A stretch of 51,316 bases of DNA from Sphingosinicella sp. GTDB lineage: Bacteria > Pseudomonadota > Alphaproteobacteria > Sphingomonadales > Sphingomonadaceae. Position 1 is the stretch's first letter. Each line of letters opens with the position of its first letter. The translations under genes and the position numbers were made by a program. This document shows, in pieces, positions 1 to 51,316 of this stretch. The notes below the pieces were generated by a model that did no database searches, was not told the origin of the DNA, and saw nothing but the letters and a program-made list of their open reading frames with translations. Location: the NCBI RefSeq assembly GCF_013911755.1, contig NZ_JACESP010000026.1, forward strand, positions 1 to 51,316, given 5' to 3'.

Positions 1-1212
1 GCGGGCGCCGACGCTGCATGGGTGCAGACCGTCACGACCTATGTGACCGGCCCGATCGGCCAGTTGTTCCTGCGCCTGCTGTTCATGCTGGTGATCCCGC
101 TGCTGTTTTCGGCGCTGGTGCTCGGTGTCGCGGAGATGGGCGACATCCGTTCGCTCGGCCGTATCGGCTGGAAAACGCTCGCCTACACGATCGGGGTTTC
201 GGCCATCGCGGTCGTGATCGGGCTCGTGCTGGTGAACGTCCTGCGCCCCGGCGACGGCATTGATCCAGCACTCGCGCAGCGCCTGCTCGCCGATGCGAGC
301 GAGGGCGCGTCCGCCATCGTCAACACCTCGCGCACCGCGCCTTCGGGCATGGACGCGCTGCTCAATATTGTCCCATCGAACGTCATCCGCGCGGCCGCGG
401 ACAACGACATCCTCGCCGTGATGTTCTTCGCCCTGATGTTCGGCATCGGCCTCGTTATCGCGAATACGCCGGGAGCCGAGCGTCTGAAAGGCGCGATCGA
501 AGGCCTGTTCGACGTCACGATGACGCTCATCAATCTCGTCATCCGCCTCGCGCCTTATGCCGTCGCCTGCTTCATGTTCAACCTTGCCGCGCTGTTCGGG
601 TGGGATCTGCTCGCCCGCCTCGCCTCCTACGTCGGTGTCGTCGTCCTCGCGCTCGGCATCCACATGCTTGTCGTCTACTCCCTGGCGGTGAAATATCTCG
701 GCGGCATGTCGCCCATGCGTTTCTTCAAGGGATCGGAGGAGGCGATCGTCATGGCCTTCTCCACCGCCTCGTCGAACGCCACGCTACCCACGGCGCTGCG
801 CGTCGCGGAGACCAAACTGATGCTGCCGCGCCGCGTCTCGCGCTTCGTGCTCACCATCGGCGCAACGGCGAACCAGAACGGCACCGCGCTGTTCGAAGGC
901 GTCACCGTGCTGTTCCTCGCGCAGTTCTTTGGCGTCGAACTCAATCTCGGCCAGCAGGTGGTGGTGATGCTGGTGTGCATCCTCGGCGGCATCGGTACGG
1001 CGGGCGTGCCTGCGGGCTCGCTGCCCGTGGTGGCGCTGATCCTCGGCATGGTCGGCGTGCCGCCCGAAGGCATCGGCCTCATACTCGGTGTCGACCGCTT
1101 CCTCGATATGTGCCGCACGACGCTGAACGTGACGGGTGATCTTGCCGCCGCCGTGGTGGTGTCGCGCGGCGAGACCGACCCGCCGTTGCTCACCCCGGAG
1201 CCTATGCGATAA
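1..1212 (+). CDS. Dicarboxylate/amino acid:cation symporter (DAACS family), 5' end cut by window
   Basis: Inner-membrane secondary transporter importing C4-dicarboxylates or acidic amino acids with H+ or Na+. The frame is open to base 1; a GTG at 22 is available, but the visible protein begins at what is usually the second membrane segment, so the true start lies outside the window. Family hallmarks are present: the serine-rich re-entrant loop ([16 protein letters not shown]), the NMDGTA-like motif as [10 protein letters not shown], the GTAGVPAGS loop, and the C-terminal [16 protein letters not shown] substrate and cation site. About 400 residues are visible, against roughly 420-450 for full proteins. 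The gene converges on the Rieske oxygenase and the two stops overlap by 11 bp. The substrate cannot be told from sequence alone. Confidence 0.9.
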
Positions 1213-2353
1213 GGCTCTCGACCGTCTCGTGAAAGCGGCGGATGCCGAGTTCGAGGCTGCCGAGCAACAGCTCCGAAACGGCGCCCGATTCCAGCCCCTG
1301 CTGACCGCGCGCGGCGGCGCCGAAATCCTCGGTGCCGAACACGCCGCCGTCGAGCAACTCCCATGACCGCCGCCAGTGATCCTCGGCCTTCGCCGTCGCG
1401 GGCTTTTCGGGGATCAGCATGAAGTCCTCGACAAGCGTGCGCCCCGCTGCCTGCGGCATCAGCGTCATCAGGTTCACATAGTCGGGCGAGAACACCAGCA
1501 CCGTGCCGGGCACGAGCTGATAGGCGTAGGTGACGACACGGCGCAGCGCCGCCCAGTCTTCAAGGTCGACCTTGGCAAGATAATCGGCACGCGCCACCGC
1601 CGAGCGCGCGTGCGGGCCGATGAGGTCGCCCGCCGTGATCCCGTCCACGAAGAACGGCGCGATCGTTTTCGCGTGCAGGCGCTGCACATGGTAGCTTTCA
1701 AGGAACGCGTCCATGATCAGCTTCCAGTTCGCGGGCACATCGTGCGTGCGGCGATTGTAGAGATACATCTCGCCAAGCCCGAGCGCATCGAAATCGGCAG
1801 CAAGCGGCCCCTCGACATACGAGAAATCGTAAGCCCGATCCCGCTCCAGCCCCGCCCAGATGATGCCGCCCGCCTCGCGCGAGGGCAGTTCCAGAAGCCC
1901 GCGCTCCGCCTTGTCCAGCCCCGGAAACGTGTCGGCGCGCGGCACGCCCGCCAGATGGCCGTCGGGTCCATATGCCCAGGCATGATAGGGGCAGACGATG
2001 CGCGGCGCCTTCTGCACCTCGGCACCGTCCATCAGCCGCGTGCCGCGATGGCGGCAGACGTTCAGGAACACGCGCACCGCGCCCTTGCCGTCACGCGCGA
2101 GAAGCAGCGGCACGCCGAACCCGTCATGCGGCACCGCCATGTTCGCCTCGGGCAGCAGCGCCGACACCGCGACGGCCACGGGCAGCCGCCCGAACAGCCG
2201 CTCGCGCTCCAGCGCGAACCGGGCCGCGTCGGTGTAGACAGCGGCAGGCACGGTCGCCGTGCGCGCCTCCTCCATGCCGCCGCCCTCCGCTACCGCGCGC
2301 GCCAGCGCAAGCTGGCCGGGCGTCGGACGGCGCGGGGGTGAAAGAGCATCCAT
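1202..2353 (-). CDS. Rieske 2Fe-2S ring-hydroxylating oxygenase, alpha subunit
   Basis: Terminal oxygenase component that activates O2 at a mononuclear iron using electrons from a Rieske cluster. From the ATG at 2353 (383 residues) the Rieske ligands are C100-x-H102 and C121-x-x-H124 (CRH...CPYH). The catalytic iron site is D215-x3-E219-x2-H222-x4-H227 ([13 protein letters not shown]). The frame continues upstream through an ATG at 2362 and one at 2389; no strong ribosome site separates these choices, so the start is uncertain by up to 12 codons. No beta subunit, ferredoxin or reductase gene is adjacent, which fits the single-subunit type used on aromatics, quaternary amines or sterols. The substrate is unknown. 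It is divergent from the AmpG-like permease. Confidence 0.88.
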
Positions 2354-2465
2354 GCGGCCCATTCTACCGCGCCTGTGTCTCTCCGACACCTAGCGCAAAC
2401 GCGGGAGATTCCCGTGCGGCCATTTCTCGCTTACACACGCACCCGGTCAGCATGAAGGAGCACGC

Positions 2466-3797
2466 ATGGCGGGCAATTTGGCATCGGTTCGGGACCGTCT
2501 TCCCGCAGGTGTCCGCCCCTATTTCGAAGCCGCGCCGTTCGCTGCGCTGTTCCTCGGCATGTCATCGGGTTTCCCCTACGCGATGATCGGCGCGACGCTC
2601 ACCACGCGGCTTGCGCAGGACGGTATCGACAAGAAGAGCGTCACCACCTTCGCGCTCGTGTTCCTCGCCTATAATTTCAAGTTCCTCTGGGCGTGGGTTG
2701 TGGAAGGCGTGCGCCTGCCGCTGCTTGGGCGCCTCGGCCAGCGCGTCTCGTGGATGCTGTTCACGGCGGTGCTGGTCATCGTCGCGGTCATCAATCTCGG
2801 GCTTATGGACCCGAAGGCGGATATCATGGCGGTCGCGCTCGCCGCGATCTTCGTGGGTGTCGCCGGCGCGACGTTCGATATCGTCATCGACGCTTATCGC
2901 ATCGAGCTGCTGGAGCCGCGCCAGCTCGGCGTCGGCGCGGGCATGTCGCAATACGGCTGGCGCATCGGCGCGGCGGGCGCAGGTGCGCTCGCGCTCGTGG
3001 CCGCCGACCCGATGCAATGGAATCTCGGCTGGGGCGCGGCCTATATGCTGTGCGCGGTGTTCGCGCTTCCGGCCGCGATCACCGCGCTCATCATGGGCGA
3101 ACCCGCGCGCCACAAGGAAGTGGCTGCGCGAAAGACACTGAAGACGCTCGGCACGGCGATCATCGGCCCGTTCGCGGAGTTCCTCCAGCGCAGCGGCGCG
3201 TGGCTGGTGCTGCTGTTCATCCTCCTCCACAAGATCGGCGACACGCTGGCGAACCTCACGCTTCGCCTGCTGTTCGAAGACCTTGGCTATTCGAATACGG
3301 AAATCGCGATCTACGACGTGGGCGTCGGCTTCTGGGCGCTGCTCGCGGGGATCTTCGTGGGCGGCGTGCTCTATGCCCGGCTCGGCCTCAAGCGCTCCGT
3401 TCTGCTCAGCCTGATCCTGATGGCTGTGTCCAACTTCAGCTTCGCGCTGCTCGCCGCTGCTGGACACAGCAACACCGGCATGGCGCTTGCCATCGGCTTC
3501 GAAAATTTTGCGAGCGGCATCGGCGGTGTCTGCGTCGTCGCCTATTTCTCCGCGCTCACCGATCTTCGTTTCACAGCGGCGCAATATGCGCTCATCTCCG
3601 CCTTCGCCAGCATCGTCGGCCGCTTCATGACGGGAACGACAGCGGGCGCTTTGATCGAAGCGTTCGGCTATGTGAACTACTACCTGTTCACCACGGCCAT
3701 CGCGCTCCCCGGCATCCTCCTCTTCTGGCTGATGATGCGCGCCGGGCTCATCGACGCATCGATCGGCACCGCGGGAACGGAGAAGGCCGAAGATTAG
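2466..3797 (+). CDS. AmpG-like MFS permease
   Basis: A 443-residue, 12-segment major facilitator. The N-terminal pattern (FLGMSSGFPYAMIG, then FLAYNFKFLWAWVVEG) and the IDAYRIELL motif in the fourth segment resemble AmpG, which imports anhydromuropeptides from the periplasm for peptidoglycan recycling and beta-lactamase induction. A strong ribosome site AAGGAG lies five bases before the ATG, which fixes the start. No beta-lactamase, ampD or nagZ is nearby, so a muropeptide substrate is a family inference; related MFS proteins could carry other cargo. The 3' end overlaps convergent folC by 4 bp. Confidence 0.82.
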   Translation: MAGNLASVRDRLPAGVRPYFEAAPFAALFLGMSSGFPYAMIGATLTTRLAQDGIDKKSVTTFALVFLAYNFKFLWAWVVEGVRLPLLGRLGQRVSWMLFTAVLVIVAVINLGLMDPKADIMAVALAAIFVGVAGATFDIVIDAYRIELLEPRQLGVGAGMSQYGWRIGAAGAGALALVAADPMQWNLGWGAAYMLCAVFALPAAITALIMGEPARHKEVAARKTLKTLGTAIIGPFAEFLQRSGAWLVLLFILLHKIGDTLANLTLRLLFEDLGYSNTEIAIYDVGVGFWALLAGIFVGGVLYARLGLKRSVLLSLILMAVSNFSFALLAAAGHSNTGMALAIGFENFASGIGGVCVVAYFSALTDLRFTAAQYALISAFASIVGRFMTGTTAGALIEAFGYVNYYLFTTAIALPGILLFWLMMRAGLIDASIGTAGTEKAED

Positions 3798-5125
3798 ACG
3801 GGCAGCGGTCCGTTTATCTTCAGCACATCCCCCGCAAGGTAGAGCGAGCCCGCGATCAGCACCACGGGGGGCGCCTTGCGGTCGGCGGCGTGGCCGATGC
3901 GGCGGAGCGCTTCGTCGACCGACGCGGCGGGAGTCGCGGGCAGCCCCACATCGCCGGCGAGTTTCGCCAGCGCTTCCGGGGGCAGGCAGTCGTGCTCGGG
4001 GATCGGTACGGTGTGTGCCGCCGTCACGCGGCCCGCGAACGCTTTCAGGAAGGCAGCCGCATCCTTGCTCTGGAGCATCCCGAGCACGAGGTGGAACGGC
4101 GTCGCCGCGATATCCTGGGCGCGAAAGGCGTCGACGATGACGCGGGCGGCAGAAGGATTGTGGCCGCCGTCGAGCCAGAGTTCGCTGCCCTGCGGCAGGT
4201 GCGCCACAAGCGGGCCGCTTTCCAGTCGCTGCAGGCGCGCGGGCCATTCCGCCCAGCCCGGCCCGGCGCGCAGCGCCGCGTCCGGCACGGCGAGCGCGCT
4301 CTGGTGGCGCAGCATCGCGGCGGCGAGGCCGACATTGTCGATCTGGTGCGCGCCCGGCAGGCGCGGCATGCCGAGCGTCAGCTTGGCTTTGCTGTCGCGA
4401 TAGTGAAGCTGGTCCTGATAGATGCCCACGTCCCAATCGATGCCGCGCGCGATGATGCGGGCGCCCTTCGGCCCCGCCACCTCGCCGATCGCCGCCGCAA
4501 CCGTTTGCGGGTAGCGAGAGGTGACAAGCGGCACGCCCTTCTTGGCGATACCCGCCTTCTCGCGCGCGATGTCGAGGATTGAATTGCCGAGGAACTGCTG
4601 ATGATCGAGCCCGAGCTGCGCGATGCCGCAGATCGCCGCCGTCGGAAGCACATTCGTCGCATCCCACGTGCCGCCGAGCCCGACCTCGATGACGCAGGCG
4701 TCGGCGGGCGTGCGCGAGAAGGCCGTGAACGCGGCCGCCGTGGTCAGCTCGAAGAAGGTAATCTGCTCGCCGTTGTTGACGCTGATCACATCGTTCAGAA
4801 GCTCGATCAGTTCGCCGTCGGTGATGAGCCGCCCGGCAAGGCGGATGCGCTCATTGAAACGCACCAGATGCGGCGAGGTGAAAACGTGGACGCGGTATCC
4901 CGCCGCCTCAAGGCAAGCGCGCAGGAACGCGGCAGTCGAGCCTTTGCCGTTCGTGCCGGACACGTGAAACACCGGCGGCAGGTGGTGGTGCGGATTGCCG
5001 AGCTTGCCGAGCAGCCGTTCGACGCGGCCGAGCGTCAGGTCGATCAGATTGGGATGCAGCGCCTTCGCCTCGACGAGCAGGGCATCGAGCGCGGGATTTT
5101 CTGACCGGGCCCCCTCGGTCGCCAT
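3794..5125 (-). CDS. folC: Bifunctional folylpolyglutamate synthase / dihydrofolate synthase
   Basis: Cytoplasmic Mur-ligase-fold enzyme that adds glutamate to dihydropteroate and extends folate polyglutamate tails. The ATP P-loop is GTNGKGST at residues 57-64, followed by the TSPHLVRFNERI segment. Further in are the conserved FLGNSILDIAREKAGI helix and the C-terminal WLDGGHN region. At 443 residues the length is normal. It is the last gene of the lapA-pyrF-trpF-trpB-orf-trpA-accD-folC run, 19 bp after accD. The accD-folC pairing is widespread in proteobacteria and supports the call. Confidence 0.95.
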   Translation of the reverse strand: MATEGARSENPALDALLVEAKALHPNLIDLTLGRVERLLGKLGNPHHHLPPVFHVSGTNGKGSTAAFLRACLEAAGYRVHVFTSPHLVRFNERIRLAGRLITDGELIELLNDVISVNNGEQITFFELTTAAAFTAFSRTPADACVIEVGLGGTWDATNVLPTAAICGIAQLGLDHQQFLGNSILDIAREKAGIAKKGVPLVTSRYPQTVAAAIGEVAGPKGARIIARGIDWDVGIYQDQLHYRDSKAKLTLGMPRLPGAHQIDNVGLAAAMLRHQSALAVPDAALRAGPGWAEWPARLQRLESGPLVAHLPQGSELWLDGGHNPSAARVIVDAFRAQDIAATPFHLVLGMLQSKDAAAFLKAFAGRVTAAHTVPIPEHDCLPPEALAKLAGDVGLPATPAASVDEALRRIGHAADRKAPPVVLIAGSLYLAGDVLKINGPLPV

Positions 5126-5144
5126 CAGTGCGGCATCATCCGGT

Positions 5145-6002
5145 TCATGCGGCTTTCGCAGGGGCTTGCGTGAGTATGCCGAGCAGGCTGCCGAGCTGTG
5201 CCTTCAGCCGCTTCCTGTGAACGACCAGATCGACCATGCCGTGCTCGTGCAGATATTCGGCGCGCTGGAAGCCTTCGGGCAGCTTTTCGCGGATCGTCTG
5301 TTCGATGACGCGCTGGCCCGCGAAGCCGATGAGCGCGCCCGGCTCGGCAATATGGACGTCGCCGAGCATTGCGTAGGACGCCGTGACGCCGCCCGTCGTC
5401 GGATCCGTGATGACGACGATGTAGGGCAGCCCCGCCTCGCGCAGCAGCGAGGTAAGCACGGTCGCGCGCGGCATCTGCATCAGGCTGAGGAGCCCCTCCT
5501 GCATCCGCGCGCCGCCCGCCGCGGTGAACACAACGTATGGCGCGCGCGCATCGAGCGCGGCTTCCGCCCCCGCGATGAACGCTTCGCCCACGCCCATGCC
5601 CATCGATCCGCCCATGTAGGCGAAGTTCTGCACGCCGACGACGGCGGGCACGTCCTCGATCCGGCCCTTCGCAACCGCGAACGCCTCGGGGTCTCCGGTC
5701 GCGGCGCGCGCGGCCTTGATGCGATCGGTATATTTCTTCTGGTCGCGGAATTTCAGCGGGTCTTCGGTCACGGACGGGATCGCCAGCCGCTCGTACTTGC
5801 CGCCGTCGAATATCTGCTGGAAGCGCTCCTTCGGGCCGATGCGCTCGTGGAATTCGCAGCGCGGGCAGACGTTCATGTTATCCACCAGTTCGCGGTGGAA
5901 ATTCATCTGACCGCAACCCCGGCATTTCGTCCAGAGATTGTCCGGCGTTTCCTTCTTGGTGAGGAAACTGAGCGCGGGGCGGATGCGTTCGAGCCAGCTC
6001 AT
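5145..6002 (-). CDS. accD: Acetyl-CoA carboxylase carboxyltransferase subunit beta
   Basis: With AccA it transfers the carboxyl group from biotin-BCCP to acetyl-CoA, forming malonyl-CoA for fatty acid synthesis. At the N-terminus a four-cysteine zinc ribbon is visible (C27, C30, C46, C49). The crotonase-fold body carries [12 protein letters not shown] and GGARMQEG, which form the oxyanion and CoA site. Length 285 residues, as usual. The ATG overlaps the trpA stop as ATGA, so translation is probably coupled. accA is not in the window. Confidence 0.97.
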
Positions 6003-6814
6003 GCGGCCTTCTCCCTTGCAGTGGCGAGCGCGGCGGCGAGCCCGGCCACATAATCCTTCACATGCGGTGCGGCACCGGCGCCGTGCGCGGCAACGATATC
6101 AACGATCGCCGAGCCGACGACAACACCGTCCGCAACGCGGCCGATCGCGGCAGCCTGTTCCGGCGTGCGAACGCCGAAGCCGACCGCGACAGGCAAATCC
6201 GTCGCCGCCTTCAGCCGTGCGACAGCGTCTTCGATGCTGCCCTGCGCGGCCTGCTGGAGCCCGGTGATGCCCGCGACCGAAACATAATAGAGGAAGCCGG
6301 ACGCGCCTTCCAGCACGGCGGGCAGCCGCGCGGCGTCCGTCGTCGGCGTCGCCAGCCGGATGAAATCGATCCCCGCCGCGCGCAGCGACGGGCCAAGCTC
6401 GCGGTCTTCCTCTGGCGGCAGGTCGACCGCGATCACGCCGTCCACGCCCGCATCTTTCGCGGCAGCGGCGAACCAATCAGCACCGCGCCGAAGCATCGGG
6501 TTCGCATACCCCATCAGCACGAGCGGCACCTGCGGATGGCGCGCACGGAACGTCTTCGCAATGCCGAGAATATCAGCCGTCGTCGTCCCTGCCCCGAGCG
6601 CACGGAGGTTCGCGCGCTGAATGGCGGGGCCGTCCGCCATAGGATCGGTGAATGGCATCCCGAGCTCGATCACGTCCGCCCCGCCCGCGACGAGCGCGTC
6701 AAGCACGGCGCCCGTGTCGGCAGGCGTCGGATCGCCTCCGGTAACGAAGGTGACAAGCGTCGCGCGGCCTTCGGAGCTGGTGCGGGCGAAGGCGAAAGAA
6801 ATTCTAGTCTGCAT
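5999..6814 (-). CDS. trpA: Tryptophan synthase alpha chain
   Basis: Cleaves indole-3-glycerol phosphate to indole and glyceraldehyde 3-phosphate; indole is tunnelled to TrpB. The TIM barrel of 271 residues has the catalytic acids in place: E50 in DVIELGMPF and D61 in DPMADG. The phosphate-binding glycines near the C-terminus ([18 protein letters not shown]) are also present. The gene is intact although an unrelated membrane gene now lies between it and trpB. Its ATG sits inside the last codons of that gene (11 bp overlap), so trpA translation probably depends on ribosomes finishing it. Confidence 0.97.
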
Positions 6815-7270
6815 TATACGCCCGTTCCAGTGAACTTCGAGCGCCTCTCAAAGTAAGAAAAAAAGTCGGCACTTGGCATACGATAGCGAATGAAAAGAAT
6901 CTGGGGGCACACGTATTGGAATAATCAATTGCAGAATGCATTTGCATTGCCACAAATCCATAATCACAAGATTCTCTAAATGCCCAATGAGCAAAATAGA
7001 ACAATATGCTTACAAAAAAGTAATACCAATAATCATGATAATCATAACATTTTTTTGAACGCAACCTCTCAAGATTTTCATCTACAAAAACACCAAAAAC
7101 AGCACCCCATAAGAGCGGCAATAAAAAAACAAGTGCGGCTATTGTGAGATGAAAGCCTTGATGATCGTAGTCTGGTCCATCACTCAAGATCTTTGTCAGA
7201 ATAAAAACGATCCAGAAGGGCAGAACAGCAAGCACGGCATTCTTCAAAACTGAAACGGCCAGACGCCCCC

Positions 7271-7274
<4 letters not shown>
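6804..7274 (-). CDS. Unrecognised AT-rich four-helix membrane protein between trpB and trpA
   Basis: I do not recognise this protein. The most economical start is a GTG at 7274 that overlaps the trpB stop as GTGA; the stop overlaps the trpA start by 11 bp. This gives 156 residues. Four hydrophobic segments are apparent, at about residues 5-30, 41-64, 79-99 and 126-142. A charged [12 protein letters not shown] loop follows the second, and many Tyr, Trp, Phe and His residues sit around the third ([19 protein letters not shown]). Four cysteines are at about 76, 103, 122 and 133. Base composition is far more AT-rich than trpB and trpA on either side, which suggests recent acquisition. The reading frame is nevertheless free of stops and exactly fitted to both neighbours. 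A longer in-frame extension into trpB exists but is the high-GC shadow of trpB. Confidence 0.72.
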
Positions 7275-8475
<1,201 letters not shown>

Positions 8476-8479
<4 letters not shown>

Positions 8480-9126
8480 CGTGCGCGCACCGCCTCGCAA
8501 AACGCCCTGATCATCGCCGGGGACTTGACGCCCGGCGCATTCTCCACCCCCGACGAAACGTCGACGAGCGGCGCCTGCGTCGTAGCGAGGGCTTCGCCGA
8601 CTGTCGAGGCGTCAAGTCCGCCCGCCAGCCCCCACGGCGCCCCCGGATCAAAGCCCCCGTTGTCCCTGGCAAGCAACCGCCAGTCGAAGCGCACGCCCAT
8701 GCCGCCGGGAAGCGCCGCGCCGGGCGGTGTCTTCGCATCGAACAGGATACGATCGGCGACGCCCGCATACTGCCGCGCCGCGGCGAGATCCGCGCGGGTT
8801 GCGATGGGCAGGGCTTTCCATACCTCGACGCCAAAGCGCGCCTTCACCGCCGCCACGCGGTCCGGCCCCTCGTCCCCGTGAAGCTGCACACCGTCCAGCC
8901 GCGCGGCGCGCACGGCCGCGCCGATCGCCTCGTCGTCGGCGTTCACGAACAGGCCGATACGGCGAATGCCGGACGGCACCACACCGGCAAGTCCGCCCGC
9001 CTCGTCCAGCGAGAGATTGCGCGGGCTTTTCGCGAAGAACACGAAGCCTACATAGTCCGCGCGCCCGGCGGCTGCGGCATCGATCGCGGCACGGTCGCGC
9101 ACGCCGCAGATCTTGATGCGCGCCAT
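8476..9126 (-). CDS. trpF: Phosphoribosylanthranilate isomerase
   Basis: Third committed step of tryptophan synthesis, converting N-(5-phosphoribosyl)anthranilate to the carboxyphenylamino-deoxyribulose phosphate. A compact TIM barrel of 216 residues begins MARIKICGV with catalytic cysteine C7. The general-acid aspartate lies in VDVSSGVE near the C-terminus. The ATG at 9126 is taken as start; a TTG at 9132 overlapping the pyrF stop is an alternative adding two residues. trpC, trpD, trpE and trpG are not in the window. The split trpFBA arrangement with pyrF upstream is usual for alphaproteobacteria. Confidence 0.95.
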
Positions 9127-9128
9127 GC

Positions 9129-9806
9129 TCAAAGGCTCTGAAGGATCGCGTCCGCCGCCGCGCCGGGATCATCGGCGCCGGTGATCGGCCGTCCGATGAC
9201 GAGAATGCTCGCGCCCGCGCCCATCGCCTCGCGCGGCGTCATCACGCGCTTCTGATCGCCGACGGCACTGCCCGACGGGCGGATGCCGGGGACGACGAAG
9301 AAACCTTCCGGCCACGCCGCGCGCATCGCGGCGACTTCATGGGCGGAGCACACAATCCCGTCGAGCCCCGCGCCCTGCGCCAGCACCGCCAGCCTGCGGA
9401 CCTGGTCGGCCGGCGTGCCGATCACGCCGGTGGCGGCCAGATCGTCCTCGTCCATGCTGGTCAACACCGTGACGCCCACGACCTTCGCGCCAGGCCGCGC
9501 CGCATCCTTCGCCGCGCGCATCATCGCGCTGCCGCCGCCCGCATGGACGGTGAGGATGTCGTAGGGGCACGAAGCGAGCGAGCGGACGGCGCCCGCGACA
9601 GTGTTCGGAATGTCATGGAGCTTGAGATCTAGGAAGACAGGCACCCCGCCCTCCCCCGCAACCGCAGCCACGCCCTCGCGGCCGTTCGCCATGAAGAATT
9701 CAAGGCCGAGCTTGATTCCGCCGACGCGGCCCGCGACCCGCATGGCAAGTGCCCGCGCGTGATCCTTGTCGGCCGTATCGACCGCACAGAAGACGGGGTT
9801 GGTCAT
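9129..9806 (-). CDS. pyrF: Orotidine 5'-phosphate decarboxylase
   Basis: Decarboxylates OMP to UMP, the last step of de novo pyrimidine synthesis. The catalytic DxKxxD signature is FLDLKLHDIPNTV. The phosphate-binding loop VVPGIRPSGS and the C-terminal GRPITGADDP complete a normal 225-residue protein. The ATG overlaps the end of the upstream LapA-domain gene by 4 bp (ATGA), and trpF follows within a few bases. This places pyrimidine and tryptophan genes in one transcript. Confidence 0.97.
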   Translation of the reverse strand: MTNPVFCAVDTADKDHARALAMRVAGRVGGIKLGLEFFMANGREGVAAVAGEGGVPVFLDLKLHDIPNTVAGAVRSLASCPYDILTVHAGGGSAMMRAAKDAARPGAKVVGVTVLTSMDEDDLAATGVIGTPADQVRRLAVLAQGAGLDGIVCSAHEVAAMRAAWPEGFFVVPGIRPSGSAVGDQKRVMTPREAMGAGASILVIGRPITGADDPGAAADAILQSL

Positions 9807-10108
9807 AGCGGCGCGATGGGCGGCGGCGGGGCCGGATCCGTGACAGGCGCCGCCTCCGGGGCCTGCGTGTCTTCAAGCGCGCGCTCGAGCTTCTTCACCC
9901 GCCGCGACCAGTGCCAGCGGCTGGTGTAGCGCAGGATCGCGAGCGGAAGTGCGCCGATCAGGAACGTGAGGAGCAGCAGAACGGGGAGCCGGATTGCCAG
10001 CTCGTAATCGCCCCACAGCTTCAGCGTGACGAAATCCCAGTTTCGCGCGGCAAACCAAGCCAGCAGCGCGCCGAACAGGAAGTAGAAGATCAGCGTGACG
10101 ATGCGCAT
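9803..10108 (-). CDS. lapA: LapA-domain (DUF1049) small membrane protein
   Basis: A 101-residue inner-membrane protein with two hydrophobic helices (about residues 3-22 and 40-60), then a basic segment (RWHWSRRVKKLERALED) likely to be a short coiled coil, and a proline-rich tail. This matches LapA/DUF1049 proteins; the E. coli member assists regulation of LPS synthesis together with LapB. No lapB is adjacent here. It is the first gene of the pyrF-trp operon and lies downstream of ihfB, an order I recall from other alphaproteobacteria. Its specific role in this group is not established. Confidence 0.85.
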   Translation of the reverse strand: MRIVTLIFYFLFGALLAWFAARNWDFVTLKLWGDYELAIRLPVLLLLTFLIGALPLAILRYTSRWHWSRRVKKLERALEDTQAPEAAPVTDPAPPPPIAPL

Positions 10109-10148
10109 GATCTCTGCTTAACGGACACGTGGACACGATGCCAGCGCC

Positions 10149-10169
10149 GATGGCGCATAAACCGCCATC
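10149..10169 (-). other. Short hairpin between ihfB and lapA
   Basis: A perfect 7-bp inverted repeat, GATGGCG / CGCCATC, with a 7-base loop, lies in the 78-bp gap between ihfB and lapA. There is no T-run after it on the minus strand, so it is not a standard terminator. It may modulate read-through from ihfB into the pyrF-trp genes or protect a 3' end. Confidence 0.3.
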
Positions 10170-10186
10170 AGTGCTCGGGGCTCCGC

Positions 10187-10465
10187 TTATTTGTTGAGCC
10201 GCTCGCGCAGTTCCTTGCCCGCCTTGAAATACGGTACGCGCTTCGCATCCACGGCCACCTTTTCGCCGGTGCGGGGATTGCGCCCCGTCCGCGGATCGCG
10301 GCCGCGCGTAGAAAAAGCGCCGAAACCACGCAGTTCCACGCGGCGTCCTTCGGCGAGCGCCTCCGAAATCGAATCGAAAATGGTCGATACGACGCGTTCA
10401 ACATCCCGCTGCGACAAATGCGGGTTCATTTCCGTGACTGCTGCGACGAGTTCAGATCGAATCAT
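10187..10465 (-). CDS. ihfB: Integration host factor subunit beta
   Basis: DNA-bending architectural protein that forms a heterodimer with IhfA. The 92-residue protein begins [10 protein letters not shown]. It carries the conserved body [16 protein letters not shown] and the beta-arm signature [10 protein letters not shown], whose proline intercalates into DNA. The location just downstream of rpsA is the classic cmk-rpsA-ihfB order and separates it from HupB and IhfA. It is separated from rpsA by about 190 bp containing a terminator-like hairpin, so it probably has its own promoter. Confidence 0.95.
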
Positions 10466-10593
10466 CTCTCACCCCGTTTCTCGAGCCCCAATTTTTTGTT
10501 CAAAACACCTTGCGGGCCACCCAGCACGGCCCGGGTCCACTGTCCCCCGACTCGGTCCGCGCAAATCATACAACAGCTTGAGCAAGTTAACAA

Positions 10594-10632
10594 AAAGCAA
10601 GCGGCCCGTCAGTAGCGGAACTGACGGGCCGC
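10594..10632 (-). terminator. Rho-independent terminator after rpsA
   Basis: A perfect 12-bp stem (GCGGCCCGTCAG and its complement, arms at 10601-10612 and 10621-10632) with an 8-base loop lies about 25 bp beyond the rpsA stop. Reading on the minus strand the stem is followed by TTGCTTTTTG, an adequate T-tract. It should separate rpsA from ihfB. Confidence 0.75.
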
Positions 10633-10657
10633 AAAACGGCTCACAAAGGCGCGTCGC

Positions 10658-12376
10658 TTACTTTTTCGCGTCCTTGGCCTTGTTCAGCGCTTCGCCGAGG
10701 ATGTCGCCGAGGCTCGCGCCCGAATCGGAGGAACCGTACTGCTTCACGGCTTCCTTCTCCTCGGAGATCTGCAGCGACTTGATCGACAGGTTCGGCTTCT
10801 TCGAGCGATCGAAGCCGATCACCTGCGCGTCGACCTTCTGACCGATCTGGAAGCGCTCCGGACGCTGCTCGTCGCGGTCCCGGCTGAGATCGCCGCGGCG
10901 GATGAAGCCAGTCGAACCGCTGTCGCCCAGCGTGACCTCGATGCCGCCGTCGGTGATCGCCGCCACGGTGCAGGTGACTGTTTCACCCTTGTTGACACCG
11001 CCGCCGCTGGAGACCGTGGCACCGCCGCCGCCGCCCGATGCGGAATCGAGCTGCTTCATGCCGAGCGAAATGCGCTCCTTCTCCACGTCCACGTCGAGCA
11101 CGACAGCCTTCACCGTCTCGCCCTTGTGGTGCAGTTCCAGCGCTTCCTCGCCGTTCACGCCCCACGCGATGTCGGACATGTGGACCATGCCGTCCACGTC
11201 GCCGTCGAGGCCGATGAACAGGCCGAATTCGGTCGTGTTCTTGACTTCGCCCTCAACGACGCTGCCCGCCGGATGCTGGGACGCGAACGCTTCCCACGGA
11301 TTCTGCTGGGCCTGCTTGAGACCGAGGCTGATGCGGCGCTTGTCCTCATCGACCTCGAGCACCACGACGTCGACTTCCTGGCTCGTCGAAACGATCTTGC
11401 CGGGGTGGACGTTCTTCTTGACCCACGACATTTCGGAGACGTGGACGAGACCCTCGACACCCGCTTCCAGCTCCACGAAGGCGCCGTAGTCGGTGATGTT
11501 GGTGACGCGGCCCGTGGCCTTCTGACCCACCGAATACTTGGCGGCGGCGCCTTCCCACGGATCCGATTCAAGCTGCTTCATGCCGAGCGAGATGCGCTGC
11601 GTGTCGCGATTGATGCGGACGATCTGCACCTTCACCGTGTCGCCGATGTTCAGCACTTCGGACGGATGGCCGACGCGCTTGTAGCTCATGTCGGTGACAT
11701 GGAGCAGGCCGTCGATACCGCCGAGGTCCACGAACGCACCGTAGTCGGTGATGTTCTTCACGACGCCGTCGACCGTCTGGCCTTCGGTGAGCGTCTGGAT
11801 GAGGCCCGAACGCTGCTCGGCGCGAGTTTCCTCAAGCACGGCGCGGCGCGACACGACGATGTTGCCGCGCTTGCGGTCCATCTTCAGCACCTGGAACGGC
11901 TGCGGCATGCCCATCAGCGGGGTGACGTCGCGCACGGGGCGGATATCGACCTGGCTGCCGGGGAGGAACGCCACCGCACCGCCGAGATCGACGGTGAAGC
12001 CGCCCTTGACGCGGCCGAAGATGATGCCGTCGACGCGGGCGTTTTCCTGGAATTCGGACTCGAGCTTGTCCCAGGCGGCTTCACGGCGCGCGCGGTCGCG
12101 CGACAACATGGCCTCGCCATAGGCGTTCTCGACGCGGTCGACATAGACTTCGACCTGGTCGCCGACCTTGATTTCGGGCTTCTCGCCCGGCGCTGCGAAT
12201 TCGCGCAGCGGCACGCGGCCTTCCGACTTCAGGCCGACGTCGATGACCGCCATGTCGTTTTCAATGCCCGTAACGGTGCCGGTGACGACCCGGCCTTCGA
12301 ATGATTCGCTGCCGCCGAGGCTCGCTTCGAGGAGCGCCGCGAAATCGTCGCGGCTCGGCGTGGGGTTGGTTGCCAT
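10658..12376 (-). CDS. rpsA: 30S ribosomal protein S1
   Basis: RNA-binding ribosomal protein that unfolds mRNA for initiation. The 572-residue protein carries a tandem array of six S1 (OB-fold) repeats. The central repeats are clear (DYGAFVDLGGIDGLLHVTDM, DYGAFVELEAGVEGLVHVSE, EFGLFIGLDGDVDGMVHMSD). The first two are diverged, and a glycine/serine-rich linker precedes the last. The start is the ATG at 12376 with an AAGGA ribosome site. The reading frame stays open for 45 codons further upstream, which could mislead a gene caller. It lies downstream of cmk and upstream of ihfB. Confidence 0.97.
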   Translation of the reverse strand: MATNPTPSRDDFAALLEASLGGSESFEGRVVTGTVTGIENDMAVIDVGLKSEGRVPLREFAAPGEKPEIKVGDQVEVYVDRVENAYGEAMLSRDRARREAAWDKLESEFQENARVDGIIFGRVKGGFTVDLGGAVAFLPGSQVDIRPVRDVTPLMGMPQPFQVLKMDRKRGNIVVSRRAVLEETRAEQRSGLIQTLTEGQTVDGVVKNITDYGAFVDLGGIDGLLHVTDMSYKRVGHPSEVLNIGDTVKVQIVRINRDTQRISLGMKQLESDPWEGAAAKYSVGQKATGRVTNITDYGAFVELEAGVEGLVHVSEMSWVKKNVHPGKIVSTSQEVDVVVLEVDEDKRRISLGLKQAQQNPWEAFASQHPAGSVVEGEVKNTTEFGLFIGLDGDVDGMVHMSDIAWGVNGEEALELHHKGETVKAVVLDVDVEKERISLGMKQLDSASGGGGGATVSSGGGVNKGETVTCTVAAITDGGIEVTLGDSGSTGFIRRGDLSRDRDEQRPERFQIGQKVDAQVIGFDRSKKPNLSIKSLQISEEKEAVKQYGSSDSGASLGDILGEALNKAKDAKK

Positions 12377-12580
12377 AAGTATCAGTTTTCCTTCGTGTCT
12401 GTTTACTGGCCGACCGGTTGTTTCCGGCGGTCTGGAAAGACGTCCGGGCCCCATGCCCGTCCGCTCCCCTGCAAAAGCCTGCGCTGCAAAACCTTGCGTT
12501 TGGCCCTTCATTTCCGGGTTCAGGGAACGCGGAAAACGGGCGGCATCCTGAAGGCTGCCACCACGAAAAGCGGCGTCGCT
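12377..12580 (-). promoter_or_regulatory. rpsA leader / cmk-rpsA intergenic region
   Basis: About 200 bp between the cmk stop and the rpsA start, in the transcribed direction. It ends with GAAGGAAAACTGATA before the ATG. In E. coli S1 represses its own translation through a structured leader, so a similar role is possible. No specific S1 operator or promoter could be recognised by eye. The rpsA frame runs open through most of it without a plausible start. Confidence 0.35.
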
Positions 12581-13240
12581 CTATCGCAAAGCCGTCTTTT
12601 CCGCAAGCCGCGCCTCGGCCAGAGCGATCGCGCGGGCAATCGCCGCCTCGCGATCCATAGCCGACGTGTCCAGCAGGATCGCGTCCTCCGCCTGCCGGAG
12701 CGGCGCGGCATCACGCCCGGAATCGCGTGCGTCACGCTCGGCGAGATTCGCGTGAACCACCGCGAGGTCGCGCTCCGGCGTTTCCGCCTGCCGTCGCCGT
12801 GCGCGCACTTCGAGGCTCGCGGTCACGAAAATCTTGATGTCGGCATCGGGGGCGATGACCGTGCCGATGTCACGCCCGTCGAGCACCGCGCCGCCCGGCT
12901 GACGCGCGAACCCCCGCTGGCATTCGAGGAGTGCGGCCCGCACCTCCGGATGCGCGGAGATGACGGAGGCTGCGCGCGCCGTCGCCGATTCGCGCAGCGC
13001 CGGGTCATCGAGCGCAGTGACGTCGAGCATCCTCGCGCACTTCGCAGCGAGCGCGGCGTCGGCCGGATCGCCGCCCGCGCGCAGCACAGCGAGGCCGACC
13101 GCGCGATAAAGGCTTCCCGTATCCATGTGCGGAAGGCCGAAATGCGCGGCGAGCGCGCGTGCGATCGTTCCCTTCCCCGAGGCAGCAGGGCCATCGACGG
13201 CTATAACGATGTCGAAACGATTTGCATTCGGCGCGGTCAT
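12581..13240 (-). CDS. cmk: Cytidylate kinase
   Basis: Phosphorylates CMP and dCMP with ATP. The 219-residue protein starts at the ATG at 13240. Its P-loop is GPAASGKGT (residues 17-25), followed by the NMP-binding segment MDTGSLYRAVG and the DGRDIGTVIAPDADIKIF region typical of CMP kinases. The C-terminal LID arginines (EVRARRRQAE) are present. The usual neighbour aroA is displaced here by a wecB-like gene and bfd-bfr. cmk is divergent from the epimerase with 52 bp between starts. Confidence 0.96.
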   Translation of the reverse strand: MTAPNANRFDIVIAVDGPAASGKGTIARALAAHFGLPHMDTGSLYRAVGLAVLRAGGDPADAALAAKCARMLDVTALDDPALRESATARAASVISAHPEVRAALLECQRGFARQPGGAVLDGRDIGTVIAPDADIKIFVTASLEVRARRRQAETPERDLAVVHANLAERDARDSGRDAAPLRQAEDAILLDTSAMDREAAIARAIALAEARLAEKTALR

Positions 13241-13292
13241 GCCGCTCCTATAGAGCGGAGAAGCGCGATGTGAACAGCGGGCGGGGGCCTTC

Positions 13293-14399
13293 GTGACATC
13301 AGCAGAGACGGTAATGGTCGTGATCGGCACACGGCCCGAGGCGATCAAGCTCGCCCCGGTCATACTGGCGCTGCGCGCGCAGCTGCTTTCAGTCCGCGTA
13401 TGCCTTACCGGACAGCATCCCGAGATGGCCGTCGAGGCGCTGGGACCATTCGGCATCCTGGCCGACGTGAACCTCGCGCTGATGCGGCCGGGGCAGTCCC
13501 TGGCCAAACTCACCGAGCGGGCGGTGGGCGCCCTCGCGCTGCTGCTGGCGCGTGAGCGTCCCGCGTGGGTGGTCGTACAGGGTGACACGACATCGGCACT
13601 CGCCGGCGCCATTGCGGCGCGGCAGGTCGGTATTCCCGTCGCCCACGTCGAAGCGGGGCTACGAAGCTTCGATCTCGCCCAGCCCTATCCGGAAGAGCTC
13701 AACCGCACGCTGATCGCGCGGCTCGCGACACTGCACTTTGCGCCGACACCCGGTTCACAGGCCAACCTCCGCGCCGAGGGCGTGCCCGAAACAGCCATTG
13801 AAGTGACAGGCAACACTGTCGTCGATGCGCTGCGCCAGATGCTCGGAGAGCTGCCGGTACGGCGGCAAACCAATCGACGCCTCGTACTCGCGACGCTGCA
13901 TCGACGGGAAAGGCGCGAAACAGCCTTCCCCCAGATCATGGGTGCGCTTGCAGCCATCGCAGCGCGCGGCGACGTGGATCTGCTGTTACCCCGCCACCCC
14001 AGCTGTTCGCCTGAAACCTACGCCTCGCTCGAAGCCTTGCCGGCCGCACGGCTGGTGCCGCCGATGCCCTACCCCGACTTCGTCGCCGCACTCGCCGATG
14101 CACACCTCGTCATCACCGACTCGGGTGGCATCCAGGAGGAAGCCTCCGCGCTCGGCATCCCGACACTTATCGTGCGCGCCCTTACCGAGCGGCCCGAGGT
14201 GGTGGAGGCAGGAACGGCACTGATCGTGGACACGGTGCGGGACAGCATCCTCGCCGCGGCAACGCGCTTGCTGGACGACCACGCCGCGCATCGCAGCATG
14301 GCAATCGCTTCGACGCGGATCGGAGACGGCAAAGCCGCCGATCGGATCGCCCGGAGGCTGCGTGATGAGCTGCGCGCCGCGCAGCGCCCAGCCGCGTAA
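13293..14399 (+). CDS. wecB: UDP-N-acetylglucosamine 2-epimerase (non-hydrolysing, WecB family)
   Basis: Interconverts UDP-GlcNAc and UDP-ManNAc for surface glycans. Family residues are visible: TRPEAIKLAP near the N-terminus, VQGDTTSAL, HVEAGLRSF, PEELNR, a LHRRER segment for the usual HRRE, and TDSGGIQEEA for the uridine site. The length of 368 residues is normal. The start is a GTG at 13293 with a weak ribosome site; an ATG at 13314 is the alternative. No wecC dehydrogenase is adjacent. The product may feed the polysaccharide cluster that begins 3 kb away, but that is inference. It converges with bfr across 2 bp. Confidence 0.9.
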   Translation: MTSAETVMVVIGTRPEAIKLAPVILALRAQLLSVRVCLTGQHPEMAVEALGPFGILADVNLALMRPGQSLAKLTERAVGALALLLARERPAWVVVQGDTTSALAGAIAARQVGIPVAHVEAGLRSFDLAQPYPEELNRTLIARLATLHFAPTPGSQANLRAEGVPETAIEVTGNTVVDALRQMLGELPVRRQTNRRLVLATLHRRERRETAFPQIMGALAAIAARGDVDLLLPRHPSCSPETYASLEALPAARLVPPMPYPDFVAALADAHLVITDSGGIQEEASALGIPTLIVRALTERPEVVEAGTALIVDTVRDSILAAATRLLDDHAAHRSMAIASTRIGDGKAADRIARRLRDELRAAQRPAA

Positions 14400-14401
14400 A
14401 A

Positions 14402-14881
14402 TCAGTCTTCGGCGGGCTTCGTCTGAAGCTGGATATAGTTCTGAATGCCCATCGCGTCGATCAGCGACAGCTGCGTTTCGAGGAAGTCGACATGCTCCTC
14501 CTCGCTTTCAAGAATGTCCTCAAGGATCTCGCGGCTTATGTAATCGCGCACCTTCTCGCAGTGCTCGATGGCATCGCGCAGCGGCGGAATCGCCTCGCGT
14601 TCAAGCTCCAGATCGGCCTTCAGCACCTCTTCGACCGATTCGCCGATGCGCAGTCGCCCGAGCAGCTGGAAGTTCGGCAGTCCGTCGAGGAAAAGAATGC
14701 GCTGCGCGAGCTTGTCGGCGTGCTTCATCTCGTCGATCGACTCGCCGTACTCGTATTTGGCGAGACGCGTGACGCCCCAGTTGTCCAGCATCCGGTAGTG
14801 CAGGAAATACTGGTTGATCGCCGTCAGCTCGTTCTTGAGCGCCGCGTTCAGATGCTTGATGACGTCCTTGTCACCCTTCAT
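14402..14881 (-). CDS. bfr: Bacterioferritin
   Basis: Iron-storage ferritin that oxidises Fe2+ and mineralises Fe3+ in a 24-subunit shell. The 159-residue four-helix protein has the ferroxidase ligands E18, E51, H54 and later ESEEEH. M52 is the axial haem ligand shared between subunits (IDEMKHADK), so this is a haem-binding Bfr. It lies 93 bp downstream of bfd on the same strand. The pair sits behind Fur-like boxes. Confidence 0.96.
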   Translation of the reverse strand: MKGDKDVIKHLNAALKNELTAINQYFLHYRMLDNWGVTRLAKYEYGESIDEMKHADKLAQRILFLDGLPNFQLLGRLRIGESVEEVLKADLELEREAIPPLRDAIEHCEKVRDYISREILEDILESEEEHVDFLETQLSLIDAMGIQNYIQLQTKPAED

Positions 14882-14974
14882 GGCGCGCCTCCTTTGATAC
14901 GGAACAGGGAAAGCGCCATGATGCGCCCCGGAAAATCCAGCGTCAACAATGACTTGCGATGATGCGAAGCACTA

Positions 14975-15139
14975 TCAGGCAGCGCGAGCGCCTCGGAGCA
15001 GGCGGCGGGCATGCGGGAGACACTGGCCACACTGCGGGCGCGCGCCCAGGCGCGCATAGGTTTCCACCGGACAGCCTTTCGGTCCTGCGGCAGCACGGAC
15101 GTCGTTTTCCCGCAAGGCATTGCACACACAAAGGATCAT
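14975..15139 (-). CDS. bfd: Bacterioferritin-associated ferredoxin
   Basis: Small [2Fe-2S] protein that reduces the bacterioferritin core to release iron. The 54-residue frame from the ATG at 15139 begins MILCVCNAL and has the Bfd cysteine spacing C-x-C near the N-terminus and CGQC further on, with the conserved RPQCGQCLPHAR end. A longer open frame upstream starts before the Fur-like boxes and is not credible. It is followed by bfr. Confidence 0.92.
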   Translation of the reverse strand: MILCVCNALRENDVRAAAGPKGCPVETYARLGARPQCGQCLPHARRLLRGARAA

Positions 15140-15168
15140 CAGAACGGGACCATCCACAAGGCCAATAA

Positions 15169-15213
15169 TGCGAACGATTAGCAGAATCGCATCGTTTCTG
15201 CAAGTCGTTCGCA
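15169..15213 (-). promoter_or_regulatory. Pair of Fur-like operators upstream of bfd-bfr
   Basis: Two 15-bp palindromes of the form TGCnAA-nnn-TTnGCA-like lie 15 bp apart: TGCGAACGATTAGCA at 15169-15183 and TGCAAGTCGTTCGCA at 15199-15213. The segment between them is itself part of a GCAGAA...TTCTGC palindrome, and an 11-bp perfect inverted repeat (AATGCGAACGA / TCGTTCGCATT) links the outer halves. The block is 30 bp upstream of the bfd ATG, where a promoter would be expected. The pattern resembles the inverted-repeat boxes described for Fur-family regulators in alphaproteobacteria. It could also serve the divergent small ORF at 15301. Confidence 0.6.
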
Positions 15214-15300
15214 TTCGCGGTTATGCGCGCCATTTTCGGACTTCCCAATCGTTAACGATTTGGTAACTTTGTTAACAGCAAAGACGTTGGGAGTAAGGCC

Positions 15301-15429
15301 GTGGTCTCCGAGCAAGAGTATGTGCAGGTTCGCGCGCGCGTTTCCCGGGCGGCACTGATCAACGATTTGCGCTTTTTCCTGACGACCTATGTCGCCGGAA
15401 CAGCGTTTGCGCTGGTCTATCTTTTCTAG
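15301..15429 (+). CDS. Small 42-residue protein with one hydrophobic segment
   Basis: GTG start with a good ribosome site (GGGAG, seven bases away) and a 42-residue frame. The N-terminal half is polar ([18 protein letters not shown]) and the C-terminal half is hydrophobic ([20 protein letters not shown]), long enough to span the membrane once. I do not recognise a family. The stop overlaps the convergent aroA stop by 4 bp. It is divergent from bfd, with the Fur-like boxes between them, so iron control is possible but unproven. Confidence 0.55.
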
Positions 15430-16742
15430 CGGGACGTTGCGCCCATACGCTGCATGAGCGGCAGGAAATCGGGAAAGCTGGTCGCGATCGGACGGGCGTC
15501 GTCCACAATGATCGGCGCCTTTGCATTCAGACCGAGCACTGCGAAGCTCATCGCGATGCGGTGGTCGAGATGGCTCGCCACGGTTGCGCCGCCGGGTACC
15601 GCCGCGCCGCCGCTGCCGTGGATCACGATGCCGTCTTCCCGTTCCTCGACCGGCACCCCGCAGGCGGCAAGACCCGCCGCCATCACCGCGAGACGGTCCG
15701 ATTCCTTGACGCGCAACTCCTCCAGCCCGCGCATTACGGTTGTGCCCTCCGCAAACGCCGCCGCGACCATCAGGATCGGATATTCATCGATCATCAGCGG
15801 CGCGATCGCCGGATCGACCTCGCCGCCTCTGAGCATGGCATGGCGGACGCGAAGCGCCCCTACGGGTTCTCCCCCCGCCTCGCCCCTGTCCTCGACCACG
15901 ACCTCCAGGCCGAGCATGGCGAGCGCATCGATGATGCCCGTGCGCGTGGGATTGAGGCCGACATTTTCGATCACGACTTCGCTGCCCGGCACCACCAGCG
16001 CCGCCACAAGCGGGAACGCCGCGGATGAAATGTCTCCCGGCACGGTGATTCGCTGCGGCTTCAGCTCTGCCTCCCCACGCACGGAGATGAGGCGCGCACC
16101 ATCCCGCAGCGTTTCCACCGTCAAATCCGCGCCGAAACCACGCAGCATCCGCTCCGAATGGTCGCGCGTCGGCACGCTTTCGATGACCCGCGTAATCCCC
16201 GGCGCGTTGAGCCCGGCGAGAAGCACAGCGGATTTCACCTGCGCAGAGGCGACCGGCAGGCGGTATTCGATCGGCAGCGCGGGACAGGCACCCTCCACCG
16301 TCATCGGCAGGCGGTCGCCGTTCCCCGAAAACCGCGCGCCCATCCTCGACAGCGGCGTGATGATCCGCTGCATCGGGCGCTTCGACAGTGAGGCGTCGCC
16401 CACAAAGGTCGCGCGAATCGCGTGGCTGGCCACAAGCCCGGCTAGCAGCCGCGTCGAGGTGCCGCTGTTCCCCATCTCCAGCACGCCCGCAGGCTGCAAC
16501 AGCCCGCCCACACCGACACCGCGCACGCGCCAGCGCCCCTCCGCACCCCGCTCCGCGTGCGCACCCATCGCCCGCATTGCAGCGGCCGTGGCGTGAACAT
16601 CCTCGCCTTCGAGGAGGCCATCGATCACGGTTTCACCGACCGCGAGTGCGCCAAGCATCAGCGCGCGGTGCGAGATCGACTTGTCGCCCGGCACGCGCAC
16701 ACGACCGGAAAGCGGCCCCTCGGCAACAAGCGAAAGCGGCAT
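15426..16742 (-). CDS. aroA: 3-phosphoshikimate 1-carboxyvinyltransferase (EPSP synthase)
   Basis: Transfers enolpyruvate from PEP to shikimate 3-phosphate in the shikimate pathway. The 438-residue protein has the shikimate-3-phosphate site [10 protein letters not shown] (K21, S22, R26), the PEP loop [13 protein letters not shown], and the catalytic segments IDEYPIL and LRVKESDRL. The segment GNSGTSTR has the Gly-Thr spacing typical of alphaproteobacterial enzymes; whether it is a glyphosate-tolerant type would need alignment. In many alphaproteobacteria cmk follows directly; here wecB and bfd-bfr intervene. Confidence 0.96.
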
Positions 16743-16984
16743 GGGTGTGGCGGCGGACAGCGGTCGGCCCCTTTATCCTTGAGGAAACGGCTATGGGAAG
16801 CTGCCGGCACAGCACCAGCGGCCGCGCCCGGAGGCCCCCGGCGCGATTAGGTTTTGACAGCGCGGCACGCGCATGGCAAGGCACCGGCCGCGAATCCGCC
16901 CCGTACGGCGCCCTTTTGTGCGCTTGGGTAGCGGCTACACGACAGACAGCTGTACGAAATACGAACGTCCGGAGACATATCTTG

Positions 16985-17308
16985 GTGAAGCCCGAATGGG
17001 GAACGAAGCGTACCTGCCCGAAATGCGGCACCCGCTTTTACGATCTTGGCGCCGATGATCCCGTCACCTGCATCGAATGCGGGACCGCCTGGGCGCCCGA
17101 GCCGATCCTGAAGTCCAAGCAGCCGCTGCCCTTCGAGGTGGCCAAGAAGGAAGTTGATCCGGAGAGCGCCGAAACCGCCCTCGACGAAGACGATCTCGAC
17201 GTGGATGTCGACGACGACGACGTGAACCCGGACGACGAGAACGACCTCGGCGGCGACGACGACCTCGGCGAAGTCGCCGTGACCAAGGAATCGGGCGAAG
17301 ACGTCTGA
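16985..17308 (+). CDS. FYDLN-acid domain protein (TIGR02300), zinc-ribbon with acidic tail
   Basis: A 107-residue protein of unknown function restricted mainly to alphaproteobacteria. The N-terminus begins KPEWGTKRTCPKCGTRFYDLG, with two CxxC pairs (CPKC and CIEC) that form a zinc ribbon, and the name motif appears as FYDLG. The C-terminal 50 residues are almost all Asp, Glu and Val and are surely disordered. The start is the GTG at 16985 with CGGAGA upstream; a TTG one codon earlier is possible. The neighbourhood, divergent from aroA and ahead of tRNA-Ala, is typical for this family. Confidence 0.85.
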   Translation: MKPEWGTKRTCPKCGTRFYDLGADDPVTCIECGTAWAPEPILKSKQPLPFEVAKKEVDPESAETALDEDDLDVDVDDDDVNPDDENDLGGDDDLGEVAVTKESGEDV

Positions 17309-17336
17309 TTTTTTGAAAGGGAGCCGCACAAGGCGC

Positions 17337-17366
17337 TTGCGCGCGACGCGGCTTCTGAACTAAATG
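17337..17366 (+). promoter_or_regulatory. Possible sigma-70 promoter of tRNA-Ala
   Basis: TTGCGC at 17337-17342 and TAAATG at 17361-17366 are separated by 18 bp and lie about 40 bp before the tRNA. The match to TTGACA/TATAAT is partial. A GC-rich hairpin (GCCCGG / CCGGGC, 17373-17391) falls between it and the tRNA. Confidence 0.3.
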
Positions 17367-17407
17367 CCCGCCGCCCGGGACCAGACCGGGCCGCAAACGA
17401 GATGTGT

Positions 17408-17483
<76 letters not shown>

Positions 17484-17531
17484 CTCGCTTCTCATCCGCC
17501 TTCATTCTCAATCACAAGACACCGTCCAATC

Positions 17532-18854
17532 TCACTTGTCGGCGCATATTGGCATTCGGCCAACGCCGAGCGCTGCGCATATTCTCTGAGGGATCTCAGT
17601 CAAAGCGAAGCGTTCACGAACCGGAACAGCGTTCCCAGTATCCAAAAAATAACCGATACCGTTGTGCTCACCGTTCTTTATGGCGACAAACGCGACATCA
17701 TTGCGTAAACTTTTGAAGTGCACGTTACCTGCGCGGAATCCCAATGCATCCCCGATTTCGTGGGGATAAGTGAGCATAACGAAAAGATCACAGCCGCGAT
17801 TGTGGATGTCGAAGAGCGGCACACCATCGTCTGCCACAATGTCTTTTAGACGCTGCTCAGCCGCTAATGCCTTTTCCGGTGTTTGGCATTTCACCAAGAA
17901 ATCTCGAGACATCCGCGGCTCGACCGCCTCAAAAAGCACGCCAGCCTTACGAAGAAAATCGTCGTGCCTCTTTAGCCGCCAGTACACGGTGAGTTTCGGA
18001 TATGGGTCTTGATGCAACCCCGTTGCAATCATCAACCGGTAATCTGGAAAAACTCTTATTATTTCGCCGAGAATTTTATCGTAAACCTGATAAGCATCCA
18101 AAAGGGGATCCAAATTTTCCGAAACATACCAGGACGGGTTCCGCATTTCTCCGCGATATGCGGAAGAATTAAACATATAGTGATGCTGTATATGAGCAGA
18201 GGAATTTAGAAATAAAGAGCAGAATTCTGGATTTTTATTAATTGATTCCTTTATAAATACATCTGACAATAGCAGATCCAGAAACATAGCCTTAAACCAG
18301 GGCTTCATTCTCGCACCCTTAGCCAACCGAAAGTATTCCGGATAGCTATCGACTCTCGCGTAGCGCAGAGCACCCAATGCAAGCCATAGTAGAGACGAAA
18401 GGGCTAACCGTGACTGCGCATTATCGTTTACCGCCTGCGACACCGCTGAAGACAACCGTTTAAGAATTACGCCACCAGACGTCGACGCGGGCGTCCAAGG
18501 ATCGGGCACAAAGAAGGCGGGGTTTTTCAGACGATTATTCGCATTCATCGGGCTGATCGCACCAACTACTAGCCCATTGGCTTCTAAATGCTCCCAAATT
18601 TGAAGAATATCCCGCTGCATGATGTCGCCCAATCGGCACACGCCATGCTGCGCAAGCGATAAACCGGTATGAGCTGTTACCCACTGTATCCAGGGCTCCA
18701 ACTCTTCATAGCGAGCTTCGGACGTCGTCTCTGCAAAGCCGTAGCGCTCAATGAGAGTCTTGAAGTTTGGCAGAAAACCACGATCGATATAAGTTTGAAC
18801 AAAATCGAAATTTACTTCGTTCAGCTCAAGCATGAGCAACTTTGGCCGGGCCAT
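17532..18854 (-). CDS. Alkaline-phosphatase-superfamily-like protein of the polysaccharide locus
   Basis: A 440-residue protein with no signal peptide. The opening LLMLELNEVNFDFVQTYI followed by GFLPNFKTLIERYG resembles the first strand and helix of phosphodiesterase/sulfatase-type alkaline phosphatase folds (family pattern DGl...tPnl..L). Later segments line up loosely: WVTAHTG where the nucleophile Thr/Ser lies, SSAHIQHHYM, ATGLHQDPY in place of SDHG, and GNVHF in place of GTH. Several metal-binding aspartates appear replaced (D to E, and D-H to L-H), so activity is uncertain. It lies at the border of the glycan cluster, so a role in modifying or handling a glycan or lipid phosphate is a guess. 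The middle is AT-rich. Confidence 0.5.
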   Translation of the reverse strand: MARPKLLMLELNEVNFDFVQTYIDRGFLPNFKTLIERYGFAETTSEARYEELEPWIQWVTAHTGLSLAQHGVCRLGDIMQRDILQIWEHLEANGLVVGAISPMNANNRLKNPAFFVPDPWTPASTSGGVILKRLSSAVSQAVNDNAQSRLALSSLLWLALGALRYARVDSYPEYFRLAKGARMKPWFKAMFLDLLLSDVFIKESINKNPEFCSLFLNSSAHIQHHYMFNSSAYRGEMRNPSWYVSENLDPLLDAYQVYDKILGEIIRVFPDYRLMIATGLHQDPYPKLTVYWRLKRHDDFLRKAGVLFEAVEPRMSRDFLVKCQTPEKALAAEQRLKDIVADDGVPLFDIHNRGCDLFVMLTYPHEIGDALGFRAGNVHFKSLRNDVAFVAIKNGEHNGIGYFLDTGNAVPVRERFALTEIPQRICAALGVGRMPICADK

Positions 18855-19000
18855 AGATCGAAAACCTTAAAAGAAACAACCAAGAAAACTGTCGACACGC
18901 CTTGCCCACTTGGAGACAACGCGCAAGCCTAGCTAACCAGCGGTTGGACCATTTTAAGCACGCTTGATAACAAAACACAGCCCATAAAGGATCGATTGCC

Positions 19001-20158
19001 GTGCCGCGCCCTGCCCCCCAGTTGCTTATCGCCAGCCGTTGCGCGCAAACTATGCTTTCACAACGGCGCGCGCTTGCACACGCTGCGATGCGCCAAGGCT
19101 TCAAAGTCGTCGCGGTAGGCGAAGACACGGATAACGGATGTTCTGCACGCAAACTGGAACGCGAAGGTATCGCGTTTCACGCCATTCCGGTCCGGCAAGG
19201 CTCACTTAATCCTATCGCCCTGGCCTTGCTCATTCTGCAATTCATCAAAGTTTTCCGAAAGATAAAGCCGGACATTTTTCACGCCTTTACCGTGAAACCT
19301 GTGATCGCCGGCATGATTGCCGCCAAAATATGCGGCATCGATGTAAGAGTGGCCACCATTCCAGGGTTGGGGCATGGATTTTTGAGCAAATCAAAAATAA
19401 TTAGCAGGACAATTGTTTTGCTTTACAAAGTTTCACTGAGCGTGTGCGATCATATATTTTTCTACAATCGGCACGATTGGATCGTTTTTTCAGAGTTAAA
19501 TATCGTTAATACTAAAAAAACATCGATTGTAAATGGTAGCGGGGTGAATACGGAATATTTTAAATCCTCAAAAATAATAAAAAATACAGAAATTTTTAAA
19601 TTTCTTTTCATAGGCCGACTTATAAAAGAAAAAGGAATAAACGATCTTATTCAAGCTGCAGCCATAATTAGAAATAATAACAGACTAATATCCATCGATA
19701 TAGTTGGAGAAATTGACAAAAATAACCCGTCAACACTCACAGAGAAAGAAATATTTCTAGCTAAGAGTATGAATATTGTCCATTTCAAGGGGCAAACTGA
19801 CGACGTTCGCCCCTTTATTGAGGCCGCGAATGCCATCGTATTGCCTTCATATAGAGAGGGCATCCCTCTTGTCCTTCTGGAAGGAGCAGCCATGGGCCGG
19901 CCTTTAGTCGCCACGAACGTGCCCGGATGCAGCGACGTAGTGCGCCCGGGCGAAACTGGATATCTCGTCCCGGCAGGTGACCCGGAAGCGCTCGCGGCCG
20001 CCATGATGCAAATGGCCGAAAATCCAAGCCTCGCAAGGTCTATGGGCGACGCAGCGCGCCAAGACGCCATCGCCCGATTTTCCGACGAGGCGGTTTCCTC
20101 GGTCGTCCTTGAACGTTACAGCGAACTACTAGCGCGTCATTCGGCCTTTGACGCCTGA
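19001..20158 (+). CDS. Glycosyltransferase family 4 (PglA/EpsD-like)
   Basis: GT-B retaining glycosyltransferase of 385 residues acting at the inner membrane face on a lipid-linked glycan. The N-terminal acceptor domain has the KIKPDIFHAFTVKPVIAG and VATIPGLGHGF motifs seen in PglA/EpsD-type enzymes. The donor domain has FIGRLIKEKGINDLI, then EAANAIVLPSYREGIPLVLLE with the EX7E pair. Translation starts at a GTG. The base composition is striking: the first and last quarters are GC-rich while roughly 19380-19800 is very AT-rich. The gene overlaps convergent asnB by 22 bp and is one of two plus-strand genes in the cluster. Confidence 0.85.
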   Translation: MPRPAPQLLIASRCAQTMLSQRRALAHAAMRQGFKVVAVGEDTDNGCSARKLEREGIAFHAIPVRQGSLNPIALALLILQFIKVFRKIKPDIFHAFTVKPVIAGMIAAKICGIDVRVATIPGLGHGFLSKSKIISRTIVLLYKVSLSVCDHIFFYNRHDWIVFSELNIVNTKKTSIVNGSGVNTEYFKSSKIIKNTEIFKFLFIGRLIKEKGINDLIQAAAIIRNNNRLISIDIVGEIDKNNPSTLTEKEIFLAKSMNIVHFKGQTDDVRPFIEAANAIVLPSYREGIPLVLLEGAAMGRPLVATNVPGCSDVVRPGETGYLVPAGDPEALAAAMMQMAENPSLARSMGDAARQDAIARFSDEAVSSVVLERYSELLARHSAFDA

Positions 20159-22092
20159 TGCCAAGACTGGAACATTAGTACGTCCCACAATAAGTATCGA
20201 TGATCCCGTTTCCCGGACAGGTGTTCGCTCCATAACTGGCGAACCGGGGCGGGGGCGATTGGTCCATCACGCAACTTGCGATCACTCAGCAAATCTTCCA
20301 CCCAGTCGCGTAACCCTCCGCGCATCCAATCCCCTATCGGGACGCCGAAACCCATCTTCGGCCTGTCCACGAGCGCGCGCGGAACATAGCGGTACAGTAC
20401 TTGCCGCAACACGTGCTTCCCCCCGTCGCTCCCCCGCTTCATGCCGAGCGGCAGAGTCCACGCAAACTCAAATATACGATGATCGAGGAGCGGCACTCGG
20501 GTCTCAAGACTGTTGGCCATGGCGGCGCGGTCCACCTTCACCAAAATGTCATCAGGCAGGTAGCTGACCGTATCCATCAGCATCATCTTGTGCGTCATGT
20601 CGCTTATAGTCTCCGCGTACTGCGGATCGAAAAATGGCAATAAGGGTTCGCTGGATCCTGCCACAAGGTTCTGTGGCTCGGTCCAGTGAGAAACCAGCAT
20701 CCGATAGACCGCCTCGGGGCTGGGCTGACGAAGCACCCCACCCGCCTTGAACAGACGATCACCCAATCGCACAGGCCCCAAACCAAAGGCTCGGCTTATG
20801 GCATTTCCCGCAACGTTGACCATCGACGATGGAAGTTCCTGCAGCGCCGTACCGACGAAAGTGCGGAGAGGCTGAGGAAACATGCGGATCTTGCGCCATA
20901 GGTCGCCATGCAGCGCATAACGCGAATACCCACAGAACAACTCGTCACCGCCGTCCCCAGACAAGGCTACCGTTACCGACCGACTCGCAAGCTGCGAAAC
21001 AAGGAACGTCGGAATTTGGGACGAGTCTGAAAAGGGTTCATCATAGATTGTTGGAAGTAGGGGAATGACGGCCTGCGCCTCCTCAGGCCGGATGTAGAGC
21101 TCGGTGTGCTCCGTTCCCAAGTGCTTTGCGACAATCTTTGCGTGCTTGGCCTCGTTGTAACCCTCTTCATCAAAGCCGATCGTAAAGGTCTGAATCGGGC
21201 GGGAAGATTGCGCCTGCATCAGAGCCACCACCGTTGAGGAGTCAATTCCTCCTGATAGAAATGCGCCGAGAGGAACATCAGCGACCATCTGCCCAGCAAT
21301 GCTATTCTGGAGATGCCGCTCAAGCGAATCTGCGGCCTCTGCCTCAGAGCCCGTGAATGGCGCGCGAAGCCCTGCTTCCGCGGCACCCTTCGCGCTCCAG
21401 TAAACCACGGCCTTACCTGCGCTACGGGCGCGCCGCGCTGCGGAATCGAAATACAAAATTGTCCCGGGAGTGAGCTTGGAAATCCCCTGGTAGATCGAAA
21501 ACGGTGTCGGAATGTAATTATGCCTGAACTGGAGCGCGATCGCGTCGGGGTTTAGCTCGCCGAGAAATCCGGGATGTCGACGTAACGCTTTCAGTTCAGA
21601 ACCGAATATAAAGGCCTCACCCTGCCAACCGAAGTAGAGCGGCTTCTCGCCGAAACGGTCCCGCGCCAGCGCCAATCGCTTGTCGCGAATATCCCAAAGC
21701 GCAAATGCGAACATGCCTACACAGCGCTTGACGGCCTCCTCAATTCCCCAAACATCAACCGCTGCGAGTATCGTTTCCGTATCCGAATGACCGCGCCACG
21801 AGATCGACTCAACCGTTTGAAGTTCACGGCGGAGATCAAGGTGATTGTAGATTTCTCCGTTGAAGATGATGACGAAACGACCGCTGGGCGAAATCATCGG
21901 CTGGTGTCCAGCGGCGGACAAGTCAACGATCGACAGGCGGCGGTGCACAAAGCCCACGCCATCGCGTTCGTCGAACCAAAGTCCCAGATCGTCCGGACCG
22001 CGGTGAGCAATTGCCTCTCCCATGCGAACCAGAGTCGTGTTCGCTTGTTCAGACGAGGCAGAGAAGGAGAGGAAACCGGCAATGCCACACAT
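20137..22092 (-). CDS. asnB: Glutamine-hydrolysing asparagine synthase-like amidotransferase
   Basis: 651 residues with an N-terminal class II glutaminase domain (MCGIAGF, catalytic Cys2; HRGPDDLG; FNGEIYNHLDLR). A C-terminal AsnB ATP-pyrophosphatase domain follows, with P-loop LSGGIDSSTVVAL near residue 280 and SGDGGDELFCGY. The family makes asparagine from aspartate, but copies inside surface-glycan clusters are often thought to amidate sugar acids. Here ugd supplies UDP-glucuronate in the same cluster, which supports amidation of a uronic acid, as inference. The ATG overlaps the stop of the upstream glycosyltransferase as TAATG. Confidence 0.92.
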   Translation of the reverse strand: MCGIAGFLSFSASSEQANTTLVRMGEAIAHRGPDDLGLWFDERDGVGFVHRRLSIVDLSAAGHQPMISPSGRFVIIFNGEIYNHLDLRRELQTVESISWRGHSDTETILAAVDVWGIEEAVKRCVGMFAFALWDIRDKRLALARDRFGEKPLYFGWQGEAFIFGSELKALRRHPGFLGELNPDAIALQFRHNYIPTPFSIYQGISKLTPGTILYFDSAARRARSAGKAVVYWSAKGAAEAGLRAPFTGSEAEAADSLERHLQNSIAGQMVADVPLGAFLSGGIDSSTVVALMQAQSSRPIQTFTIGFDEEGYNEAKHAKIVAKHLGTEHTELYIRPEEAQAVIPLLPTIYDEPFSDSSQIPTFLVSQLASRSVTVALSGDGGDELFCGYSRYALHGDLWRKIRMFPQPLRTFVGTALQELPSSMVNVAGNAISRAFGLGPVRLGDRLFKAGGVLRQPSPEAVYRMLVSHWTEPQNLVAGSSEPLLPFFDPQYAETISDMTHKMMLMDTVSYLPDDILVKVDRAAMANSLETRVPLLDHRIFEFAWTLPLGMKRGSDGGKHVLRQVLYRYVPRALVDRPKMGFGVPIGDWMRGGLRDWVEDLLSDRKLRDGPIAPAPVRQLWSEHLSGKRDHRYLLWDVLMFQSWHQASKAE

Positions 22093-23213
22093 TATATGTT
22101 CACCACGGAGTCATAGAGACGCTCATACTGACGCGCGATCTGGTCAAGCGAGTAAACCGAAGCAATCCTCTCCCGCCCGAACCGGCCCATTGCCTGTCGC
22201 TGTTCGACCGGCATAGCGGCCAGTGCCTTCAGCGCGGCACCCAAAGCAATCTCATTTTCAGCCGGCACAACCAAACCCGCCTCCCCTACAATGTCGTGGC
22301 AATCGCCAACGTCTGTCACGACACAAGGTATCCCACATGCCATGGCCTCTCCCACGACGTTGGGAAAGGCCTCACTTTTCGAAGCCAAACAAAGTGTATC
22401 TATGGCCGCATAGTAGCGAGGCATGTCAGGCTGCTCTCCCAGGAGTATCGCATGGCTTCGTAAGCCTGCCGCCTCCAACTGCCGCAGGAGCAGAACATTC
22501 TTCTCGTCGACACCTCTCCCGCACATCAAAATACGCAATTGCGGGACCTCAGTCAGAATTGAGGCACAAGAATCGATAAAGCCTGTATGATTCTTCACCG
22601 GATCAAGACGTGCAAAAAAGCCCACAAGAAAATCATTGTCTGAAATGCCGAGTTGCTTTCGAATGGAAGCTCGCTGTTCCGAATCCGGAGAAAAGCGCCG
22701 AGTGTCAAACCCATTTGGTATGATACGAAATTTTGTATCCCGATAGCCTTCACGGACGTGCACGTCCCTCGCCATGTTCGAATTCGTGACAATGCGGGTC
22801 GGCACGCGGTCGGAGAGCAGAGCGCACGCGCGCATCGTGAAGCGCGTCGGCAACGACCCAGCACCGGCTGGCAACTCGTTATTCCGGATATTCCAGATCA
22901 CCGGTCGATCGGTCAGCATCCTTGCAACGATGCCGCCTAGGAGATCAGCATGATACATCCATGTTTGAACGATATCCGCGCGGGTAGACCGAATCTTCCC
23001 GACAAGACCTGAGATACCAGCGAGGCGGGGTATGTGCAGGGCAGATACATTTACACCTGTATCTCTCATACGCTCAGCTATTGGACCAAAGTCTGTCAAG
23101 GAAACCACTTCATTTTCGAAATGATCCTTGTTCATTGCGCCGATCAGTTTGGCGAGCATGGTTTCCGCGCCGCCCACCGACAAGCCTGTAATGATGTGCA
23201 ATACGCGGATCAT
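22092..23213 (-). CDS. Glycosyltransferase family 4
   Basis: 373-residue GT-B enzyme. The N-terminal motif GLSVGGAETMLAKLIGAM is typical of GT4 enzymes of capsule and EPS clusters. The donor-binding half has VGFFARLDPVKNHTGFIDS, and AAIDTLCLASKSEAFPNVVGEAMACGIP with the EX7E pair, followed by TDVGDCHDIVG. It starts at the ATG overlapping the polymerase stop by 4 bp (ATGA) and ends overlapping asnB, so it sits inside a tightly coupled operon. Donor and acceptor sugars are unknown. Confidence 0.9.
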   Translation of the reverse strand: MIRVLHIITGLSVGGAETMLAKLIGAMNKDHFENEVVSLTDFGPIAERMRDTGVNVSALHIPRLAGISGLVGKIRSTRADIVQTWMYHADLLGGIVARMLTDRPVIWNIRNNELPAGAGSLPTRFTMRACALLSDRVPTRIVTNSNMARDVHVREGYRDTKFRIIPNGFDTRRFSPDSEQRASIRKQLGISDNDFLVGFFARLDPVKNHTGFIDSCASILTEVPQLRILMCGRGVDEKNVLLLRQLEAAGLRSHAILLGEQPDMPRYYAAIDTLCLASKSEAFPNVVGEAMACGIPCVVTDVGDCHDIVGEAGLVVPAENEIALGAALKALAAMPVEQRQAMGRFGRERIASVYSLDQIARQYERLYDSVVNI

Positions 23214-24433
23214 GCGCGTTCACGATTTCCGTATCGAGACGATATCAGGATGAATGCCAACAACCAATGCGTGCTATTGAACAAATTATGAGAAAACATG
23301 CCGAAATATACAGCCAACAACGCTCCCCCAACCTGTAATCTATAGTTTGAGAAATACTCCCCCTTCGATAGAATCCACAGAAGGCTGCCCCATAACGCCA
23401 ATCCCACGAGACCTAACTCTGCGGCAAGCAGAACGACCTGATTATGGGTGCTTGCTCGCAGATGCCAGTTCCGGGTCGCGCCTGCGCCGCCACCAAGGAT
23501 GGGGTTCTCGGCGAACATTTCGATGCCGGCCTCCAGAACATAAAGACGTTCGAGGCTGCTCGCATCCTCCAGGCTTCCACTCTGAAAAAAGTTGATCCGA
23601 CCCACTAGGTTCTCGGCCCCTTCCGCCAAGTCCTCACGGCCCGCCACATAAGTCACGATCACCGCGCTGAACGCCACGATTGAAACGGCACCAATAAAAA
23701 GCGATCCCACTACTTTTTTGGAAACCGCGCCGGCATAGACGAGGATTAGAAGCACAAGCCCCCAGCCCAGCATTGCTGCTCTTGAAAACGTTGCCAGAAC
23801 CCCGATGCCGGAAACAACCAAAAGGATAATCCGCCAGCGCGGTGGCAATATGGGAGCCACGAGAAGCGTGGCCAACAATGCAGCCTCTCCAGCGCCATTT
23901 GGATTGATGAAGGTTGCCGCCCCCCGACCAAGGACGGCACCTTCCGTCCCCAGAGGATAGAGAAGACCCGGCCGAACAAAGTCCAGCACGATCAACGCGG
24001 GCAAAAGAAGCGCCGCAACTGCTAAGCTTGCATGTTTGACACGGCGATCCATCAGAGTGAGGGCTGCAGCCGGAAGCAATGCCGCCAGAATAATCATTAA
24101 ATCAATAGCAATAGTTGACGAAACTCTTTCAGAATACGTGATGTACGAAATTAAAAGATGTATATAATATATAATTATAACAAACGTTGCCCAAATAAAA
24201 AAAGGCTGAGTTAAAACAATTCTAAATTTATTTCCATGTATTACTATAGAAATAAAACATAACAATGATAAAATGGAATAAAAAAGAACCGGCGGGAAAT
24301 TATAATTTACAGATAAAAAGTTTGGAATATTTAATATTAGTGATGCTATTGAAAAAATTCCGACAATATTTAGATATAAAAATGACCAATATCGAGCATT
24401 ATTATCATAATATTTTATTGAATTACTTGTCAT
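23210..24433 (-). CDS. O-antigen ligase/polymerase-like (Wzy_C) membrane protein
   Basis: 407 residues with about ten to twelve hydrophobic segments. The signature WaaL/Wzy_C loop lies in the C-terminal half: ENPILGGGAGATRN, then ASTHNQVVLLAAELGLVGLALW. This places it with periplasm-facing enzymes that polymerise or ligate undecaprenyl-linked glycans. In this cluster with a flippase and a Wzz-like protein, polymerase is the simplest reading. The first quarter (roughly 24060-24433) is extremely AT-rich, the rest GC-rich. It starts two bases after the methyltransferase stop. Confidence 0.85.
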   Translation of the reverse strand: MTSNSIKYYDNNARYWSFLYLNIVGIFSIASLILNIPNFLSVNYNFPPVLFYSILSLLCFISIVIHGNKFRIVLTQPFFIWATFVIIIYYIHLLISYITYSERVSSTIAIDLMIILAALLPAAALTLMDRRVKHASLAVAALLLPALIVLDFVRPGLLYPLGTEGAVLGRGAATFINPNGAGEAALLATLLVAPILPPRWRIILLVVSGIGVLATFSRAAMLGWGLVLLILVYAGAVSKKVVGSLFIGAVSIVAFSAVIVTYVAGREDLAEGAENLVGRINFFQSGSLEDASSLERLYVLEAGIEMFAENPILGGGAGATRNWHLRASTHNQVVLLAAELGLVGLALWGSLLWILSKGEYFSNYRLQVGGALLAVYFGMFSHNLFNSTHWLLAFILISSRYGNRERA

Positions 24434-24435
24434 AA

Positions 24436-25269
24436 CTATTTTTTAAAAAATACATATTCGTTGCACCCTAGTCCTCCGGCGCATGTAGCCAATCTTTCCA
24501 GAGAAAACCCCTTCTTGTAGTAGAAATCGAAGATTTGCTCTGGCTTAGCCACTTCAAACGGCAAACCTCCCACCCAATCAATAATATCGTGCCAGCGACT
24601 CATGCCTCTCTGTTTTTTGTATTGCGTCCAAGAACGAAAATATCCACTTGGATTTCCTCTTAGGATATGCGCGATTAACGATGCCATCTCACGGGGAAAC
24701 ATCACAAAAAATGCAAATATATCGCGGAGAAAGTTTGGCAATTTATTATAAATTTTCTTTACAATTAGCCAATATCTGCTGAACAGCCCTTGATCATTAT
24801 ATATCGAGATAAACAACTTTCCGCCGTTATCTTTTACCTTCAGCGATGCATTCTGCAACGCATCCCACATGGAGCCTGTGTGATGTAAAACGCCCCAACT
24901 GTACACGATATCGAATTCTGGCAGAGCATCCAGATAATCTGTGTCCAACGCTGACCCTTGTTCGATCTTCCATTCCTTGCAGTTTGGGAAATATCTCCTC
25001 TTTAACTCGATCGCGCATGCGACGGAATTCGGGTCAAAATCAAAGGAATGTACCGTCGCACCCAATCGCCGCGCCGCAAGAGAAAACAGGCCGGAGCCGG
25101 AGCCGATATCAAGAAATGATAGACCCTTGAGAGTTTCGACTTCCAGCATCGTACGGAGTGATTTTTCAGCCTGCTCAATCCGCGCCTCGTCCAATACTTT
25201 GAGAAAGTTTGACCAGTTCTTTCCAAATCCAAAACGTTCTCCGGAATCGATTTCGCTCACAGCGTCCAT
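24436..25269 (-). CDS. Class I SAM-dependent methyltransferase
   Basis: 277 residues. The SAM-binding motif I is FLDIGSGSG (residues 52-60), with the acidic end of strand two in HSFDFDP and the later FDIVYSWGVLHHTG. The C-terminal 110 residues (LPNFLRDIFAFFVMFPRE onward) contain hydrophobic stretches that could bind a lipid-linked acceptor. The start is decided by an excellent ribosome site AAGGAGG just before the ATG; the open frame continues 51 codons upstream without support. It probably methylates a sugar of the repeat unit, but methyl position and acceptor cannot be inferred. Confidence 0.87.
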   Translation of the reverse strand: MDAVSEIDSGERFGFGKNWSNFLKVLDEARIEQAEKSLRTMLEVETLKGLSFLDIGSGSGLFSLAARRLGATVHSFDFDPNSVACAIELKRRYFPNCKEWKIEQGSALDTDYLDALPEFDIVYSWGVLHHTGSMWDALQNASLKVKDNGGKLFISIYNDQGLFSRYWLIVKKIYNKLPNFLRDIFAFFVMFPREMASLIAHILRGNPSGYFRSWTQYKKQRGMSRWHDIIDWVGGLPFEVAKPEQIFDFYYKKGFSLERLATCAGGLGCNEYVFFKK

Positions 25270-25315
25270 TTCCACCTCCTTACAAACTCCAGCTTGCCGA
25301 CATTCCCTTCCGCAA

Positions 25316-26422
25316 TTAGCCTGCGAGGGTATACGTTCGAAACAGCACTTCCCAGCGATCATAAACCTGATCGACAGACAGGCGCGAAATGATATCTGGA
25401 GCAGCCGCACGATATCTCGCAAGGAGATCAGGATTTGCCATCAATTTTTCCATCGCGTTAGCCAGTTCTTCAACTTCCCCGGGCCTGACCAAAATGCCGT
25501 CTATACCATTGCGTACGATATCTGCCGGTCCAGCCAAACAGTCGTAGGCAACTGCAGCACATCCCGAAGCCAAAGCCTCCACCAAGACGTTAGGAAAGCC
25601 CTCGAATCTTGACGAGAGGACAAACATTTCGGCCCGGGCATACCACATCGCCATGTTGCCCACGCGACCCGGCAAGCTCACCTGGTTTTCAAGACCCAAT
25701 TCAAAGACGCGTTGTTGGATCGAACGGTACTGTTCACCAGTGCCCGCTATTGCAAGTCGCCAATCGGGAAAACGATATGAAATTCGCCCCCAAGCCTCCA
25801 GAAGCAGATCAAATCCCTTTTCGGGTCCAAAACGACCGGCCGCCAAGCAGATTTTGTTACCGTCTGGGATCGGAACAAATGGCGGGCTATCTGCAACGGG
25901 CCAATGGCAGGCATTAGGAATTACCTCAACCCGCTCCATTTTGCATACGCTTCTGATCCAGACGGCTGCAGCCTCCGTTTGCACTGTCACTGCATTTGCA
26001 TAACGGTAAAGCAGCTTACGTAGAACCCTCCAGTGCATGGGCAAAAGTATAGCGCCGGGATGAGATCGTTCGGCAACAATTACTGGAATTTTCGTGGAAA
26101 CCGTCGCCAATATACTTAATATGCCTGCAGCTGGCATCACTCCGACAACAATGTCTGGTCGTAAACTCTTGATAGCGTTTCGGATTCTAAAGACCCGGCA
26201 TAAGGATAATAATGCACCAATCACCGGGTTACGACTGGTTATAAATAGCCCCAATTCTATTCGTTGAACACCTTGGTCAAGCTGGTAGGCGTCAAGGTGG
26301 CTGCTACCAAATGTAGCAATGGTGACATTCCAACCCTTCGCCCGAAAATGACTCGACAAGTTAACAAAGGCTCGCTCCGCTCCGCCCCCCTCCAAAGAGG
26401 GAATCACGATCATCACATTCAT
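25316..26422 (-). CDS. Glycosyltransferase family 4
   Basis: 368 residues from the ATG that overlaps the flippase stop (ATGA). GT4 features are SLEGGGAERAFVNLSSHF at the N-terminus, then VIVAERSHPGA, AAGRFGPEKGFDLLLEAW for the donor domain, and SSRFEGFPNVLVEALASG with the EX7E pair. It is followed by a 46-bp gap before the methyltransferase. It is the third GT4 enzyme of the cluster, so the repeat unit probably has at least four sugars including the initiating one. Confidence 0.9.
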   Translation of the reverse strand: MNVMIVIPSLEGGGAERAFVNLSSHFRAKGWNVTIATFGSSHLDAYQLDQGVQRIELGLFITSRNPVIGALLSLCRVFRIRNAIKSLRPDIVVGVMPAAGILSILATVSTKIPVIVAERSHPGAILLPMHWRVLRKLLYRYANAVTVQTEAAAVWIRSVCKMERVEVIPNACHWPVADSPPFVPIPDGNKICLAAGRFGPEKGFDLLLEAWGRISYRFPDWRLAIAGTGEQYRSIQQRVFELGLENQVSLPGRVGNMAMWYARAEMFVLSSRFEGFPNVLVEALASGCAAVAYDCLAGPADIVRNGIDGILVRPGEVEELANAMEKLMANPDLLARYRAAAPDIISRLSVDQVYDRWEVLFRTYTLAG

Positions 26423-27717
26423 GAACGGACGGCCCTGCGCGACATAATAAACAGAAAAATCAGGGAGATAGAATACATTATTGTAGTGCCCAGCGCTATC
26501 CCAGCCGCCCCGTAATGGGGGGCGAGGACGGTGTTCGCCGCCAGTTTCACAAGCACGTTTAGAACGGCTCCGATCGCAATCCATCGATAATGACCGGTGG
26601 AAGCCAGGGCCTGAACAAGAATTATGCCAGCCATGTACGCCGGCACCTGAAGAAGTCCACACTGAAAGATTGCAGAGACCAACTGTGTGTCGTCAGATCG
26701 GAAGGCGCCGCGCTCAAAAAGAAACGCAATGGCATGTGGAGCAGAAAACCACCCAACCAAAACTACACCCAATCCAGCAAGAAACGACCACCGAGCCCAG
26801 AGCATGGCGTGTTTGAAGACGCGGGCATGACCCTCTCTCGCCGAGAGATCGGAGAGCACAGGAAAAATTGCACTCGCCACCATCGAGCCACCAAAGGTGA
26901 CGAGTAAGCTTACCACGCGATTTGCGTAACCCAGCGCAGCAACATCGCCTCCGGCCAACTCCGCTGTCATCCAAGGATCGATTACGTTCGTCAGGCTCAT
27001 GACGACCTGACTGAAAATCATGACGCCCAGCCCTCTGCGGATCGGTAACCAATAGTCGGAGCGAAAACCCAAGCGCGGTAAAGCGAAAACACGATGTTTG
27101 CGCGCATAGAAAATAGCAACGCCGAGGAAAGCACAATAGCCGGCAACTGTCCCCAAGAGCAGGGTATCTACGCCTGAAGCAAGCAGGACGACAAATGGGA
27201 TGAGGACAAGGGCAGGAATGCTCTCGATCAAATGCATACCATAACGTTCTTTTGCGAGAAGGCGAACCGCTAGGCCTGCACCTATCGCAGCCAGGGTACC
27301 AACGACAGCAAGCTGCTCCAGCATCGATCGCCCGAAATATCCAAGTTCGTCCGGAAGTACGCCCAGCTGCGCTGCCGCGACCAGCCCTCCCGTCCAGAAC
27401 ATGCCCACTAGCGCGGTGAAGGCGGCAAGCTCGCGAGTAAATAGCTCTTTCGAACCACGTTTGCCCAGTTCCGTCCTCATCATTACCGGCACTACGACAG
27501 ACGTCAGCACGGATTGAAGCAACATCGGAAGCCAGAGAACGATCGCCATTGCAAAAACGTAAGCATTGGCAATCTCGCCGGCGCCGAAGTGCCACGCGAC
27601 AACAACCTCTTTAAGTGCACCAACCGCCTTGGAGATTAGGAGAAAGACGAACAGCCACGACATGTTCCGCAGTACACGCACATGGAGCGGCTTGTCGCGA
27701 TCAGGGTTATGGGTCAA
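26419..27717 (-). CDS. MurJ/MVF-type polysaccharide flippase (Wzx role)
   Basis: 432 residues with about twelve to fourteen membrane helices of the MOP exporter superfamily. The N-terminus LRNMSWLFVFLLISKAVGALKE and the AWHFGAGEIANAYVFAM segment resemble MurJ/MviN proteins, which flip lipid-linked glycans. In this cluster it most likely flips the undecaprenyl-linked repeat unit. The frame begins with TTG at 27717, without a clear ribosome site; a GTG at 27681 (HVRVLRNM region) is an alternative start. The stop overlaps the next glycosyltransferase. Confidence 0.82.
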   Translation of the reverse strand: MTHNPDRDKPLHVRVLRNMSWLFVFLLISKAVGALKEVVVAWHFGAGEIANAYVFAMAIVLWLPMLLQSVLTSVVVPVMMRTELGKRGSKELFTRELAAFTALVGMFWTGGLVAAAQLGVLPDELGYFGRSMLEQLAVVGTLAAIGAGLAVRLLAKERYGMHLIESIPALVLIPFVVLLASGVDTLLLGTVAGYCAFLGVAIFYARKHRVFALPRLGFRSDYWLPIRRGLGVMIFSQVVMSLTNVIDPWMTAELAGGDVAALGYANRVVSLLVTFGGSMVASAIFPVLSDLSAREGHARVFKHAMLWARWSFLAGLGVVLVGWFSAPHAIAFLFERGAFRSDDTQLVSAIFQCGLLQVPAYMAGIILVQALASTGHYRWIAIGAVLNVLVKLAANTVLAPHYGAAGIALGTTIMYSISLIFLFIMSRRAVRS

Positions 27718-27729
27718 TTCAGATCGCCG

Positions 27730-28725
27730 TCAAAGCCCTGCAGATCTTGGGTTTCGCTGCTGAAATTCGATGGTCAGAGATATGACCATTCCCAGCAGAA
27801 GGGAGCCGACTATGGTCAGCACGAGCAAAAGACCAGCTCTTGGCCTGGTCGGCCTGTCCGGCGTGTAAGCTTCCCCAATGGGTTCCGCGGCATAAGCTAC
27901 ATTTGCGCTGGCCATCATTCGCGAACGTTCCTGAATAGCAAGAATATCCGCAATCGCCTGTCGGTATGACGCGATGTCCGTTTGCCTGAGCCGCTGTTCA
28001 AGATTGCGAATATTCTCGTTGGCGCGGCGAAGGTTGCGCGTGCGAATGATATCGTCCGTCGCTTGGTGGAGGCTTGTCAGAAACCGTTTAGCGAATGCCC
28101 CATCGGGATGTGCGAAAGACAATGTGACAATCGACGTGAGCTTGTTCTCTTCTACCTCTAGCTGAAGTTCCAAAAGCCTTTGAAGTTGCGCCGCACCGGG
28201 CTGCCTCCATTCGTAGACAGGCACCCCCAAAACGCCCTTAACCACGTCGCGCAATCCTGAAACGAGAGTTTTGTGTTCCCGCCATCTTCGGGCCGCAGGA
28301 TCCCACTCAGCGGCAAAAAGGCCTCGCATGATAGTCGGGTCCCTGCTCAGCCTCTCCGCAACTTCTCGCGAACGCAATTGCTCTGTATAGACCAGAAAAG
28401 GTGGAAGGTTTTGACCTTCATTTAATCGTAGACCGGCAAGAGCAGCAAGACCACCAATGCCTGATCGCAAAGAGTTTTCACTTGATGGCGCCGGAGCAAG
28501 TTTTATTTCGGCGACATATTTAAAAGTAGCGAAATTGATGTACGTGTAATATGCCGTCATGAATACTGTAAAAGTTCCCAATATAAGCCACCATCTCGAT
28601 AGAGACATCTTCAGAACTTCAAAAAATGTAAGCTCTGCGAGCGCTGTATACTGGGTCATCTTTTCACGATATTCGGACACTGCAGCTTCTCCGGGCACGC
28701 CGCTATCGGAATGAAATTGGTCCAA
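27730..28725 (-). CDS. Wzz-like chain-length determinant (polysaccharide co-polymerase)
   Basis: 331 residues with the Wzz layout: a cytoplasmic N-terminal tail, a first membrane helix (about residues 44-66), a large periplasmic helical part with coiled-coil stretches (ENIRNLEQRLRQTDIASYRQ), and a second helix preceded by a proline-rich motif (PDRPTRPRAG). It lacks a C-terminal tyrosine-kinase domain, so it is like PCP1 or the short PCP2 proteins. The start codon is TTG, chosen because GGGAGG lies eight bases upstream; no ATG in frame is so placed. It is the first gene of the minus-strand operon and probably has a promoter in the 28726-28985 gap. Confidence 0.8.
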   Translation of the reverse strand: MDQFHSDSGVPGEAAVSEYREKMTQYTALAELTFFEVLKMSLSRWWLILGTFTVFMTAYYTYINFATFKYVAEIKLAPAPSSENSLRSGIGGLAALAGLRLNEGQNLPPFLVYTEQLRSREVAERLSRDPTIMRGLFAAEWDPAARRWREHKTLVSGLRDVVKGVLGVPVYEWRQPGAAQLQRLLELQLEVEENKLTSIVTLSFAHPDGAFAKRFLTSLHQATDDIIRTRNLRRANENIRNLEQRLRQTDIASYRQAIADILAIQERSRMMASANVAYAAEPIGEAYTPDRPTRPRAGLLLVLTIVGSLLLGMVISLTIEFQQRNPRSAGL

Positions 28726-28985
28726 AAAATTACCTCCCGATCTCGCGTCTCACCGTCCTCGTGGTCAGTAGAGCCGACAGCATGACATGGCCGTGGCCTG
28801 TCGCCATACAACGGTATAACCCTTTATCGAAGCGCCATTAGCTGCAACCTGACACGCAGGCAACGCCCCACGCTAGGAAAAGCTGCACGCCCCGCCCAGA
28901 TGCCGGAGAAGCTGATCAAGGGCTACTTGCCCTTCCTTGGTCCTTGCGGCAAGGCCGTCTCAGAGGGCAATCTACGGAGTAGGCT
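28726..28985. promoter_or_regulatory. Divergent control region between wzz and ugd
   Basis: A 260-bp gap separates the divergent starts of the wzz-like gene and ugd, so promoters for both directions should lie here. On the ugd side two small perfect hairpins are seen, AAGGGC/GCCCTT (28918-28934) and CCTTG/CAAGG (28942-28954), followed by GGAG before the ATG. No convincing -35/-10 pair or operator was identified. Confidence 0.35.
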
Positions 28986-30323
28986 ATGCAAATTGTAATG
29001 ATCGGTAGCGGGTACGTAGGCCTCGTGTCTGGAACCTGTTTTGCGGAATTCGGTCACAGCGTCGTCTGCATCGACAGCAATTCCTCCGTAATTGAAAAGC
29101 TCCAAGCTGGCGTCATTCCTATCTTCGAGCCCGGCCTCGACACGCTGGTTGCTCGAAATATAAAAGCCGGAAGGTTGCGCTTTTCATCAGATACGGCATC
29201 CGCCGTCGCAGCCACGGATGCCGTTTTCATCGCCGTCGGAACACCATCGCGACGGGGCGACGGGCATGCAGACCTCACCCACGTTTATGCTGCGGCGCGC
29301 GAAATTGCATCTGCAGCCCCCGATGGCTGCGTAATTGTCGACAAATCGACAGTCCCTGTGGGTACGGCGCGCGAAGTTGAAGCCATATGCCGGGAAGTGG
29401 CGCCCGATAAACAGCTTAGCGTGGCATCCAACCCGGAATTTCTTCGGGAAGGATCAGCAATTGAGGATTTCATGCGCCCCGATCGGGTGATTTGCGGTGT
29501 AAACGACCCGAAAGCGGAATCTGTGTTGCGCGCGATCTACCGGCCGCTTTCGCTGAGAGAGACCCCTTTGGTTTTCACCGATCGCGAAACGGCCGAAGTG
29601 ATCAAGTATGCAGCAAATGCGTTTCTCGCGATAAAAATAAGCTTTATCAATGAGATAGCAAACCTGTGCGAGGCCGTCGGCGCGAATGTTCAGGATGTTG
29701 CGAAAGGCATAGGCCTTGACAAGAGAATTGGACCGAAATTTCTTCACCCAGGGCCCGGCTACGGCGGCTCCTGTTTTCCCAAAGATACGCTTGCACTTCT
29801 GCGAACGGCGCACTCCAACGGGGTACCGCTTAAGATCGTTACCGCTGCGACAGAAGTGAATAACACGCGCAAAGAAGAGATGGTTGAGCGTGTAGTCCGG
29901 CTCTGCGGCGGCTCAGTTGCGGGAAAGAAGATCGCTGTCCTTGGCGTTACCTTCAAACCCAATACAGACGATATGCGAGAGGCGCCTTCACTGGTGATGA
30001 TACCCTCCTGGCAGGCCGCAGGAGCACAAATCTCAGCATACGACCCGCAAGGACGGGAGCAGGCAGACAAGTATTTTTCAGGAGTGAACTGGGCGAACGA
30101 TCCCTACGAAGCTCTTGTAGGGGCCGACGCCGCCGTACTGCTAACCGAATGGAATGAGTTGCGGGCACTCGATTTAGCCAAGGTAAAGGCTCAGCTCAAA
30201 TCACCCCTTTTTATCGACTTGCGAAACGTTTACCCGCCCGAGGACATGCGATCTGCAGGATTGCATTATCACTCGATCGGTCGCCCGGGCCGAGACACAG
30301 GGGCACGATCACTTCCGGCCTAG
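28986..30323 (+). CDS. ugd: UDP-glucose 6-dehydrogenase
   Basis: Oxidises UDP-glucose to UDP-glucuronate with two NAD+. 445 residues: NAD-binding GSGYVGLVSGTCFAEFG at the N-terminus, FIAVGTPS, the substrate segment KYAANAFLAIKISFINEIA, and catalytic cysteine C263 in GYGGSCFPKD. The C-terminal FKPNTDDMREAPS is also present. A ribosome site GGAG precedes the ATG. It is transcribed away from the rest of the cluster and supplies the uronic acid donor. Together with asnB it suggests a uronamide. It converges with the regulator at 30327 with 3 bp between. Confidence 0.96.
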   Translation: MQIVMIGSGYVGLVSGTCFAEFGHSVVCIDSNSSVIEKLQAGVIPIFEPGLDTLVARNIKAGRLRFSSDTASAVAATDAVFIAVGTPSRRGDGHADLTHVYAAAREIASAAPDGCVIVDKSTVPVGTAREVEAICREVAPDKQLSVASNPEFLREGSAIEDFMRPDRVICGVNDPKAESVLRAIYRPLSLRETPLVFTDRETAEVIKYAANAFLAIKISFINEIANLCEAVGANVQDVAKGIGLDKRIGPKFLHPGPGYGGSCFPKDTLALLRTAHSNGVPLKIVTAATEVNNTRKEEMVERVVRLCGGSVAGKKIAVLGVTFKPNTDDMREAPSLVMIPSWQAAGAQISAYDPQGREQADKYFSGVNWANDPYEALVGADAAVLLTEWNELRALDLAKVKAQLKSPLFIDLRNVYPPEDMRSAGLHYHSIGRPGRDTGARSLPA

Positions 30324-30326
30324 CTC

Positions 30327-31757
30327 TCAGCCCGCATGGCCGAACTGAACGGGGTTCGGACCGCGCTGCTTTTCATCGATGATGAGGCTGCTGTTCGCGG
30401 GGGGCCGAGCGCGTTGGCGACAATGCGGCCGCTCGCAAAGTTCGCAGCCGAGACCGATCGGCGTCGCCTCGCCACTGCCGAGATCGAGCCCGCGCGCGTA
30501 GACGAGGCCGTGTGCGTGGCGCGCCTCGCAGCCGAGCGCGATCGCGTACTCGGGGCGGACGCCGCCGTAGGGCTGCGCGTAGGCGCGCACGGTGCGGGCG
30601 ATCGACACGTATTTTGCGCCGTCCTCCATCTCGACGAGCTGGCGCAGGATTTGCCCCGGGCGCTCGAACGCCTTGTGCAGCGTCCAAAGCGGGCAGTTGC
30701 CGCCGTGGCGCGAAAAGGGAAAGCCCCCTGCGGAGAAGCGCTTGGAGATGTTGCCGGCGCGGTCGACGCGGACGAGGAAGAAGGGAATGCCTCGCGCGCC
30801 GGGGCGCTGCAGCGTGGTCAGCCGATGCGCGACCTGCTCCAGCCCCGCGCTGAACCGCGCCTGCAGCAGGTCGAGGTCGTAGCCGGTCGCCTCGCAGGCC
30901 GTATGGAAGCGGCCGTAGGGCATCATCAGGGCGGCGGCGAAATAATTGGCGAGGTTCTGGACGAGCAGCCGCTCCGAGGCCGCATCGGGCATCCCGGCAC
31001 GCGCGACGATCGCGTCGATTTCCCCGCGGCCTTCGGAAAGCGCTAGCTGGTAGGCCGCCTGAAAACTGCGCGAGGCGGGATCCAGCAGCTCCGAAAGCTG
31101 GAGCTGGCGGCCGTGGAGATCGAGGCGGCGCAGCAGCTCGGGCATCACCTCGGCGGGCAGGATGCGCACCGTGAGGCCGTGGCGGGCGCGCAGTCTGTCG
31201 CTGACCGCCGCGAAGAAATCCGGTGCCGCGAGGCGTAGCTCGTCGGCCAGCGCCTCCGCGCGGGCTTCAAGCTCCGGGAAATGGTTGCGGCGGTCCTGAA
31301 TGAACGCGCGGACGAGCTCGAGCGGCCCGTCGCCTTGCGGCGCTTCGGCGCCCGTACCGCTGCTGCGCGCATCGCGAAGCGCGCTTCGCAGCCGCACGAT
31401 CGCCTGTGCAATGCCGGGTGAAGCCGCGACAAATTCCTGCACTTCGGCGCGGCCAACATCGAGGCCTTTGAGCAACGGATCGGCGAGCGCTTCGGAGACG
31501 TCGAGTGCGAGGCGGTCGTCGTCGGCGCCGGTGAGCTGGCGGAGGTCAAGATTATACTGATGCGACAGCTTGAGCAGAAACGGTGCGGTCAGGGGGCGCT
31601 GGTTGCGTTCAATGAGGTTCAAATAGGAAATCGAGACGCCCAGCTCCTCGGCCATGCGCGTCTGCGTGAGACCGAGCTGGCTGCGCAGGCGGCGCACGCG
31701 GGGCCCGGCGAAGAGCTTCCCGCGCGGTTCGGCAGTGTCGATTGCGATGCTCGCCAT
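30327..31757 (-). CDS. XRE-family regulator of the ScfR/RamB type (HTH, IrrE-like, DUF2083)
   Basis: 476 residues from the ATG at 31757. The N-terminal helix-turn-helix (RVRRLRSQLGLTQTRMAEELGVSISYLNLIER) is followed by a long linker and then an ImmA/IrrE-like domain. Its usual HExxH zinc motif is absent (QLALSEGRGEID at that place). The C-terminal short-chain fatty acyl regulator domain (DUF2083) carries a cysteine cluster, CELCERPHC. Members control glyoxylate and short-chain acyl-CoA metabolism, for example RamB in corynebacteria. The divergent neighbour is isocitrate lyase, so it is very probably its regulator. Confidence 0.85.
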   Translation of the reverse strand: MASIAIDTAEPRGKLFAGPRVRRLRSQLGLTQTRMAEELGVSISYLNLIERNQRPLTAPFLLKLSHQYNLDLRQLTGADDDRLALDVSEALADPLLKGLDVGRAEVQEFVAASPGIAQAIVRLRSALRDARSSGTGAEAPQGDGPLELVRAFIQDRRNHFPELEARAEALADELRLAAPDFFAAVSDRLRARHGLTVRILPAEVMPELLRRLDLHGRQLQLSELLDPASRSFQAAYQLALSEGRGEIDAIVARAGMPDAASERLLVQNLANYFAAALMMPYGRFHTACEATGYDLDLLQARFSAGLEQVAHRLTTLQRPGARGIPFFLVRVDRAGNISKRFSAGGFPFSRHGGNCPLWTLHKAFERPGQILRQLVEMEDGAKYVSIARTVRAYAQPYGGVRPEYAIALGCEARHAHGLVYARGLDLGSGEATPIGLGCELCERPHCRQRARPPANSSLIIDEKQRGPNPVQFGHAG

Positions 31758-31973
31758 TTGTATGTCTCTTTTACTTTTTAACAACCAAGACACGAAATTT
31801 ACAGACACTTACACACGTTTTTTACACGATCCGCTTGCTGCGAGTAGGGGAAAGACCACAAGGCATCAATAGCAGATTTACAGGGCACTGCGATTCGCCA
31901 GGGTTCATCTGAAGCCCCGTTTCCGCGCTGCAATGTAAAAAGACTGTGAATGGTTAACACGGAGTCATACACG
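31758..31973. promoter_or_regulatory. Divergent promoter region of regulator and aceA
   Basis: 216 bp separate the start codons. The segment is AT-rich near the regulator side, with repeated T-tracts ending in TAC or TTTAC (around 31780, 31835 and, inverted, 31932). These could be operator half-sites for the ScfR-like protein, but the match is too loose to name a site. A ribosome site CGGAG lies nine bases before the aceA ATG. Confidence 0.4.
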
Positions 31974-33266
31974 ATGAGCGCCCAGCCGACCTTCGAATCG
32001 CTGATCCCCTCTGCCCCTGCCGGCCGCTTCGACGGCATCAAGCGCCCGTACACGCCCGCCGATGTGGAACGTCTGCGCGGTTCGTTCCCGATCGCCTACA
32101 CGCTCGCCGAGCGCGGCGCGAACAAGCTGTGGGAGCTGTTGAAGACGGAACCCTACATCAATTCGCTGGGCGCGCTTTCGGGCAACCAGGCGATGCAGAT
32201 GGTGCGCGCGGGCCTGAAGGCCATCTATCTTTCGGGCTGGCAGGTCGCCGCCGACGCCAACACGGCGGGCGCGATGTACCCCGACCAGTCGCTCTACCCC
32301 GCGAACGCCGGACCCGAGCTTGCCCGCAAGATCAACAACACGCTGATGCGCGCCGACCAGATCGAGCATTCCGAAGGCGGCGCCAAGCGCGACTGGTTCG
32401 CACCGATTGTCGCCGACGCCGAGGCCGGCTTCGGCGGACCGCTCAACTGCTTCGAAATCATGAAGGCGTACATCGCGGCGGGCGCCTCGGGCGTCCACTA
32501 CGAAGACCAGCTCGCCTCTGAAAAGAAGTGCGGCCACCTTGGCGGCAAGGTGCTGATCCCGACGCAGGCGCACATCCGCAACCTCGACGCCGCGCGCCTC
32601 GCCGCCGACGTCTGCGGCGTGCCGACCGTGATCTGCGCCCGCACGGACGCCGAGAGCGCCAAGCTCATCACCAGCGACATCGACGAGCGTGACCGCGAGT
32701 TCCTGACCGGCGAACGCACGCCTGAAGGCTTCTTCCGCCTGAAGGATGGCACCGGCGTCGATCATTGCATCAAGCGCGGCCTCGCTTTCGCCGAGCACGC
32801 CGACCTCTTGTGGTGGGAAACCTCGGTTCCCAACCTCGACGACGCGCGCCGCTTCGCCGAAGCGATCAAGAAGGTCTTCCCGAACAAGATGCTGGCGTAC
32901 AACTGCTCGCCGAGCTTCAACTGGGAAAAGAACCTCGATAAGGACACGATCGCCAAGTACCAGCGCGAGCTGGGCGCGATGGGCTACAAGTACCAGTTCG
33001 TGACGCTCGCCGGTTTCCACCAGCTGAACTTCGGCATGTACGAGCTGGCACGCGGCTACAAGGATCGCGGCATGGCGGCCTATTCCGAGCTGCAGCAGGC
33101 CGAGTTCGCCGCGGAAGCCAACGGCTACACCGCGACGCGCCACCAGCGCGAAGTCGGCACCGGCTATTTCGACATGGTCGCGACGACGCTCGCAGGCGGC
33201 GAAAGCTCGACGACGGCACTCGCCGAATCGACCGAAGCCGATCAGTTCAAGAAAGACGCGGCATAA
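31974..33266 (+). CDS. aceA: Isocitrate lyase
   Basis: Cleaves isocitrate to glyoxylate and succinate, the first step of the glyoxylate shunt used on acetate and fatty acids. The catalytic cysteine C186 lies in the signature KKCGHLGGK, with the metal-binding DAEAGFGG before it and NCSPSFNW after. 430 residues is the normal bacterial length. The ATG at 31974 is preceded by CGGAG; an upstream GTG/ATG in frame (31950) lacks a site. Malate synthase is not in the window. A strong terminator follows. Confidence 0.97.
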
Positions 33267-33293
33267 GCCTACCCAATCACCGGGGAGGGTGAC

Positions 33294-33331
33294 GAAGCGC
33301 CCGTCGGGACAACCGGCGGGCGCTTCTTTTT
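33294..33331 (+). terminator. Rho-independent terminator of aceA
   Basis: A 14-bp stem with a single G-T pair (GAAGCGCCCGTCGG and CCGGCGGGCGCTTC) and a 5-base loop, ending in TTTTT, starts 27 bp after the aceA stop. It is a textbook intrinsic terminator on the plus strand and isolates aceA from the VOC gene. Confidence 0.88.
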
Positions 33332-33397
33332 GCATGTCGCGTATCCGTCACAAACGCGGTGCAAGGATGCGGGTCAGATCAAACGCCGGAGCCAGCG

Positions 33398-33871
33398 ATG
33401 ACCCGATTCAACCCGAAGCCGCAGGACGCGCCGTGGCTGACCCCCTATCTGGTTCTCACCGATTGGGTGGACAATCGCCGCTACTACGAGAAAGTGTTCG
33501 GCTTCGAGCTGGGCCTCGTGCTCGACGGTCCCGGCCATATGCCGATCCACGCTGAGTTCCGCTACAAAGGCCAGCTGCTCTTCATGTGTGCGCCCGAAGG
33601 CACCGGCGGCAGCCCCATCCGCAGCCCGCGCTCCGAAGCGCTCGATCATTCGCCGGTCAGCTTCTGCGTCTACGTTGACGATGTGGACGCCTTCACCAAT
33701 CATGCGCTCGAAGCGGGCGGCATCATGACGGAAGAGCCTGCCGACCAGTTCTACGGCGAGCGCCGCGTCGTCTTCACCGACCCTTCGGGCTACACGTGGA
33801 TGTTCATGTCGAACATCAAGGCGATGAGCGAGGACGAGATCCGCGCCGCCGCTTCAGCGATGGCCGACTAG
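33398..33871 (+). CDS. VOC (glyoxalase/bleomycin-resistance) superfamily protein, PhnB-like
   Basis: 157 residues with the paired beta-alpha-beta-beta-beta modules of the vicinal oxygen chelate fold. Examples are PYLVLTDWVDNRRYYEKVFGFEL at the start, and FCVYVDDVDAFTNHALEAGG with FTDPSGYTWMF at the end. It is closest in style to PhnB-type proteins of unknown activity, not to glyoxalase I. GGAG lies eight bases before the ATG. Its 3' end overlaps the convergent regulator gene by 18 bp. The substrate is unknown. Confidence 0.8.
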   Translation: MTRFNPKPQDAPWLTPYLVLTDWVDNRRYYEKVFGFELGLVLDGPGHMPIHAEFRYKGQLLFMCAPEGTGGSPIRSPRSEALDHSPVSFCVYVDDVDAFTNHALEAGGIMTEEPADQFYGERRVVFTDPSGYTWMFMSNIKAMSEDEIRAAASAMAD

Positions 33872-34630
33872 CGCCGCGCGCGTTTCGTCGTCTGCGGGAA
33901 AGAATGTCTCCAGCGACAGTTCGGCGAGCGTCACGTCGGCAGGCGTGCCGAAGTTCGTGATCGTGCTGATGAAGCTGAGCGTGCTGCCCCCCTCGCCGCG
34001 CAGCATCAGCGGCAGAAAGATGCCGGCCGCATCGTGGCCTTCCGCATCCGGTGCATAATCCGCAAGCTCGCGCCAGAGATCGGCAAGCACAGGATCGCCG
34101 GTGGCGAAGGCATCGCGCTGCAGGCGTGTGAGCAGATGGCCGCTCCACGCCGCGCGGTTCACGATACGGGGCGCTAGGCCTTCGGGGTGCATCGCAAGGC
34201 GAAGCACGTTGACGGGCGGTTCAAGAAGATGGGCCGCCGCGCCCCCGAGCAAGGGCCCGATCGCGCCGTTCGCCGCCACCAGTGTCCAGTGCCGATCAAC
34301 GGCGATCGCCGGAAACGGCTCGTGCGCCTTGAGGATATGGTCGACAGCCTGCCGCGCCGCAGCAAGCGCATCGGAAGCAAAGCCGTGCGCGCTGAATGCA
34401 GGCGCATAGCCCGCTGCGAGCAGCATCGCGTTCTGCTCGCGCAGCGGCACCCCTAGCCGGTCCGCCAGCGTCAGAACCATTTCGCGGCTGGGGCGCGAAC
34501 GCCCGGTTTCCACGAAGCTGAGATGCCGCGCCGAAATCTCGGCGTCGAGCGCGAGATCGAGTTGGCTCATGCGCTTGCGTTTGCGCCAGTCGCGAAGGTG
34601 ATCGCCGATCGATGAAGCCTGCGTTGCCAT
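33854..34630 (-). CDS. XRE-family regulator with MmyB-like ligand-binding domain
   Basis: 258 residues. The N-terminal helix-turn-helix (DHLRDWRKRKRMSQLDLALDAEISARHLSFVETGRSRPS) is followed by an MmyB-type PAS-like domain (HILKAHEPFPAIAVDRHWTLVAANGA, then LTRLQRDAFATGDPVLADLWREL). The C-terminal PLMLRGEGGSTLSFISTITNFGTP is typical of this group. Such proteins usually repress or activate an adjacent gene in response to a small ligand. It is divergent from a small membrane protein across a 112-bp gap with a palindromic site. No clear ribosome site precedes the ATG. Confidence 0.87.
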   Translation of the reverse strand: MATQASSIGDHLRDWRKRKRMSQLDLALDAEISARHLSFVETGRSRPSREMVLTLADRLGVPLREQNAMLLAAGYAPAFSAHGFASDALAAARQAVDHILKAHEPFPAIAVDRHWTLVAANGAIGPLLGGAAAHLLEPPVNVLRLAMHPEGLAPRIVNRAAWSGHLLTRLQRDAFATGDPVLADLWRELADYAPDAEGHDAAGIFLPLMLRGEGGSTLSFISTITNFGTPADVTLAELSLETFFPADDETRAALVGHR

Positions 34631-34663
34631 GACCCGAACATAACGGCGCGGGGCATGTTTCCA

Positions 34664-34680
34664 ATTACCTCCGGGGTAAT
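34664..34680. promoter_or_regulatory. Palindromic operator ATTACC-n5-GGTAAT
   Basis: A 17-bp palindrome (ATTACC, TCCGG, GGTAAT) with 7 of 8 base pairs matched around a central C lies 34 bp upstream of the regulator ATG and 63 bp upstream of the divergent membrane-protein ATG. Position and symmetry fit an operator of the XRE dimer. Confidence 0.6.
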
Positions 34681-34742
34681 CGACACGCCTCCACGGCAAA
34701 AGGCAGGCTTGGCGGCGTTCAACATGCTCAAGGAGAATCGCC

Positions 34743-35144
34743 ATGTCCCTTAGTCCTGACAGCGCCCTGCGCCGCGCCCTGATGCTCGATGCCGTCATGT
34801 CCGGCGCCTGCGCGATCCTGCTGCTGGCGGGCGCAAGCGCGCTTGCCGGGCTGCTCGGCCTTCCCGAAACCTTGCTCTTCGCGTCGGGTCTCGTCTTCGT
34901 GCCGTTCGTCGCACTGCTGTTGTGGTTGATGCGCGCCGCAAGTCCGCCCGCGGCAGGCGTTCGCGCCGTCATCGCCATCAATCTGGCCTGGGCCGCGTCG
35001 AGCGCCGCCCTGCTGCTTTCGGGTCTCGTCGATCCGACGCCGCTTGGCACGGCGTTCGTGATCGTGCAGGCGGCCGCGGTGCTGGTCTTCGCCGCGCTTC
35101 AGATCGGCGCGCTCAAACGGACGGCGTCCCTCCGGGCGGCGTGA
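34743..35144 (+). CDS. Small four-helix membrane protein, function unknown
   Basis: 133 residues with four hydrophobic helices (about 18-37, 43-63, 73-94 and 103-123) and short charged ends. I recognise no catalytic or transport motif. A strong ribosome site AAGGAG precedes the ATG. It is divergent from the XRE/MmyB-like regulator and shares the palindromic operator, so it is the likely target gene. Its 3' end overlaps the convergent EamA gene by 32 bp. Confidence 0.8.
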   Translation: MSLSPDSALRRALMLDAVMSGACAILLLAGASALAGLLGLPETLLFASGLVFVPFVALLLWLMRAASPPAAGVRAVIAINLAWAASSAALLLSGLVDPTPLGTAFVIVQAAAVLVFAALQIGALKRTASLRAA

Positions 35145-36045
35145 CACCGCCGCCCGCGGGCGGCACGCGCTTTTCAACCGGTGGCCGGGCCGCGCTCGGC
35201 CGCCGAACAAGGATGATCGCCGCGAACAGGATCGCGACACCCGTGGCGGCAACCGGCGTCAAAATCTCCGCGAACCACACATAGCCGAACACCGCCGCGA
35301 ACGCGGGCTGGATCAGCAGTCCGATACCGCTCGCGAGCGGCGGCAGGTGCGGCAGCGCGTAAACAATGAGCCCCTGCCCGATCACCTGGCTGCCAAGCGC
35401 AAGCAGGACCACGGGCACCCAGTCCCGAGGCCAGAACGCGCCCGGCGCCAGCAACGCCAGCGGGAGCATGAACAGCGCCCCCGCGAGCGTCACCGGAGCG
35501 AGCGTCGCCATCGCGGAAAGACCGCCGCGCGCGCGATCGATGACGACGAGATAGGCCGTGTAAAAGACCGCCGCGACGAAACAGAGCAGATCGCCGAGAA
35601 GATGATCGGCGGACAGGCTCGCCGACTGGCCCATCAGAAGCGCGATGCCGATCGCGGCCATCACCAGCGAAAGCGCGGCCATGGGCGTCGGCCAGCGGCG
35701 CATGACGAAATAGCCCCAGATCGGGAACAGGAACGCCGCGCTGTTTGCGATGATCGTGGCGTTCGCGAGCACCGTGTAGCCGATGCCGAGATGCCACGCG
35801 ACGAGGTCCGCCGCGAAGAAGAAGCCGGCGAGGAGCAGCCACGGCAGGCTCTGGCGCGGCGGCAATAGCGGTGCCTGCCGGTCCGCAAGGCGGGCGAGCC
35901 CATAGAGCAGCGGCACGGCAAGCGCCAGCCGCCAGAACGCGGACTGGACCACACCGACGTCGGCCAGGCGCACAAGGAGCGGCCCCGCCGAGAGCATGGC
36001 ACTGCCTGTCAGAAACAGCGGGAAGGCGAAGCGGGGAGTTTTCAT
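35113..36045 (-). CDS. EamA/DMT-family transporter
   Basis: 310 residues with ten hydrophobic helices in two EamA repeats of five, typical of drug/metabolite transporters at the inner membrane. Supporting segments are FFFAADLVAWHLGIGYTVLANATIIANSAAF in the first repeat and SQVIGQGLIVYALPHLPPLASG in the second. The start at 36045 (MKTPRFAFPLFL) puts the first helix directly at the N-terminus; the open frame upstream is unsupported. The substrate is unknown; relatives export amino acids or metabolites. It is divergent from the Old Yellow Enzyme gene with about 85 bp between. Confidence 0.87.
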   Translation of the reverse strand: MKTPRFAFPLFLTGSAMLSAGPLLVRLADVGVVQSAFWRLALAVPLLYGLARLADRQAPLLPPRQSLPWLLLAGFFFAADLVAWHLGIGYTVLANATIIANSAAFLFPIWGYFVMRRWPTPMAALSLVMAAIGIALLMGQSASLSADHLLGDLLCFVAAVFYTAYLVVIDRARGGLSAMATLAPVTLAGALFMLPLALLAPGAFWPRDWVPVVLLALGSQVIGQGLIVYALPHLPPLASGIGLLIQPAFAAVFGYVWFAEILTPVAATGVAILFAAIILVRRPSAARPPVEKRVPPAGGGVTPPGGTPSV

Positions 36046-36130
36046 TGGCGCGGCAATACCTAATCTTGTTTGTCGCCGCCATCCCGCGTTCCCACGTTGC
36101 GGCGGGATGGACACAACAGGAAGGTTCGTG

Positions 36131-37222
36131 ATGCCGACACTCTTCGACCCCGTTCAGTTCGGCGCAATCAGCGCCGACAACCGCATTCTGATGGCCCCGC
36201 TCACCCGCGCGCGCGCCGACCGAGACGGCGTCCCGCAGGCGTTCGTGAAGGACTATTACGTCCAGCGCTCGGGCGCAGGCCTCATCATTGCCGAAGCGAC
36301 TGGCATTTCCCGGCAGGGCCTCGGCTGGCCGAACGCGCCGGGTATCTGGTCGGAAGCGCAGATCGAAGCCTGGAAGCCGGTGACGGCGGCGGTGCACGCG
36401 GCGGGCGGCAAGATCATCTCCCAGCTCTGGCATATGGGCCGTCTCGTTCACCCCTCGGTGAGCGGCATGGAGCCGGTGTCATCAAGCGCGATCCAGGCAC
36501 CCCACTATGCCCACACTTATGAAGGCAAGAAGGACTATGTCGTCCCGCACGTCCTGACAAAGGACGAAATCGCCGGTATCGTTTCCGACTATGCCGTCGC
36601 TGCCCGCAACGCGATCCGTGCCGGGTTCGACGGCATCCAGCTCCACGGCGCGAACGGCTACCTGATCGACCAGTTCCTGCGCGACAATTCCAATACGCGC
36701 GAGGACGAATACGGCGGCAGCCCGGAGAACCGGACGCGCTTCCTGAATGAGGTGCTGGACGCGGTAATCGCCGAGATCGGCGCCGACCGCACGGCGATCC
36801 GCTTTTCGCCGAACGGCAACACGCAAGGCACCGACGACAGCGACCCCGCGACGCTGTTCGACATCGTTGCGCGCCAGCTGGCCGGACGCGGACTCGCCTT
36901 CGTGGAACTGCGCGAGCAGCGCCCGGACGGCACGTTCGGAAAATCGGACGTGCCGCTCGTATCCCCGTCGTTCCGGAAGCTCTACGATGGTCCGTTGGTG
37001 CTGAACAACGACATCACGCCCGCGATGGCGGCGGAGATCGTCGAGAGCGGCAAGGCCGACGCCGTCGCCTTCGGTCGTCCGTTCATCGCGAACCCCGACC
37101 TGCCACTACGCATCAAGGACGGGCATCCGCTCGCGACCGAAGACTACAAGCTCTGGTACACGAACGGCACCGAGGGCTACACCGACTATCCGACGTGGGA
37201 ACAGGCGCAGGCCGCAGCCTGA
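36131..37222 (+). CDS. Old Yellow Enzyme family ene-reductase (NemA-like)
   Basis: FMN-dependent alkene reductase of 363 residues, reducing activated double bonds, quinones or nitro-esters with NAD(P)H. Key residues are visible: the LWHMGRLVHPS loop, substrate-binding H172 and N175 and proton donor Y177 in LHGANGYLIDQFL, then the EYGGSPENRTRF segment. The C-terminal AVAFGRPFIANPDLP binds the FMN phosphate. The start at 36131 has AGGAAGG upstream. A physiological substrate is not evident from neighbours. Confidence 0.93.
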   Translation: MPTLFDPVQFGAISADNRILMAPLTRARADRDGVPQAFVKDYYVQRSGAGLIIAEATGISRQGLGWPNAPGIWSEAQIEAWKPVTAAVHAAGGKIISQLWHMGRLVHPSVSGMEPVSSSAIQAPHYAHTYEGKKDYVVPHVLTKDEIAGIVSDYAVAARNAIRAGFDGIQLHGANGYLIDQFLRDNSNTREDEYGGSPENRTRFLNEVLDAVIAEIGADRTAIRFSPNGNTQGTDDSDPATLFDIVARQLAGRGLAFVELREQRPDGTFGKSDVPLVSPSFRKLYDGPLVLNNDITPAMAAEIVESGKADAVAFGRPFIANPDLPLRIKDGHPLATEDYKLWYTNGTEGYTDYPTWEQAQAAA

Positions 37223-37232
37223 CACGAGAGCG

Positions 37233-37256
37233 CCCCCTCCCTTGAAGGAGGGGGCA
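37233..37256. terminator. GC-rich hairpin between convergent OYE and infC genes
   Basis: A 9-bp perfect stem GCCCCCTCC / GGAGGGGGC with a 6-base loop fills the 38-bp gap between the two stop codons. No T-run follows on either strand, so it may end transcription only weakly, or protect 3' ends in both directions. Confidence 0.5.
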
Positions 37257-37260
37257 GCCC

Positions 37261-37809
37261 TTACAGCTTGGGCGCGATCACCATCAGCATCTGGCGGCCT
37301 TCGAGCTTCGGATGCTGCTCGACCTTTGCGTATTCGGCCGCATCCAGCTGCACGCGCTCAAGCAGCTTCATGCCGAGCTGGAGGTGCGACATCTCGCGGC
37401 CGCGGAAACGCAGCGTCATCTTGACCTTGTCGCCTTCCTCGATGAAGCGCTGAACGGCCTTCATCTTGGTTTCGTAATCGTGGTCGTCGATGTTCGGACG
37501 CATCTTGATCTCCTTGATCTCCTGCGTCTTCTGGTTCTTGCGGGCGGCGTTCGCCTTTTTTTGCGCCTCGTACTTGTACTTGCCGACGTCGAGGAACTTG
37601 GCGACGGGCGGATCGGCATTGGGCGAGACCTCGACGAGGTCGAGGCCGACTTCGGCTGCCGCTTCAATCGCTTCTGCTGTGAGCATCACACCGAGGTTTT
37701 CACCTTCGTGATCGATGACACGGACTTTCGGGGACTGGATGAACTCGTTGTAGCGAGGGCCCGAAAAGTTTTGCGGCACCGGGGGGCGCCGGGTCAGAGG
37801 CGGTCGAAT
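37261..37809 (-). CDS. infC: Translation initiation factor IF-3 with AUU start
   Basis: IF-3 binds the 30S subunit and proofreads initiator tRNA and start codon. The body is standard: [63 protein letters not shown], then the C-terminal [13 protein letters not shown] domain. The usual automatic start would be a GTG at 37779, which has no ribosome site. In frame ten codons upstream is ATT at 37809, with GGAG eight bases before it, giving 182 residues beginning [10 protein letters not shown]. Many bacteria start infC with AUU so that IF-3 represses its own translation; this fits here. It follows thrS and a tauE gene on the same strand. Confidence 0.93.
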
Positions 37810-37823
37810 AGCAGTTTCTCCAT
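37794..37823 (-). CDS. Nine-codon mini-ORF overlapping the infC start (MEKLLFDRL)
   Basis: ATG at 37823 opens a nine-residue frame that contains the infC ribosome site and runs out of frame across the AUU start, ending with TGA. It may be chance. If translated it would compete with or couple to infC initiation. No ribosome site of its own is obvious. Confidence 0.25.
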
Positions 37824-37919
37824 GAATCGTGGTTCAAGCGTGGCTATTTAGTGTGTTGCGCGCGTTAGCGAAAGGGGTAGCACTGCAACAGTCCCACACA
37901 AATTTAATCGGAAAGCCCG

Positions 37920-38672
37920 TCAGGCAAGCAGACGAAAAAGCGCCGAAGCCGCCGCGATTCCGAGAACCAGACCAACACCCGCTCGCCACAGCCGCACCGG
38001 AACGCGACCAAACAGCTGCCCGCCGAGCCAATTGCCCGCCAGCATCGGCAAAAACAATGCCGCTGAAAGCGCCAGCAGCGACGGAGTCGCAAGCCCGCGC
38101 AGTGCCGCCACAAGGCTGCCCATGATCGCGGTGGCGAAAAACACAAGGATCATGGACGCCCGCGAGGACCTGGGCGGCAGATTGCGGCGCATGTAATAAG
38201 GCACGACCGGCGGACCGGGCATACCCGCGAAGCCCGCGAGCAGACCGGCCGCGCTCCCCGTGAGCAGGGTTGCTATCCGGCTCGGCGCCCGGGCCGACGC
38301 CGACGCCGGCAGGGTGACGAGGACGAAGGCGCCGATGGCGATCACCGCGATGAGCAGCCGCGCCTGATCGGCCGGGATCATCGTCAGTGCGAGCAGCCCG
38401 AGGGGCGTCGTCGCGACCGCGGTGAGCGAGATCGGCAGAACGCTCTCCTTCTCGCTGTCCGCGATCACGCGGCGCAGGCCGACAGGGCCGATCAGCAATT
38501 GCAGCAGGATCGCCCCGACCACGGCCTGCTCAGGTGCGATTACGAGGCCGAGCAGCGGCACGAGAATGATCGCCATGCCGAACCCGGTAACGCCGCGCAC
38601 GAATGCGGCGCTGAAGGTCATCAAGACGGCAATGACAAAGCCTTCGGGCGACAGGCCGATTGCATCGAACAT
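37920..38672 (-). CDS. TauE/SafE (DUF81) family membrane transporter
   Basis: 250 residues with about eight hydrophobic helices in two halves, each with the family motif. The first is FVRGVTGFGMAIILVPLLGLVI and the second GFAGMPGPPVVPYYMRR, the GxxGxxGxP type loops typical of sulfite or sulfoacetate exporters. The substrate is unknown. It starts 18 bp after the thrS stop and ends 110 bp before infC, so it interrupts the common thrS-infC pairing. Confidence 0.88.
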   Translation of the reverse strand: MFDAIGLSPEGFVIAVLMTFSAAFVRGVTGFGMAIILVPLLGLVIAPEQAVVGAILLQLLIGPVGLRRVIADSEKESVLPISLTAVATTPLGLLALTMIPADQARLLIAVIAIGAFVLVTLPASASARAPSRIATLLTGSAAGLLAGFAGMPGPPVVPYYMRRNLPPRSSRASMILVFFATAIMGSLVAALRGLATPSLLALSAALFLPMLAGNWLGGQLFGRVPVRLWRAGVGLVLGIAAASALFRLLA

Positions 38673-38690
38673 CGCGCCCCGGCCGTGCCG

Positions 38691-40682
38691 CTAACGCAGG
38701 TCAGGCGGTGTCGCCTCGGCCTGCAGCCACGCAATGGCCTCTTCGAGTGGCATCACCTTCTGGCGCTCTTCTCCAAGCGTGCGGATGGCGACGGTGCCTT
38801 CCTCCGCCTCGCGCTTGCCGACGACGAGGAGGTGCGGGACCTTGGCGAGGCTGTGTTCGCGGACCTTGTAGTTGATCTTCTCGTTGCGCGCGTCCGCCTC
38901 TGCGCGCAGGCCGGCGGCGCGGAGCTTTTCGACCACATCGTGAGCATAGCCGTCCGCGTCGGACACGATCGTCGCGACGACCGCTTGCACGGGCGCGAGC
39001 CAGAGCGGGAACTTGCCCGCGTAATGCTCGATGAGGATGCCGATGAAGCGCTCGAACGAGCCGAGGATCGCGCGGTGCAGCATGATCGGGCGGTGGCGCT
39101 CGCCGTCCTCGCCCACGTAGCTCGCATCGAGCCGCTCGGGGAGTACGGTGTCGGTCTGGATCGTGCCGACCTGCCAGGTGCGGCCGATCGCGTCGGTCAG
39201 ATGGAACTCCAGCTTGGGCGCGTAGAAAGCGCCCTCGCCCGGAAGCTCTTCCCAGCCGAACTCCGCCGTGTTGCGCCCCGTGGCGGCGACGGCGTCGCGC
39301 ATCGACTGCTCGGACCAGTCCCACATCTCCTCGCTGCCGAAGCGCTTTTCGGGGCGGAGCGCGAGCTTGATCGCATATTTGTCGAAGCCGAGATCCTTGT
39401 AGACCGTGTCGAGCAGGTCGACGAACTTGGCGACCTCGCTGACGAGCTGATCGGCGCGCACGAAGATGTGCGCGTCGTCCTGCGTGAACTGGCGCACGCG
39501 CATGATGCCGTGCAGCGCGCCGTGCGGCTCGTTCCGGTGGCAGCAGCCGAACTCCGCCATGCGGATGGGAAGGTCGCGGTAGCTCTTGATGCCTTGGCGG
39601 AAGATCAGCACGTGCGCCGGGCAGTTCATCGGCTTCAGCGCCATCCAGTCCGCGTCCTGCGAGATCACCGGGCCTTCGTCCTCGGTGTTCGGCACCTCGT
39701 CGGGGATGACGAACATGTTCTCGCGGTACTTGCCCCAGTGGCCGGACTGCTCCCACTGGCGCGCGTCCATGATCTGCGGCGTTTTCACCTCTTCATAGCC
39801 ACCCGCGTCAAGCCGGCGGCGCATGTACGCCTCGAGCTGACGCCAGATGAGATAGCCCTTGGGATGCCAGAAGACGCTGCCGTGTGCCTCCTGCTGAAGG
39901 TGGAACAGGTCCATCTCCTGGCCCAGCTTGCGGTGGTCGCGCTTGCCCGCCTCCTCCAGCATGTGGAGGTGCGCATCGAGCTGCTTCTTGTTGAGCCACG
40001 CCGTGCCGTAGATGCGCGAGAGCATCGCGTTCTTCTGGTCGCCGCGCCAGTAGGCGCCCGAGACGCGGGTGAGCTTGAACGCCTGCGGGTCGAGCTTTCC
40101 GGTGGAAGCAAGATGCGGCCCCCGGCACATGTCGAACCACTTGTCGCCCGACCAGTAGACACTGATCTCGTCGCCCGCAGGCAGCTCCGCCGCCCACTGC
40201 GCCTTGAACGTCTCGCCCTGTTCGCGCCAGCGCGCGATCAGCGCGTCGCGATCCCACACCTCGCGGCGCAGCGGCTGGTCGGCGCGGATGATGCGGCGCA
40301 TCTCCTCCTCGATCGCCGGAAGGTCTTCCTCGGTGAAGGGCCGAACCGGCGCAAGGTCGTAATAGAAGCCGTCCTCGGTCGCCGGGCCGAAGGTGATCTG
40401 CGTGCCCGGGAACAGGTTCTGCACCGCCTCGGCGAGCACATGCGCGAAGTCATGCCGCACGAGTTCGAGCGCATCCGCCTCGTCCTTCGCCGTCACCAGC
40501 GCCAGCGCCGCGTCCTGCTCGATCGGCCGTTCGAGGTCGATCACCTCGCCGTTCACCTTCGCGGCGAGCGCAGCCTTCGCAAGCCCCGGGCCGATTGAAC
40601 GCGCCACATCGCCGCCCGTCGTACCGCGCGGCATCTCGCGCACGGAACCGTCAGGCAGGGTGAGGCGGATCATCTCGGACAT
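38691..40682 (-). CDS. thrS: Threonine-tRNA ligase
   Basis: Charges tRNA-Thr and edits mis-attached serine. 663 residues in the usual order: N-terminal TGS domain, the editing domain with [12 protein letters not shown], and the class II catalytic core. The core has motif 2 ([22 protein letters not shown]), zinc ligands from MNCPAHV and the DDAHIF histidine, and motif 3 in [15 protein letters not shown]. The anticodon-binding domain forms the last 100 residues. Upstream, a 112-bp gap separates it from a hypothetical gene on the same strand. No T-box or operator structure was recognised. Confidence 0.97.
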
Positions 40683-40794
40683 GGCTGTTTCTGGACTTTG
40701 CGTGATTGAACGACGCGGGCTTATGCCTTTTCAAAGGCCAGATAAGCAAGGCGCAAGAGCGCAGGAAAAAGGACGATAGCGATTCACGAGCGGG

Positions 40795-41691
40795 TCACTC
40801 CGCAGGACGTGTCGCCTGGGAAGGCACGGTTTCGGCAAGGAATTCCACGAGTGATGTCGTTACCGCAGATGTCGACTTTGTAAGTGCGTCGAACAAAGGC
40901 TTGCTGGACAACTCGAAATTTTCAATGCGCACCGTTGTGCCAGAGGAACGCAAGGCTTCATCAAAGAGCTGAACCTGCCGCTCCGAACCAGTGGTACTGG
41001 TCGTTGGCATCATAAGAAAGGCACCGGCATTGGGTGCGCCCGCGTGTTTGGCCGGAGAGAGATTTTCAGCAGCTTCGACGGCGCCGCATTTCTTACGGAT
41101 AAAATCTGATCGTTGTGCACGCGACGAATTGTTCTGCGCGGCAACATCGAGACACACGGGATCCAGAAGAACGACCGCTTTGATGGCCGTAAAATCGATC
41201 GGTCCATTCGAAAGATAAGAGGGGTCCGTGGCCAGCAACGCGGCAGGCATTGCATGTTCACGAAATCCCATCAGTACGATCCGCGATGTATCGAACCCAT
41301 ATTCCTTAGATTCTTCCAAAAAATCTCTGATCGAATCCAGCGTGATTTTAATTCTTTCCTGAACGGTCAACCGATCTTGATAGTAAACTCTAACGCTCGC
41401 CATAACATAGCCGTAACGAACAAAAATCGGAGGAATTCCGCCCATGGATATTATCAGTGGCGCATTTTTAGTATTTCCGGAATAATAGAAAACTATTCTT
41501 CCATCTTTTCTTTTTTTAAAATGAAATTCCTTGCTGTTAAATGGAAAATTTAGTTCTATATCTTGATAATAATAACCTTCGGGATAGTGTTCTCGGGAAA
41601 TTATAAAGCCTTTCGGAGAAGAGCTTTGCATTGCACAGGCCGATTTCACAGAAATCAACGACAGGAAAATTAAAACATACAGTAATTTCAT
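40795..41691 (-). CDS. Secreted alpha/beta-hydrolase-like protein lacking the nucleophile
   Basis: 298 residues. A signal peptide is clear (KLLYVLIFLSLISVKSACA, cleavage likely after ACA). The body follows the alpha/beta-hydrolase pattern: the LIISMGG oxyanion strand, GYVMASVRVYYQD, then RIVLMGFREHAMPAALLATD where active relatives have G-x-S-x-G. Here the serine position is arginine and the glycine after it histidine. The expected histidine near the C-terminus (LSSKPLFDAL region) is also not seen. It may be a pseudoenzyme or binding protein. The N-terminal two thirds are AT-rich, unlike thrS and the DUF898 gene around it, suggesting acquisition. Confidence 0.6.
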   Translation of the reverse strand: MKLLYVLIFLSLISVKSACAMQSSSPKGFIISREHYPEGYYYQDIELNFPFNSKEFHFKKRKDGRIVFYYSGNTKNAPLIISMGGIPPIFVRYGYVMASVRVYYQDRLTVQERIKITLDSIRDFLEESKEYGFDTSRIVLMGFREHAMPAALLATDPSYLSNGPIDFTAIKAVVLLDPVCLDVAAQNNSSRAQRSDFIRKKCGAVEAAENLSPAKHAGAPNAGAFLMMPTTSTTGSERQVQLFDEALRSSGTTVRIENFELSSKPLFDALTKSTSAVTTSLVEFLAETVPSQATRPAE

Positions 41692-41821
41692 GGAAAAATC
41701 TCTTTTGTGCGAATTATTTCCAATCATTGAAAATTCACAAATACATATCACAATACCTCCCTCTTGATAAGCTACGCCATTAGAGCGTATTGACCCCATT
41801 CGAGGCAGGGGGATTGTATTC

Positions 41822-42928
41822 ATGGACGACGCGACTCCGGATCATACGAGAATCGGCGACTTTTCTGACGGCTTTACTTTCCACGGCCGCTGGCAGGAAT
41901 TCCTGCCGATTGCGCTCACCAACCTGCTCCTCACCATTGTCACGCTCGGAATCTACCGATTCTGGGCGAAGACGCGGGAGCGCAAATATCTGTGGAGCCG
42001 CACGCAGTTCATCGACGAACGGTTAGAATGGGCGGGCACGGGCAGGGAGATGTTCATCGGCTTCCTGATCGTGATGGCGATCTTCGTGCCGATCCTGCTG
42101 TTCTTCCAGTTCGGCCTGCAGGCCCTGATCCTGCGCGGTCAGGGCGTGCTCGCGTCCGTTCTCGCCCTCGGGCTCTATCTGGCTCTCTTCTATCTCGCCG
42201 GCCTCGCCCTGTTCCGGGCGCTGCGCTACCGGCTGAGCCGCACCTATTGGCACGGCATCCGCGGCGGCAGCGATGACGGCGGCTGGAGCTATGCCGGTTC
42301 CGCCATGCTGAAATACATCATCGGGTTCGTGACGTTCGGTCTCCTCGTGCCGTGGGCGATGGTGAAGCTGTGGCGGGAACGCTGGGGCAAGATGAGCTTC
42401 GGCCCCCATGCGTTCGAAGCGGGCGACGGACCCGCCGTGCAAGGCCTGATGGGGCGCTATCTGCTGATCTATGCCACACCCGTGCTGTGGGGAATTCTCG
42501 TCTTCGCGCTCGGCATGGGCACGCTCTTCACGGCGGGCACGAATCCCGATCCGCGGGTCATGGCGGGCATGATGGGGACGTTCTTCATCGCCGTGATCGG
42601 CTTTTACGCCCTCTTCTCGCTCGTCAGCCTCGCTTACTACGCCGTGTTCATGCGCAAGGTGGTGGGAGAGATGACGCTCGGGAACCTCAGCTTCGCGTTC
42701 AACGCGCGCACGATGGACTGGGTGATGCTGATCCTTGGCAACATCGCGCTCGTGGTGTTCACGCTCGGCTTCGGCATCATGTACCTCGGCTATCGGCACT
42801 GGTCGTTCTACGTTCGGCACCTCGAAGTGCAGGGCGAAGTCGATCTGGCGGCGCTGACACAGTCCACCACGCGCATCAGAAGCGATGCGGAAGGGCTTGC
42901 GGACGCATTCGACATCGGCGCAATCTGA
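41822..42928 (+). CDS. DUF898 (YjgN-type) membrane protein
   Basis: 368 residues with about eight helices. The DUF898 opening FTFHGRWQEFLPIALTNLLLTIVTLGIYRFWAKTRERKYLWSRT is diagnostic, and is echoed later by YIIGFVTFGLLVPWAMVKLWRERW and again near the end (NIALVVFTLGFGIMYLGYRHW). Function is unknown; the gene is commonly followed by an M48 peptidase, as it is here after 6 bp. It starts a four-gene operon (DUF898, M48, hydrolase, TPR). Confidence 0.88.
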   Translation: MDDATPDHTRIGDFSDGFTFHGRWQEFLPIALTNLLLTIVTLGIYRFWAKTRERKYLWSRTQFIDERLEWAGTGREMFIGFLIVMAIFVPILLFFQFGLQALILRGQGVLASVLALGLYLALFYLAGLALFRALRYRLSRTYWHGIRGGSDDGGWSYAGSAMLKYIIGFVTFGLLVPWAMVKLWRERWGKMSFGPHAFEAGDGPAVQGLMGRYLLIYATPVLWGILVFALGMGTLFTAGTNPDPRVMAGMMGTFFIAVIGFYALFSLVSLAYYAVFMRKVVGEMTLGNLSFAFNARTMDWVMLILGNIALVVFTLGFGIMYLGYRHWSFYVRHLEVQGEVDLAALTQSTTRIRSDAEGLADAFDIGAI

Positions 42929-42934
42929 CGTCGG

Positions 42935-43978
42935 ATGACGAACGCTTGGTTGTATGATGGCGAATCCGCGCTGCGCCGGAGCGTAACGCTCGACGCCCGC
43001 GACGAAACGCTGGAAATCGCGGGGGAGGACGGCACCGTCCGCGTCGCCCCCGCCGATCTCGTCTTCATCGAAAGTCGCCCCGAAGAGCGGGTGTACGGGC
43101 GGAAGGATGTGCTCGGCTGGCGGCTCGGCGTTCCCGAACCTGTTGCCGACGAAATCGCCGCGCTGCTTCCGAACGCGGCGCACTACGGCGGCTGGATCGA
43201 CCGCATCGGCCTGTGGCGCGCGAGCGCCATCGGCCTTGCGGTATCGGCGGCGGTGCTGTTCGCGGTCTACCAGCTGCCGCACTGGCTGGCCCCGCTGGTG
43301 CCCGACCGCGTGATGAAGAGCTACGGCGATGCGATGGTCGGCGATTTCGGCGGCAAGTTCTGCGCAGGCCCGGGCGGACAGGCCGCGCTCGACGCGCTCA
43401 CCCGGCGGCTCGCGCCCGATGTGAAAGGCCTCAACGTGCGCGTCGTCGATCTGCCCATCGTCAACGCTGCCGCGCTTCCCGGCGGCAACATCGTGATTTT
43501 CAACGAGCTGCTGAAAGAGGCAAAGAGCCCCGAGGAATTCTCCGGCGTGCTCGCGCACGAAATCGCGCACATAGAGAACCGCGATGTCGCCGAGGCGATG
43601 GTGCGCGAGCTTGGCCTCGGCCTCGTGCTCACGACGCTCGGCGGCGATGTCGCGGGCAACGTCCACGGCCTGCTCTCGCTCAGCTACAGCCGCGACGCGG
43701 AGGGCGAAGCCGACGCCGAATCGATCGCGATGATGAACCGGGCGCACATATCGCCCGCGCCGACGGCAGGCTTCTTCGAACGGCTGGCGAAGGCCGAGGA
43801 TACGATCGGCGGCGCGGACATGCTCGTCTACCTCTCCTCGCATCCGATTTCGAAGGGGCGCGCCGCGACTTTCCGAAAGGGCGCCGCGAAAGGCGCGGCC
43901 TATACCCCAGCGCTTTCCCGCGACGAATGGGACGCGCTCGTCGATATCTGCCATAACGATCCCGACCGGCAAGACTGA
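42935..43978 (+). CDS. M48 family metallopeptidase
   Basis: 347 residues. An N-terminal soluble beta domain and a membrane helix at about residues 98-118 precede the peptidase domain. The zinc motif is H208-E-x-x-H212 (VLAHEIAHIENRD) with the third ligand in SRDAEGEADAESIAMM. Relatives (Ste24/HtpX/YfgC types) degrade misfolded envelope proteins. The pairing with DUF898 suggests they act together at the inner membrane; the substrate is unknown. The helix plus outward-facing peptidase points to periplasmic activity. Confidence 0.88.
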   Translation: MTNAWLYDGESALRRSVTLDARDETLEIAGEDGTVRVAPADLVFIESRPEERVYGRKDVLGWRLGVPEPVADEIAALLPNAAHYGGWIDRIGLWRASAIGLAVSAAVLFAVYQLPHWLAPLVPDRVMKSYGDAMVGDFGGKFCAGPGGQAALDALTRRLAPDVKGLNVRVVDLPIVNAAALPGGNIVIFNELLKEAKSPEEFSGVLAHEIAHIENRDVAEAMVRELGLGLVLTTLGGDVAGNVHGLLSLSYSRDAEGEADAESIAMMNRAHISPAPTAGFFERLAKAEDTIGGADMLVYLSSHPISKGRAATFRKGAAKGAAYTPALSRDEWDALVDICHNDPDRQD

Positions 43979-43991
43979 CGACAGGAGTTCC

Positions 43992-44714
43992 ATGCCCACG
44001 ATCACGTCGCGCGGCGGCATTCCCCTTGCCTATGCGCACCGCACGGGAACCGGCCCGACATTCGTGTTCCTGCCCGGCTACATGTCCGACATGGAGGGCA
44101 GCAAGGCGCTCGCCGTTGACGCGTGGTGCGCCGAAAACGGCCGTGCCTGCCTGCGGCTCGACTATTCGGGCTGCGGCGGGAGCGGTGGCGCCTTCAAGGA
44201 TGGCACGCTGACGCGCTGGCGCGATGACGTGCTCGACGTGATCGCGGCGGCGGCGCCAGAGGGTCCGCTGGTGCTGATCGGCTCATCGATGGGCGGCTGG
44301 CTGATGCTGCTCGTCGCGCTTGCCATCCCTGCGCGCGTCTCGGCGCTCGTCGGCATCGCCGCCGCGCCGGACTTCACCGACTGGGGCTTCACCGACACCC
44401 AGAAAGCCGCCTTCGCGCGCGGCGAGGACCTGGTGGAACCGTCCGCCTACTCGGACGAACCCTATGTCACCACCGCCGCCTTCTGGCGCTCGGGCGAAGC
44501 GAACCGCCTGCTGGATGCGCCGATCCCACTTACCTGCCCGGTGCGGCTGCTGCACGGGCAGGCCGACCCGGACGTGCCATGGTCCGTCTCGCTCCGGCTC
44601 GCCGAAGCGCTCGGTTCAGCCGACGTACAGACGCTGCTGGTGAAGGACGGCGACCACCGCCTTTCGCGGCCGCAGGACATCGCTCTGCTGCTGCGCGTGA
44701 TCGAGGATCTGTAG
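43992..44714 (+). CDS. Alpha/beta hydrolase
   Basis: 240 residues, soluble, no signal peptide. The nucleophile elbow is GSSMGGW with S99; the oxyanion region is FLPGYMSDMEGSKA. The acid (HGQADPDVPW) and histidine (KDGDHRLSRP) near the C-terminus complete the triad. This pattern resembles the BAAT/abhydrolase group related to palmitoyl-protein-thioesterase-like ABHD10. It lies 13 bp after the M48 gene and directly abuts the TPR gene. The substrate is unknown. Confidence 0.88.
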   Translation: MPTITSRGGIPLAYAHRTGTGPTFVFLPGYMSDMEGSKALAVDAWCAENGRACLRLDYSGCGGSGGAFKDGTLTRWRDDVLDVIAAAAPEGPLVLIGSSMGGWLMLLVALAIPARVSALVGIAAAPDFTDWGFTDTQKAAFARGEDLVEPSAYSDEPYVTTAAFWRSGEANRLLDAPIPLTCPVRLLHGQADPDVPWSVSLRLAEALGSADVQTLLVKDGDHRLSRPQDIALLLRVIEDL

Positions 44715-45470
44715 ATGCCGATGCTTGCCGCCCTGATGCTCATGCAGGTGGTCGCGCCGCTCCCCGGCCCCGCCGCCCCCGCCAGCGACCGCGCGCTCTA
44801 TGCGGACTGCGTGCGCGCCGCGAACGAGGGCGTTCCGGGCGCGATCGACGCGGCGACGCGCTGGCTGAACGCGAACGGCGGCGTGCCCGCGCGGCATTGC
44901 CTCGGCCTGTCCTACATGGGCGCGAACAAGCCTGCGGAAGCGGCGCGCGCCTTCGAGGATGCGGCGCGCATCGCCGAAGCAAAGGGCGACGCGTCCGCTG
45001 CGGACCTTTATGGGCAGGCGGGCAACGCGCTGCTGCTTGCCGAGCAATATGCGCGCGCCGAGGTGGTTCTCAGCAACGCGCTCGTGATCGCCGCGCGGCA
45101 GGGCGGCAAGCCGAAGGGCGAACTGCTGATCGACCGCGCCCGCGCCCGCGAGGCGCAGGGCAACAGCACCGGCGCCCGCGCCGATCTCGAACAGGCGGTC
45201 ACGCTCGCACCCGACGATGCGGCAGGCTGGCTGCTGCTCGGCGTGCTTGCACGGCGCGAGGAGCGACTGGCCGATGCTCGCCCGGCGCTGGCGAATGCGC
45301 TGAGGCTCGCACCCAACGACCCGGACGTGCAGGTGGAAGCCGGCAACATGGCGGCGATGGACGGCGACTATGCGAAGGCGCGCGCGCTCTGGAACGCCGC
45401 CGTAAGGGCCGGGCCAGATACGCCCGCCGGCAAGGCCGCCGACGCCGCGCTGCTCAGGAACCCTAAGTAG
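44715..45470 (+). CDS. Exported tetratricopeptide-repeat protein
   Basis: 251 residues with a short hydrophobic N-terminus (PMLAALMLMQVVAPLPGPAA) that could be a signal peptide, then about five TPR-like helical pairs. Clear ones are AARAFEDAARIAEAKGDAS, YGQAGNALLLAEQYARAE, ARADLEQAVTLAPDDAAGW and ARPALANALRLAPNDPDVQ. It probably acts as a protein-binding scaffold in the periplasm. The ATG follows the hydrolase stop immediately, so translation is probably coupled. It converges on the lipoprotein gene. Confidence 0.8.
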   Translation: MPMLAALMLMQVVAPLPGPAAPASDRALYADCVRAANEGVPGAIDAATRWLNANGGVPARHCLGLSYMGANKPAEAARAFEDAARIAEAKGDASAADLYGQAGNALLLAEQYARAEVVLSNALVIAARQGGKPKGELLIDRARAREAQGNSTGARADLEQAVTLAPDDAAGWLLLGVLARREERLADARPALANALRLAPNDPDVQVEAGNMAAMDGDYAKARALWNAAVRAGPDTPAGKAADAALLRNPK

Positions 45471-45472
45471 CC

Positions 45473-45859
45473 CTACTCGCCCTTCGGCGGCAGTTCCCAC
45501 GGCGTGAACGAGGACAGGCCGCAGCTTCCCGTCGTCATCTTCGTCGTCGTGTCGAACGTCGTGATGATGTCACCCCGGCAATATTGCGCGATCGATGAGC
45601 TGTGCTTGAACGCGTCGTGCTTCAGGCCCCGGCAGCTTTGCGGGAAGTCCATCCGGTACACGCGGCTGCCGCGCATGTGGAAGAAGGCGACATAATCGTT
45701 CACGGCTTCAACGCGATCGACATCGCGTTGCTGGATGCAGGTCACGGGTTCGCCGACGGCCTTGCCGGGAACGGCGGCAAGCGCCTCCTGACGTGCCGGG
45801 CCATCGTTCGCGGCGCACCCGGCGAGGGCGACCGCAGTGAGCAGAAACAGGCTACGCAT
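45473..45859 (-). CDS. Small predicted lipoprotein
   Basis: 128 residues. The lipobox VALAGC ends a short signal sequence (MRSLFLLTAVALAGC), so the mature protein would be lipid-anchored at the Cys. GGAG lies nine bases before the ATG at 45859, favouring this over an ATG five codons upstream. The mature part has four more cysteines (C in VTCIQQRD, SCRGLK, YCRGD, SCGLSS), likely forming two disulfides. It resembles uncharacterised sphingomonad proteins with DUF6491-like character, but I am not certain of that family. Confidence 0.7.
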   Translation of the reverse strand: MRSLFLLTAVALAGCAANDGPARQEALAAVPGKAVGEPVTCIQQRDVDRVEAVNDYVAFFHMRGSRVYRMDFPQSCRGLKHDAFKHSSSIAQYCRGDIITTFDTTTKMTTGSCGLSSFTPWELPPKGE

Positions 45860-45913
45860 GTGTTCGATCTCCACTGATCCCCGCCGAACAAATTTAGCAG
45901 AGCGCGAAGGGAT

Positions 45914-47710
45914 TTAGTAGCCCGCCGCCTGCCCGTCCTTGCGCATTTCAGAAGCACCCCGGTAGACGCCCGTATCGGTGTCGCGCCAGATCGCCTGATA
46001 GCCGCCAAAGGGGCCGGTCGTGTAACGCACCGTGTGACCGCGCGCGCGCAGCGCCTCGGCGACCGTCTGCGGCACCCCCGATTCGATTTCCAGGATACCC
46101 CCGTCCGTCATCGGCGCGCCGCCTTCGGGATCGGTGGAGCCGTCGTGGTGGAAGCGCGCCGCGTCGCCGGCCGCCTGCACGCCCATGCCGAAATCGACCA
46201 TGTTCACCACGATCTGCGCGTGGCCCTGCGGCTGCATCGCGCCGCCCATCAAGCCGAAGCTCATCAGCGGCTTGCCGCCTTTCGTGAGGAACGCCGGGAT
46301 GATGGTGTGGAACGGTCGCTTGCCGGGCGTGTAGGCATTGGCGTGCTTCGCATCGAGATTGAACTGCGCGCCGCGGTCCTGGAACATGAAGCCGAGCGTA
46401 CGGCCCTGCCCGTCGTCCGGCACCAGCCCCGAGCCCATGCCGCGATAGTTGGACTGGATGAGGCTGACCATCATGCCGTCCTTGTCCGCCACGGTCAGAT
46501 AGATCGTATCCTTGCCCGCGCCTTCGATGGCGAGGCCGGGCATATCCGTTTTCGACGCGATCGCCATGTCGATCGTTGCGCGCTGCCTTGCTGCGCGGTC
46601 CTTCGAAAGAAGCTGGCCGAGCGGGATTTTCGCAAAAGCCGGGTCCGCATAGAAGCGCGCGCGGTCGGCGAAGGCGCGCTTCTTCGCTTCGACGAACACA
46701 TGCCAGAAATCCGGGGAGGCGCGGCCCATCGCTTTGAGGTCATAGCCTTCGAGGATGTTCAGCATCTGCAGTGCGGCGACGCCCTGCCCGCTGGGCGGCA
46801 GCTCCCACACGTCGTATCCGCGATAATTGACCGAGACGGGATCGATCCATTCGGATGTGTGCGCCGCGAAATCGCTGAGCCGATGCGGCGCGCCGATGCG
46901 CCGGAAATACTGGTCCATCGCCTGCGCGAGGCTGCCCTTGTAGAAGGCGTCGCGGCCGCCTTCGGCGATTTCGATCAGCGTCAGCGCGAGATCGGGATTT
47001 TTGAAGACCTCGCCTTCCTTCGGCGCTGCGCCGCCGGGCATGTAGACGCGGCGCATGTTCTCGATTTCCTCGATAACACCCGCCTTCGCGAGCGCCTCGA
47101 AGTTCGCCGTGCCGTTTCTCCAGCCGTCGGCAATGAGCTCGCTGACCGGGAAACCCTGCTGCGCGTAGCGGATCGCGGGGGCGAGCACGCGCTGCATCGG
47201 CAGCTTGCCGAACTTGCCGTGCATTTCGAACCAGCCGTCGACCGCCCCCGGAATCGTCACCGAGAGCGCCCCCCAATCCGGCACCGTGCCGTCCCGGTCC
47301 TGCGCGGCGCGCGGTGCCTTCGCGATGCGGGCCTTGAGCTGCGCAAGGTTCTGCCCCGCAGGCGCGCGGCCCGAAGCGTTGAGGCCGTGCAGCTTCTCCG
47401 TCTTCGGATCCCAGATGATCGCGAACAGATCGCCCCCGATGCCGTTCCCGGTCGGCTCCATCAGGCCGAGCGCCGCGTTTGCCGCAATCGCCGCGTCGAC
47501 GGCGCTGCCGCCCTGCTTCAGGACATCGAGCGCGATCTGGGTTGCAAGCGGCTGGCTGGTCGCGGCCATGCCGTTCAGGCCGAGTACGGCGGAGCGCGTA
47601 GCGTGCGGGGCGCCCGAATAGCGATCACCCTGATCCTTCACAGGCTCTGCGGCGAGACCCGACGTCGACAGCATGAGAGCACCCATCGCAAATCCCGCAA
47701 ACCGCTTCAT
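45914..47710 (-). CDS. ggt: Gamma-glutamyltransferase
   Basis: Periplasmic N-terminal nucleophile hydrolase that cleaves the gamma-glutamyl bond of glutathione. 598 residues with a signal peptide (FAGFAMGALMLSTSGLAA). It processes itself into two subunits at the conserved threonine; here this is about T402 in KDTIYLTVADKDGMMVSLIQ. The NGIGGDLFAI and SFGLMGGAMQPQGHAQ segments also match. It is 11 bp downstream of gloB, in a set of genes that all act on glutathione or its adducts. Confidence 0.94.
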   Translation of the reverse strand: MKRFAGFAMGALMLSTSGLAAEPVKDQGDRYSGAPHATRSAVLGLNGMAATSQPLATQIALDVLKQGGSAVDAAIAANAALGLMEPTGNGIGGDLFAIIWDPKTEKLHGLNASGRAPAGQNLAQLKARIAKAPRAAQDRDGTVPDWGALSVTIPGAVDGWFEMHGKFGKLPMQRVLAPAIRYAQQGFPVSELIADGWRNGTANFEALAKAGVIEEIENMRRVYMPGGAAPKEGEVFKNPDLALTLIEIAEGGRDAFYKGSLAQAMDQYFRRIGAPHRLSDFAAHTSEWIDPVSVNYRGYDVWELPPSGQGVAALQMLNILEGYDLKAMGRASPDFWHVFVEAKKRAFADRARFYADPAFAKIPLGQLLSKDRAARQRATIDMAIASKTDMPGLAIEGAGKDTIYLTVADKDGMMVSLIQSNYRGMGSGLVPDDGQGRTLGFMFQDRGAQFNLDAKHANAYTPGKRPFHTIIPAFLTKGGKPLMSFGLMGGAMQPQGHAQIVVNMVDFGMGVQAAGDAARFHHDGSTDPEGGAPMTDGGILEIESGVPQTVAEALRARGHTVRYTTGPFGGYQAIWRDTDTGVYRGASEMRKDGQAAGY

Positions 47711-47721
47711 GGCCCTCTCCC

Positions 47722-48441
47722 TTATCGGAAATTGTCCTTCGCCGTGCGCCGCGCCGCGAGCGCGTCCACGTCAGCCGCGCGGGTGAACGGGTTCGTCGCG
47801 CGTTCAAGGCCGATCGTGGAGGGCACGGTCGGCTCCCCGCGTGCGCGCATCGCAACGACCTCCGCCTGCCGCGCGGCAAGCGCCGCATTCTCCGGTTCGG
47901 CAGTGATCGCGAAACGCCCGTTCGACTCGGTGTATTCGTGCGCGCAGTAGACGCGCGTTTCATCAGGCAGCGCCATCAGCTTGCCGAGGCTGTCGAACAT
48001 CTGCGCGGCGGTGCCCTCGAACAACCGCCCGCAGCCCATCGCGAACAGCGTGTCGCCGCAGAACAGCGCCCCGTCGAAGCTGTAGGCGATATGCCCCGCC
48101 GTGTGGCCGGGCACGTCGATAACGCGGCCTTCGGCCCCGCCAATCGCCACCGTATCGCCTTCACTGACGGCGCGGTCGATGCCGGTGATCTTCGCCGCCT
48201 CGCCCGCGGGACCGGTGACGGTACAGCCCGTCGCCGCCTTGATCTCGGCGTTGCCGCCAACGTGGTCCGGATGCCAGTGCGTGTTCAGGATCTGCGTGAT
48301 CCGCCAACCCCGCGCGTTCGCTTCCGCGAGTACCGGCTCGGCGACCGCCGGATCGATCACCGCCGTCTCGCCGCTCGCTGCGTCGTGCGCGAGCCAGATG
48401 TAGTTGTCGGAAAGCACCGGGATGCGAATGACTTCCAGCAT
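47722..48441 (-). CDS. gloB: Hydroxyacylglutathione hydrolase (glyoxalase II)
   Basis: Hydrolyses S-lactoylglutathione to lactate and glutathione. Metallo-beta-lactamase fold of 239 residues: the metal motif H55-x-H57-x-D59-H60 (NTHWHPDHVGG), VPGHTAGHIAY, FCGDTLFAMGCGRLFEG, and the C-terminal substrate-binding half with YCAHEYTESN. The start at 48441 (MLEVIRIPVLSDNY) is five bases after the gloA stop. The open frame far upstream is the shadow of gloA. Confidence 0.95.
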   Translation of the reverse strand: MLEVIRIPVLSDNYIWLAHDAASGETAVIDPAVAEPVLAEANARGWRITQILNTHWHPDHVGGNAEIKAATGCTVTGPAGEAAKITGIDRAVSEGDTVAIGGAEGRVIDVPGHTAGHIAYSFDGALFCGDTLFAMGCGRLFEGTAAQMFDSLGKLMALPDETRVYCAHEYTESNGRFAITAEPENAALAARQAEVVAMRARGEPTVPSTIGLERATNPFTRAADVDALAARRTAKDNFR

Positions 48442-48446
48442 GGCGC

Positions 48447-48863
48447 TTACCAGACGCCCGTGTTCGGCATCGAGGCCCACGGCTCGACGGGGGGCTTCGC
48501 CTCGCCCTTCTGCAGCAGTTCGACCGAAATACCGTCCGGCGAGCGCACGAACGCCATGCGGCCGTCGCGCGGCGGGCGGTTGATGGTGATGCCGCCGTCC
48601 ATCATGCGCTGGCAGTCCGCGTAGATATCGTCGACCTCGTAGGCGAGGTGTCCGAAATTGCGGCCGCCGGTGTAGACTTCCGGGTCCCAGTTGAAGGTCA
48701 GCTCGACCTGCGCATCCTCGTCGCCCGGCGCGGCGAGGAAGATCAGCGTGAAGCGGCCCGCCTCGTGGTCGTAGCGTCGAATCTCGCGCAGTCCGAGAAG
48801 CGTGTAGAATGCGAGGCTCGCTTCGAGATCGCTGACGCGCACCATGGTGTGGAGATATTTCAT
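48447..48863 (-). CDS. gloA: Lactoylglutathione lyase (glyoxalase I)
   Basis: Converts the methylglyoxal-glutathione hemithioacetal to S-lactoylglutathione. A 138-residue VOC protein: [19 protein letters not shown], with metal ligand H5, [13 protein letters not shown] for the third ligand, and [11 protein letters not shown] for the last glutamate. It overlaps the upstream thioesterase gene by 4 bp and is followed by gloB, giving the complete glyoxalase pathway in one operon. Confidence 0.92.
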
Positions 48864-49312
48864 GCCGCAGCCTTTTCCGCCCTGAGTGGGCGCCCTTCAT
48901 AGTCTTCAAAACAACGGACCACCCAGTCCGGCACCGGCGCGGGCGCGCCGCGCGATTCCGCGACGTTCACGGCCACCTGCTCGCCGACTGCCCGCAGATC
49001 GTCGGCGCTTGCACCGTGAATCTCGAAATCCATCATCATGGAGCTGCTGCCGATGCGGCGGCAACGCAGGCAGATGTCGATCATTTCATCGAGCAGCACG
49101 GGCTTCTTGTATTCCACGACATTGCGCGCGACGTGGAAATCCGGCCCCACCCCCGTTGGCGACAAGGCATAGATGCCCACCGCACGCCAGTATTCGGTGA
49201 TGCCGATATCGAGATATTCGAGATAGCGGGAGTTGAAGACGATACCCTGCGGATCGCATTCCGCATAGCGGACGCGCTTGGGGAACGAGAACCGGAAGTC
49301 GGCGCGCGGCAT
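48860..49312 (-). CDS. Hotdog-fold acyl-CoA thioesterase (4HBT family)
   Basis: 150 residues. The signature [23 protein letters not shown] is that of 4-hydroxybenzoyl-CoA thioesterase/YbgC proteins, with the catalytic aspartate in CDPQG. The usual [17 protein letters not shown] strands follow. The ATG at 49312 is supported by AAAGG upstream; an in-frame start 20 codons earlier would reach into the divergent promoter gap. It is the first gene of the gloA-gloB-ggt run. Its substrate is unknown. Confidence 0.88.
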
Positions 49313-49390
49313 GGAGGCCTTTCTTCGTTCAGCTGTTGTGCAGCGGCAAAGCGCGATAGAATGCGCCGACACCGCTCATGGGGGCACACA

Positions 49391-50110
49391 ATGGCCGCTG
49401 ACACGACCAACCGCAACTCATCACTCATCATAGCCGCCGTCGTTCTGGCGATCGGCGTCATTCTCGGCGGCTATCTGCTCGGCGACGGGCTGAAGCGCGC
49501 GCGCCTCGCCGACCGCGCCGTAATGATGCGCGGCCTTGCCGAGCGAGACGTGACCGCGGACCTTGCGACGTGGACGATCCGCACGCTTTCGACCGGCAGC
49601 AACTTCGACACCGTGCAGGCCGACGCCGCCCGCGATGCGGACGCGATCCGCGCCTATCTCGGCGAGCACGGTTTCAGCGGCGCGGACATCCAGCCCGCCG
49701 GCATCAGCGTCAACCAGTGGAACAACAACGGCGTCGACCAGATCCAGGTGCGCCAGCAGTTCCGCCTGCGCACCACGAAGATCGCCGAGGCGAAGGCCGC
49801 GCACGCCGGGCAGGCCGCACTCCTCGCGCGCGGCGTCGCGCTCGAAGACGGCGGTCCCTCCATCGCCTACAGCTTCACGAAGCTCAACGACGTGAAGCCC
49901 GCGATGATCGCGGAAGCCACCAAGGACGCGCGCAAGGGCGCCGAACAGTTCGCCAAGGATTCGGGCGCCAGCGTCGGCGGCATCCGCTCCGCGAGCCAGG
50001 GCTATTTCTCGATCCAGTCGCGCGACGGCGACTCGGGCGGCCCGGCCGACGCCTCGCCCGAGCAGAAGGTGCGCGTGGTGACGACGGTGGAGTTCTACCT
50101 GAAGGATTGA
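49391..50110 (+). CDS. SIMPL-domain (DUF541) membrane-anchored protein
   Basis: 239 residues: an N-terminal membrane anchor (IIAAVVLAIGVILGGYLLG) and then a periplasmic SIMPL domain. The domain opens MMRGLAERDVTADLATWTI, continues with GFSGADIQPAGISVNQ and closes VRVVTTVEFYLKD. Homologues form oligomeric rings and in some bacteria are linked to oxidative stress or envelope integrity. The function here is unknown. The ATG at 49391 is divergent from the thioesterase gene by 78 bp. Confidence 0.85.
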   Translation: MAADTTNRNSSLIIAAVVLAIGVILGGYLLGDGLKRARLADRAVMMRGLAERDVTADLATWTIRTLSTGSNFDTVQADAARDADAIRAYLGEHGFSGADIQPAGISVNQWNNNGVDQIQVRQQFRLRTTKIAEAKAAHAGQAALLARGVALEDGGPSIAYSFTKLNDVKPAMIAEATKDARKGAEQFAKDSGASVGGIRSASQGYFSIQSRDGDSGGPADASPEQKVRVVTTVEFYLKD

Positions 50111-50140
50111 GCGGCCGTTTGGGGCGCTGACCCGATGCTT

Positions 50141-50225
50141 GTGCGCCCCTCGACTACGCTCGGGATGAAAGGCCTCTGCACCCTGTAAAAACGTGCATCA
50201 TCCTGAGCGTAGTCGAGGGACGCAC
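50141..50225. repeat. Large imperfect palindrome (sphingomonad-type intergenic repeat)
   Basis: Two 28-bp arms (50141-50168 and 50198-50225) are reverse complements with only two mismatches and are separated by 29 bp. The core is CTCGACTACGCTCGGGATGA and its complement. It lies between convergent SIMPL and dnaA genes, where its RNA could form a strong hairpin on both strands. From memory, units with this core are scattered through many sphingomonad genomes. Confidence 0.8.
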
Positions 50226-50251
50226 CGCACCTGTATCGGGAAACAGCGCCT

Positions 50252-51316
50252 TCAGGCGTCGATGATGCGCGTCAGCCGCGTGATGTCAGCGTCGAGTTCG
50301 CTATCGTCGGCGCGCAGTTCCTCGATGCGCTTCACGGCGTGCATCACCGTAGTGTGATCGCGCCCACCGAAGCGGCGGCCGATATCGGGGAGCGAGCGCG
50401 GCGTCAGGCGCTTGGCGAGGAACATCGCCACCTGCCGCGGCCGCGCCACCTCGCGCGCACGGCGCGCCGACAGGAGATCGCTCAGCTTGATCGCGTAGTA
50501 GTCCGCCACCTTCCGCTGGATCTCGTCGATCGTGACCTTCCGGTCGTGCGCCTTCAGCACATCGGCGAGCACCTGGCGCGCGAAATCGAGGTCGATCGGC
50601 TTCCCCACCAGCGTCGAGTAGGCGACGATGCGGTTGAGCGCGCCTTCGAGCTCGCGCACGTTCGAGGTGATCTTGCGCGCGAGGAAATCAATCACGTCCT
50701 CGCCGACATTCGCGCCCGGCAGCCGCTTCATCTTTTCAAGAAGGATGCTGAGCCGCAGCTCGTAGTCGGCAGGATTGATGTCGGCAACGAGGCCCCATGC
50801 GAGGCGCGACAGGATACGATTCTCGATGCCTTCGAGGTTCTGCGGCGAGCGGTCGGCGGTGATGACCAGCCGTTTCCCTGCCGAGATGATCTCGTTCATC
50901 GTGTGGAAGAATTCTTCCTGCGTCGAATCCTTGCCCGCGATGAACTGCACGTCGTCGATCATCAGGAGGTCGGCGGTGCGCAGCTTCTGCTTGAACGACA
51001 GCGTGTCTTTGTCGCGCATCGCCGAGACGAACTCGACCATGAACTTCTCGGCCGACATGTAGACGACCTTGGCGCCCGGCACGGCATTCCGGATCTGCCA
51101 GCCGATGGCGTGCATCAGGTGCGTCTTGCCAAGACCCGTGGTGCCGTGAAGGAACAGCGGGTTGAAATCGATAGGCCCGCCCTCGGCGACCGTGCGCGCG
51201 GCATTGTAGGCAAGCTCGTTCGCCTTGCCGACGACGAAGCTGTCGAACGTATAGCGCGACTCCAGCGCGACGCCGAACGTCGGCACCTCGCGCACTGACA
51301 CGGGTAGGGGCTGTTC
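50252..51316 (-). CDS. dnaA: Chromosomal replication initiator DnaA, N-terminus cut by window
   Basis: AAA+ ATPase that binds DnaA boxes and melts oriC. Visible are part of the linker, then domain III with Walker A GTTGLGKTH, Walker B LLMIDDVQFIAGK and the arginine finger segment ILSRLAWG. Domain IV follows, with the DNA-binding signature GRDHTTVMHAVKRIEEL. The frame is open to the last base of the window; a GTG at 51301 is internal, so domain I lies outside. About 354 residues are visible. No DnaA-box cluster was noticed in the visible flank, so the origin is not shown to be here. Confidence 0.96.
   Translation of the reverse strand, partial: EQPLPVSVREVPTFGVALESRYTFDSFVVGKANELAYNAARTVAEGGPIDFNPLFLHGTTGLGKTHLMHAIGWQIRNAVPGAKVVYMSAEKFMVEFVSAMRDKDTLSFKQKLRTADLLMIDDVQFIAGKDSTQEEFFHTMNEIISAGKRLVITADRSPQNLEGIENRILSRLAWGLVADINPADYELRLSILLEKMKRLPGANVGEDVIDFLARKITSNVRELEGALNRIVAYSTLVGKPIDLDFARQVLADVLKAHDRKVTIDEIQRKVADYYAIKLSDLLSARRAREVARPRQVAMFLAKRLTPRSLPDIGRRFGGRDHTTVMHAVKRIEELRADDSELDADITRLTRIIDA

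Follow-up and report, generated by a model that had tools for sequence, protein, structure and literature searches.

In textbooks, tryptophan synthase serves as the classic example of two enzymes encoded by genes that remain adjacent and overlapping. The trp operon of actinobacteria also encodes a membrane protein, Trp_oprn_chp (PF09534 / TIGR02234). Extra genes close to trpB and trpA have been described in several groups of bacteria. For example, unknown genes lie between trpB and trpA in Burkholderia, where the gene order is F-B-X-A, in some Flavobacterium, and in one marine contig from the Sargasso Sea (PMC2395257). The X gene of the split trpFBA operon was found in all Burkholderia genomes then known, and the accessible part of that source does not call it a membrane protein (PMC2395257). 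In Streptomyces coelicolor, the trpCXBA operon contains a small ORF of unknown function beside trpB and trpA, TrpM or trpX (SCO2038), whose knockout mutant shows slow growth on minimal medium, a defect that tryptophan, serine or indole relieves; it is placed before trpB and shows high conservation across streptomycetes, and the accessible sections of the paper do not call it a membrane protein (PMC5036795). A literature search, judged by titles and the starts of abstracts and covering few subscription papers, returned no account of a slot with changing membrane proteins; among the papers listed, PMC2395257 is the one seen to treat genes that intervene between trpB and trpA.

Here we analyze a gene of this kind in Sphingosinicella sp. 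The window, by which we mean the whole stretch of 51,316 nucleotides under analysis, carries on its minus strand the genes trpF, trpB, an ORF, trpA, accD and folC, in that order; the names of trpF, accD and the other operon genes are our assignments from operon order and family knowledge. The reading that we prefer, with a probability of about 0.6, is that in Sphingomonadaceae small membrane proteins that evolve fast occupy a translationally coupled slot at the trpB-trpA junction, and that the window ORF fills it in this species. ('Sphingomonadaceae' is used here as a family grouping; NCBI places one of the closest relatives, locus L048, in Sphingosinicellaceae.) Like the Burkholderia X gene, the window ORF is an additional gene with no assigned role that lies between trpB and trpA of a split trpFBA operon. 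Compared with X as described, the slot differs in holding many mutually unrelated small membrane ORFs, fitted by exact overlaps and turned over within one family. TrpM shares the setting of a small ORF in an operon with trpB and trpA, but the window ORF follows trpB. Trp_oprn_chp is likewise a membrane protein of a trp operon, but the window ORF has no Pfam match to it.

Table 1. Features of the trpB-trpA junction and its neighbours in the window.
Feature	Position	Strand	Remarks
trpF, upstream operon gene	8476..9132	minus	presumed from operon order and family knowledge
trpB (tryptophan synthase beta)	7271..8500	minus	93-97% identical to three same-genus genomes
GTGA overlap, ORF start with trpB stop (TGA)	7271..7274	minus	read from the sequence
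Probable remnant of ancestral trpA 5' end (start codon and ~5 codons), now ORF start	7257..7274	minus	11/14 nt match with L048 trpA start, 8/14 with G150; sister junctions
Orphan membrane-protein ORF	6804..7274	minus	156 aa; GTG start, TAG stop; longer than 200/200 shuffles
Hydrophobic segment 1, residues ~7-28	7191..7256	minus	Kyte-Doolittle 2.2; helix in low-confidence model
Hydrophobic segment 2, residues ~42-62	7089..7151	minus	Kyte-Doolittle 2.4; helix in low-confidence model
Weak hydrophobic segment 3, aromatic-rich, residues ~82-99	6978..7031	minus	Kyte-Doolittle only 0.86; helix in low-confidence model
Weak hydrophobic segment 4, residues ~126-145	6840..6899	minus	Kyte-Doolittle 1.35; helix in low-confidence model; two cysteines (103, 122) in the stretch before it
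11-nt overlap, ORF stop with trpA ATG start at 6814	6804..6814	minus	same 11-nt geometry in G242
trpA (tryptophan synthase alpha)	5999..6814	minus	N-terminus MQTRIS; 91-94% identical to four same-genus genomes
accD, downstream operon gene	5145..6002	minus	4-nt overlap with trpA; presumed from operon order and family knowledge

The initial annotation described a 156-codon frame that begins in a GTGA overlap with trpB and stops 11 nt inside trpA, and these positions are confirmed (Table 1). Overlaps of the type expected to couple translation, which it had also pointed out, are present at both ends. Upstream, the same frame extends without a stop to a GTG at 7439 within trpB (211 aa); its start is predicted to lie at 7274, because that position fits coupling with the trpB stop. 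Dinucleotide shuffles of the insert never produced an ORF of equal length (0/200), and the other frames across the region contain 8 and 9 stops (sense) and 5, 6 and 14 stops (antisense). Overall G+C is ~41%, with values by codon position of 0.48/0.38/0.36 in the ORF, 0.69/0.43/0.88 in trpB and 0.74/0.55/0.77 in trpA, and the commonest codons are TTT and TAT. The claim that G+C falls far below that of both neighbours holds, with the lowest 200-nt window in the ORF at 0.325 (33%) against 0.63-0.73 inside trpB and trpA. Four hydrophobic segments had been proposed for the protein; 19-residue Kyte-Doolittle maxima support two of them as strong and leave the other two weak, and the protein passes the transmembrane criterion used here (19-residue mean >=1.6) with 2.45. 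Aromatic residues make up 19.9% of it, and there are four cysteines. A single-sequence AlphaFold2 model is helical, with long helices at 2-31, 38-71, 79-99 and 127-155, at a mean pLDDT of only 56.9. The ORF is a real membrane-type gene, foreign in composition and overlapping its neighbours at both ends.

The protein is present in a single copy in its own genome, and searches for relatives elsewhere were negative. Among 396 other genomes of the family the best match had E 0.0056, over 41 residues with an internal stop, and the genome_contigs search, which covers close relatives only, gave no match. No relative was found in phages, plasmids, viral contigs or PHROGs, so that no donor could be named and the relative in a phage or viral contig that would mark a phage moron was not seen; NCBIfam and PDB also gave no match. 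Trp_oprn_chp (PF09534) was absent from the Pfam matches at E up to 10, where HMMER filters drop most matches above ~0.1. DUF6338 (PF19865) was considered as an identity for the ORF and rejected, since its 19.5 bits (E 7.8e-4) lie below the curated cut-off of 26.5 bits; one of nine block-shuffled ORF proteins reached E 1.3e-3 with another family, and in 118 genomes of the order a single match exceeded the cut-off, which was not the window ORF. At the DNA level, Rfam had no match at 5000-10500, and no repeats of the kind found at mobile-element ends flank the ORF beyond short pairs taken for chance. By sequence comparison, the window ORF is an orphan, with no relative in the searches run.

Within the genus, the junction differs between closely related species. 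In two sister species (genomes G201 and G150) the ORF is absent, and trpA starts in the trpB stop in a clean junction with one GTGA; where these have the overlapping GTGA, the window has ~450 nt of A+T-rich open DNA. The locus L048, Sphingosinicella microcystinivorans, has a TrpA 93% identical and is taken as the same sister as G201. When the 14 nt after the GTGA of the ORF were compared with the trpA start of L048, 11 of 14 matched, the best among 211 junctions (100 clean ones with a mean of 5.4, and 111 with gaps >=60 nt with a mean of 3.9); the second sister, G150, matches at only 8 of the 14. The comparison suggests that the ORF took over the old GTG start of trpA, and that trpA gained a new ATG. 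In a third sister genome, G242, whose TrpA is 94% identical to that of the window, the contig stops 70 nt from the end of the ORF, within the junction. Of 63 junction ORFs, the window ORF is the best match to the final 22 residues of the partial frame left upstream of trpA (score 9, the next 2; shuffle p 0.0085), and this frame overlaps trpA by the same 11 nt. Though the match is short, the fragment may be the end of the same gene, which would then not be brand-new. The recent origin or transfer initially proposed is consistent with the absence of the ORF in G201 and G150, and is weakened by the possible presence of its end in G242; no donor was found in phages, plasmids, viral contigs or the other family genomes. 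An assembly error at the junction does not seem to be indicated; the G242 fragment ends in the same geometry. Elsewhere in the genus, genome G085 (L047, 4700-4800) has short G+C-rich palindromic repeats in the junction, with a 37-codon frame open from stop to start. The G277 contig breaks off at the end of trpB. Two incomplete same-genus genomes, G242 (contig C122) and G277 (contig C644), are both broken at or beside the trpB-trpA junction, as might occur if the junction varies within the population.

Two samples of the family were used to survey this junction, in which a clean junction was defined as <60 nt. Sample A comprised the 80 named loci nearest in TrpA together with G150 and G085, giving 82 with both genes. 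Sample B was an even draw of 147 genomes, 144 of them with TrpA, from which the own genome and the 13 weakest TrpA matches were left out, so that 130 loci were used and 129 had both genes; seven identical inserts are common to the two samples. In sample B, 69 junctions are clean, two measure 60-99 nt and 58 hold an insert of >=100 nt, so that the insert in the window is one of many and the premise that trpB and trpA are nearly always adjacent fails in this family. A membrane ORF is found in 33 of the 129 (L232 dropped) and a DUF559 gene in at least 8, by a strict motif that leaves three DUF559-like ORFs (L167, L182, L187) among the 'other' inserts. Sample A has 31 clean junctions, 2 at 60-99 nt, 28 with a membrane ORF (L053 included), 11 with DUF559 and 10 others. 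Outside the family, among the matches listed in a class-wide search, only 1 of 56 junctions reaches 100 nt and none reaches 150 nt. This control took the better-matching half of 116 matching non-family genomes, with 49 junctions measured from coordinates and 7 contiguous; G540 and G453, where TrpB and TrpA matched at widely separated places or on separate contigs, were left out.

Inserts are also concentrated at this junction compared with others in the operon. In sample A, inserts of >=150 nt occur in 43/82 loci at trpB-trpA, 11/76 at trpF-trpB, 6/77 at trpA-accD and 6/75 at accD-folC. The contrast is weaker for gaps of >=60 nt (49/82, 33/76, 7/77 and 33/75, in the same order). A membrane ORF is the longest sense ORF in 24/82, 3/76, 0/77 and 0/75, respectively; this count used ends cut at a fixed point, and its first value is therefore lower than the 28 of 49 inserts obtained with the window included. 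At trpF-trpB, an antisense membrane ORF of 152-273 aa is present in 8 of 76 loci, for example L075, L100, L117, L125 and L126.

The inserts have several properties of genes. Among 81 distinct non-DUF559 inserts, the longest frame is a membrane ORF in the sense direction in 57 and in the antisense direction in 1; shuffles of the same inserts gave a mean of 3.6 and at most 9 sense membrane ORFs, with a GTGA start prefixed to every insert and every shuffle. For counts of starts, open frames and codons, L053 (secreted-type) and L232 (not membrane-like) were dropped from the membrane set, which left 60 ORFs; 44 of these start exactly at an NTGA overlap and 43 fit tightly at both ends. Where an insert begins with an NTGA start, the frame is open from the trpB stop to the trpA start in 38 of 52 membrane inserts (5.9 expected from shuffles) and in 16 of 20 other non-DUF559 inserts (7.0 expected), 54 of 72 in total; none of nine DUF559 inserts with NTGA is open throughout. 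From this we infer that most kinds of insert are favoured if they leave the ribosome path between trpB and trpA unbroken, and that this accounts for the exact fit of the window ORF between the two genes.

Occupants of the slot fall into small families or stand alone. At blastp E <1e-3, 22 of 63 membrane ORFs are linked into eight small groups and the rest have no relative among the set; no alignment column is common to all 60, and a Pfam search of these 60 gave nothing better than E 0.0019, with Trp_oprn_chp not matched at E 0.01. Some families span several genera at ~23-46% identity. A search of 298 genomes located one of them, termed here the 4-TM family, in 8 genomes from 7 genera, the query's own included, in all eight cases between trpB and trpA; four of these eight genomes have junctions outside the loci sampled earlier. 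Its members are L202, L210, L214, L215, L235, L271, L272, L275 and L276, L215 being a ninth added by blastp. The family, as seen in L269-L276, has a YRxKLLNWLTSM-like start, and most members carry a WHxxD motif and a pair of cysteines ahead of the final segment. In L272, trpB and the 4-TM ORF are separated by a short second TrpB-like stretch (1969-2073; 51% identical, residues 362-396). With full members of ~160-190 aa, several hydrophobic segments and, in most, two cysteines before the last of these, the family resembles the window ORF in layout and position, but there is no detectable sequence relation. Membership of the window ORF in this family (the L202 group), made tempting by the layout and a five-row alignment, was rejected by profile searches built from five and then nine members; in the nine-member search, 456 of 500 block-shuffled copies of the window protein scored as high as the protein itself. 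A second occupant, the ORF of L113 (Sphingopyxis sp. Root154), had one strong relative in the 298 genomes (E 2e-12), at the same junction; another match (E 0.0045), away from trp, is not convincing. The confinement of the two searched families to the junction suggests a link to tryptophan synthase.

Estimates of selection and of turnover are available for other occupants; the window ORF is not among the pairs. The dN/dS ratio is 0.07 for L105/L113 (dS 1.26) and 0.12 for L211/L244 (dS 0.47), and by these substitution ratios both pairs are under strong purifying selection. Three more distant pairs gave 0.26, 0.32 and 0.42, and three further pairs were saturated. On a FastTree tree of TrpB with 202 rows, the membrane state changes at least 40 times, 21 of these changes being forced by well-supported branches; shuffles required a mean of 52.4, and 0 of 500 were as low as 40. 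The occupants thus come and go but are partly inherited. In six loci (L049, L095, L105, L113, L114 and L123), TrpB is 90-93% identical to that of the window and TrpA only 72-81%, most other loci outside the genus having a TrpB 74-82% identical; the mismatch hints at transfer or recombination of trpB alone.

Several further leads were followed across the junction ORFs. The pattern C-x(2-30)-C-x(0-2)-P occurs in 9 of 63 ORFs, whereas 500 shuffles averaged 2.5 and never exceeded 7. A shared two-cysteine loop nevertheless remains a lead only, as four of the nine matches belong to one family and L232 is not membrane-like. Tryptophan, examined for the idea of an attenuator, makes up 2.9% of residues in 61 junction ORFs, a figure that lacks a fair background for small membrane proteins. 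PADLOC gave no defence match for three representative occupants. The DUF559 endonuclease-like genes of sample A lie in 11 of 82 junctions (L051, L052, L075, L076, L082, L084, L093, L101, L107, L110 and L127). At their ends they have what read as 'LSPxGER'-type repeats, and L090 carries a relative elsewhere, at 9041-9403; these genes look like mobile cassettes that favour the trpB-trpA junction.

Different explanations can be proposed for these observations. The junction may be a permissive insertion site unrelated to tryptophan, in which inserts with an open frame survive best and the membrane protein travels as a passenger, or as moron-like or selfish cargo that depends on the expression of the operon. 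We regard this as possible, at odds well short of even: entry of DUF559 cassettes and of repeat-like or other DNA, seen in both samples, suits a permissive site as well, as do the high turnover of occupants and the open frames kept by most non-membrane inserts, and a moron origin was raised for genes between trpB and trpA in the accessible part of PMC2395257. Such a site would not lead one to expect the excess of membrane ORFs over shuffles, purifying selection in two occupant pairs, strong relatives of the two searched ORFs only at this junction, or the scarcity of sense membrane ORFs at the other three operon junctions (3/228). The same selection bears on a plainer view, in which the insertion is non-coding and its open frame is a mere translational bridge for a protein without function. 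The open bridges of 16 of 20 non-membrane inserts are in keeping with this, but the length of the window ORF and the membrane ORFs as a class both exceed shuffles, and two pairs of other occupants have dN/dS ratios well under 1, which makes it improbable. An open path alone would not account for the excess of membrane proteins or for the purifying selection; these call for a product that matters.

It is also conceivable that such genes are born in place, when inserted or slipped A+T-rich open DNA becomes a membrane protein by default, since T-rich reading frames encode hydrophobic residues; many occupants would then be independent births and not transfers. The absence of any relative of the window ORF in the searches run, the minority of membrane ORFs with a relative among the others and the prevalence of TTT and TAT codons agree with this, but dinucleotide-keeping shuffles rarely give membrane ORFs, families spread over several genera at such low identity imply age, and the G242 fragment points to a gene older than one species split. 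We therefore consider birth in place unlikely, if somewhat less so than the bridge. Points that count against the coupled slot itself are that the window ORF has no demonstrated relative and falls outside the 4-TM family, that about half of sample B is clean, that gain and loss are frequent, that DUF559 and repeat-like inserts share the junction, that gaps of >=60 nt also abound at trpF-trpB and accD-folC, that the weak second match of the L113 ORF is away from trp, that G150 agrees with the ORF start at 8 of 14 nt only, and that the 60 membrane ORFs have no column in common. Families restricted to the junction, and purifying selection on other occupants, weigh against a neutral passenger at those loci, without telling apart the roles initially proposed (transporter, sensor, tether or selfish gene).

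For the coupled slot, a sequence of events can be suggested. DNA would have entered just behind the old trpA start, the newcomer would have taken over that start, and an ATG at the far end of the inserted DNA would have become the new start of trpA. After terminating at trpB, ribosomes would re-initiate on the ORF and, at its end, again on trpA, which would keep the two synthase subunits in step. The product, produced in a constant ratio to TrpB and TrpA, could assist tryptophan synthesis at its membrane face, by handling indole or tryptophan or by holding the synthase or its mRNA at the membrane. It must be dispensable, because about half of sample B (69/129) has a clean junction.

The findings point to the window ORF as a previously undescribed partner of the tryptophan synthase operon, or a passenger on it. 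A more specific proposal, which we make tentatively and rate as doubtful, is that the tryptophan synthase of Sphingomonadaceae has a fast-evolving small membrane partner, made in strict ratio with TrpB and TrpA, that holds the complex at the membrane or handles indole or tryptophan and has been repeatedly replaced by unrelated proteins. As one genus contains both clean and occupied sister species, the effect of the occupant is directly testable. A slot in which the membrane proteins change and the ribosome path is mostly kept provides natural experiments on translational coupling, and bears on how genes enter operons and on a possible membrane side of tryptophan synthase.
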